The notes under the pieces are model-generated. The model saw nothing but the letters and a program-made list of their open reading frames with translations. It had not been told where the DNA came from and did not search any database. A stretch of 40,440 nt of DNA from a virus: IMG/VR virus record IMGVR_UViG_3300042516_005598, positions 1 through 40,440 of that record, one strand, 5' to 3'. Both the position numbers and the translations under genes were made by a program. The first letter of the stretch is position 1; each line of letters begins with the position of its first letter. This document shows positions 1-40,440 of this stretch, one piece after another.

Positions 1-7
1 ATATAAA

Positions 8-1342
8 ATGTCTCAACAAAACAAAACCACATTACAAGCAGCTATAAACACTCAATTAGCTGATAATACCTCAGGTGATATCTCTGCAGCAGATGTAAGA
101 GATAACATGATTAACATGACTGATAGTTTAGTATTTAATGAAGGTACTGGTCAAACTATTACTGGAGGTTTAACTGTTACTGGGGGTATTACTGGTTCAT
201 TTCAAGGGACAGCTACAACTGCTTCATATGCTGCTACTGCATCATTTGTTCAATCCGCTCAAACCGCTTCATATATTTTAAATTCAATTTCAAGTTCATT
301 TGCTTCAACAGCATCATTTGTTCGAACAGCTCAAACAGCTTCATTTGTAGTTACAGCTCAAACCGCATCTTATGTTTTAAATGCAGTAAGTGCTTCTCAT
401 GCGACCACTGCTTCATATATCTCCCCAACATTTATTTCATCATCAGCTGCTGCTTCTGGATTTGGTTCTGGTGGAGGTGGTTCAATCTTCCCATACACTG
501 GATCAGCAAAAATTACTGGATCATTAGGTATAACTGGTTCTTTAACCTCAATAAGTGGCTCAGTTTTCTTGGGGTACACTGATGGTAATAATAATTATAA
601 TATAAATCTTTACAGAAGTGGAGTTAATGATATTCTTATTTTAGGTGCTAATGATGGTAGTTTATATATGCCTAACATTATTCAAATGGTTGGGATAACT
701 GGTCAAACACTTATTAGATCATCGTATGAATTAACATTGCTTTCATCCAATTCTAATATAATATTAGAATCTAATAATGTACTTATATCTAGCTCATTAG
801 ATGTTCAAAATGGAACGGTACTTAATGGGACACTAAGACAAGGTCAAAGTACCCAAACAACCGGTAATTATTCTCGTGCTTATGGCAATTCATCAATAGC
901 TTCTGGAGATTATTCTCATGCCGAAGGAAATTCTACTGAAGCGATTGGTCAATCTTCCCATGCTGAAGGACAATTTACTCTAACTATGGGCACTGCCGCT
1001 CATTCTGAAGGTGTAGGAACTGTTGCCCTTGGAAACTTTTCCCACGCTGAAGGAACATTTACAGTTGCTTCGGGTTCAAGTCAACATGTGCAAGGTAGAT
1101 ATAATACTCATGGGGACACTACTTCATTAATGATTGTAGGTAATGGTACAAATGATAATGCTCGTAAAGATGCCTTCAAAGTAAGAATGTCTGGTTCAAT
1201 TGTTCTCCCAACAACATCATCAGGCCAACCAGGTTGGACAGGAACGGATGGAGAAATAATTGCTGGAACTGCTGCTGGAGGTGCTAAAGTATTGTGGGTA
1301 TATTTAGGTGGAACTTGGTTAACTAGTTCATTAGGAATTTAA
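8..1342 (+). CDS. Tail fibre / adhesin with TASY and SHAEG repeats
   Basis: Probable virion fibre protein of 444 aa. Residues about 15-65 form a short head with ITGG/TVTGG repeats. Residues about 66-140 are TASY-type repeats (TASYVLNAVSASHATTASY), probably a trimeric coiled or beta stalk. A Gly-rich hinge (GFGSGGGGS) follows. Residues about 284-361 carry 14-residue repeats ending SHAEG, resembling the left-handed beta-roll head of YadA-like trimeric adhesins. The last ~85 residues (QHVQGRYNTHGDTTSLMIVG onward) are nearly the same as the end of the 624-aa fibre at 1524-3398, so they are a shared tip module. The start is preceded by an AT-rich leader cut by the window edge. The fibre role is inferred from repeats and neighbours; the receptor is unknown. 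Confidence 0.75.
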   Translation: MSQQNKTTLQAAINTQLADNTSGDISAADVRDNMINMTDSLVFNEGTGQTITGGLTVTGGITGSFQGTATTASYAATASFVQSAQTASYILNSISSSFASTASFVRTAQTASFVVTAQTASYVLNAVSASHATTASYISPTFISSSAAASGFGSGGGGSIFPYTGSAKITGSLGITGSLTSISGSVFLGYTDGNNNYNINLYRSGVNDILILGANDGSLYMPNIIQMVGITGQTLIRSSYELTLLSSNSNIILESNNVLISSSLDVQNGTVLNGTLRQGQSTQTTGNYSRAYGNSSIASGDYSHAEGNSTEAIGQSSHAEGQFTLTMGTAAHSEGVGTVALGNFSHAEGTFTVASGSSQHVQGRYNTHGDTTSLMIVGNGTNDNARKDAFKVRMSGSIVLPTTSSGQPGWTGTDGEIIAGTAAGGAKVLWVYLGGTWLTSSLGI

Positions 1343-1366
1343 AAAATAACATATAATCGAAATTTA

Positions 1367-1376
1367 ATATTTATTA
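1367..1376 (+). promoter_or_regulatory. Late motif, variant ATATTTATTA
   Basis: Variant of the recurring 10-mer ATATTTATAA, 4 nt before the ATG at 1381. Candidate late promoter or start-associated signal. Confidence 0.4.
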
Positions 1377-1380
1377 GAAA

Positions 1381-1524
1381 ATGGCAAAAGCAAAAGCACA
1401 AGCGTCTATTTCTTTTACAAAGAAACCACGCAAAAAGAGACCAGGAGTTCATGCAAAATCAAAGTCAAGTAAACTTAAAAGCAGCAAAAACTACACCAAA
1501 ACATACACAGCACAAGGTAGATAA
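1381..1524 (+). CDS. Small very basic protein (47 aa)
   Basis: A 47-residue protein starting MAKAKAQASISFTKK and ending TAQGR. It is rich in Lys, Arg and Ser, with a central KKRPGVHAKSKSSKLKSSK stretch. Short basic proteins with this RPGVHAKSKSSK signature are, to my recollection, common in marine phage genomes and of unknown function; nucleic-acid binding is plausible from charge alone. It is supported as a gene by the late motif just upstream and by a one-base overlap of its stop with the next start (TAATG), which implies translational coupling to the fibre at 1524. Confidence 0.75.
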   Translation: MAKAKAQASISFTKKPRKKRPGVHAKSKSSKLKSSKNYTKTYTAQGR

Positions 1525-3398
1525 TGGCACATATTAAACCGGAACAGTTACGATCAGGATTTTATGAAATAACGGGTTCGTTATATGGTACTTCATCCTT
1601 TGCATATACAGCATCTCATGTAGATAATGCTGTTGTAACTGCTTCTGCGGTTAATGATACTATTACTTTTACTAAAGGAAACGGAACAACATTCCCAATA
1701 ACTTTAACTAGTATTGCTACAGCATCTTATGCCTTAAACTCATTATCGAGTTCATATGCTTTAACAGCATCTTATGCTTCAAATGTTCCTTTAACAGCAT
1801 CATATGCTTTAAATGCATTATCGAGTTCATATGCGATTACTTCATCATATGCTGCAACTGCTTCGTTTATTAGTACATTATATAGTAGTAACTATACACA
1901 ATCATTCACAAATCAATCTACTTGGGTAGTAATTCATAATTTAGATACTCGTTATGTTATTGTACAAGTATATGATACAGCATTTGACGAAGTAATTCCA
2001 CAAAATATTGATTTAACGGATGATAATACTGTTACTATTACATTCCCTACTTTAGAAAGTGGAACTGCAGTTGTAACTGTAGGTGGTGCTCTGCAAAATT
2101 CAGGAGCTGTATCTTCTTCATATGCATTTAATGCTACAAGCGCATCATACGCTTTAACAGCTTCTTATTTTAGTGGAAGTATTACAAATGCTATAAATGC
2201 TGTAAGTGCATCATATGCTTTAACTGCTTCTTACGTTTTAAATGCTATAAGTGCATCGTATGCTTTAACAGCTTCTTACGTTCAAAATGCACAAACTGCT
2301 TCCTACGTTTTAAATGCTGTAAGTGCATCATATGCTTTAACAGCTTCATATTTTAGTGGAAGTATTACAAATGCTGTAAGTGCATCATATGCTTTAACTG
2401 CTTCATATGTAACTCTATCCCAAACCGCTTCATATGTTGACCCAACATTTATCTCAGCATCAGCTGCTGCTGCTGGATTTGGTTCAGGTGGCGGGTCTGT
2501 TACTGTTCCTGGTAATGATACTGAAATTTTATTTAATAGTGCAAGTGCATTAGGAGCATCATCTAACTTCAACTATATTTATTCTTCTTCTAGCTTACAA
2601 CAAGGATCTAATACTATTGCTTCAGGACAATGGTCACATGCTGAAGGTAATATTACAAGAGCTCGAGGAAGTTATTCACATGCTGAAGGTTATGATGCAT
2701 TTTCTTCTGGATCATACTCACATGCTGAAGGATTTTCCACAACCTCTTCAGGTCTTTTTTCTCATGCTGAAGGTCGCCAAACCCTTACGTTTGGAGCTTC
2801 ATCTCATGCCGAGGGTGCTTTTACTACAGCACAAGGTAATTTTTCTCATGCTGAAGGGAATGGTACTAATTCTCAAGGGCTATATTCTCATGCTGAAGGT
2901 CAAAATACTATTGCTAGTGGGTTTGCATCTCATGCCGAAGGTTTAAATTCATTATCATCGGGTCCACATTCTCACGCTGAAGGTTCAAATACTATTGTTA
3001 GTGGTCAATATTCACATGCTGAAGGTGAGGGAACTAATGTTGCTGGAAACGCTTCACATGCTGAAGGATACGGTACTATAGTAGTAATTGGTGCTAATGG
3101 TTCTCATGTTGAAGGACTTTATACTATAGCATCAGGCTCATACCAGCATGTACAAGGCCAATATAATACTCATGGAGATACTACATCTTTAATGATTGTA
3201 GGTAATGGTACTGCTGATAATACCCGTTCAGATGCATTTAGAGTAAGAATGTCTGGTTCTATAGTTCTTCCTACTACTCAATCATCTGCTCCTTCATGGA
3301 CAGGTACAGATGGAGAAATTGTTCCTGCAACTGTAGGAGGACAATATTTCCTTTATATGTGGATGAATGGTGCCTGGAGATCAGGGTCATTTGTATAA
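1524..3398 (+). CDS. Tail fibre / adhesin with long SHAEG repeat head
   Basis: A 624-aa fibre paralogous to the one at 8-1342. Residues about 66-107 and 196-305 are TASYALNAxSASYALTASY repeats. Between them, about 116-192, sits a compact domain (WVVIHNLDTRYVIVQVYD...VTVGG) of a kind seen in other phage fibres. After a Gly hinge (GFGSGGGS, ~317-330), residues about 359-529 hold eleven SHAEG repeats and one SHVEG at a mostly regular 14-residue period, then QHVQG and the same ~85-residue tip module as the upstream fibre. The repeats predict a trimeric left-handed beta-roll. It starts on the overlap TAATG with the 47-aa gene. Receptor binding is inferred. Confidence 0.78.
   Translation: MAHIKPEQLRSGFYEITGSLYGTSSFAYTASHVDNAVVTASAVNDTITFTKGNGTTFPITLTSIATASYALNSLSSSYALTASYASNVPLTASYALNALSSSYAITSSYAATASFISTLYSSNYTQSFTNQSTWVVIHNLDTRYVIVQVYDTAFDEVIPQNIDLTDDNTVTITFPTLESGTAVVTVGGALQNSGAVSSSYAFNATSASYALTASYFSGSITNAINAVSASYALTASYVLNAISASYALTASYVQNAQTASYVLNAVSASYALTASYFSGSITNAVSASYALTASYVTLSQTASYVDPTFISASAAAAGFGSGGGSVTVPGNDTEILFNSASALGASSNFNYIYSSSSLQQGSNTIASGQWSHAEGNITRARGSYSHAEGYDAFSSGSYSHAEGFSTTSSGLFSHAEGRQTLTFGASSHAEGAFTTAQGNFSHAEGNGTNSQGLYSHAEGQNTIASGFASHAEGLNSLSSGPHSHAEGSNTIVSGQYSHAEGEGTNVAGNASHAEGYGTIVVIGANGSHVEGLYTIASGSYQHVQGQYNTHGDTTSLMIVGNGTADNTRSDAFRVRMSGSIVLPTTQSSAPSWTGTDGEIVPATVGGQYFLYMWMNGAWRSGSFV
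2627..3147 (+). repeat. Tandem 14-residue SHAEG repeats
   Basis: Tandem 42-bp repeats (TCTCATGCTGAAGGT core) inside the fibre at 1524; a shorter set lies in the fibre at 8. They encode the beta-roll head. Confidence 0.8.
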
Positions 3399-3407
3399 TA
3401 TTTATAA
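3398..3407 (+). promoter_or_regulatory. Late motif ATATTTATAA
   Basis: Exact copy of the recurring 10-mer, starting on the last base of the preceding stop codon and 12 nt before the ATG at 3420. Confidence 0.45.
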
Positions 3408-3419
3408 CAAAATACATTA

Positions 3420-3671
3420 ATGAGATTATTTTCCCCTGTCATAACCGGTTCTTTAGACATTACAGGCTCAGCAGCTATAACTGGGTCTTTGTTTGTAAAA
3501 AGTTCCACTAGTGATATTTTTCTCGTTAAAAATGCAAATAATACTACCGTTTTAGCAGTGTCTCAAAGTGGAGTAATAGTTTTGTCTACTCAATCTCAAA
3601 ATCTTACAGGACCTGCACCAAACGGTGGAATATATTTTACTTCCGCTTCGTTTTTTGTTGGTCTTGATTAA
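3420..3671 (+). CDS. Mini-fibre protein (83 aa)
   Basis: An 83-residue protein made of fibre-like pieces: N-terminal ITGSLDITGSAAITGSLFV repeats, then FLVKNANNTTVLAVSQSGV, which resembles the short modules that precede fibre tips in this array, and a C-terminus ending YFTSASFFVGLD. It has its own late motif and a normal start, so it looks like a separate small gene and not debris, although a remnant of a longer fibre cannot be excluded. The function is unknown; it may be a fibre connector or tip subunit. Confidence 0.65.
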   Translation: MRLFSPVITGSLDITGSAAITGSLFVKSSTSDIFLVKNANNTTVLAVSQSGVIVLSTQSQNLTGPAPNGGIYFTSASFFVGLD

Positions 3672-3678
3672 ACATAAC

Positions 3679-3688
3679 ATATTTATAA
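3679..3688 (+). promoter_or_regulatory. Late motif ATATTTATAA
   Basis: Exact copy followed by TAAAA, 17 nt before the ATG at 3706. Confidence 0.45.
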
Positions 3689-3705
3689 TAAAATAAGAAA
3701 ACAAT

Positions 3706-4698
3706 ATGGCAACTTGGAAAAAAGTCATCGTCTCGGGTAGTGCAGCAAATTTATCTGCTTTACAAGTAGACAACTTAACTTCCGGTCAAGTAGTAATTGG
3801 TGGTGGTACAGGTAACTTATCTTCAACAGCAATTAACGGTACTGGAAATATTTTAGCAACTACTGGTGCTACTGGAGTATCTATTTCAGGTTCATTTAGT
3901 GGTTCATTTTTTGGTAATGGTGCTGGCTTAACTGGTGTTTCTGCAGCATTTCCTACTACTCAAAAGACTGATTTAGCTAATACCGATCAATTTTATATTA
4001 ATGATGGTGCTAACAAATATGTTACATATGGTGACTTATTACAAGATTTAGCAGGTACTAATTTATCAGTTGAAGGTACAGATAGTTTAACATTATCAAC
4101 AACTATTACAGGTATTACCTCTATTTCTTCAACTAGCTTTACAGGTTCGTTACTAGGTAATGTTAATGGTACTGCAAGTTGGGCTGTAAATGCACAGAAT
4201 GTTTCTAGCATTAATAATAATATCACCAATAATACAAACAATTATGTATTAACTGCAACTGGTGGTGGTTCAATTAATGGTGAGGCTAATTTACAATTTG
4301 ACGGCACTACATTAACAGTAACTGGAAACGAAGTAATTACCGGCAATTTAGTTGTACAAGGTACTGCCTCATTCCAAAATACAACTAACTTAGAAGTTGC
4401 TGATAGATTTATTCTTTTAGCTTCTGGTTCAAATGCTGCCGGTGATGGTGGTTTAGTAATTCAACAAGCTACACAAGATGTAGGTGAATTATTTGGATAT
4501 GAAAACTCAATTAATCGTTGGGGGTTCACTTCAAGTTATGCAGCTAATGGATCTACATTTAATGCTGCAGCATATGTAACAACAACAGAAGTTTCATCAA
4601 CAGCACCTTCAGTAGCTCCAATTTATGGTGGCGCTTCAAACGGATACGGTAACATACATGTTAACACAAATACAGGCGATATTTATATTTATTCTTAA
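3706..4698 (+). CDS. Tail fibre protein (WKKVIVSGS N-terminus)
   Basis: A 330-aa fibre. It begins MATWKKVIVSGSAANLSALQ, almost the same as the start of the 1730-aa fibre at 5243 (MPNWKKVIVSGSDAALNSL), which suggests a common docking end. The middle has ITGS/SFSGSFFGNGAGLTGV segments and a Asn-rich stretch (about 165-180). The C-terminal ~100 residues (LEVADRFILLASGSNAAGDGG to GDIYIYS) form a distinct domain with an RWGFTSS motif, of a type found in other environmental phage fibres. Structural role inferred; no enzymatic motif seen. Confidence 0.72.
   Translation: MATWKKVIVSGSAANLSALQVDNLTSGQVVIGGGTGNLSSTAINGTGNILATTGATGVSISGSFSGSFFGNGAGLTGVSAAFPTTQKTDLANTDQFYINDGANKYVTYGDLLQDLAGTNLSVEGTDSLTLSTTITGITSISSTSFTGSLLGNVNGTASWAVNAQNVSSINNNITNNTNNYVLTATGGGSINGEANLQFDGTTLTVTGNEVITGNLVVQGTASFQNTTNLEVADRFILLASGSNAAGDGGLVIQQATQDVGELFGYENSINRWGFTSSYAANGSTFNAAAYVTTTEVSSTAPSVAPIYGGASNGYGNIHVNTNTGDIYIYS
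4679..4688 (+). promoter_or_regulatory. Late motif variant ATATTTATAT inside a gene end
   Basis: Near copy lying in the last codons (GDIYIYS) of the preceding fibre gene, 29 nt before the ATG at 4718. It may be coincidental in AT-rich coding sequence. Confidence 0.25.
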
Positions 4699-4717
4699 CA
4701 AATTAAAAAAATTAGTT

Positions 4718-4915
4718 ATGTCTTTTACTGCAGGTCACTTTGTTGGTGATAATAAAAAAATTGAACAACCTCTATCTTCCAATCAATTAACTGATAAGGA
4801 GATAGAGGTTTTGCTTTCTATGATTAAACGTACAACTTTCATTGGAGAGGATATTGAACCTTTGTACAATTTGGTTGTAAAACTACAAAACCAACACACA
4901 GAACAAACAAAATAG
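4718..4915 (+). CDS. Small helical protein, paralogue of next gene (65 aa)
   Basis: A 65-aa protein. The start MSFTAGHF is chosen over an upstream in-frame ATG at 4625 because that one would overlap the fibre gene by 74 nt, and because 4718 has the TTAGTTATG context seen at other starts. Residues from LTDKEIEVLLSMIKR to YNLVVKLQNQ look like a helical hairpin. This stretch aligns without gaps to the next protein, with shared E, L, G, D and KL positions. No known function; a small conserved phage protein that may assist fibre assembly, given that it sits between fibre genes. Confidence 0.7.
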   Translation: MSFTAGHFVGDNKKIEQPLSSNQLTDKEIEVLLSMIKRTTFIGEDIEPLYNLVVKLQNQHTEQTK

Positions 4916-4921
4916 TAAGTT

Positions 4922-5161
4922 ATGAATATATTTTCAGTTGACTTTTCCCATGCGGAATTAAATTTTCTACGTCAAGCACTTGAAACTGTTCCTATTCAAG
5001 GAAGGGATGCTAAATTTTGTGCCTCTATTCAAATTAAACTAGAGCAAGAACTAGAGGAAATTACACAAATGATCAAAGCTGAAGAAGAATCTAGAATGCT
5101 TGGTCTTCAACAAATCATCCAACACGAGGAGACAAAAACAACAACCAGGAAAAAACAATAA
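4922..5161 (+). CDS. Small helical protein, paralogue of previous gene (79 aa)
   Basis: A 79-aa protein. FSHAELNFLRQALETVPIQG to IQIKLEQELEEI matches the neighbouring 65-aa protein position by position, followed by a charged Glu-rich helix (IKAEEESRML) and a basic tail (TRKKQ). The start follows TAAGTT. Function unknown. It is co-encoded with its paralogue in the gap between two fibres that share the WKKVIVSGS N-terminus, which suggests a linked role in fibre folding or attachment (inference only). Confidence 0.7.
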   Translation: MNIFSVDFSHAELNFLRQALETVPIQGRDAKFCASIQIKLEQELEEITQMIKAEEESRMLGLQQIIQHEETKTTTRKKQ

Positions 5162-5162
5162 T

Positions 5163-5172
5163 ATATTTATTA
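5163..5172 (+). promoter_or_regulatory. Late motif variant ATATTTATTA
   Basis: Variant of the late 10-mer at the head of the long (80-nt) leader before the 1730-aa fibre. It overlaps the 5' arm of the leader's predicted stem. Confidence 0.35.
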
Positions 5173-5233
5173 CCGTATTATAGGCCCAAAAGGGAAGTGG
5201 ACACAGCATATTCTGTGTAACCAACCGTAATAA
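5167..5233 (+). ncRNA. Predicted structured leader RNA (three-way junction)
   Basis: By eye this leader folds as follows: closing stem TTATTAC (5167-5173) with GTAATAA (5227-5233); inside it a small hairpin CCC-AAAA-GGG; then a stem TGG-ACACAG / CTGTGT-(AA)-CCA with loop CATATT. It ends 9 nt before the fibre start at 5243, so it could affect translation. No known family was recognised. Confidence 0.4.
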
Positions 5234-5242
5234 ACATATTAA

Positions 5243-8200
5243 ATGCCAAACTGGAAAAAAGTCATAGTATCGGGCTCTGATGCCGCCCTGAATTCTTTAC
5301 TAGTAACTAGCGGAGTTACAATAACAGGATCTCTAAATGTAACTGGTTCTACAACCCAAATAGGAAATAATACATTGCTAGGGAACACAACCCTATCAGG
5401 TAGCATCATAATTTCAGGATCCGAAAATCCAAGTACACCTTCTGTTCAAATTTATGGTGATACACAACATACTGGGGTTGTTAGATTTAACCCTATTAGT
5501 AGGAATATCGACCCTTCAATATCTGCATCTTATATTTATGTTTCTGGTTCCACAAATGACTTATATTTTAGCCAAAACGGATCAGGATATGCTAATACAA
5601 CTCGTTTACGTTGGTTAGAAGGTAATCTATATACAGGATTATTACATGGTGGTTTAATTACAACACAATCCTCTACTGTTTACCAAATATCAAGTGGTAG
5701 TGGTATTATAGTAGACTTAAATGCATCATTAGGTGATGACCCATACCCAGTAATACAATTTTTAGAATGGGGAAATTTATCTGCAAGTATCGCTCCATTA
5801 ACTGCTTCTTATCAACAAGCATTTGTTGGTATTGATTCAACTAATAATATTTTTGCTCAAGGTACACCATTTAGTAATGGTCAATTTGATACTGTAATCA
5901 ATATAGGTAGTGTATTCTTTCAAAACCAATCTACAATTAATGGTGTTAAAACACAACCTTCTGTAGCATATGGATTTGAACAACAACAAAATGTATTTAA
6001 TAGAGCATTTGGACCTTTAAAACTTTCAGGATATACTTTATCACCAAGTGGTTCTTCAACGGGTAGTTTAATAGTTGGAAGTGGTACAGCTTATGCTCCG
6101 GGATCTAACTATACAGTAGATCCAAATGAACCATACTATAGTGTTGATAATGGAACCAATATTTCTAAAATATTTAGATATTACCAATCAGGATCTAGTT
6201 GGGTTTATTTATCAAATGCTGGTGCAGGGTATACTACAATAGATCCAACCAAATACTCAAATAATGGTACTTTAACTTCTGTTGGAGCCGGTAATTGGTC
6301 AATACAAAGAGTATTTTGGTTCCCTAATTCAGTAACAAAAGCAATAGTAGTTTACTATGGTAATGCTATTTACCCAACAGAGGCAGAAGCTTTAGCAAAT
6401 ATTAGTTTTGAGTCATTTGTTGAAGCACCAAATACTGCAGCCAATGCAATTTATCTTGGTGCTATTATTATAAATCAAAATGGTGTATTTACTAATGCTA
6501 GTACATTTACAATATATCCTGGCGGATTATTCAGACAAGTAGGAGGATCAGGTGGTGGTGGTTCCATAGTAACCCAAACATTAGCAGGTTTATCCGATGT
6601 GTCTATTTCAGGACCAACAAATGGTCAAGCATTAGTATACAACAATACTTCTGCTAAATGGGAAAACTCATCAACATTAACTGCAAATTTAATAGGTAAT
6701 GCAAGTACAGCAACAACTGCATCTTATGCATTAACAGCATCATATACTCCTTCAATTGCAGGTACAGACAATTATATACCTAGATTTAATGGTTCAAGTG
6801 CACTAGAAAATAGTGTAATGTATGATGATGGTACTAATATTGGTATTGGTACTACTAGCCCTTCATATAAAATAGATGTTGCAGGATCCGGTAGACTTAC
6901 ATTAGCAGGATATGCAGGTTATGAATATCATAACACTGCAGGTACTTGGGAAGTATATATAGGTACCGAAAACAATACAGGTAACGCTAGATATAATTCA
7001 CGTCAAGGTGATCATACGTGGTACTATAATAGTTCAGCCACAATGAAATTAACCTCTGCAGGTTATTTAGGTGTTGGCACTACAACACCAACATCAAACC
7101 TCCAAGTCCAATCAAACAATCTATCAGCTCCAGCATTTGCTGTTTCTAAAAGTTTCTCCGGTGGTGGTGATGGTACTGCTGTTATGCATGCTTTTGGATA
7201 TGATTCCGGAATTGCAAATACAGGTATTCAAGTTGGTGTAAAAGGAACCGGAGGATTCTCAGCTACAGATGCATATCCATTTAGAGTATTCAATCAAGGT
7301 ACAGCAACATTTAGCATGTTATCTAATGGAAATGCCCACTTCAGTGGAAGTGTAGGTATTGGTACTACTAGTCCATCATACAAACTAGATGTTGTAGGTG
7401 AAGGAAGATTCGGTACAGGTGCAAAAGCTATAATCGGAACTGATGGAACATATGCAGGATATGGTGTTGTAGGCTTTGGTGGAACTACAGATGGATATAA
7501 TAGAATATTTGGACATCAAAGCACTTCAGATGGTTTATACATAGCGGCTGCAACCGGTAGAGGAATTGAATTTTGGGTAAATGGCGCAACTACAGTAGCC
7601 ATGAGAATTAACCCAGCAGGTAACGTAGGTATAGGTACTACTAGTCCAACTTCTAAACTTCATGTTTGGAACGATAAAATAGAAGTAACAGGATTCCCAG
7701 CAGCTGGAAGTCCATTTACATTCTTAGAGTCAAATTATAATGACCAATCTGCTGTTGCAATTAAGTTCTTAAACTATAATCCATCAAACGGCTATGATTC
7801 AGATTTAGGTATTCAATTAATGAATACAGGTGGATCTATGTTTGATGCAATGATCATTAAAGGATCTACAGGCAACGTTGGTATTGGTACTAATAGTCCA
7901 TCTTATAAATTAGATGTAAGTGGAAGTATTCACGCCCAAGAATCATCTACCGTTGGTACACTTATACTAGGAAATACAGTTGATAATTATATATCATACT
8001 ACAATTCAGATGTATATTTTAAAGCAAAAGGTAGTCATTATTTTGAAGGTAATGGATTTTATAAAGGTGTTTGGAATAGTAATGGTAATCTAGGTATCGG
8101 AACTTCATCCCCTCCAGGTAACTCAACAAACCGAGCTGTAGAAATTGCGGGTGCCGATAGTGCAAATCTAGTTGTAACCCAACCAGGTTATGCATCAGCA

Positions 8201-10435
8201 GCATTTACTTCATTTAATAGTGAAGCATACATTGGTACATCTACCAATCATCCATTCTATCTTTACACTAGTGGGTCTGAACGATTACGAATTGCAAATA
8301 ACGGTGCAATTAGATTCAACGCATACGGTTCAGGTACATTCACAGGCACAGCTACTCAAAAACTAGCAGTAGATAGTTCCGGAAATGTAATCGAAATTCC
8401 AATTGGTGCAGGACCAGTAGATGGTTCTGGTACAGCAAATTATATTACAAGATGGGTTGATACCGATACTATTACAACTAGTAGCATTTATGAAACTGGA
8501 GGTAATATAGGTATTGGAACTACTAGTCCATTAGGTAAATCTACTATTATTGGAGATGGTAGTTTAAACAATTATTCTGGTATAGTACGAATTGGAACAA
8601 CAGCCCCAACAAATGCATGGGCGTTTATAACCCTCCCAGATGATGCTTCAGTTCAAACTAATGCAAATAACTATTATTTAATTGGAAGAACAGCTGATGT
8701 ATCAAATAGAATAATGTCCTTCCATATACCTGTAGCTGCTGATTATGGAAGCGGGTCAGAGCCAAAATTTGGATTCTATAGTAGCGGTGCTGATTTACTC
8801 CATAGTATCGAAGCTAATACTGGAACTTCATATTTTAAAGGTAATGTAGGTATTGGTACAACCACCCCAGCTTACAAACTTAGTGTTGTAGGTAAAATGG
8901 CATTAAATGATGGTGGAAATAGTGTTTTTATTGGTACAAATGCTGGACAATCAGATGACGCAACCGATAATAGAAATATTGCAATAGGTACAAATTCTCT
9001 ACAAAACAATATATCTGGATCACAAAACGTTGCTATAGGTTATAACACATTAGTAAACAATACAAATATAAATAATACTGCAGTTGGTTCAAATGCATTA
9101 CAAAACAATACAACGGCCCTCAACAATACTGCATTTGGTTCATTTGCTTTAAATGCAAACACTGTGGGTTCTTCAAGTATTGCTGTAGGTGCCGCAGCAT
9201 TACTTTCAAACACAATCGGAAATCATAACACAGCAGTAGGTAACAGTGCTATTCGCTTAAATGTTTCCGGTTCACAAAACGTAGGCGTTGGTGGATCTGT
9301 ATTATTCAATAATACAAATGGAAGTGATAACGTTGCACTAGGTTGGAATGCTGCAAGATATTTTGGTACAGGAACATCTTCACTTACAGATACAAGTGGT
9401 TCAATTTTCATAGGATCTTTAGCTCGTGCTAATGCTTCAGGTGAAGTAAACCAGGTTGTAATTGGTATGAACGCTTTGGGTCTAGGCTCAAATAGCGTTG
9501 TATTAGGTAACGATAATATTACAAAAACAGTCCTTAAAGGAAGTGTTGGTATTGGTACCAATGTTCCAATGGGACCTTTAGAAATATATAAAGCAAATGC
9601 AGCAGGGTTAGGTGGTCATCTTATTTTAAATAATGATGGTTCATCTGTTGGTAATGAAACAGCAATACTATTTAATGATAGTGGAGGTGGAAGTTTATCT
9701 GGTGTACGTGCTGCAATTTCTTCTACTACAGAAAATTCACCATATAATGGAGATATCAAATTTAAAACTGGTAATACTTCATATGGGTCATTAAGTACTC
9801 GTATGATTATTACTGGTGCTGGTAATGTAGGTATTGGTACTACTAGCCCGGGAGTCAAATTAGAAGTTTATGATAGTGCTAATGCAAATGCAGTAACAAT
9901 AACTTCTGATGGAGCAAACCAACAACTTGTAATTAGAAGATATTCAAGTACAAATGAACAATTAATATTTGGAGTTCATAGTAGTGATTATAGTTACATA
10001 CAAGCTGTAGAACAAGGTGTTGCATATAGAGCATTAAGTTTAAACCCTGATGGTGGTAATGTAGGTATCGGAACTACTAACCCTGCATACCTCTTAGATG
10101 TAAACGGAACAGCTCGCGTTACAACATTAATTGAAACCTCAGCACTTAAATATAAAACAAATATACAACCTTTAGATTCTCAACTTTCTAAAGTTGCACA
10201 ACTTGAACCAGTTACATTTGATTGGATTGATAAACCAAACCCTAAAACAAACATAGGTTTAATTGCAGATGAAGTTGAAAAAATTTATCCAGAATTTGTT
10301 TCCAAAACAGAAGATGGAGAAATTGAAGGTATCGAATATTCCAAATTAACTACCGTATTGATCCAATCAATAAAAGAGTTAAAAGAAATAGTTGACAAAC
10401 AACAAGAACAAATCAATGCATTACTTAATAAGTAA
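5243..10435 (+). CDS. Giant tail fibre with C-terminal S74 self-cleaving chaperone
   Basis: A 1730-aa fibre. Residues 1-50 carry the shared MxxWKKVIVSGS end and TITGSLNVTGS repeats. Residues ~50-430 are a long unique region ending in a Gly linker (GGSGGGG). From ~532 to ~1608 there are about 11 NVGIGTTSPSYKLDV-type repeats spaced by variable beta-rich inserts; residues ~1240-1390 are NVAIGYNTLVNN-like beta-roll repeats. The C-terminus (1633-1730) is an intramolecular chaperone of peptidase family S74: SALKYK supplies the Ser1633/Lys1638 dyad at the canonical spacing of five, then FDWIDK, NIGLIADEVEKIYPEFV, GIEYSKL and a terminal helix. In this family the chaperone trimerises the fibre and then cuts itself off at the Ser. 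Confidence 0.85.
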   Translation: MPNWKKVIVSGSDAALNSLLVTSGVTITGSLNVTGSTTQIGNNTLLGNTTLSGSIIISGSENPSTPSVQIYGDTQHTGVVRFNPISRNIDPSISASYIYVSGSTNDLYFSQNGSGYANTTRLRWLEGNLYTGLLHGGLITTQSSTVYQISSGSGIIVDLNASLGDDPYPVIQFLEWGNLSASIAPLTASYQQAFVGIDSTNNIFAQGTPFSNGQFDTVINIGSVFFQNQSTINGVKTQPSVAYGFEQQQNVFNRAFGPLKLSGYTLSPSGSSTGSLIVGSGTAYAPGSNYTVDPNEPYYSVDNGTNISKIFRYYQSGSSWVYLSNAGAGYTTIDPTKYSNNGTLTSVGAGNWSIQRVFWFPNSVTKAIVVYYGNAIYPTEAEALANISFESFVEAPNTAANAIYLGAIIINQNGVFTNASTFTIYPGGLFRQVGGSGGGGSIVTQTLAGLSDVSISGPTNGQALVYNNTSAKWENSSTLTANLIGNASTATTASYALTASYTPSIAGTDNYIPRFNGSSALENSVMYDDGTNIGIGTTSPSYKIDVAGSGRLTLAGYAGYEYHNTAGTWEVYIGTENNTGNARYNSRQGDHTWYYNSSATMKLTSAGYLGVGTTTPTSNLQVQSNNLSAPAFAVSKSFSGGGDGTAVMHAFGYDSGIANTGIQVGVKGTGGFSATDAYPFRVFNQGTATFSMLSNGNAHFSGSVGIGTTSPSYKLDVVGEGRFGTGAKAIIGTDGTYAGYGVVGFGGTTDGYNRIFGHQSTSDGLYIAAATGRGIEFWVNGATTVAMRINPAGNVGIGTTSPTSKLHVWNDKIEVTGFPAAGSPFTFLESNYNDQSAVAIKFLNYNPSNGYDSDLGIQLMNTGGSMFDAMIIKGSTGNVGIGTNSPSYKLDVSGSIHAQESSTVGTLILGNTVDNYISYYNSDVYFKAKGSHYFEGNGFYKGVWNSNGNLGIGTSSPPGNSTNRAVEIAGADSANLVVTQPGYASAAFTSFNSEAYIGTSTNHPFYLYTSGSERLRIANNGAIRFNAYGSGTFTGTATQKLAVDSSGNVIEIPIGAGPVDGSGTANYITRWVDTDTITTSSIYETGGNIGIGTTSPLGKSTIIGDGSLNNYSGIVRIGTTAPTNAWAFITLPDDASVQTNANNYYLIGRTADVSNRIMSFHIPVAADYGSGSEPKFGFYSSGADLLHSIEANTGTSYFKGNVGIGTTTPAYKLSVVGKMALNDGGNSVFIGTNAGQSDDATDNRNIAIGTNSLQNNISGSQNVAIGYNTLVNNTNINNTAVGSNALQNNTTALNNTAFGSFALNANTVGSSSIAVGAAALLSNTIGNHNTAVGNSAIRLNVSGSQNVGVGGSVLFNNTNGSDNVALGWNAARYFGTGTSSLTDTSGSIFIGSLARANASGEVNQVVIGMNALGLGSNSVVLGNDNITKTVLKGSVGIGTNVPMGPLEIYKANAAGLGGHLILNNDGSSVGNETAILFNDSGGGSLSGVRAAISSTTENSPYNGDIKFKTGNTSYGSLSTRMIITGAGNVGIGTTSPGVKLEVYDSANANAVTITSDGANQQLVIRRYSSTNEQLIFGVHSSDYSYIQAVEQGVAYRALSLNPDGGNVGIGTTNPAYLLDVNGTARVTTLIETSALKYKTNIQPLDSQLSKVAQLEPVTFDWIDKPNPKTNIGLIADEVEKIYPEFVSKTEDGEIEGIEYSKLTTVLIQSIKELKEIVDKQQEQINALLNK

Positions 10436-10437
10436 AA

Positions 10438-10447
10438 ATATTTATAA
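10438..10447 (+). promoter_or_regulatory. Late motif ATATTTATAA
   Basis: Exact copy followed by TAAAA, only 6 nt before the ATG at 10454. Confidence 0.45.
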
Positions 10448-10453
10448 TAAAAC

Positions 10454-13400
10454 ATGGCTCAGTTACAATCCACCAGTATAACAGGTTCTCTTATAGTTAC
10501 AGGAGGTATTACCGGATCATTTTCTGGATCTATTGCCTCTCCTGGTTCAAATACTCAAGTACTTTACAACAATAGTGGAGTAATATCTGCTAATAGTGGA
10601 TTTGTTTACAATAGTGGAAATGTAGGTATTAACACCACTAGCCCAACTAGTAAACTTACTGTAAATGGTAATACTCATATAATAGGCTCTGGCACCCCTG
10701 GTTCAGGTGCTGGTATGGAATTACAATATAGCAGTAATACATCATATATAGGTTCATATGATAGAGATTCATCAGTTTATAGAAATTTATTTTTCTATTC
10801 TGCTGATACTATATTTGAAAACGGTGGTACTGAAAGAATGCGAATTACTTCTGCAGGTAATGTAGGTATTGGTACTTCTGGCCCTAGTGCTAGACTTTTT
10901 ATTTCAGCACCTGCTCTAGGAACTTCAGCAGGCGACTATTCGTTAAATTCAATCCACTACAACATTAATTCAAATGCTGAAGAATTAGAAATTAAATCCG
11001 TTCGTGAAGCATCCGGAAATGATTGGACATATGGAGGTAAACGAATTCAACTTCGCATTGACTCAACTTATATGGGTTATATGCAGTTCAATGGTTATGG
11101 AAATAATTATGGAATTTCATTTGGTACAGGAGGTACAACATCTGCTCCTGGAAACGTTACTGAAAGGATGCGTATTACAAATGGTGGTAACGTAGGTATT
11201 GGCACTACTAGTCCTCAAGGTAAACTCTCAGTAGACGGTGGTGATTTTAGATTCAATTACGGAAATGCCTCAGCAAACTATTATTTTTATTTAAATAAAA
11301 ATTCATCAAATGATGGTGGAATACTACTAACTAGAGATAATTCTACATTTGACTGGCAAATAGTTAATTTAGATGGTAGTGGTAATCTAGCATTTTATTC
11401 ATATGGAGCCTCTACTCAAGCTGTAACTTTCCAACGATCCTCAGGTAATGTAGGTATTGGAACTACTTCTCCTGCTCAAAAACTTCATGTAATAGGTAAT
11501 ACAGCTGTTACAGGTTTCACTTCAACAGGTGGTAGAAAATTATCATTAGGTATATTAGATTTGAATGATGGTGGTACTCCTACCCAAATCCGAATCAATA
11601 CTACTATCCCGCTCAATTCACCTTCTGCAGATTTTACGGTAAATATAAAAGGATTTAGATATGGTGCACCTCAAATGGTATCATTATCTATTGGATGGCA
11701 TTACTATTTAGGTTCATTTTACAATGAAACAGTAATATCAAATGGTGCTTGGAAACCAACAGTTACTTTAGCACAAGATGCTAATGGATACGTTGTAATC
11801 CATTTATCTAGCCCTGGTTACTGGCCTAAACTATATGTAGAAAGCTTATATAGTAGTGCATATGGAGACACTTATTCAAGTGGATGGACATTTACTGATG
11901 CAAACTTATCAGATTGTACAAACGTAGAAGTTGTCCCTTATCAACCATTAGCCACAGACATTTCCGGAAATGCAGGATCTACTTCAGCAGTATCCGGTAC
12001 AACAAACTATGTATCTAAATTTGCAAGTAGTACAACTATTGGGAATAGCCAAATATTTGATGATGGTACAAACGTAGGTATTGGCACCGCTAGCCCATCA
12101 GCTAAATTAACAGTTTCAAACGGTGTAGCATATTTTACCCAAACAGCATCAAATGGTTCAGCATTTAGATGGGGATTATTAGGAACAGCAGTATCTCCTG
12201 ATACTATGCTTTGTATGAACCAATTATGGAACGGTTCAGGTTGGACTATTTTAGATTCTGGTGTTGGTACATCTTATATAAATTTAGGATCTCAAGTTTC
12301 TTCTCCAAATATTGAATTTGGTACAGGTCCTACAAATACTGCTGCAACTACTAAAATGATTATCACCAATGGTGGTAATGTAGGTATTGGTACTACAAGT
12401 CCTGATGTGTTACTTCATATTTATGGTCCTGGAAGTACAATTACAAGATACACTAATACTAGTAATTCTGGCCATTATGTTGATGTGGGTGCAAATAATG
12501 CCGGTGAGAGTTTTGTTTATGGGTATGGTGCATATCCTCTTTTATTTGGAACAAATGGTTCTGAAAGAATTCGCATTCTTTCCGGTGGTAACGTAGGTAT
12601 TGGCACTTCTAGCCCAAATACTACTCTAGAAATAAATAAAAACGTTAGTTTCTCCAGTGTAGACACATACGCACAATTAGTAGTAAAAACTACAAGTGGT
12701 GCTAATGGTAAATTATTGAATATTGGAGTAGATGAAAGTGCAGGTTTATCATTCATTCAATCTTTAAACAGAGGTACTGATTCAATGCCATTGATACTTC
12801 AACGTTATTCAGGTAATGTAGGTATTGGTACTACTAGCCCATCAGTAAAATTAGATGTCAATGGTACTGGTAAATTTGGTGCTTATGCTTACATAGGAAC
12901 TAGCATTGATCAAGGATATTACCAAGATATTGACAATGGTGCTTATCGAGCTTTTTCAGGAGCAACAAACCCAGGATATTATTTCCAAAAATATAATGGT
13001 TCTGCAACCACAATGTATATTGGACTAGATGGCACATATGCTGGTAGAGTAGGTATTGGAACAACAACTCCCGCGTATAATTTACATATAGCAAAAGCTA
13101 GCTCAGAAGCAGGTATTTTAACTTCCTACGGAGCTTCTGATATATATCTAACTCACGGTGGTTGGAGTATGGGTGCCGGTAAATTTGGTATTGGGGATGG
13201 ATCTTCTCCTACAATAACAATTGATGCTCCAAATGATAGACTAGGTATTGGTACTACTAGTCCTATATATTTAGTTGATGCCTATAGTACTAGTGCTACT
13301 ACTAATAGAATATCCATAGGTGGAACAACTAATTATTCTTTAATCCAGGCATTTAACGATAGTGGTACATTATATCTAGGAATTGATAATTCATCAGGAA

Positions 13401-14323
13401 CTGGATTTGGAACTGGTAATTATACACGAGTATTATATAGTGGTGATAACTACCCATTAGCAATTTCTACAAACGGTACTGAAAGAATGCGAATTGACAG
13501 TAGTGGTAATGTTATGATAGGAACTACTACTCCATTACTCACTACATCAGGTAGAGGTACTTTAACACTTAATGGTAGTTCAACTTCCATTCTAACTCTT
13601 AGTAACGGTGGTACATGGGCATCTTATTTATATGCAGAAAGTACTGGGGTATATTTAGCAGCAAATGGTTCTTCTAGAGTTCTTTCATTTGAAGTTAATA
13701 ATGCTGAACGCTTGCGTATCTCAACTGCAGGTGCTATTCGTTTCCTTAATTATGGCTCAGGTACAAATACAGGAACAGTAGCATATAACTTAGCAGTTGA
13801 TTCAAGTGGAAACGTAATTGAAACAGCAGGTGGAGTAGTTGATGGTTCTGGTACTGCAAATTATATTCCAAAATGGAGTGATTCAAATACAATTGGAAAC
13901 TCTGTAATTTATGAAAGTAGTAGTAACATTGGTATTGGTACTACTTCACCAGGCGCTAAACTAGAAGTAAACGGTTCATTCCGCGCTACAACCAAATCCT
14001 TCATCATTGATCACCCAACCAAAGAAAATAAAAAATTACAATACGGTGTACTTGAAGGACCTGAACATTCAATATATGTTCGCGGTAAATTAACAAATAC
14101 CAACGTAATTCAACTCCCAGATTACTGGCACGCACTAGTACATGAAGATTCAATTACAGTGAATTTAACCGCAATTGGAAAAAAACAAGACTTGTGGGTA
14201 GAAGAAATAACTGATACGCATATTACAATAGCTTCTGAAACAGGAGATATAAATTGTTTCTATGCTGTGTTTGCAGAACGTAAAGATGTAGAAAAATTAG
14301 TAACAGAATTTGACAAAGAATAA
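10454..14323 (+). CDS. Large tail fibre with KSFIIDHPTK-type tip
   Basis: A 1289-aa fibre paralogous to the 1730-aa one. It starts MAQLQSTSITGSLIVTGGIT instead of WKKVIVSGS. About 12 NVGIGTTSP repeats run from residue ~55 to ~1165, separated by divergent inserts, often with a SERMRI(T/D) segment before the repeat. The last ~110 residues begin TTKSFIIDHPTKENKKLQYG and include LEGPEHSIYVRGKL, LPDYWHALVHEDSITV and FYAVFAERKDVEKL. This domain is, from memory, a common alternative to the S74 chaperone at the end of marine phage fibres; no Ser-Lys dyad is seen. It is followed directly by a lectin-like gene whose start is 3 nt beyond its stop. Confidence 0.82.
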   Translation: MAQLQSTSITGSLIVTGGITGSFSGSIASPGSNTQVLYNNSGVISANSGFVYNSGNVGINTTSPTSKLTVNGNTHIIGSGTPGSGAGMELQYSSNTSYIGSYDRDSSVYRNLFFYSADTIFENGGTERMRITSAGNVGIGTSGPSARLFISAPALGTSAGDYSLNSIHYNINSNAEELEIKSVREASGNDWTYGGKRIQLRIDSTYMGYMQFNGYGNNYGISFGTGGTTSAPGNVTERMRITNGGNVGIGTTSPQGKLSVDGGDFRFNYGNASANYYFYLNKNSSNDGGILLTRDNSTFDWQIVNLDGSGNLAFYSYGASTQAVTFQRSSGNVGIGTTSPAQKLHVIGNTAVTGFTSTGGRKLSLGILDLNDGGTPTQIRINTTIPLNSPSADFTVNIKGFRYGAPQMVSLSIGWHYYLGSFYNETVISNGAWKPTVTLAQDANGYVVIHLSSPGYWPKLYVESLYSSAYGDTYSSGWTFTDANLSDCTNVEVVPYQPLATDISGNAGSTSAVSGTTNYVSKFASSTTIGNSQIFDDGTNVGIGTASPSAKLTVSNGVAYFTQTASNGSAFRWGLLGTAVSPDTMLCMNQLWNGSGWTILDSGVGTSYINLGSQVSSPNIEFGTGPTNTAATTKMIITNGGNVGIGTTSPDVLLHIYGPGSTITRYTNTSNSGHYVDVGANNAGESFVYGYGAYPLLFGTNGSERIRILSGGNVGIGTSSPNTTLEINKNVSFSSVDTYAQLVVKTTSGANGKLLNIGVDESAGLSFIQSLNRGTDSMPLILQRYSGNVGIGTTSPSVKLDVNGTGKFGAYAYIGTSIDQGYYQDIDNGAYRAFSGATNPGYYFQKYNGSATTMYIGLDGTYAGRVGIGTTTPAYNLHIAKASSEAGILTSYGASDIYLTHGGWSMGAGKFGIGDGSSPTITIDAPNDRLGIGTTSPIYLVDAYSTSATTNRISIGGTTNYSLIQAFNDSGTLYLGIDNSSGTGFGTGNYTRVLYSGDNYPLAISTNGTERMRIDSSGNVMIGTTTPLLTTSGRGTLTLNGSSTSILTLSNGGTWASYLYAESTGVYLAANGSSRVLSFEVNNAERLRISTAGAIRFLNYGSGTNTGTVAYNLAVDSSGNVIETAGGVVDGSGTANYIPKWSDSNTIGNSVIYESSSNIGIGTTSPGAKLEVNGSFRATTKSFIIDHPTKENKKLQYGVLEGPEHSIYVRGKLTNTNVIQLPDYWHALVHEDSITVNLTAIGKKQDLWVEEITDTHITIASETGDINCFYAVFAERKDVEKLVTEFDKE

Positions 14324-14326
14324 GTT

Positions 14327-15400
14327 ATGGGATTACAATATGCACCCCGATTAGATACTGATGGTTTGATATTTATGTATCAACCAGGTCAAACTACTAT
14401 ATTTAACAATTTTACAGCATCTAATGCTCCTGATGTTTCTCCACCATCTCAAGGATGTTTTACAGGCCCTAGAAGAAAATATGAGGGAGTATATGATGAT
14501 AGATCTAATACCTACAATGGCCAACCTGTATTAGAAATAGCTAACCTTGGAGGTTCTATATATAATTTAAATGCTTCTCAAACTAGCACATATACTATAT
14601 CTTTATGGGTTAGATTAGTCCAATTCCCTTCTAAATACGGTGGAACCTCATCAGCTAATCGTGGAAGCGGCCAAGTTACTAAATCAAAACGCGCTGCTTT
14701 AGCCCGATTTGATTTTCGAAATACCCCAGGATATAATAATGGATATATTGAATTTGGAGCTATGGCGCCCTACTATTTAGATAGTGCAGGTGATTATACT
14801 TACAAATCTGTATTTTCCCCAATATCTTTTGGAGCTGCTATATGTGGTGCAAAATACATAACTACAGTTTATACTGATTATAAATTTAATTTAAATGAAT
14901 GGTATTTAATTACTTTACAATTAGAAAGTAATACAAATTTTAGTAATATTTCTCAAGCATTAAATGTTAAAATGTTTGTAAATGATACCCAAGAAAATAT
15001 TGCTAAATGTTTAGGTATAGCTTGGAGACAAACCAGTACTCGTGCCCCAGGTAAACCACCCCAACCTAGAAAAAGATATACGGGAAAAGTAGCAGCGCAA
15101 CCGGGATTTGCAAATAGTATTGGTGCAAATACTAGTTTTTCGGCTAATGCTGCCTTTCAAACAATAACATATTCTGATTTTTTTAACCTCTCAGCGTTAA
15201 ATTATGCTTCTTTTTCCCCTATAAGAACATTTGGTAGACTTAATAAGGGTGTAAATGATGGTATAAATACTCCATTTAATGCTGGGGCCTCTAGCTCATT
15301 TTACAAGTATAGCTCTTCAGTTAATTTTGGTCAACTATATATTTATAATAAACCATTTAATAATTTAACATATAACAATTTTAAAAGTTTATATACTTAA
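14327..15400 (+). CDS. LamG/ConA-like lectin-fold virion protein
   Basis: A 357-aa protein. Its N-terminus (LDTDGLIFMYQPGQTTIFNN) matches in layout the starts of the two next lectin-like proteins (NIIFSYDVGDTLNSY, GSVFMYDTGDFYNSY). YTISLWVRLVQFP (~90-102), WYLITLQLES (~192) and the C-terminal QLYIYNKPFNNLTYNNF follow the strand order of a concanavalin-like/LamG fold. A basic Pro-rich loop (PGKPPQPRKRYTGK) lies near residue 240. Carbohydrate binding is inferred from the fold only; no metal-site motif was identified. It is translationally close to the upstream fibre (stop-GTT-ATG). Confidence 0.6.
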   Translation: MGLQYAPRLDTDGLIFMYQPGQTTIFNNFTASNAPDVSPPSQGCFTGPRRKYEGVYDDRSNTYNGQPVLEIANLGGSIYNLNASQTSTYTISLWVRLVQFPSKYGGTSSANRGSGQVTKSKRAALARFDFRNTPGYNNGYIEFGAMAPYYLDSAGDYTYKSVFSPISFGAAICGAKYITTVYTDYKFNLNEWYLITLQLESNTNFSNISQALNVKMFVNDTQENIAKCLGIAWRQTSTRAPGKPPQPRKRYTGKVAAQPGFANSIGANTSFSANAAFQTITYSDFFNLSALNYASFSPIRTFGRLNKGVNDGINTPFNAGASSSFYKYSSSVNFGQLYIYNKPFNNLTYNNFKSLYT

Positions 15401-15402
15401 AA

Positions 15403-15450
15403 TATTACTGTTCCTCGGACGGTATCGTGGTACTACAGAAATGTAGCCCA
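15403..15450 (+). ncRNA. Predicted structured intergenic RNA element
   Basis: After the stop of the lectin gene. A stem CTACA-GAAA-TGTAG (15433-15446) is extended by TGG/CCA (15428-15430 with 15448-15450), with a possible short upstream hairpin CC-TCGGAC-GG. Its order (ATTACYGT, hairpin, GTGG, hairpin, CCA) parallels the leader at 5167-5233. It lies directly before a terminator. Function unknown. Confidence 0.3.
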
Positions 15451-15453
15451 ATT

Positions 15454-15478
15454 AAGGGGTGTGAAAGCACCCCTTTTT
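15454..15478 (+). terminator. Rho-independent terminator
   Basis: Perfect 8-bp stem AAGGGGTG / CACCCCTT with loop TGAAAG followed by TTT. It ends the fibre-lectin unit before the gene at 15498. Confidence 0.8.
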
Positions 15479-15497
15479 AAAAACAAATAAAATTTAT

Positions 15498-16757
15498 ATG
15501 CCAACAGCAGTAGGACCAAACCCATCATTAGACAGTAATATCATATTTTCATATGATGTAGGAGATACTTTAAATTCATATAAGGGAGAACCTACTGTAA
15601 ATTACCAATGGAATGGAGGATCTGAAGTAACTCCTATGTCTAGCTTTTGGACAGGAGCTCCAGCTCCAGTTGATGTAACTGGTACTTCAAACCAAGGTCC
15701 TATTAAAGGAGCAAAAACTTGGAAATTTATAAAAGATGGTACTTCTAACCAATGGCATGGTTGGGAAGCTACTTATGGAGGAATTTGGACAGGTAATGCT
15801 GGAGATATTTGGACAACTAGTTATTGGTATAAAACAACAAATGATGCAGGATTAGGTGGATTTTTTATTGGTTACTTTTACAAACCAGACTGGTCAGCCC
15901 CATTTAGCACAACAATATTATCAGATGTTAATAGTATTATTGCCGATGGTCAATGGCATTATAATTCTACTACTACTCAATTCAATGAAAACTACTCCAA
16001 TGCAATTATTGTGGATGGCCCAAGTTGGGGGTATAGTACTCAAGTTGGCGAACTTTATATAAATGGGTTACAATGGGAGAAAAAACCTCATCCAACCCCA
16101 TTTGCATATGGTACCCGTTCTGCAACACAAGGTTTATTACCGTTAATTAGCAATACATCTTTAAATATATCAACAGTATCTTTTAATTCAAATGCTCAAA
16201 TGATATTTGATGGCACTGATGATTATATTAATCTAGCTACTAATCTTCAATCAGGATTTACTCAAGCAAGTTATGAATTTATATGTAAACCAACATCACT
16301 CCCAGGCTCAGGAAATTATTTTCAATTATATATTCAAGAAAATAGTACTTGGATTGCTTTATACAATGTAGGAGGTACTGTTTTCTTTGGTATTGATTTA
16401 GGAAATGGATCTGGTTGGTTTGATAATAATGGTGGGTGGAATACGGGTGCTAGAACAACATCTACACTTACCGCTAATAAATATTATCATGTTTTTTATA
16501 GCTGGGATGGGACAAATGTTAGAATATATCTTAATGGAGCATTACAATCTACAGCATCTACTCTACAAGCTATTAATGGTAGACAAGATGTAACAACATT
16601 AGGACCAGGTAACACTCCTAGAAATATAGGAGCTAGAGGAAGTGGTAATTATTGGCCTGGTAATATAGATATTATTAAATTTTATAACACTGCTCTATCA
16701 TCAGACCAAGTAAAACAAAACTACAATCAATATAAAACACGTTTCAATTTAAGTTAA
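15498..16757 (+). CDS. LamG-domain lectin-like virion protein
   Basis: A 419-aa protein. The N-terminal half (NIIFSYDVGDTLNSYKGEP) is a beta-rich region with many Trp residues, including WHGWEATYGGIW, resembling a carbohydrate-binding module. Residues ~230-419 are a Laminin-G-like/concanavalin domain: MIFDGTDDYINL, YEFICKPTSLP, YYHVFYSWDGTNVRIYLNGA, NIGARGSGNYWPGNIDIIKFYNTALSSDQVKQNY. It ends YKTRFNLS, the same as the next protein. It probably binds surface glycans. It is the first gene after a terminator, and the start has an A-rich leader without Shine-Dalgarno; no good late motif lies directly upstream, though a copy sits inside the previous gene at 15339-15348. Confidence 0.75.
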   Translation: MPTAVGPNPSLDSNIIFSYDVGDTLNSYKGEPTVNYQWNGGSEVTPMSSFWTGAPAPVDVTGTSNQGPIKGAKTWKFIKDGTSNQWHGWEATYGGIWTGNAGDIWTTSYWYKTTNDAGLGGFFIGYFYKPDWSAPFSTTILSDVNSIIADGQWHYNSTTTQFNENYSNAIIVDGPSWGYSTQVGELYINGLQWEKKPHPTPFAYGTRSATQGLLPLISNTSLNISTVSFNSNAQMIFDGTDDYINLATNLQSGFTQASYEFICKPTSLPGSGNYFQLYIQENSTWIALYNVGGTVFFGIDLGNGSGWFDNNGGWNTGARTTSTLTANKYYHVFYSWDGTNVRIYLNGALQSTASTLQAINGRQDVTTLGPGNTPRNIGARGSGNYWPGNIDIIKFYNTALSSDQVKQNYNQYKTRFNLS

Positions 16758-16760
16758 GAT

Positions 16761-18035
16761 ATGGCAGTAGCAAATGGGTATGGAAAAGTAGTAACATCGG
16801 GTTCGGTGTTTATGTATGATACTGGAGATTTTTATAATTCATATAAAGGACAACCTGGTACAAATATAACAACAGGTGTTGGTAGAAACTATAACGGCTA
16901 TAGTAAAACTAATTATGATAACGGTATGTATTTTGAAACAAACGGTTATACAGAAGTAGTTAATATCCCTGCATTGGGGCCTACTACGGTACAAAGTGTA
17001 GAAATTCATAACGAATATTGTGGGTATGGTTGTAATGGTAACTATCAATGCTGCCCAAACCTATTTAACTATACTGGAGGATGGATGAGTTCAATTTGGT
17101 TACCTGGACAAACATATAGTTACCAAATTATATACAAATGCCAATCAGGATATACTCATCCAAATTTTATGTATCATTATGAATATACATCTGGAGAAAG
17201 TTATTTGACTGAATATGGAGTATTTACTACTGATAAGCAAGAATCTTTAGGAGATGGTTGGTACCATGCATGGAATACTTTTACAACTAATGCTTCCGCT
17301 GCAAAAGGATATACTGGTTTATGGTACTATAACTATAATGTAAGTGATAAAGTATCAATAGCAGCAGTAAGTATAACCCCTGGAGACACTATTAGACCCC
17401 CACAACAAATTATCCCCTCAGGAACAACACGTTCTGCTACACAAGGTTTATTACCAATAGTAGGTAATTCTTCTATAAATTTATCTAATGTATCATTTAC
17501 CTCAGATGCTCAAATAGTATTTGACGGAACCGATGATCGAATAGCATTAACTCCATCAACATATGGTATAACAAATCAATTTACTATTGAAGTAGTATGT
17601 TATCCAACTAAGCAAGTTAATGGAATGTTTAATTTTGTAGGACCAAACGGATCAGATAGAGGAATAATGGCTCATTGGCCCTGGAGTAGTGATTATGGAT
17701 ATTTTGATATCACAAATACTTCTGGTGGGTTTTTTAGATGGTATAAAGCAAACGCAGGAATATTAAACGTAAAAGCATTATATCATTTTATTTTAAAACC
17801 TGATGGACAAATGGTAGTAAAACAAAATAATCAAGTAATGACCCCTACAGGAGCGGATACATTTAGCGGAAATGTTTCATTAGGTACAACTAATACAATT
17901 GGAGCTTTTGGTTCTGATGGTACAACAGCTTGGGCTGGTAACATTTATGTATTTAAAATATATAATCGAGCACTTACAGACGCTGAGACAACACAAAACT
18001 ACAATAAATACAAAACACGTTTTAATTTATCATAA
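16761..18035 (+). CDS. LamG-domain lectin-like virion protein (paralogue)
   Basis: A 424-aa paralogue of the protein at 15498. It shares the N-terminal SGSVFMYDTGDFYNSYKGQP, the central TRSATQGLLP(I)xxNxS(I/L)N(L/I)S segment and the C-terminal NYNKYKTRFNLS. The variable part (~35-210) is Tyr-, Asn- and Cys-rich (EYCGYGCNGNYQCC) and unlike its neighbour, which fits exchange of a recognition module on a fixed frame. Residues ~246-424 are LamG-like (IVFDGTDDRIAL, FTIEVVCYPTK, ALYHFILKPDGQ, WAGNIYVFKIYNRALTDAE). It begins 3 nt after the previous stop, so it is in the same transcript. Confidence 0.72.
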   Translation: MAVANGYGKVVTSGSVFMYDTGDFYNSYKGQPGTNITTGVGRNYNGYSKTNYDNGMYFETNGYTEVVNIPALGPTTVQSVEIHNEYCGYGCNGNYQCCPNLFNYTGGWMSSIWLPGQTYSYQIIYKCQSGYTHPNFMYHYEYTSGESYLTEYGVFTTDKQESLGDGWYHAWNTFTTNASAAKGYTGLWYYNYNVSDKVSIAAVSITPGDTIRPPQQIIPSGTTRSATQGLLPIVGNSSINLSNVSFTSDAQIVFDGTDDRIALTPSTYGITNQFTIEVVCYPTKQVNGMFNFVGPNGSDRGIMAHWPWSSDYGYFDITNTSGGFFRWYKANAGILNVKALYHFILKPDGQMVVKQNNQVMTPTGADTFSGNVSLGTTNTIGAFGSDGTTAWAGNIYVFKIYNRALTDAETTQNYNKYKTRFNLS

Positions 18036-18044
18036 TATTTATCA
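18035..18044 (+). promoter_or_regulatory. Late motif variant ATATTTATCA
   Basis: Near copy overlapping the previous stop codon and 3 nt before the ATG at 18048. The very short gap matters for deciding how the motif works. Confidence 0.35.
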
Positions 18045-18047
18045 TAG

Positions 18048-18392
18048 ATGAATACATTTGAAAATAGAAGATGGTTGGTTTTACCTTCAAACCTTACAGG
18101 TTCTATAGACTTTAATCAAGTTTTAGAAGCTAGCCCTGAAACTTTACGCTACAGCGTAGACAAAACAGAAACATTTGTAAAATATGACGTGACTGTAGTA
18201 ACAGCAAGTTACACAGCAAGTTACATTAATGCAGATACTGGTGAAACAGGATCATATATTGTACAAGCAGGAGTTTATGGAAGACCAGATATTTATTCCC
18301 CAGAATATCCTGAATACCATTATCAACCAATGCTAGATTTACTAGCAACACCTTTTTGGACACAACCATTGCCAACAGGCTCAATAGAATAA
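18048..18392 (+). CDS. Small virion-associated protein (114 aa)
   Basis: A 114-aa protein of unknown function. It contains VVTASYTASYINADTGETGSY, which recalls the TASY repeats of the fibres, and a Pro/Tyr-rich segment (RPDIYSPEYPEYHYQP). The N-terminus NRRWLVLPSNLTGSIDFNQV is notable but not recognised. Its stop overlaps the next gene's start region (TAATATG spacing of one base), so it is probably co-translated with the fibre at 18394, perhaps as an adaptor or chaperone. Confidence 0.65.
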   Translation: MNTFENRRWLVLPSNLTGSIDFNQVLEASPETLRYSVDKTETFVKYDVTVVTASYTASYINADTGETGSYIVQAGVYGRPDIYSPEYPEYHYQPMLDLLATPFWTQPLPTGSIE

Positions 18393-18393
18393 T

Positions 18394-20088
18394 ATGGCAG
18401 ATATTTTAATTACACCCGCATCCAGTTTAATGGCTTTTACGAGCTCATTAAATTATAAACAGACTTTAACACAAGAAGCCTCTGGTTCTCTTACATTACT
18501 AGGTTCTGGCTCAACGGGTAGAACCGATTTATTTACCATTAATGGAAATAACGGTACGTTATTTTCTGTATCTGATGACTTATCAAATTCATTATTTTCA
18601 GTTAACACAATTGCAGGTTTACCTGTAATAGAGGCATTTGCAAATAATACTGTTGTAATGGGACAATACGGACAAAACGTATTGGTAGTTACAGGTAGTA
18701 GAGTTGGAATTGGAACAGCTACCCCATCTACAACATTGCATGTCTCTGCAGGAGATAGTTCACGTGTATTATTTGGGCCCAATGCAACGTGGGGAGCTTA
18801 TTTATATGTAGGAGCTAGCCCAAATATAACTAGCAATACTGTTGCCCAAGTTATTTCTACAAATGGTAACTTGCATTTAGATTCTGGGACTAGTCAAAAT
18901 ACATATATAAATGGATATTCTCAAACTAATACCTTTATAAACCCTGAAGGAGGTAGTGTAAGCATTGGTACCTATGATAACCCAGGAGCAAGATTACAAG
19001 TAAATACTTCATCAGATGTAGTAGCAATATTTAAACGAACTGCTAATGGTGCCTCAGGTATACAATTTACTAATGCCGGCTCTAATAACTCTACTTTATA
19101 TGGGGGGTACGATTCATATGCTTTAAGATATTTCTATAATACAAATGAATATCTTACTATGGATACCTCAGGTAATTTAGGTATTGGTACTACCAGCCCA
19201 TCATATAAATTACATGTTAATACTACTTCAGCCGTTGCTGATATGATTGGCATGACCAATGGAACACAAACATTAACTCTTGGTGTAAACAATAGTGCTG
19301 GTGGTTCATTCTTATTTGAAAATGGTAATAATGCATTACGATTTGGTACAAATGGTAGTGAAAGAATGCGCATTACAAATGGTGGTAACGTAGGTATTGG
19401 TACTACTAGCCCCGCAACAAAACTTGATGTAAATGGAGGAATTAAAGCAACTACAATACAACTTACAAGTGGTGCTGCTGATGGATATGTTTTAACTTCC
19501 GATAGTAGTGGTAATGGTTCATGGCAAGCAGCTAGTGGTGGGGGTGGAGGTTTGCATATTTTAACTACACCTATTTCTGGATGGTTATATACAAACTTGA
19601 TTACTAATAATTATACATCTCCTATTCAAGCTAATACAGCATTCGATTTTGTTGATTTTAGTTTGTTTCTCCCTGCTAATAATATTAGAGCTACTGAATT
19701 ATCTTTATATGTTTCTACTGCAGCAGCAACTACTACAAATGTAAAAATTGTTGTTTTTACAGATGAAGATTATGGTTATCCAAGAACTAAAATAATTGAA
19801 TCAACTTCAATGAGTGCTAATACTACAGGCCTAAAAACTTTTGTAACAACTTATACATTTGAAGCTGGTAAAAAATATTGGTTAGGATATACAGTAGATA
19901 CTGACGATGCAACATTAAGATTGACTGGAATAACTGGAAATACTTTATATACAAGAAATGGAAATGCATTTATAACTCAAAATGGTATGTATTTTTCTGC
20001 ACCATATAATTCTATCCCAACAACAAATACAAATGCATTAACCAAAACTAATTTAAATGCAGCACAAATACTTTTAACCTCAGCATAA
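18394..20088 (+). CDS. Tail fibre with beta-sandwich tip
   Basis: A 564-aa fibre of the NVGIGTTSP family. Residues ~20-100 contain LTQEASGSLTLLGSGSTG and FSVNTIAGLPVIEAF, the module that links fibre stalks in this array. Four NVGIGTTSP-like repeats follow (~107-345), the third and fourth flanking a SERMRITNGG segment. After a Ser/Gly hinge (ASGGGGG, ~385) the last ~175 residues form a separate domain: LYTNLITNNYTSPIQANT, LFLPANNIRATELSLYV, VKIVVFTDEDYGYPRT, YTFEAGKKYWLGYTVDTDD. This looks like a jelly-roll beta-sandwich and differs from the tips of the other fibres, so it is the probable receptor-binding end. Confidence 0.77.
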   Translation: MADILITPASSLMAFTSSLNYKQTLTQEASGSLTLLGSGSTGRTDLFTINGNNGTLFSVSDDLSNSLFSVNTIAGLPVIEAFANNTVVMGQYGQNVLVVTGSRVGIGTATPSTTLHVSAGDSSRVLFGPNATWGAYLYVGASPNITSNTVAQVISTNGNLHLDSGTSQNTYINGYSQTNTFINPEGGSVSIGTYDNPGARLQVNTSSDVVAIFKRTANGASGIQFTNAGSNNSTLYGGYDSYALRYFYNTNEYLTMDTSGNLGIGTTSPSYKLHVNTTSAVADMIGMTNGTQTLTLGVNNSAGGSFLFENGNNALRFGTNGSERMRITNGGNVGIGTTSPATKLDVNGGIKATTIQLTSGAADGYVLTSDSSGNGSWQAASGGGGGLHILTTPISGWLYTNLITNNYTSPIQANTAFDFVDFSLFLPANNIRATELSLYVSTAAATTTNVKIVVFTDEDYGYPRTKIIESTSMSANTTGLKTFVTTYTFEAGKKYWLGYTVDTDDATLRLTGITGNTLYTRNGNAFITQNGMYFSAPYNSIPTTNTNALTKTNLNAAQILLTSA

Positions 20089-20089
20089 T

Positions 20090-20254
20090 ATGGCACAAGT
20101 AAGAAAGGAAATTTACGACGAGAATGGATTAATTAAAGTTAAATTCATTGAAATGGATGAACCATCTGTTGAAGAACAAATTGCTCAAAAGCAAGAACAA
20201 CTTTTACAAATCTATGAAGAAATACAACTTCTTCAACAGTCACAAAATACTTAA
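20090..20254 (+). CDS. Small coiled-coil protein (54 aa)
   Basis: A 54-aa protein starting MAQVRKEIYDENGLIKVKF and continuing as a Gln/Glu-rich helix (EEQIAQKQEQLLQIYEEIQ) likely to form a coiled coil. It starts one base after the stop of the fibre at 18394, in the TAATATGG context used by its neighbours, which supports it as a real gene. Function unknown; it may be a fibre accessory protein. Confidence 0.65.
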   Translation: MAQVRKEIYDENGLIKVKFIEMDEPSVEEQIAQKQEQLLQIYEEIQLLQQSQNT

Positions 20255-20282
20255 AAATATTTAACTAGAAACAAAAATTCAT

Positions 20283-20292
20283 ATATTTATAA
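20283..20292 (+). promoter_or_regulatory. Late motif ATATTTATAA
   Basis: Exact copy followed by ACAAATAAAAA, 20 nt before the ATG at 20313. Confidence 0.45.
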
Positions 20293-20312
20293 ACAAATAA
20301 AAACATTTAACA

Positions 20313-20645
20313 ATGGCTTTACAAGTAACAGGATCTTTTAGACTATCAAACGGTACATATGCCGTTAACCCGGAAATTTTAATGTGCCCAAATCTTCCAT
20401 ACCGCGATGTATTGAATCTCCAAGCACAAGTAGTACTAGTAACTTCAGGAAGTGCTCCAATGCCTACTCCAATGGGTGCAAGCTACTACACAGTAGATAA
20501 TATTTACTACAACAACATGAACTTAGATATTCTACCAACTTCATCAATGGAAAACCCATATGCTGCATTGATTAATTCACTTGATCAATATGTAAAAACA
20601 GATTTGGAAGAAAAACAACCAGATTGTATTTACAATATCGCTTAA
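20313..20645 (+). CDS. Unknown structural-region protein (110 aa)
   Basis: A 110-aa protein, MALQVTGSFRLSNGTYAVNP at the start, with no recognised domain. It has the fibre-like VTGSF opening but no repeats, and ends in an acidic/charged segment (QYVKTDLEEKQPDCIYNIA). It has its own late motif and is followed by a terminator-like hairpin, so it is probably a highly expressed single-gene unit, possibly a minor virion protein. Confidence 0.65.
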   Translation: MALQVTGSFRLSNGTYAVNPEILMCPNLPYRDVLNLQAQVVLVTSGSAPMPTPMGASYYTVDNIYYNNMNLDILPTSSMENPYAALINSLDQYVKTDLEEKQPDCIYNIA

Positions 20646-20673
20646 GATATTTTAAATTTCTTGAAAAAATATT

Positions 20674-20698
20674 AGGCCCCTTAAAGGGGCCTTATTAT
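20674..20698 (+). terminator. Probable terminator hairpin
   Basis: Stem AGGCCCC / GGGGCCT with loop TTAAA, followed by TATTATAA. The stem is strong but the tail is only partly T-rich. Confidence 0.6.
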
Positions 20699-20731
20699 AA
20701 TATAGTTAATAAACCTTAATAAATTAAATTT

Positions 20732-20995
20732 ATGTCAATCGTTTCAGAAAAAAAGTTCCTAACAGAAGAAGAACAAGCAACTTTAAAAGAAATTCAATCA
20801 AACACTCGTGCTCTAGTTGTTGAGCTTGGTGAAATTGAATTAGTTAAACTCCAAGTAGAAAAACGTCACGAAGGTGCTAAAACATTTTTAGCAGAACTAG
20901 GAGAAAAAGAAAAAGAATTTACCCAAAAGGTATTTGAAACCTATGGTAAATGCACAATCGACCCAGAAACGGGTGAGATTACATCTGCAGAGTAA
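20732..20995 (+). CDS. Small coiled-coil protein (87 aa)
   Basis: An 87-aa, mostly helical, charged protein (LTEEEQATLKEIQSNTRALV, VEKRHEGAKTFLAELGEKEK) with a C-terminal CTIDPETGEITSAE. It lacks a signal peptide and membrane segments. It lies between a terminator hairpin and the sheath genes and has no copy of the late motif directly upstream. Proteins of this size and shape are frequent in T4-like phages of Bacteroidota, but I do not know a function. Confidence 0.65.
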   Translation: MSIVSEKKFLTEEEQATLKEIQSNTRALVVELGEIELVKLQVEKRHEGAKTFLAELGEKEKEFTQKVFETYGKCTIDPETGEITSAE

Positions 20996-21013
20996 TCTAG
21001 GTTAAAATACACC

Positions 21014-21023
21014 ATATTTATAA
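21014..21023 (+). promoter_or_regulatory. Late motif ATATTTATAA
   Basis: Exact copy followed by TAAAATAAA, 17 nt before the ATG of the first sheath gene. Confidence 0.45.
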
Positions 21024-21040
21024 TAAAATAAATCATTACA

Positions 21041-22783
21041 ATGGCAGAAACAATTGTATCACCTGGTGTATTAGCAATAGAGAACGATCAATCATTTGTA
21101 ACTCAACAGCCTGTACAAGCAGGAGCCGCTATAATAGGCCCAACAGTAAAAGGTAAAGTAGGAATCCCTACTCTAGTAACTTCATACAGTGATTATTTAA
21201 ATAAGTTTGGTGCTACTTTCCTTAGTGGAAGTAACACCTATACTTATTTTACTTCAATTGCTGCTTACAACTATTTCAATAATGGTGGTCCTTCACTTTT
21301 AGTAACTCGTGTAGTAACAGGTTCATTTACTTCTGCTACTTCATCATTTATTTCATCTTCTGCACATGGTGCAGGTGCTCCTTATAATACTAGTCCATTT
21401 GAATTGGCCACTATTTCTAAAGGAGAAATTATGAATAGTGCTGGCCCTACAGGTTCAGTAGGTACTTTATTAAGTGGCTCATCAGATAATTTTAGATGGC
21501 AAATTACAAATGCTAATACTAGCTCAGGTACATTTACTTTATTGCTTCGTCAAGGTAATGATAGCACAGTATTTCCTTCAATTGTAGAAACTTGGGGTCC
21601 ATTATCACTTGACCCATATTCATCAAACTACATTGAAAAGGTAATTGGTAATCAAGTTGAAAATATAGCTGTTGATGCTGGTGAATATTATATCCAAACA
21701 TCTGGAAGCTACGTCAATAATTCAGCTTATATTTACGTTAAATCTGTTAGTCAACCTACTCCAAATTATTTTGATAATGTAGGAAACCCAAAACCACAAT
21801 ATACAGGTTCAATTCCCAACAATGCAAGTGGTTCATTTGGTGCAGCTACCGGAAAATTATTTCATGGTGGTAACAACAAATACTACGAACAAATCACTTC
21901 AGGAGATAATATTCAAGGAATACCTGCAAGTGCATATACTGAATCTATTTCTTTATTAGCAAATAAAGATGCATTTAACTATAATCTTTTAATTGCCCCT
22001 GGATTAATGTCTGATATAGCAGGCGGAGCACCAGGAGCAATCACTTCTATGATTTCAGTTGCCCAAAATAGAGGCGACATGATGGTAGTATTTGATTCCT
22101 CAAAATATAATACCCCAATTAGTACCGTACTTACTAATACTTCAGGATATGATACTTCATATGCTGCTACTTATTGGCCTTGGGTTAAAACAATAGATCC
22201 AAGTACTGCAAACCAAGTTTGGGTACCTGTTTCTACTTTAATTCCTGGAGTGTATGCGTTTAATGATAATGTTGCTGCTCCTTGGTTTGCACCTGCAGGT
22301 ATAAATAGAGGTATTATTACAGTAGCAACTCAAGCTGAACGTGTATTGACTCAAGGAAACAGAGATACATTATACCAATCAAATATTAACCCAATTTCTA
22401 CAGTTCCTAATTCAGGTATAGTAGTATTTGGACAAAAAACACTCCAAAAAAGACAAAGCTCTTTAGATCGTATTAATGTACGTCGTTTATTGATTGAACT
22501 TAAAGGATATATTACTCAAGTAGCTGATACGTTTGTGTTTGAACAAAATAATGCTGTTACAAGAAATAATTTCTTAGCTATTATCAATCCATACTTATCA
22601 TCTGTTCAACAACAACAAGGTTTAACTTCATTTAGAGTGATAATGGATGAATCAAATAACCCACCTTCAGTTGTAGATAATAACCAAATGGTAGGCCAAA
22701 TTTATTTACAACCTACTAGAACAGCTGAATTTATTGTGCTTGATTTCAATATATTACCTACTGGTGCAACATTTCCTGCTTAA
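21041..22783 (+). CDS. Tail sheath protein, copy 1 (gp18-like)
   Basis: A 580-aa contractile tail sheath subunit. The N-terminus SPGVLAIENDQSFVTQQPVQ plus AAIIGPTVKG, the YSDYLNKFGATF segment, YTYFTSIAAYNYFNNGG and LLVTRVVTG, and the C-terminus GQIYLQPTRTAEFIVLDFN, ending LPTGATFPA, are typical of the T4 gp18 family. Central landmarks are YAATYWPWVKTIDPST and WFAPAGINRGII, then LYQSNINPISTVPNSGIVVFGQKTL and RINVRRLLIELKG. T4 gp18 is 659 aa, so this is somewhat shorter. The sheath surrounds the tube and contracts on infection. A second sheath gene follows directly. Confidence 0.93.
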   Translation: MAETIVSPGVLAIENDQSFVTQQPVQAGAAIIGPTVKGKVGIPTLVTSYSDYLNKFGATFLSGSNTYTYFTSIAAYNYFNNGGPSLLVTRVVTGSFTSATSSFISSSAHGAGAPYNTSPFELATISKGEIMNSAGPTGSVGTLLSGSSDNFRWQITNANTSSGTFTLLLRQGNDSTVFPSIVETWGPLSLDPYSSNYIEKVIGNQVENIAVDAGEYYIQTSGSYVNNSAYIYVKSVSQPTPNYFDNVGNPKPQYTGSIPNNASGSFGAATGKLFHGGNNKYYEQITSGDNIQGIPASAYTESISLLANKDAFNYNLLIAPGLMSDIAGGAPGAITSMISVAQNRGDMMVVFDSSKYNTPISTVLTNTSGYDTSYAATYWPWVKTIDPSTANQVWVPVSTLIPGVYAFNDNVAAPWFAPAGINRGIITVATQAERVLTQGNRDTLYQSNINPISTVPNSGIVVFGQKTLQKRQSSLDRINVRRLLIELKGYITQVADTFVFEQNNAVTRNNFLAIINPYLSSVQQQQGLTSFRVIMDESNNPPSVVDNNQMVGQIYLQPTRTAEFIVLDFNILPTGATFPA

Positions 22784-22807
22784 TAGCATATTTTAAGGGG
22801 GTCTTAG

Positions 22808-22817
22808 ATATTTATAA
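22808..22817 (+). promoter_or_regulatory. Late motif ATATTTATAA
   Basis: Exact copy followed by TAAAAAAA, 12 nt before the ATG of the second sheath gene, which suggests the two sheath genes can be expressed separately. Confidence 0.45.
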
Positions 22818-22829
22818 TAAAAAAATACG

Positions 22830-24539
22830 ATGGCAAATTTCACAACTTCTCCTGGAGTAGCAATTAGCGAAATAGACAACACTTTCTTAACTGGACAACC
22901 AGTACAAGCAGGTGCTGCTATTATAGGTCCTACAGTTAAAGGTCCTGTTGAAAAACCAACACTTGTAACAACTTATTCAGATTTCGTAACGATATTTGGA
23001 GATACTTTTATCAGTGGTGGTAATTCTTATTCTTACTTAACTTCAATTGCTGCTTACAATTATTTTAATTATGGAGGAACTTCATTATTAGTTGCTCGTG
23101 TAGTAACTGGTTCTTACACATCCGCAATTAGTACTACAATTCCTAACTACATATCCTCTAGTTCATCTTCATTCTCTTTAGAAACTATTTCTGAAGGAAC
23201 TATTATGAACAACTCAGGATCTATAGTTTCAGGCTCATTGATTTCAGGATCAACTGACAACATTCGTTGGGAAATTACAAATTCAAATACTGGATCAGGT
23301 ACATTTAATGTATTAATTAGACGTGGTAATGATACAACTAATAATAAAGTTGTATTAGAGGCATGGAACAATTTGACATTAGATCCAAATTCAAGTCGTT
23401 ATATTTCTAAAGTAATAGGTGATCAAAAATTAAATTATAGTTCTGCTAATAATCAAATGGAATTATCTGGAAGTTATCCAAATAATTCAAAATATGTTCG
23501 TGTAAAAGCAGTAACAAACCCAACACCAAACTACTTTGATTCAAATGGTGTTGCAGTAAATGCATACACAGCTTCTATCCCATTAAATGGTAGTGGTTCA
23601 GCAGGTGGTTCATTTTATAATGCTACAGGTACTGCAAGTGGATCTATTAAACTATACGATGAAATTGGTGATAATACACAAGGATTAGTTGGTGCTAACT
23701 ATAATAACATGATTACTTTACTTGGTAATCCTGAAGCATATCAATTCAATGTATTATTTACTCCTGGTTTATTAAATGATAAACATACAGCTCAAGTTAC
23801 AAATATTATTACTAACACAATTGCAAGAGGTGATAGTATGTATGTAATGGATTTAGGAGTATATGGTAGTTCCCTTACAGAAGCAGTAACACAAGCTCAA
23901 ACTCGTGATACTTCATATGCTGCAACATATTGGCCTTGGGTTCGTATCATTGACCCATCAACAGGAAAACATGTTTGGGTTCCAGCTTCAACAGTAATCC
24001 CAGGTGTATATGCATTTAACGATAAAGTAGCCGCTCCTTGGTTTGCACCAGCAGGTATAAACCGCGGTGGATTAAGCACAGTTCTTCAAGCTGAATTGAA
24101 ATTGACGCAAGGTAACAGAGATACTTTATATGCGAATAATATCAACCCAATTGCAACACTACCCAAACAAGGTGTTGTAGTGTATGGTCAGAAAACATTA
24201 CAAAAAGCTCAATCTGCTCTTGATCGTGTAAACGTACGTCGTTTAATGATTGAATTGAAATCATACATTCGTCAAATTGCAGATACAGTAGTATTTGAAC
24301 AAAACACAATTGCAACTAGAAATTCATTTATCGCAAGAGTTACTCCATTCTTAGAAGGAATCCAACAAAAACAAGGATTATATGCTTATAAAGTTGTTAT
24401 GGATGATACAAATAATGGCCCAGCAGTAATTGATCAAAACCAATTAGTAGGTCAAATTTATATCCAACCAACACGCACAGCTGAATTTATTTCCCTAGAT
24501 TTCATCTTAATGCCTACAGGAGCTGAATTCCCAGGATAA
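22830..24539 (+). CDS. Tail sheath protein, copy 2 (gp18-like)
   Basis: A 569-aa paralogue of the preceding protein, colinear along its length. Matching landmarks are SPGVAISEIDNTFLTGQPVQ, YLTSIAAYNYFNYGG, YAATYWPWVRIIDPSTGKH, WFAPAGINRGGL, LYANNINPIATLP, RVNVRRLMIELKSYIRQIAD and GQIYIQPTRTAEFISLDFI, ending LMPTGAEFPG. The core and C-terminal domain are well conserved, while residues ~95-280 (the exposed outer domain in gp18) diverge. Both copies look intact, so either both build the sheath or they are used in different parts or variants of it. Confidence 0.93.
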   Translation: MANFTTSPGVAISEIDNTFLTGQPVQAGAAIIGPTVKGPVEKPTLVTTYSDFVTIFGDTFISGGNSYSYLTSIAAYNYFNYGGTSLLVARVVTGSYTSAISTTIPNYISSSSSSFSLETISEGTIMNNSGSIVSGSLISGSTDNIRWEITNSNTGSGTFNVLIRRGNDTTNNKVVLEAWNNLTLDPNSSRYISKVIGDQKLNYSSANNQMELSGSYPNNSKYVRVKAVTNPTPNYFDSNGVAVNAYTASIPLNGSGSAGGSFYNATGTASGSIKLYDEIGDNTQGLVGANYNNMITLLGNPEAYQFNVLFTPGLLNDKHTAQVTNIITNTIARGDSMYVMDLGVYGSSLTEAVTQAQTRDTSYAATYWPWVRIIDPSTGKHVWVPASTVIPGVYAFNDKVAAPWFAPAGINRGGLSTVLQAELKLTQGNRDTLYANNINPIATLPKQGVVVYGQKTLQKAQSALDRVNVRRLMIELKSYIRQIADTVVFEQNTIATRNSFIARVTPFLEGIQQKQGLYAYKVVMDDTNNGPAVIDQNQLVGQIYIQPTRTAEFISLDFILMPTGAEFPG

Positions 24540-24554
24540 AAATTGAAAAATTAG

Positions 24555-24564
24555 ATATTTATAA
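24555..24564 (+). promoter_or_regulatory. Late motif ATATTTATAA
   Basis: Exact copy followed by TAAAATTAAAA, 21 nt before the ATG of the tube gene. Confidence 0.45.
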
Positions 24565-24585
24565 TAAAATTAAAATAGAAAACAA

Positions 24586-25074
24586 ATGGCAATTTTAAAT
24601 CCAAACGAAATATTTTTCACAGCGTTTGAACCTAAACAAACCAACCGTTTTATCCTTTATATGGATGGTGTTCCATCATATTTGGTAAAAGGAGTAAGCG
24701 CAGTATCTTTATCACAAACAGCTGTTGCTCTTAATCACATCAACGTTCAACGTTATGTAAAAGGAAAAACAATTTGGAATACAATTTCATTCACATTATA
24801 TGATGCAATTACACCTTCTGGTGCTCAAGCAGTAATGGAATGGGTACGTTTAGGTCACGAATCAGTAACAGGCCGTGATGGTTATTCAGATTTTTATAAG
24901 AAAGACATTACGTTTAATGTTATCGGACCTGTAGGTGATATCGTTTCTGAATGGATTATTAAAGGAGCCGTTATTACAAGTGCTAACTTCGGTGATTATA
25001 GCTGGGATGATGACGGAACTATAGTAGGACTTACTGTTGAAGTACAACCTGACTACTGTATCTTGAACTACTAA
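24586..25074 (+). CDS. Tail tube protein (gp19-like)
   Basis: A 162-aa tail tube monomer, the usual size for T4 gp19 (163 aa). It contains FEPKQTNRFILYMDGVPSYL, WNTISFTLYDAITPSGAQAV, MEWVRLGHESVTGRDGYSDF and KKDITFNVIGPVGDIVSEW, and ends VQPDYCILNY, all in the gp19 order. It forms the inner tube through which DNA passes. It follows the sheath genes and is closed by a strong terminator, consistent with high-level late expression. Confidence 0.92.
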   Translation: MAILNPNEIFFTAFEPKQTNRFILYMDGVPSYLVKGVSAVSLSQTAVALNHINVQRYVKGKTIWNTISFTLYDAITPSGAQAVMEWVRLGHESVTGRDGYSDFYKKDITFNVIGPVGDIVSEWIIKGAVITSANFGDYSWDDDGTIVGLTVEVQPDYCILNY

Positions 25075-25098
25075 GAACAAAACAACAAAATATATAAG

Positions 25099-25131
25099 AG
25101 CTCCAAAGAAATTTGGAGCTTTTATTTTCTT
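25099..25131 (+). terminator. Rho-independent terminator
   Basis: Perfect 9-bp stem AGCTCCAAA / TTTGGAGCT with GAAA loop (25108-25111), then TTTATTTTCTT. It separates the sheath/tube genes from the secreted protein gene. Confidence 0.88.
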
Positions 25132-25147
25132 TCAATATATTAGATTT

Positions 25148-27112
25148 ATGAAAAAACTATTTGTATTTCTTTTATTGGCTTTCGTAGGACACAGTCAATA
25201 TTGCCCTTCATTAGGACCTGATCAAATATTACCTTGTGGTGTAGGATCAACTACACTAACAGCAAACTTAAGCCAATGTGGTACAGGCACAAACCCTAAT
25301 CAAACAACAAATTACAGTACCTCTCCTATAGCATATTCAAACCAAACTAATACAGGAACTCAGTTATTTATGACTGATGATTCTCAGCAAGGTCCATTTA
25401 ATATAGGGTTTACTTTTTGTTTCTTTGGACAAACTTACACTCAATTTTATGTAGGTTCTAATGGTTGGATTTCTTTTTCACCTGGTCAACCTACTACATT
25501 TACAACCCAAACTATTCCTACTGCTAATCCTTTAGTACCTAGAAATTGTATTATGGGCCCTTGGCAAGATTGGCACCCTGGTATTGGAGGACAAATTAGA
25601 TATCAAACAAGTGGAGTTGCACCTTGTAGAAAATTAACAGTAAGTTGGACAAATATGCCTATGTTTAGTTGTACAGGCAATCAAGGTACATTTCATATTG
25701 TAATATATGAATCTTCCAATTATATTGATAGTTATATTCAAAACAAACCAGCTTGTTTACAATGGCAAGGCGGAACAGCAACACAAGGAATCCATAATGC
25801 TGCTGGTACTATAGGAATTGCTGTACCTGGTAGAAATTCAACTGCTTGGACTGCAACAAACGATGCATATAGATGGACACCAACAGGTCCTGTAGTTGTA
25901 CCTACTTTAACATGGTATCAAGTAGGTAATCCTGTTGCAATTGGTACCGGACCAACAATTAACGTTACTCCTAATGGTCCAACTCAATATACTTGCCAAT
26001 TAACCTATCCAACTTGTAATGCTGGTTGGTCTGTTTGTAATGGAGGAGCTAGTTTAGGACCTGATACAGTATTAGTTGTGCCTGGTCCTCCAATTCCATC
26101 AACAGGTCCAATCAATGGTATTGATACTATTTGCTATTTAAGCTCATATGAAATGTATGATGTACCCGCAGTAGCTAATTATAATTATCTTTGGAGCAGT
26201 GTTGCCCCTATTACTTCAGGACAAGGAACTAATATTATTACAGTAGACTTTAGTTCATTCCCTGGAGGATTTATTCCTGGTGCTATTCAAGTAACCCCAG
26301 AAGCAAATGGATGTACTGGGTTACCTGTAACTATTGATTTATTTATTTTAAATATTTTACCTACAATTGATCCTATAGGACCATTTTGTGAATATGACGG
26401 ATCTGTTACTTTAAACGCGATTCCTGTTGGGGGGATTTTAAGTGGTGTAGGTGTTGTTGGTAATGATTTTTATCCTTCAAACGCAGTAGGAACTAATATT
26501 ATCAATTATGAATATACTTTAAGTGGATGTTTATTTGATACAACTACTACTGTAATAGTATATCCTCAACCAACACTTGATTCAATTACCCCATATAATC
26601 CATTCTATGAACTTTGTGAAGGTGATTCAATTGTAACCACATTTACAGCTTTATATAACCTACCAGGATACAATGAATGGACATTTATGAGTTCTACTTA
26701 CCAACAAGATGATATTTCTATTTCATTTGAAACCCCAGGAATGTTCCCTTTATCAGTAGTTCATTATTCAAATGGATGTGCTTCCCCAATTCAAGAAACA
26801 GTAATTACAGTAGCACGTTGCCCTGAATTATTATTTTATGTTCCAAATTCATTTACACCTGATGGAAATGAACATAACAATACTTTTCAACCAGTATTTA
26901 CAAATGGGTTTGATCCATATGATTTTCATTTAGTAATATTTAATCGTTGGGGAGAATTAATATATGAATCATATAATTCTGCAGAATATTGGGATGGAAC
27001 ATATAATAATACTCCTTGTCCTGCAGGATCATACACATATAAAATTCAATTTGGTTTTAAAGAAACAGATGATGACCAAGTTATAAGTGGAAATGTTAAT
27101 CTTATTCGATAG
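25148..27112 (+). CDS. Secreted protein with type IX secretion (type B) sorting domain
   Basis: A 654-aa exported protein. MKKLFVFLLLAFVGHSQ is a signal peptide (positive start, hydrophobic core, cleavage near 16-17). Residues ~60-230 contain FNIGFTFCFFGQTYTQFYVG, CIMGPWQDWHPGIGGQIRYQ and RKLTVSW, a module found in Bacteroidota surface proteins. Ig/PKD-like segments follow (~240-555), rich in Cys. Residues ~563-654 are a gliding-motility-associated C-terminal domain (CHU_C, TIGR04131): YVPNSFTPDGNEHNNTF, IFNRWGELIYES, YWDGTYNNTPCPAGSYTYKI, ending GNVNLIR. This domain directs secretion and surface attachment through the host type IX system. It lies between tube and tail-assembly genes in its own unit; composition is like its neighbours. 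Role inferred: modifying the host surface, blocking rival phages, or a virion adhesin. Confidence 0.85.
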   Translation: MKKLFVFLLLAFVGHSQYCPSLGPDQILPCGVGSTTLTANLSQCGTGTNPNQTTNYSTSPIAYSNQTNTGTQLFMTDDSQQGPFNIGFTFCFFGQTYTQFYVGSNGWISFSPGQPTTFTTQTIPTANPLVPRNCIMGPWQDWHPGIGGQIRYQTSGVAPCRKLTVSWTNMPMFSCTGNQGTFHIVIYESSNYIDSYIQNKPACLQWQGGTATQGIHNAAGTIGIAVPGRNSTAWTATNDAYRWTPTGPVVVPTLTWYQVGNPVAIGTGPTINVTPNGPTQYTCQLTYPTCNAGWSVCNGGASLGPDTVLVVPGPPIPSTGPINGIDTICYLSSYEMYDVPAVANYNYLWSSVAPITSGQGTNIITVDFSSFPGGFIPGAIQVTPEANGCTGLPVTIDLFILNILPTIDPIGPFCEYDGSVTLNAIPVGGILSGVGVVGNDFYPSNAVGTNIINYEYTLSGCLFDTTTTVIVYPQPTLDSITPYNPFYELCEGDSIVTTFTALYNLPGYNEWTFMSSTYQQDDISISFETPGMFPLSVVHYSNGCASPIQETVITVARCPELLFYVPNSFTPDGNEHNNTFQPVFTNGFDPYDFHLVIFNRWGELIYESYNSAEYWDGTYNNTPCPAGSYTYKIQFGFKETDDDQVISGNVNLIR

Positions 27113-27116
27113 GCCA

Positions 27117-27126
27117 ATATTTATAA
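27117..27126 (+). promoter_or_regulatory. Late motif ATATTTATAA
   Basis: Exact copy only 4 nt before the ATG at 27131. Confidence 0.45.
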
Positions 27127-27130
27127 CCAT

Positions 27131-27502
27131 ATGAAACTAGATAGTTTACGTACATTAGTTAAAGAGGAGCTTAGTAAGCGACTAAATGAGGAATACCAAG
27201 ACAAGTTTAAAATGGTAGGTATGCTTATTACCAACATTAAGAAACGCCCTCAAAAAGAAATCTTCTCAGATATTCGTTCCATTCCCGGTGTTACAGTAGC
27301 ATCTGTAAAAGAACCTATGGAATATAGTGAGCAAGATACAGAAAAATTCCAATCTATAATGACTGTTAAAGTAGATGGCCATCCATGGATTGCAAAAGGT
27401 GGATTTGACCGTACAAAAATGGAAGATATCCGCAAAGCTATATTGAAAGTAGAAGGAGTATTATCATTCAACGTGAATTCTGATAATATTTCTGCTCTTT
27501 AA
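27131..27502 (+). CDS. Unknown tail-region protein (123 aa)
   Basis: A 123-aa protein. An N-terminal charged helix (LRTLVKEELSKRLNEEYQDK) is followed by MVGMLITNIKKRPQKEIFSD, IRSIPGVTVASVKEP, SIMTVKVDGHPW and MEDIRKAILKVEGVLSFNV. The strand-helix-strand-strand-helix-strand order suggests a ferredoxin-like (ACT-like) fold. No function is known to me. It heads the tail assembly genes, behind a late motif. Confidence 0.65.
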   Translation: MKLDSLRTLVKEELSKRLNEEYQDKFKMVGMLITNIKKRPQKEIFSDIRSIPGVTVASVKEPMEYSEQDTEKFQSIMTVKVDGHPWIAKGGFDRTKMEDIRKAILKVEGVLSFNVNSDNISAL

Positions 27503-27503
27503 T

Positions 27504-27513
27504 ATATTTATAT
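27504..27513 (+). promoter_or_regulatory. Late motif variant ATATTTATAT
   Basis: Near copy just after the preceding stop and 31 nt before the ATG at 27545. Confidence 0.35.
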
Positions 27514-27544
27514 AAAGACAATTAAGTTATAACAAATAAAAATT

Positions 27545-28273
27545 ATGAGTGAATTTAAATTACCAACTGAAATAGTTGAATTACCTTCTAAAGGTTTACT
27601 TTATCCTGAAGGATCTGAATTAGCATCCGGTAAAATAGAAATGAAATATATGACTGCTAAGGAAGAAGATATCCTTACAAACCAATCATATATTAAAAAC
27701 GGTACAGTACTAGACAAACTTCTTAAATCATTGATTGTATCGAAAATTAATTTTGATGACCTATTAATTGGTGATAAAAATGCAATTATGGTTGCAGCCC
27801 GTATTTTAGGATATGGTTCAGAATATTCTTTTGAATATAATGGTGAACCTCAAGTTGTTGATTTGTCAACTTTAGAAAATAAATTACTTAAAGAAGAATT
27901 ATTTACATCTCGTGTAAATGAATTTACTTTTACTCTCCCAAAATCAAAAAACACAATTACATTTAAACTTTTAACTCATAAAGACGAACAAGATATTTCT
28001 CGTGAATTAGAAGGCTTAAAGAAAATCAATAAAGATTCATCCCCAGAACTTACTACTCGCTTAAAATACATGATTCTCTCAGTTGAAGGTAGTCGTGATA
28101 AAAAAGATATTAGAAATTTTGTGGATAATTATTTACTTGCTCAAGATTCAAGAGCACTCCGTGAATATGTTAAAGAAATCCAACCAGACGTTGACCTAAC
28201 ATTTTTTCCCAGTAATGGGGATGATAGAGTCAGTATCCCAATTGGGGTTAGCTTTTTTTGGCCTGACCTATGA
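27545..28273 (+). CDS. Tail assembly chaperone / hub protein (gp26-like)
   Basis: A 242-aa protein of the T4 gp26 baseplate/tail-assembly family. The family pattern is visible: IVELPSKGLLYPEGSELASG, IEMKYMTAKEEDILTNQSYI, LDKLLKSLIVSKINFDDLLI, GDKNAIMVAARILGYGSEY. A helical middle (HKDEQDISRELEGLKKINK) and a short C-terminus IPIGVSFFWPDL follow; the Cys pair present in some family members is absent. It ends over a run of seven T (28253-28259) and overlaps the next frame by 59 nt, directly before the tape measure: the arrangement of frameshifting tail chaperone pairs (gpG/gpGT) in other tailed phages. Confidence 0.82.
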   Translation: MSEFKLPTEIVELPSKGLLYPEGSELASGKIEMKYMTAKEEDILTNQSYIKNGTVLDKLLKSLIVSKINFDDLLIGDKNAIMVAARILGYGSEYSFEYNGEPQVVDLSTLENKLLKEELFTSRVNEFTFTLPKSKNTITFKLLTHKDEQDISRELEGLKKINKDSSPELTTRLKYMILSVEGSRDKKDIRNFVDNYLLAQDSRALREYVKEIQPDVDLTFFPSNGDDRVSIPIGVSFFWPDL

Positions 28274-28553
28274 TAACATCCCTTTAGCTAGAGCATCTTT
28301 ATTTAAGCAAATCCATCAAATAGTTTTCCACGGTAAAGGTGGATATGACTGGAATACTGTTTATAACATGCCTATATGGCTTCGTCGATTTACATTTAAT
28401 GAGATTCAAAACTATTACCTTGAAGAAAAAGAAGCAGTAACCAATAAAAGTAATAAAGGCACTAAAACAGTAGTTAATTCAGACGGTACTATTAAGTCTC
28501 CTGAACTTTTCCAAAAATCTCAATCTACTAAAAAACCTATTAAGTATGGGTAA
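28215..28553 (+). CDS. Tail chaperone second frame (probable frameshift extension)
   Basis: A 112-aa open frame if started at ATG 28215; the frame is open from 28200. It lies in the +1 frame of the gp26-like gene and overlaps its last 59 nt. The part beyond the overlap (GLTYDNIPLARASLFKQIHQ, YDWNTVYNMPIWLRRFTFNE) is compact and helical, with an MPIWLRRF motif, then a low-complexity Lys-rich tail. It may be made as a fusion through a +1 or -2 slip on the seven-T run (AGC TTT TTT TGG), four codons before the upstream stop, or as a free protein from the internal ATG. It is followed by the tape measure, with which such extensions interact. Confidence 0.65.
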   Translation: MGMIESVSQLGLAFFGLTYDNIPLARASLFKQIHQIVFHGKGGYDWNTVYNMPIWLRRFTFNEIQNYYLEEKEAVTNKSNKGTKTVVNSDGTIKSPELFQKSQSTKKPIKYG

Positions 28554-28568
28554 AAGTGTTGATTTTTA

Positions 28569-28578
28569 ATATTTATAA
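28569..28578 (+). promoter_or_regulatory. Late motif ATATTTATAA
   Basis: Exact copy followed by CAAAA, 12 nt before the tape measure start. Confidence 0.45.
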
Positions 28579-28590
28579 CAAAATATTTAG

Positions 28591-30849
28591 ATGGCTAAAT
28601 CTCAAGGGCAACCGGATAACGAATCTTTTAAAGAACAAAGAGATATCCTTAAAGAAATAAACGCTGAGTTAGGTAAACAAATCAACAGCGTAAGGGATGC
28701 ATCTAAGGCATATACAACTCTAGAAAATGTTGCTCGCCAACTTCAAAATAGTGAAGAGGATATCACTAAATTAAATGAAAAGCAATTAGAATCTTTAAAA
28801 CAACGAACAGCTGAAGCTGTAAGAGAACTTAAGCAATCTGCTGAAAGGATTCAACAAGAAAAAGGGATTAATAACCTTAATAATATCTCTAAAAAGATTA
28901 AAAAAAGCCTTAGTTCTGAAGAAAAAGCAATATTAGCAGCTGCTCAACAAAAATTTGAAACTGAAGAAAAGTTTCTTAATACTGTTGAAAATGAGTTAGA
29001 TGAATATAAAAAAGTAAATAAACAATTAGGTATAATGGGTGGGGCTTTAAAAGGTCTATCCAAAATTCCAATTGTTGGAGATATATTTGATGCTGAACAA
29101 GCATTAGAGTCTGCTAGAGAAAAAACTAAAGAAACCAAAAGCGGAGTCCAAGGTATAGGAGCCGCTTTTAAAAATATAGGCACCCAGATAAAAGAAGGAA
29201 TGCTTAATCCTTCAAACATGGTTTTAGGAGCCATGACTTTTTTAATTGATACTTTTATACAATTAGATAAATCTGCGGGTGAATTTGCTAAGTCACAAAA
29301 TATGACTTATCAAGATGCTTTAAAAGCCAGAGAATCATATAGTTCCATGGCAGCCTCTTCAGGTGATTTATCATTAAATGCTAAAAACCTAATGGAAACC
29401 CAAACAGCTATAGGGGAACAATTAGGTACAAATGCTAAATTGAATGAAGCAGATTTAAAAACATTTACAAAATTAAGAGAACAAGCAGGTTTCACTAACG
29501 AAGAGTTAATGGGTATCCAACAACTTTCTTTAGTAAATGGAAAATCATTAGAACAAAATACAAAAGAAATATTAGGTGGGGCTAAAGCTTTTGCTTCTCG
29601 AAATAAGCTTGTTGTAAATGAAAAACAAGTTTTAAAAGAAGTATCTAAAGCATCGGCTGCATTAAAATTAAGTTTAGGTGGTAGTACAAAAGCTATTGCC
29701 GAATCCGTAGTACAAGCTAAAAAATTCGGTTTAACTTTAGAACAAACCGAAAAAATGTCTCAAAGTTTACTTAATTTTGAAGATTCTATTGAATCTGAAT
29801 TAAGTGCAGAATTAATTACTGGTAAAGATTTAAATCTTGAAAGAGCAAGAGGTTTAGCATTAAATGGAAAAACAGCTGAAGCAGCTGCTGAAATAGCAGC
29901 TCAAGTAGGTTCCTCTGCAGAATTTGGTAAAATGAATGTAATCCAACAAGAAGCTATTGCTAAAGCTATTGGAATGGAACGTAATGAATTAGCTCAATCC
30001 TTAATTGACAAAGAAGCACTTGCTAAAATTGGATTTAAAGATGCTGAAGCTGCTAAGGCAAAATATGAAGAATTAAGAAAAACAATGACTGCTGAAGAAG
30101 CAGCTGCTGCTTTAGGTGATGAAGAATTAGCTAAGCAATACGAACAACAATCTAATGCTGAAAAATTTGCTCAAACTATGGAGCATGTTAAAGAAATATT
30201 TGTTAGTATTGTTGATGGTCCTTTAGGAGCTATTTTAAATGGTTTAAGTGAAATGTTAAAAAGTACTAAAGTAATTTATACTATTACTGGTCTTTTAGCA
30301 GGAGTTTATGCTGGAAAAATGGTAGGAGGTATAGTTCAAACCATAGCAAAAATTGCAGCTATGACTGCAGCTAATACTGCCAACGCAGCTGCTGCAACCG
30401 CTGGTGCTACTGCTATGTCATTTGGTGCTATAATCCCAATAATATTAGCAGGTGTAGGTGCAGTTGCAGGATTGATAGCCTCATTCACAGCAGATGACTT
30501 AATGTCAGCTCCTCCGGGATATGGTAAACGTACTTTAGTAGGCCCTGAAGGAGCAATCCAATTAAATGATAAAGATACAGTAATTGCTGGAACTAATTTA
30601 TTTGGAAACGATGTCAAATCAGAACCCGGTAAACCCACTCAATTTAGTGGAAAAGGAGAATATAAACTAAACGGAGACTCATCAGCAGTCGTAAACGCAA
30701 TCGCTGAGTTACGCCGTGATGTAAACGCTTTAGCTAATCGTCCAATAAATGTAGCGATCGATGGAAAAAAAGTAATTGAAGCAACAACTGGTGCTCAACC
30801 AAATACAACAGGAGATGAAAGTAGAAAAAATAGCTACCAAATTTCTTAA
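28591..30849 (+). CDS. Tape measure protein
   Basis: A 752-aa tail tape measure. The N-terminal ~170 residues are nearly pure charged helix (coiled coil), followed by a hydrophobic segment near 209-225 and a long helical middle rich in Ala, Glu and Lys. Residues ~560-632 are strongly hydrophobic (ITGLLAGVYAGKMVGGIVQT, IIPIILAGVGAVAGLIASF), as expected for the part that enters the host membrane. The C-terminus has GPEGAIQLNDKDTVIAGTNL, frequent in tape measures. At about 0.15 nm per residue the length predicts a tail near 110 nm. Its place right after the chaperone pair supports the call. Confidence 0.85.
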   Translation: MAKSQGQPDNESFKEQRDILKEINAELGKQINSVRDASKAYTTLENVARQLQNSEEDITKLNEKQLESLKQRTAEAVRELKQSAERIQQEKGINNLNNISKKIKKSLSSEEKAILAAAQQKFETEEKFLNTVENELDEYKKVNKQLGIMGGALKGLSKIPIVGDIFDAEQALESAREKTKETKSGVQGIGAAFKNIGTQIKEGMLNPSNMVLGAMTFLIDTFIQLDKSAGEFAKSQNMTYQDALKARESYSSMAASSGDLSLNAKNLMETQTAIGEQLGTNAKLNEADLKTFTKLREQAGFTNEELMGIQQLSLVNGKSLEQNTKEILGGAKAFASRNKLVVNEKQVLKEVSKASAALKLSLGGSTKAIAESVVQAKKFGLTLEQTEKMSQSLLNFEDSIESELSAELITGKDLNLERARGLALNGKTAEAAAEIAAQVGSSAEFGKMNVIQQEAIAKAIGMERNELAQSLIDKEALAKIGFKDAEAAKAKYEELRKTMTAEEAAAALGDEELAKQYEQQSNAEKFAQTMEHVKEIFVSIVDGPLGAILNGLSEMLKSTKVIYTITGLLAGVYAGKMVGGIVQTIAKIAAMTAANTANAAAATAGATAMSFGAIIPIILAGVGAVAGLIASFTADDLMSAPPGYGKRTLVGPEGAIQLNDKDTVIAGTNLFGNDVKSEPGKPTQFSGKGEYKLNGDSSAVVNAIAELRRDVNALANRPINVAIDGKKVIEATTGAQPNTTGDESRKNSYQIS

Positions 30850-30855
30850 CATTTA

Positions 30856-30865
30856 ATATTTATAA
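30856..30865 (+). promoter_or_regulatory. Late motif ATATTTATAA
   Basis: Exact copy followed by TAAAATAA, 14 nt before the ATG at 30880. No further intergenic copy occurs until 38346, so it may drive the whole baseplate operon. Confidence 0.5.
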
Positions 30866-30879
30866 TAAAATAATTAATT

Positions 30880-31152
30880 ATGGGACTATTAGATAAATTA
30901 ACTACTCAAGGATCCAACTTAAGTGCTTATGATGGTACTAATCCACCAGTAAATCCACTTGCAACTCAACAGTCAAAATTACATGCTGATGGAAATGCTC
31001 CTGGATATTCATTAGATGGTGCTAATGCTAACTTAGTAACTACTCAATATAATGGGTATGATGATGGAACTCCAAACCAAATTCCACTTCCTTCACAATT
31101 AGATTTGAACGGCATTGCACCAGTTCAATATTTAGACAATTTACCTCAATAA
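30880..31152 (+). CDS. Small baseplate-region protein (90 aa)
   Basis: A 90-aa protein, MGLLDKLTTQGSNLSAYDGT at the start, Asn-, Gln- and Pro-rich with little predicted helix and a C-terminal QLDLNGIAPVQYLDNLPQ. It shares the MGLLxKL opening with the next, much larger protein. No known domain. It heads the baseplate operon 9 nt before the next gene, so it is likely a minor baseplate or tube-cap component. Confidence 0.65.
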   Translation: MGLLDKLTTQGSNLSAYDGTNPPVNPLATQQSKLHADGNAPGYSLDGANANLVTTQYNGYDDGTPNQIPLPSQLDLNGIAPVQYLDNLPQ

Positions 31153-31161
31153 AAAAATTGA

Positions 31162-33486
31162 ATGGGTCTTTTAATCAAATTAAATAATGGGGATACCCAA
31201 TTTAAATCTCTCAAGTTTGGTAAAGACCGACCTGGAGGGGGGGATAGTAAACAACCATACATTAAAAACCCTATAAAAGAGGATTTTAAAAACCCTGCGT
31301 TTTATAATGATTTTGTAATACGTGGTGGTATTTTAGCTCCAACAGCCGCTGCTGAAGATGTAGCTCGTTTGACTAAATATTTTACCGATATTAGTAATCC
31401 TAGTGGTATATTATTTGCTGCTAAACAAAATATCTTATCTCGTGTAGGAACCAAAACAGAAGCCAATCAACCTACCCCAGCATATTTGGGTGGAGCATTG
31501 AATGAAGGTGTTTACTTACCTACTTCAACATTAGCTCAAGCTTTAGTAGGTTTTGCAGGCACTACATTAAATAAACAAGGTATCGATCCTACAGGTTTAA
31601 TTCCTGGTTTAGCTATTAGAAAATACCAAGAAGCAGTTTATAAAAGGAACGAAAATCAAACAATTGAATCTACAGTTCCAAAATCTGTTCAAAGTAAAGT
31701 TGATAAAATTAATCAAAATATCCTTAAAAAACAGGATCAAATTAATTCTTCAAATGCTAACTCTAATTCCCAATCAACTCCAAACTCTAACCCAGATTCT
31801 CTTTGGTCTAAATTTAAAGAAAATCGCCTTAATATTAGAGTTAATAACCTTGAAGATAGTATAGGGGGTCTACAAGAAGATTTAACTTCAATTATTGGAG
31901 GTAAATTTTCTAATCGTTTACTTAAATTTTGGGATAAATTTGGTCTTAACCGAAGTAACGAAGGTGATCAAATAAACAATAGCTCTGTACTCTTCTCATA
32001 TGGTGGAGGACCAGGAAGTGCATTAGGTTTTTCAAGAACTAAAATTAAATTTGCAACATCTAATGATGGAGTAACTCCATTAAGAACAGGATGGGTCATG
32101 GCTGATCCATATGTTGGTAAATATCTTAATTATTCTCCTGGAAATTCATTAGCATATGGATTAGACCCAATATTTGATGGAAAACAATTATATTCTAGTG
32201 TATATAGACAATACCAAAAATTTAATCCTACTGTAACAGAACAACAATATTTTGGAGTTCCTACGTATTTTTCAACTTATGATGGAAAAGATAGCATTCA
32301 ACCTTGGTTATCTCAATCAGTAAATACTCCACCTTTTGTTACTTGGAATCAATCCCAATTCAATGCCCAATCACCTAATCTGGATTCAACTACCCTTCCA
32401 GATTTTCGTCAAGCATTAGACCCAACAGCAGACCCTCAATATACTTTTTTAAGTTTAGCTCCTAATTATCAAACTGAAAATATTGAAGATAAAAGAAACC
32501 TAGGAAACCCAGGCAGAAAAGCAAACATTTCAAGTTATACTCAAGGTAAAAGAAATATAGTTACAGATCAATCATTAGGTCCTGTAGATAAAGTAAATGC
32601 TTCATACATTTATAAAGCTAATACAAATACAGGCGATCAAGGTTCTCGTTATTATACTGGAAATCCTGAAGGAGGAAATAATCCTTATACTGACATAATT
32701 CCTTTTTATATTGCTATACTAAATAATGACTCTCAAGCTGGAGGAACATATAAAAAATATATGCACTTTAGAGCATTTATTGATTCATTTTCAGACACAT
32801 ATGATGCTGACTGGAAAACTATAGAATATATGGGTCGTGCTGAAAAATTCTACAAATATAATAGTTTTGATAGAAAAATTTCTATGGCCTTTACTATTGT
32901 AGCACAATCTCGAGAAGAGATAACAGCTATGTATGATAAGTTAAACTTCCTTGCCTCCTCACTAGCCCCTGAGTATCTTGATAGTTATACATCAGGTTAT
33001 ATGGCAGGAAATATAGCATATATTACTTTAGGAGACTATCTTCATGAACAACCAGGGATTATCACCTCGTTAACATTTGATGTTCCTGAAGAAGCAACAT
33101 GGGAGATAGGTATAGATGATGAAGGAAATGATCTTCTTGAAGATGATGTAAGAAAAGTTCCTCATATGATTAAAGTATCTGGAATTAATTTTATTCCACT
33201 TCACAAATTTAGACCTGAAAAACAAAACTTTAAAAATGATAAACTAGGTACAGACAGCACTAGATTATTGAATACTGGTAAGCAAAGATATGTTGATCAA
33301 AAACGCCCTATAATAACTAATTATGATAGACAGGCCCAAAATCAATTTATCGAAGAACAAGCAGATGCAGCTTTAAATCAAGCTCCATTAATACCTGTTC
33401 AAAATAATGTTACTACTGACACATTACCTTCATATGAGGAAGAAGCAGCATTACTTGCTTCTGAAAACTTTACTTTTGGATCTTAA
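31162..33486 (+). CDS. Baseplate protein with tail-tube-initiator-like domain
   Basis: A 774-aa protein. The N-terminal ~165 residues are unrecognised; ~170-210 is a Lys/Asn/Gln-rich possible coiled coil. Residues ~508-690 (DIIPFYIAILNND, MHFRAFIDSFSDTYDADWKT, YMGRAEKFYKYNSFDRKISM, EEITAMYDKLNFLASSLAPEY, GDYLHEQPGIITSLTFDVPE) follow the pattern of tube-fold baseplate proteins such as T4 gp54/gp48, which start tube polymerisation. The rest may be a baseplate-specific extension. It begins 9 nt after the 90-aa gene and 2 nt before the gp53-like gene, in an operon of structural proteins. Confidence 0.65.
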   Translation: MGLLIKLNNGDTQFKSLKFGKDRPGGGDSKQPYIKNPIKEDFKNPAFYNDFVIRGGILAPTAAAEDVARLTKYFTDISNPSGILFAAKQNILSRVGTKTEANQPTPAYLGGALNEGVYLPTSTLAQALVGFAGTTLNKQGIDPTGLIPGLAIRKYQEAVYKRNENQTIESTVPKSVQSKVDKINQNILKKQDQINSSNANSNSQSTPNSNPDSLWSKFKENRLNIRVNNLEDSIGGLQEDLTSIIGGKFSNRLLKFWDKFGLNRSNEGDQINNSSVLFSYGGGPGSALGFSRTKIKFATSNDGVTPLRTGWVMADPYVGKYLNYSPGNSLAYGLDPIFDGKQLYSSVYRQYQKFNPTVTEQQYFGVPTYFSTYDGKDSIQPWLSQSVNTPPFVTWNQSQFNAQSPNLDSTTLPDFRQALDPTADPQYTFLSLAPNYQTENIEDKRNLGNPGRKANISSYTQGKRNIVTDQSLGPVDKVNASYIYKANTNTGDQGSRYYTGNPEGGNNPYTDIIPFYIAILNNDSQAGGTYKKYMHFRAFIDSFSDTYDADWKTIEYMGRAEKFYKYNSFDRKISMAFTIVAQSREEITAMYDKLNFLASSLAPEYLDSYTSGYMAGNIAYITLGDYLHEQPGIITSLTFDVPEEATWEIGIDDEGNDLLEDDVRKVPHMIKVSGINFIPLHKFRPEKQNFKNDKLGTDSTRLLNTGKQRYVDQKRPIITNYDRQAQNQFIEEQADAALNQAPLIPVQNNVTTDTLPSYEEEAALLASENFTFGS

Positions 33487-33488
33487 AT

Positions 33489-33803
33489 ATGAACAGATAT
33501 TCTCAAATACCGATAACAAAAACTAAAGAGAACCCTAGTTTAAGATATGCTAATGTAAAATATCCTAACATTCCTTTAGATCCCCAAGATTTATATGTGT
33601 ATACCACTGTTGGAGACCGTTATGATATTATAGCCCAATCATATTACAGTGATTCACGTTTATGGTGGGTTATAAATCGCGCTAATCCCAACCAACCAAA
33701 TGATTCACTTTACCCAACCTCAGGAACTCAAATTCGTATTCCTGCTTCTAATAGAATATCAAGTATATTAGCTCAATATATGGCACTAAATCAATCAATA
33801 TAA
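33489..33803 (+). CDS. Baseplate wedge protein, LysM-like (gp53-like)
   Basis: A 104-aa protein with a LysM-like core: YVYTTVGDRYDIIAQSYYSD, SRLWWVINRANPNQPNDSLY and GTQIRIPASNRI. This is the pattern of short baseplate proteins related to T4 gp53 and to tail protein X, although T4 gp53 itself is longer (196 aa). In the baseplate such proteins sit in the wedge or near the hub. Stop and start spacings on both sides are 2-3 nt, indicating coupled translation. Confidence 0.8.
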   Translation: MNRYSQIPITKTKENPSLRYANVKYPNIPLDPQDLYVYTTVGDRYDIIAQSYYSDSRLWWVINRANPNQPNDSLYPTSGTQIRIPASNRISSILAQYMALNQSI

Positions 33804-33806
33804 GTT

Positions 33807-35246
33807 ATGGCTATTGTAGGAGAAGAATTACAAGGATATGTTATAGACCAAATCAATGCTAGACAAAAACTCCATGGAAGTGGAGCAGGCCCTGATGTGT
33901 ATAATGTTAGGAATGATCAACAAATTAATTTACTTAACTCAAATACTTCTTGGGTAAAACTTGCCTCCGGAATCTCAGTATCTGGATCTTTACTTAGTGA
34001 AATTAATGTAGATCCTTCATTAAGTGGAATGGGTCTAGCCAAACGATATATATTATCCTCAGGATTTTCTCGTCTTGAAGGAGAAAGACTTGATCAAAGA
34101 GAAGGTTTTTTACCTCAACAACCGGATAGTTCATATACTTATGGAACTTATGGGTATTCTCCTATGCCTGGTATAGAAAGTGTAGATATAAAAGCTTTAA
34201 ATAGAGGTTCATTAAAAAAGGCAACTGTTAAAATAAAGGCTAATAATAAACAACAATTCGATATTATAGACCTATTATATATGCGTTTAGGATATACCGT
34301 TCTTTTAGAATGGGGTAATAGCCTTTACACCCCTGATGGTGTTACTAGAGACGTTGTTAGAGGTACATTAATAGAAGACCCCCAACGTTTTTTTAGTTCA
34401 GGATATGGTAGTAAAAAATCATATAGGGATATTTTAGGACCTATAGAATTTTATAAAAGAAAATATGCATGTAACTATGATGCTCTTTTAGGTAAAGTAT
34501 CTAACTTTAGTTGGGCTTTTAATACTGATGGTTCATATGATATAGAAATTACTATTATAAGTTTAGGAGATGTAGTAGAATCTTTAAAACTTAATATTTC
34601 TTCAGATAAATCACTCACTCAATTTGTAGTTAATTCAACAACAACATCATTAGGTGCATTTCCTAGTAGTGGTGGTGGAGGTGGAGGTAATAATTTTGGA
34701 GGAGATAAAACAAATGTGAAAAAAGCCTTAAAATATCTTATTGTTAATAAAGGAATAGCAGCCCCTAAAGCTATAGGAATAATAGCAGCCCTTATGGGTG
34801 AATCAGGTCCATACTTGAACCCAAATGCTTTAAATTCTACTTCAAAAGCTTTCGGAATAGCTCAATGGTTAGGTAAACGAAAACAAAACCTACAAACAGT
34901 TGCCACTTCTTTAGGTAAAACACAAAATGATCTTTTAGCTCAACTAGAATTTTTATATCGTGAGTTAACTCCTGGTACTGATTATACTGATACTATAGCT
35001 GACGGATATTTTAAGAAGAGTGTTAGTAAAGAAGAAACATTAGCTGCCATGACTATCCTTGAAAGATGGGGATATATAGTTAGTTTATATAATAGTTTAA
35101 ACGGGTATGATAAAGTATACGATAGAGTACTTCAGGAAATTACAAATGGTTCAAGTCCTGATAAATCTTTACAAGACCGTATTAATTATTTAGCGGTAGT
35201 AAAAAGTGAATGGGAAAAAGGAGATTTTAAAAATATTGAATTTTAA
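33807..35246 (+). CDS. Baseplate hub protein with C-terminal lysozyme-like domain
   Basis: A 479-aa protein. Residues 1-285 look like a hub domain (VDIKALNRGSLKKATVKIKA, DLLYMRLGYTVLLEWGNSLY, YDIEITIISLGDVVESLKL). A Gly linker (SSGGGGGGNNFGG, ~287-299) joins it to ~300-479, a phage tail lysozyme-type domain: YLIVNKGIAAPKAIGIIAAL, MGESGPYLNPNALN with Glu332 as the likely catalytic acid, and AFGIAQWLGKRKQNL. This part should cut peptidoglycan glycan strands during entry. It plays the role of T4 gp5 but with a different domain order. It starts 3 nt after the gp53-like gene. Confidence 0.78.
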   Translation: MAIVGEELQGYVIDQINARQKLHGSGAGPDVYNVRNDQQINLLNSNTSWVKLASGISVSGSLLSEINVDPSLSGMGLAKRYILSSGFSRLEGERLDQREGFLPQQPDSSYTYGTYGYSPMPGIESVDIKALNRGSLKKATVKIKANNKQQFDIIDLLYMRLGYTVLLEWGNSLYTPDGVTRDVVRGTLIEDPQRFFSSGYGSKKSYRDILGPIEFYKRKYACNYDALLGKVSNFSWAFNTDGSYDIEITIISLGDVVESLKLNISSDKSLTQFVVNSTTTSLGAFPSSGGGGGGNNFGGDKTNVKKALKYLIVNKGIAAPKAIGIIAALMGESGPYLNPNALNSTSKAFGIAQWLGKRKQNLQTVATSLGKTQNDLLAQLEFLYRELTPGTDYTDTIADGYFKKSVSKEETLAAMTILERWGYIVSLYNSLNGYDKVYDRVLQEITNGSSPDKSLQDRINYLAVVKSEWEKGDFKNIEF

Positions 35247-35257
35247 AATAAAGCATA

Positions 35258-37705
35258 ATGGCTGAAGATCAAGAAGGTTTAGTAGAACAGGAAACCCCCG
35301 ATGTTATAGAAGATAACAAAGATGCCAACGCCATTGCCTCTATGTTATGGGTTTGGAAATGGGTTAATAGAGAGCGCTTAAAATACGAAAACTACAGTGA
35401 TAATCTTTACATAAGATTAGCTCCTGGTGATATAAAAGATGAAAAATTTGTAGGAGGTTTTCTTGAAACCTCAGGAGATACTCTTACAAATGTTATTAAA
35501 ACTTATAGATTTTACTATGTAGTTCCTTTTTTTGGAAATAAAGAAGTAATCGACTTTAACCCAGATGTAGCTAGTAAATATAAAGACATATATGAATCAT
35601 ATAGTAAAGATGAAGCTAAAGAAAAAAAAGAAGCTAGGCTAAAAGAACTAACTAAAATTTTAGAAAGTGGTGACTTAGCAGAAGTTGCAGAAAATACCCA
35701 AGGCACAGGAAGACCCCCTAGTACATTTCCTGTAGAAGTTAGAGTAGAACCAGTTATATCTCAAAAAATTTCAACAGAAAGTCCTATTAAAGGATTTGAT
35801 AAAGAAGATGCATGTTGGATTAATACTGAACCTACTCAATATTATTTAAGATTTGGTGCTTTATTAGATTATATTGCTGATAATATTATCCCAAAAATAG
35901 ATACTGCCGAACCTGATTATTTTAAAAAACCACCCTTATTTAGAATAAATCGTGATAAGTATTCTAATTTTATGTATTCATTGCCTAACCAAATTTCTTT
36001 AGACCCAAGAGTTTGTATTGTAAGAAATGATGTATTCATGAAAACTGGAGGAAAAGCATCTGTATTCTCAGCCCTTAAACCATTTAGATCAGATGACTTC
36101 TCATCTCAACCTAATCCAAATAAAGCATACCCTATGAACATTTATTTGAATTTTGCATTTATTATAGAATGTTTGAATTCAAATACTGATAATCGTGGTG
36201 ATATTAGCATATACAACTTTTTAAAGACTTTATGTGATGGGTTAAATAAAGCTTTAGGAGGAATAAATAACTTAGAACCTGTAATGGATGAAGAAGTTAA
36301 TACTCTACGTATTATAGATACTACTCCTATTCCTGGAGTTTCAACAGGTGAACCTAAATATGTTCTTCAATTATATGGGTATGATAAATTAACTAATGGG
36401 TATAGAGGAACATTTGTTAGAAAAGTTGATTTAAAAACAGCCATTACACCAGAATATGCTACTATGATTACTGTAGGAGCTACTGCTGGAGGTTATGTTA
36501 AAGGAACAGATGCAACAGCATTTTCAAAATGGAATGCAGGTTTAACAGATAGATTTAAAGAAAACCTCCTCCCAGGAAATGAAAATTCATCCCCCGATAA
36601 TGGTGTAGATGAAGCTGTAATTAATTACACTGATAAATTTTTAGCCAATAGAAAATTTACCCAATGCTATGGTTTTTCAGGAAACTTAATGGCTGAAGGT
36701 GATGCAAACTTAAAAATTTCAACAGACGCTATAGAAAGTAATTTATCTGTAGTTACAGAATATTACAAATATCTAATTTCATCCCAGAAAAACCAACAAG
36801 GTGGCACTATTGGCTTCATCCCATTTAAAATCAATTTTACAATGGATGGGATTTCAGGTATTAAGATTTATAATAAATTACACGTTGATACAAGATTTCT
36901 CCCTAGAGCATATGAAAAAGATTTAGACCTTATAGTTACAGGAGTATCTCATCGTTTAGCCTCTAATGATTGGGAAACAGATGTAGAAGCAACTGTTATA
37001 CCTAAGACTAATCAACTTAAAGATTTAGTTATTACCAAAGAAAGTGTAATGAGTAGTATTTCTGAAGGAGTTCGAGCTTCCTCAGGAGCTGGAAACCCAT
37101 CAGGATACGGTGATCAGTATGGAGTATGTGGTACTCCTGAAAGATATAATGTATCTCAAATTACCCCTAATTCAGAAGTAGATGCCGCTCAAGCTAAAAA
37201 ATTACTTAATAAAGTTATTCAAAAAGTAATACAAGATACTAATGGTGCTTCTCGAAGTGTTTGTGCTGCATATGTTAAACGTATTGTTAAAAAATACTTT
37301 GAATATTATAATAAACCAAAAGTAAAACTTTCATCTATTGAATCTTGGAAACAATCCTTAGTTAGTGTAGGTGGTTTACATGCTAAAAACAAAAGTACTC
37401 ACGATTGGTTAATAACCTCTTTTGGATATAAACGAATAGTTTTAGGTAAAAATTTATCTACATCTGAAGCCAGAAGACTTATCAATTCTGTAACTTACAA
37501 TATTGGGGATGTAGTTTCATATTGGGATCATAGTGGAGGTGATAAAGGAAAACAAAAATACGGCCATATTCAAATTTATGAAGGTGGTAATTCTTGGAGA
37601 TCTGATTTTAAACATGGTTCATTTGTTTATGGAGATGGAGCAGGTTGTTGGGATATCATATATTTACAAGCACCAAATAAAAAGGAACCTGAAATAGAAA
37701 ACTAA
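35258..37705 (+). CDS. Baseplate hub protein with C-terminal CHAP-like amidase domain
   Basis: An 815-aa protein. Residues ~1-600 form a large hub-like region (WVWKWVNRERLKYENYSDNL, FIPFKINFTMDGISGIKIYN, DLDLIVTGVSHRLASNDWET near 530-590, the last typical of gp27-type hubs). A Gly/Ser/Pro hinge follows (SSGAGNPSGYGDQYG). Residues ~645-805 are a cysteine peptidase/amidase domain of CHAP type: SVCAAYVKRI with Cys669, YNIGDVVSYWDH, and KYGHIQIYEGG with His770, then CWDIIYLQAP. It probably cuts peptide stems or cross-links. With the lysozyme-like neighbour it gives two complementary wall-degrading activities in the needle. Its stop overlaps the next start (TAATG). Confidence 0.75.
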   Translation: MAEDQEGLVEQETPDVIEDNKDANAIASMLWVWKWVNRERLKYENYSDNLYIRLAPGDIKDEKFVGGFLETSGDTLTNVIKTYRFYYVVPFFGNKEVIDFNPDVASKYKDIYESYSKDEAKEKKEARLKELTKILESGDLAEVAENTQGTGRPPSTFPVEVRVEPVISQKISTESPIKGFDKEDACWINTEPTQYYLRFGALLDYIADNIIPKIDTAEPDYFKKPPLFRINRDKYSNFMYSLPNQISLDPRVCIVRNDVFMKTGGKASVFSALKPFRSDDFSSQPNPNKAYPMNIYLNFAFIIECLNSNTDNRGDISIYNFLKTLCDGLNKALGGINNLEPVMDEEVNTLRIIDTTPIPGVSTGEPKYVLQLYGYDKLTNGYRGTFVRKVDLKTAITPEYATMITVGATAGGYVKGTDATAFSKWNAGLTDRFKENLLPGNENSSPDNGVDEAVINYTDKFLANRKFTQCYGFSGNLMAEGDANLKISTDAIESNLSVVTEYYKYLISSQKNQQGGTIGFIPFKINFTMDGISGIKIYNKLHVDTRFLPRAYEKDLDLIVTGVSHRLASNDWETDVEATVIPKTNQLKDLVITKESVMSSISEGVRASSGAGNPSGYGDQYGVCGTPERYNVSQITPNSEVDAAQAKKLLNKVIQKVIQDTNGASRSVCAAYVKRIVKKYFEYYNKPKVKLSSIESWKQSLVSVGGLHAKNKSTHDWLITSFGYKRIVLGKNLSTSEARRLINSVTYNIGDVVSYWDHSGGDKGKQKYGHIQIYEGGNSWRSDFKHGSFVYGDGAGCWDIIYLQAPNKKEPEIEN

Positions 37706-38346
37706 TGTATTATCCAAAATCTCAAATTAAAACCAATTTATACTCCAATGGAGGTGATTATGTTCTTTCAACTACCCAGGAAGCATATAAGGGATACTAC
37801 TATTTAATATCTAATGGAAAAGCATATACCGGAAGAACTCCTCAAGATGGTCCTAATATTTTATTACAAAAAGCAGTTAATGTAACCCAACCAACAGAAC
37901 CCACTCAAGAAGATCCTATAATTTATGCTCTAGATGCTGGAAAAGAAGGTGATGGGCTTCTTTATGAATTTGACACTAATCAATATTTTGATATTACTAA
38001 CAATAATTCAGCTACATTCAAATTTGTTCCTACTTTTAATTTAACTTTACCTACCCCATCAGAACAACTTAATGGAGAATTTTACAGATACTTTTGTAAG
38101 AAAAATAATGAAACAAAATATCTAGAAATTAATAGAGACACTTTCCTAAAACTCCAAAACAAAGACTCCAAAATAGAATGGACTTTATACACCCCAGTTT
38201 CTATTTTATGGCAAGTTAGAGGAGAACAATCTAATGTGTTTAATTCCAACAAAGCATCAGTAAGAGCTATTGAACAAAATCTTCAATGGTATGGTTTTTC
38301 CCAATTCTTTAAAGAGGAATATCTTAAATATTACGCAGGTCAATAA
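37705..38346 (+). CDS. Unknown baseplate-operon protein (213 aa)
   Basis: A 213-aa protein beginning MYYPKSQIKTNLYSNGGDYV, with STTQEAYKGYYYLISNGKAY near residues 22-41 and a helical C-terminus (QFFKEEYLKYYAGQ). It is rich in Tyr and Asn. No domain recognised; I recall similar proteins beside baseplate genes in environmental T4-like phages. Its start overlaps the stop of the CHAP-containing hub gene by one base, so the two are co-translated and it is probably part of the baseplate. Confidence 0.65.
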   Translation: MYYPKSQIKTNLYSNGGDYVLSTTQEAYKGYYYLISNGKAYTGRTPQDGPNILLQKAVNVTQPTEPTQEDPIIYALDAGKEGDGLLYEFDTNQYFDITNNNSATFKFVPTFNLTLPTPSEQLNGEFYRYFCKKNNETKYLEINRDTFLKLQNKDSKIEWTLYTPVSILWQVRGEQSNVFNSNKASVRAIEQNLQWYGFSQFFKEEYLKYYAGQ

Positions 38347-38350
38347 ATAC

Positions 38351-38381
38351 TTGGATTCCTAAAAATATGTTAGTATCTTTA
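38351..38381 (+). promoter_or_regulatory. Bacteroidetes-type promoter for the polymerase gene
   Basis: TTG (38351-38353), a 20-nt spacer and TATCTTTA (38374-38381) match the host consensus TTG-N19-21-TAnnTTTG. The start codon at 38386 is 4 nt beyond the -7 element, so the transcript would have almost no leader. Confidence 0.6.
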
Positions 38382-38385
38382 CAGC

Positions 38386-39636
38386 ATGTACTGGCTTATA
38401 GAAGATCCTAAACATATTGAATTACTCGCAAGTTTAAAACATGAAATTGCTTATGTTGAGGTAATACCAAACTCACATAACTTACATGCTGTTGAAAATG
38501 ACGTGTGTGCTTTATATATTCGTCCAAAAGATGATTCAAAAGGATACATTATTCCTGTAAACCATAGCGAAACAATAAATGCAACAATAGAGGATTGTTT
38601 AAAAGTATTAAACAGTATAAAACATATTTATGTAAGGGATAGAAAAGAGTTTTTACATTATTTTGCTCTTAAGCATTGCTACCAACCCTCACCCTCCCCC
38701 AATACGTATATACCTCAATTAACAACAGCTCACACACAAATTTACAACAGGTATCCGGAGATACAAAATCTAAACACAATTGTACCGATCGTAAAACACT
38801 ATGAGGTATGTGAGCAAAACTTTGCAAATTACGAAAAAATAAGGTTTAATGCCTTTTACAATAAGGCGGCATTGGTGTTTAATCAACTAGAACGAGCGGG
38901 TATAAAAGTGGACCAAGCATTATTTGAACAGTACTTTGACAAAGAAGCAAACGAGTTTATATACACGCACTATAACCTAAACACATTAACAACAAGACCT
39001 TCAAATACTTTTAACAATATAAATTTTTCAGCATTAAACAAAGACAATGGAGAAAGAAAATGTTTTATACCGCGCAATAATTCGTTTTTGGAAATGGATA
39101 TTAGTGCTTATCACCCTACCCTTCTTGCTAACTTACTTGACTATACTTTCGATAGTCTTGATATTCATGGGAGTTTCGCTACAATGTATAATGTGGATTA
39201 CGCCAAAGCGAAAGAGATTACATTTAAGCAACTTTATGGAGGAGTTTGGAAAGAGTATAGGGAACTTCCCTTCTTTAAAAAAGTAGTAGCATATACGGAC
39301 GATTTGTGGGACTCATTTAATTATGGGGGACATATTAAATGCCCAATTTCGGATTATAAGTTTTACAACAACGAACTGGAAAATATGAATCCACAAAAGT
39401 TGTTGAATTACGTGTTACAAAACTTGGAGACCGCAACTAACGTTAATATATTATATGAAATATTTAAGATATTGCGAGGGAAAAATACTAAACTCGTGTT
39501 ATATGTTTACGATTCGTTTTTGTTTGATTATGATGAAAGTGAGCCGGACGTAATGCTTCAAATATTAGGAATATTTAACAAATATAAATTACAAGTTAAA
39601 ACCAAAAAAGGTACAAACTACGATAATATCAAATAA
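38386..39636 (+). CDS. Short divergent family A DNA polymerase
   Basis: A 416-aa protein with the palm motifs of family A (Pol I-like) polymerases. Before motif A is the typical phage approach TRPSNTFNNINFSALNKDNG. Motif A is EMDISAYHPTLLANLL with Asp238; motif B is KAKEITFKQLYGG (Lys274, Tyr284); motif C is LVLYVYDSFLFDYDESE with Asp376. ALVFNQLERAGIKVD (~161-175) is also family-typical. The N-terminal ~150 residues look like a shrunken exonuclease fold: ALYIRPKDDSKGYIIPVNHS is recognisable but no DEDD metal site is seen. Known Pol I-type phage enzymes are about 550-700 aa, so this is very short. T4 itself has a family B enzyme (gp43). Either the main replicase or an accessory polymerase. 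Confidence 0.78.
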   Translation: MYWLIEDPKHIELLASLKHEIAYVEVIPNSHNLHAVENDVCALYIRPKDDSKGYIIPVNHSETINATIEDCLKVLNSIKHIYVRDRKEFLHYFALKHCYQPSPSPNTYIPQLTTAHTQIYNRYPEIQNLNTIVPIVKHYEVCEQNFANYEKIRFNAFYNKAALVFNQLERAGIKVDQALFEQYFDKEANEFIYTHYNLNTLTTRPSNTFNNINFSALNKDNGERKCFIPRNNSFLEMDISAYHPTLLANLLDYTFDSLDIHGSFATMYNVDYAKAKEITFKQLYGGVWKEYRELPFFKKVVAYTDDLWDSFNYGGHIKCPISDYKFYNNELENMNPQKLLNYVLQNLETATNVNILYEIFKILRGKNTKLVLYVYDSFLFDYDESEPDVMLQILGIFNKYKLQVKTKKGTNYDNIK

Positions 39637-39641
39637 AAGTT

Positions 39642-40103
39642 ATGAACATCGCTTTAGACCAACCCCGTCATATGTATAATCAATTCGACTATGATTTTAC
39701 ATTTGATACGTTATTGATGAACAATAGATTGTTTTGCACATTTACTTCCTTGGATGATTTAGAGGCGTTGGTAGGAGAACTGTCAAGACGCTATTCCATT
39801 ATGTACAATAAAATGTTTGTGTTGCATGTTAAAAGCAACAATGAATATGTTATTACATATAATGTTGACCAAGGCAATATAAACGACATTCCCGATAATA
39901 CCATTTTGGTACACAGAAAAAAAGAATCAAACACACTATATACAATAAATGCTCTAAACGAGTTAATTAAAAAACTCAATGGAGGAGCAGTTGACACAAA
40001 CTTCCCAGTAAACTGGCAACACTACAGAAATTGTATATTGTTAACTCAACACAATGAGATAAAACAACTAAACACAAAGATTTTCAAGATAGTTGAAATC
40101 TAG
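39642..40103 (+). CDS. Unknown protein of the replication region (153 aa)
   Basis: A 153-aa protein, MNIALDQPRHMYNQFDYDFT at the start, with YVITYNVDQGNINDIPDNTI near the middle and TLYTINALNELIKKLNGG near residues 104-121, ending TKIFKIVEI. No known domain or catalytic motif. It starts 5 nt after the polymerase stop (TAAAAGTTATG) and so shares its transcript, suggesting a replication-linked role. I recall similar proteins next to phage polymerases but not a function. Confidence 0.7.
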   Translation: MNIALDQPRHMYNQFDYDFTFDTLLMNNRLFCTFTSLDDLEALVGELSRRYSIMYNKMFVLHVKSNNEYVITYNVDQGNINDIPDNTILVHRKKESNTLYTINALNELIKKLNGGAVDTNFPVNWQHYRNCILLTQHNEIKQLNTKIFKIVEI

Positions 40104-40135
40104 TTTGGTTTAGTGAATAAAGGTTATTATATTTA
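40104..40135 (+). promoter_or_regulatory. Bacteroidetes-type promoter for the gp32-like gene
   Basis: TTTG (40104-40107), a 20-nt spacer and TATATTTA (40128-40135), the same spacing as the promoter at 38351. The start codon at 40164 leaves a leader of about 20 nt. Confidence 0.6.
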
Positions 40136-40163
40136 AGTTGTAAACAAATAAATTAGTTATATT

Positions 40164-40440
40164 ATGAATCTTGATGCTATTAAGAAAAAGCTTGAGTCCA
40201 TGCAAAAACAACCCTCATCAGGTGGTGGCTCAAACAACCAAACAAAGCGCTTTAAACCGCAAGTTGGTAAACAAACGGTTCGTGTTGTTCCTTTCAAATA
40301 CAACAAAGACTTCCCATTTACGGAAATGAAATTCTACTATGGTATTGGTAGTAAAAAGGTAATCGCTTCTCCTTTGAACTGGGGCGAAAAAGATCCAATT
40401 GCTGAATTTGCAAAACAACTTCGTGGTACAAACGATAAAG
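40164..40440 (+). CDS. Single-stranded DNA-binding protein (gp32-like), partial
   Basis: The first 92 residues of a gene that runs off the right edge. The N-terminus MNLDAIKKKLESMQKQPSSG is a short helix plus a Ser/Gly/Asn linker, matching the cooperative-binding end of T4 gp32. FKPQVGKQTVRVVPFKYNKD, FPFTEMKFYYGIGSKKV and SPLNWGEKDPIAEFAKQL open the OB-fold core as in T4-like gp32. It coats single-stranded DNA in replication and recombination. It is driven by its own host-type promoter, and its link with the polymerase upstream marks the start of the replication genes. The rest, including the zinc site, is outside the window. Confidence 0.88.
   Translation, partial: MNLDAIKKKLESMQKQPSSGGGSNNQTKRFKPQVGKQTVRVVPFKYNKDFPFTEMKFYYGIGSKKVIASPLNWGEKDPIAEFAKQLRGTNDK

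Follow-up and report, generated by a model that had tools for sequence, protein, structure and literature searches.

Lom and Bor of phage lambda and Cor of phi80 are morons by which a phage modifies the surface of its host. The gene described here resembles them in being an accessory gene placed between conserved structural genes and behind a terminator, with a product that likely acts on the host cell; it differs from them in its predicted use of type IX secretion and in a base composition that is not foreign. PfsE of Pf is also a surface-altering phage moron (PMC8764522), and the comparison holds for it as well.

Type IX secretion has been described as exporting folded proteins (PMC9251779), and gliding and type IX proteins have been linked to phage adsorption (PMC13288928). 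Type B cargos of this system are known or predicted adhesins (PMC12618676) and need PorP/SprF-like proteins, which appear to anchor them (PMC9143113). The latter are specific shuttles at the translocon and are scarce in F. johnsoniae, where overproduced type B cargo was secreted only with a co-expressed shuttle; orphan type B cargos also exist and share one shuttle (PMC12618676). The type B adhesins of Bacteroidota (SprB-type; TIGR04131/PF13585) share with the protein described here a signal peptide followed by Q, PKD/SprB-type modules and a type B sorting domain, and the N-terminal domains of the nearest bacterial relatives are 60-65% identical to the phage N-terminal domain. In contrast to these adhesins, however, the phage protein is shorter (about 650-740 residues, against about 1040 in the nearest), and its gene lies in a tail block, belongs to a clade of its own and is accompanied by no phage shuttle gene that could be found.

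Phage-encoded type IX cargo in itself has already been reported. Cryophage cargo genes comprise three of type A that are variable and enzyme-like (PMC7468147), BACON/type IX proteins have been described in crAss-like phages (PMC6949934), and uncultured-phage entries in BFVD already bear the name 'gliding motility-associated, C-terminal domain'. The Cryophage and crAss-like genes are comparable to the present one in that they encode type IX sorting domains and are presumed to rely on the host system. By contrast with Cryophage, the gene described here represents one conserved type B adhesin family, found in several phage lineages and at a fixed site for which empty-site relatives exist. As far as the literature searched shows, the conserved type B adhesin family, the insertion site with its empty-site relatives, the single clade, the transfer between phages and a three-part version of the protein are new.

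The window, by which is meant the whole stretch of viral DNA analysed (40,440 nucleotides of IMG/VR record IMGVR_UViG_3300042516_005598), contains an open reading frame at 25148-27112 on the plus strand, where all window features given below also lie. On the basis of profile matches, relatives and alignment, the encoded protein of 654 residues was assigned as an adhesin-like type IX cargo of type B. It consists of a signal peptide, a cysteine-rich N-terminal domain of ∼300 residues, beta-rich PKD/Ig-like domains and a sorting domain, in that order. The signal peptide (MKKLFVFLLLAFVGHS, residues 1-16, positions 25148-25195) was judged to be of the Sec type from its sequence and conservation and is followed by Q17 at the predicted mature start, a residue that was invariant in an alignment of 29 rows. 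A Q in this position follows the Bacteroidetes Q-rule (PMC5837995), which has already been noted for some Porphyromonas phage proteins (PMC10367356). Residues 17-313 (25196-26086) form an all-beta domain that matched neither a Pfam family nor a PDB fold, and residues 318-390 (26099-26317) matched the PKD-like family PF19408 with 28.8 bits (cut-off 25). The type B sorting domain occupies residues 565-654 (26840-27109). Cysteine accounts for 19 residues (2.9%), compared with an average of 0.29% in the other proteins of the window, and such a content is expected of an extracytoplasmic protein with disulfides.

The first-pass annotation, made from the sequence alone, had read this gene as a type IX cargo with a signal peptide and a complete type B C-terminal domain, and had proposed a search with the CHU_C (PF13585) and TIGR04131 profiles. 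The open reading frame, its coordinates and the motifs YVPNSFTPDG, YWDGTYNN and final NLIR all held on re-examination, and both profiles matched above their curated cut-offs: PF13585 with an E value of 2e-13 and 50.7 bits (cut-off 27), and TIGR04131 with an E value of 7e-13 and 48.5 bits (cut-off 35), the latter extending to residue 654. The same CHU_C search returned zero matches in 14 control genomes.

The gene is embedded in a tail cluster, preceded by two tail sheath genes and then by the tail tube gene (24586-25074; phrog_4542, E value of 2.1e-19). The tandem sheath genes (21041-22783 and 22830-24539) are also present in most close relatives, and a single copy is found in phage immuto. 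A terminator-like hairpin, consistent with an intrinsic terminator, follows the tube gene at 25094-25125, and gene 25148 sits behind it. Downstream lies a gene for a tail-terminator-like protein of 123 residues (27131-27502), assigned from weak matches with E values of 0.026 and 0.065, and then a gp26/baseplate-hub-like gene (27545-28273; phrog_150, 4.7e-9; PF12322, 2.3e-4). The placement in the tail cluster proposed at the outset was therefore correct, but the 123-residue gene intervenes before the gp26-like gene that had been taken as the right-hand neighbour. Of the two boundaries suggested there, the terminator was confirmed; the late motif at 27117 belongs to gene 27131.

This motif, ATATTTATAA (27117-27126), occurs 11 times in the window against 1.1 copies expected, always on the plus strand, and 10 of the 11 copies stand 14-31 nt before the start of an open reading frame (positions 3398, 3679, 10438, 20283, 21014, 22808, 24555, 27117, 28569 and 30856). 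It is likely, from this distribution, to be a late promoter of the phage. The copy at 27117 is 14 nt ahead of gene 27131 and was rejected as evidence bearing on gene 25148. No late element was recognisable before gene 25148 itself (position weight matrix score of -3.4, p = 0.77), and a TATATT-like stretch precedes the ATG in most relatives.

Relatives with an empty site were found by scanning with the tail tube. In one of these, L208, the tube and the next gene are 90 and 97% identical to those of the window and are separated by 78 nt, in which the same terminator is followed directly by the AT-rich element and the ATG, with no adhesin gene. The adhesin gene of the window lies between the terminator and the AT-rich element that adjoin in L208, such that the late-promoter-like motif of the next gene marks the right edge of the insertion. 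The same hairpin is present in a second empty-site relative, L216, and the 123-residue gene remains adjacent to the tube in such relatives; insertion between genes that neighbor each other in relatives was evident from L208, L216 and others. Thus, close relatives with an empty site reveal a clean insertion behind the terminator of the tail tube. Other extra open reading frames occupy the same junction in L222, L230, L238 and L265. Among cultured phages, Flavobacterium phage immuto, which has a Flavobacterium host, possesses the closest tail sheath (52%); it lacks the adhesin gene in the interval from tube to hub and is devoid of CHU_C domains throughout. No named cultured phage carrying the adhesin gene was found, and a Megablast search of the first 24 kb of the window against phages gave zero matches. 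The anatomy of the insertion is best read as that of a moron-like accessory gene. Among the usual marks of a moron, a terminator lies beside the gene, on its upstream side; the base composition, as had been stated in the first-pass annotation, is like that of the neighbours (GC content of 0.347), and codon usage is similar as well.

The gene was also sought in other viruses. Scanning viral contigs yielded 137 confirmed relatives, 80 of which were kept, and the same tail context was observed in 49 of these 80, originating from many metagenomes; the first-pass annotation had proposed to look for the gene beside gp18/gp19 genes of other phages. The signal peptide with its Q and the sorting motifs N.FTP, NRWG, W[DN]G and a final K/R were present in all 59 distinct complete copies. 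Median dN/dS values among these copies, obtained by pairwise counting in which the pairs are not independent, were lowest in the N-terminal domain (0.15), compared with 0.32 in the middle and 0.27 in the sorting domain. Selection on the phage adhesin gene is purifying, and the N-terminal domain is the most conserved part of the protein.

In a scan of genome contigs, 91 relatives were found and 80 kept, nearly all of which are in Bacteroidota metagenome-assembled genomes; most of the bacterial relatives that were examined are secreted proteins that follow this plan at greater length. A tree of 140 N-terminal domains groups the 61 phage copies in a single clade (SH-aLRT of 99) nested among bacterial adhesins. 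The simplest reading is that the gene was probably captured once from a Bacteroidota surface-adhesin family, although the phage set was gathered by similarity to the window, so that distant captures may be missed and a single capture possibly overstated. The gene has a different setting in other phages. In the 169-kb contig L034, which encodes a terminase, sheath and capsid of its own, it is near genes for a metallophosphoesterase and a thymidylate synthase; in L061, L067 and L068 it is beside an endolysin gene; further contexts occur elsewhere, and it is also present in the 635-kb megaphage LR745206. The N-terminal domains of L055 and L068 are 78% identical and their terminases 28% identical, and the context label changes eight times on the phage tree, with at least three changes forced. 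Both observations show that the gene has moved between distant phages. Judged by these sequence comparisons, many viruses of Bacteroidota carry an apparently host-derived adhesin gene, often between two tail genes. As a separate observation, the large terminase match in two contigs (G015:C1:62475-64094 and G016:C1:49241-50860) crosses in-frame stops (1 TGA, 1 TAG and 4 TAA); an open frame of 594 residues is reported for this region despite the stops, and an intervening sequence is possible.

A structural model of the N-terminal domain was of high confidence (pLDDT of 93.5) and almost entirely beta. Comparison with the PDB gave no sequence match and no structure match at an E value of 0.001 or below; the best hit, a GhpA fragment, had an E value of 0.017 and was rejected as not significant. 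In BFVD, three matches were obtained at this threshold, of which two are to uncharacterised proteins of Caudovirales and the third is to an unnamed entry. The full-length model (pLDDT of 83.5, pTM of 0.46) is beta-rich throughout behind the signal peptide.

Shuttle genes were searched for in phage and host. PorP/SprF (PF11751) was found in none of 13 viral contigs and three phage records, and in 5-17 copies in each of five bacterial genomes; none was found in 16 further contigs, in a search that had no positive control of its own, and BLAST with ten PorP-like open reading frames detected none in the vicinity of the bacterial relatives. Given that no phage shuttle was found, the phage protein would be an orphan cargo in need of a host shuttle. 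The signal peptide and Q, the complete sorting domain, the cysteine content of 2.9% and the bacterial type IX adhesin relatives together support the assignment as type IX cargo. The proposal of an adhesin placed on infected cells finds good support in the sequence as regards cargo status, and secretion and display are what we infer from these features. Given that the product is tagged for the host type IX system, the infected cell probably carries a phage-made surface protein.

We consider it somewhat better than an even chance that this is a moron-like gene whose product is taken by a host shuttle through the type IX system, is displayed on the infected cell and changes phage adsorption. The product of gene 25148 would be exported by Sec and cleaved before Q17, after which it would cross the outer membrane through the type IX system of the host, served by a PorP/SprF-type shuttle that the host also provides. 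It would then stay attached to the outside of the infected cell, presumably with the N-terminal domain outermost, and the altered surface may reduce adsorption of other virions, or of the phage's own progeny when these encounter debris. Such an effect could arise from masking or, alternatively, if the phage protein competes for scarce shuttles with type B adhesins of the host, SprB among them; given the link of type IX proteins to adsorption, either would hinder superinfection or adsorption to debris. Our guess, from context and literature, is that the benefit most likely lies in blocking superinfection or re-adsorption. PADLOC returned no match of gene 25148 to an anti-phage defence family. 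That large Bacteroidota phages keep genes with products marked for the host type IX system implies that infected cells may carry a phage-made surface, and superinfection, cell contact and debris adsorption in Bacteroidota become testable with one gene.

The main rival is that the displayed protein serves adhesion and not the exclusion of phages, such that infected cells adhere to one another, to particles or to new hosts and thereby aid spread. It is in keeping with the bacterial relatives, which are long type IX surface proteins of the adhesin plan, with the SprB-repeat and PKD modules and with the adhesin function known or predicted for type B cargos (PMC12618676). A brief lytic infection, unless slow, would however leave scant time to profit; we regard adhesion as possible but doubtful. 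A late-made orphan cargo might instead occupy SprA or the shuttles and so halt gliding and the delivery of surface adhesins, with the N-terminal domain unimportant. The orphan status of the protein and the scarcity of shuttles (PMC12618676) fit such jamming, but a mere plug would have no need of an N-terminal domain, which is the part under the strongest conservation, and we consider it improbable.

The first-pass annotation had also offered, as an alternative, a virion part shaped like a host surface protein. Such a part might be a tail fibre or decoration assembled from domains of host adhesins, in which the sorting domain is a mere Ig-like fold. The gene is within a tail block, phages often reuse Ig-like domains, and Foldseek with the full-length model returned many Ig-like phage structural proteins. 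The signal peptide and complete sorting domain are nonetheless conserved; the protein is cysteine-rich, unlike the surrounding virion proteins, and matched no PHROG, tail families included. The gene is moreover missing from close relatives with intact tail genes and from immuto, and is carried far from tail genes by other phages. The export signals, cysteines, absence in close relatives and varied neighborhoods thus disfavor a virion component, which we hold to be very improbable. Finally, the nearest non-phage proteins are Bacteroidota adhesins, as would be the case had host DNA entered the contig or an assembly chimera arisen, an outcome that had been named as fatal to the proposal. The junction recurs in the 49 viral contigs, which rules out such an origin for practical purposes, and the phage-only clade, the purifying selection and the phage-like composition likewise leave it a negligible chance.

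A split version of the protein was encountered at the junction of tube and terminator in L213, where three consecutive open reading frames for secreted proteins (3865-5630) are present. A scan with the middle one identified 103 contigs with a relative, and such cassettes were observed in L213 and L308-L387, often at the same tail junction; 20 of the 65 cassettes recognised have the tail tube immediately before them. The order is A (mostly ∼197 residues), B (∼187 residues, PKD-like) and C (∼188 residues, Ig-like with a type B sorting domain), and the reading frames of B and C share 1 nt in 49 of 57 cassettes. By a sequence rule, a signal peptide with Q was assigned to every one of the 53 B and 46 C proteins and to 51 of 53 A proteins, and the sorting domain is found only on C, with A and B lacking it. 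The cassette is thus comparable to the window gene in its position behind the tube and in its homologous B and C parts, but differs in comprising three separate secreted polypeptides.

Subunits A and B end in I-x-H-N/D, with N in 52 and D in one of 53 cases for each, an invariance that is partly by construction since this ending was a criterion in gathering the cassettes; nearly every match of an unselected listing also has it. Beside the fused gene the ending was not seen, save in one unrelated-looking open reading frame of 103 residues. Residues 326-481 of the window protein correspond in alignment to B and residues 486-654 to C, and the tail of B takes the place of the interdomain segment QPTLDSITPYN (residues 474-484, positions 26567-26599), which contains a strand at residues 477-481 in the model, with C beginning just behind it. 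The tail of A and B matches linkers of the fused protein. A tree built from the Ig-plus-sorting region places one change (support of 95) between the fused and the split forms. Among 296 Bacteroidota genomes, the B domain occurred only in long frames (about 600 residues or more), and the A domain in one genome, in a chain whose end appeared by eye to be type A sorting-like.

We tentatively suggest, at rather less than even likelihood, that the window gene encodes a fused 'tip-adaptor-anchor' surface fibre, of which A would be the tip, B the adaptor and C the anchor, with A and B riding along with C. In such an arrangement, the I-x-H-N/D strand conserved at the C-terminus of A and of B would dock, in the periplasm and in a donor-strand-like manner, into the subunit that follows, and the docked subunits could then hitch-hike with C through the type IX translocon. 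If true, this would amount to a phage-made surface complex and a new type IX route for proteins without a sorting domain. The three-protein version raises the question of whether proteins can ride the type IX translocon on a partner.

Further type IX cargo genes were noted in phages. A second type B cargo gene, much larger, is present in two phages: at 556-4599 of L039 it encodes 1347 residues with 10 PKD domains, and at G011:C1:11351-11608 it lies in an open frame of 1555 residues. The uncultured megaphages LR745206 and LR756502 (L083-L091; 635 and 642 kb) encode four and three CHU_C domains, respectively, together with type A sorting domains. In two large phages (L301, 632-3621; L302, 758-3792), a secreted protein of 639-646 residues with a type A sorting domain is followed by a gene for a secreted protein of ∼240 residues that is putatively CsgG-like. 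In immuto, gp015 (NC_055915, 12691-13422; L300, 3192-3923) combines a cohesin domain with a type A type IX sorting domain, lies two genes behind a C-type lectin gene and provides a cultured, testable example of phage type IX cargo.
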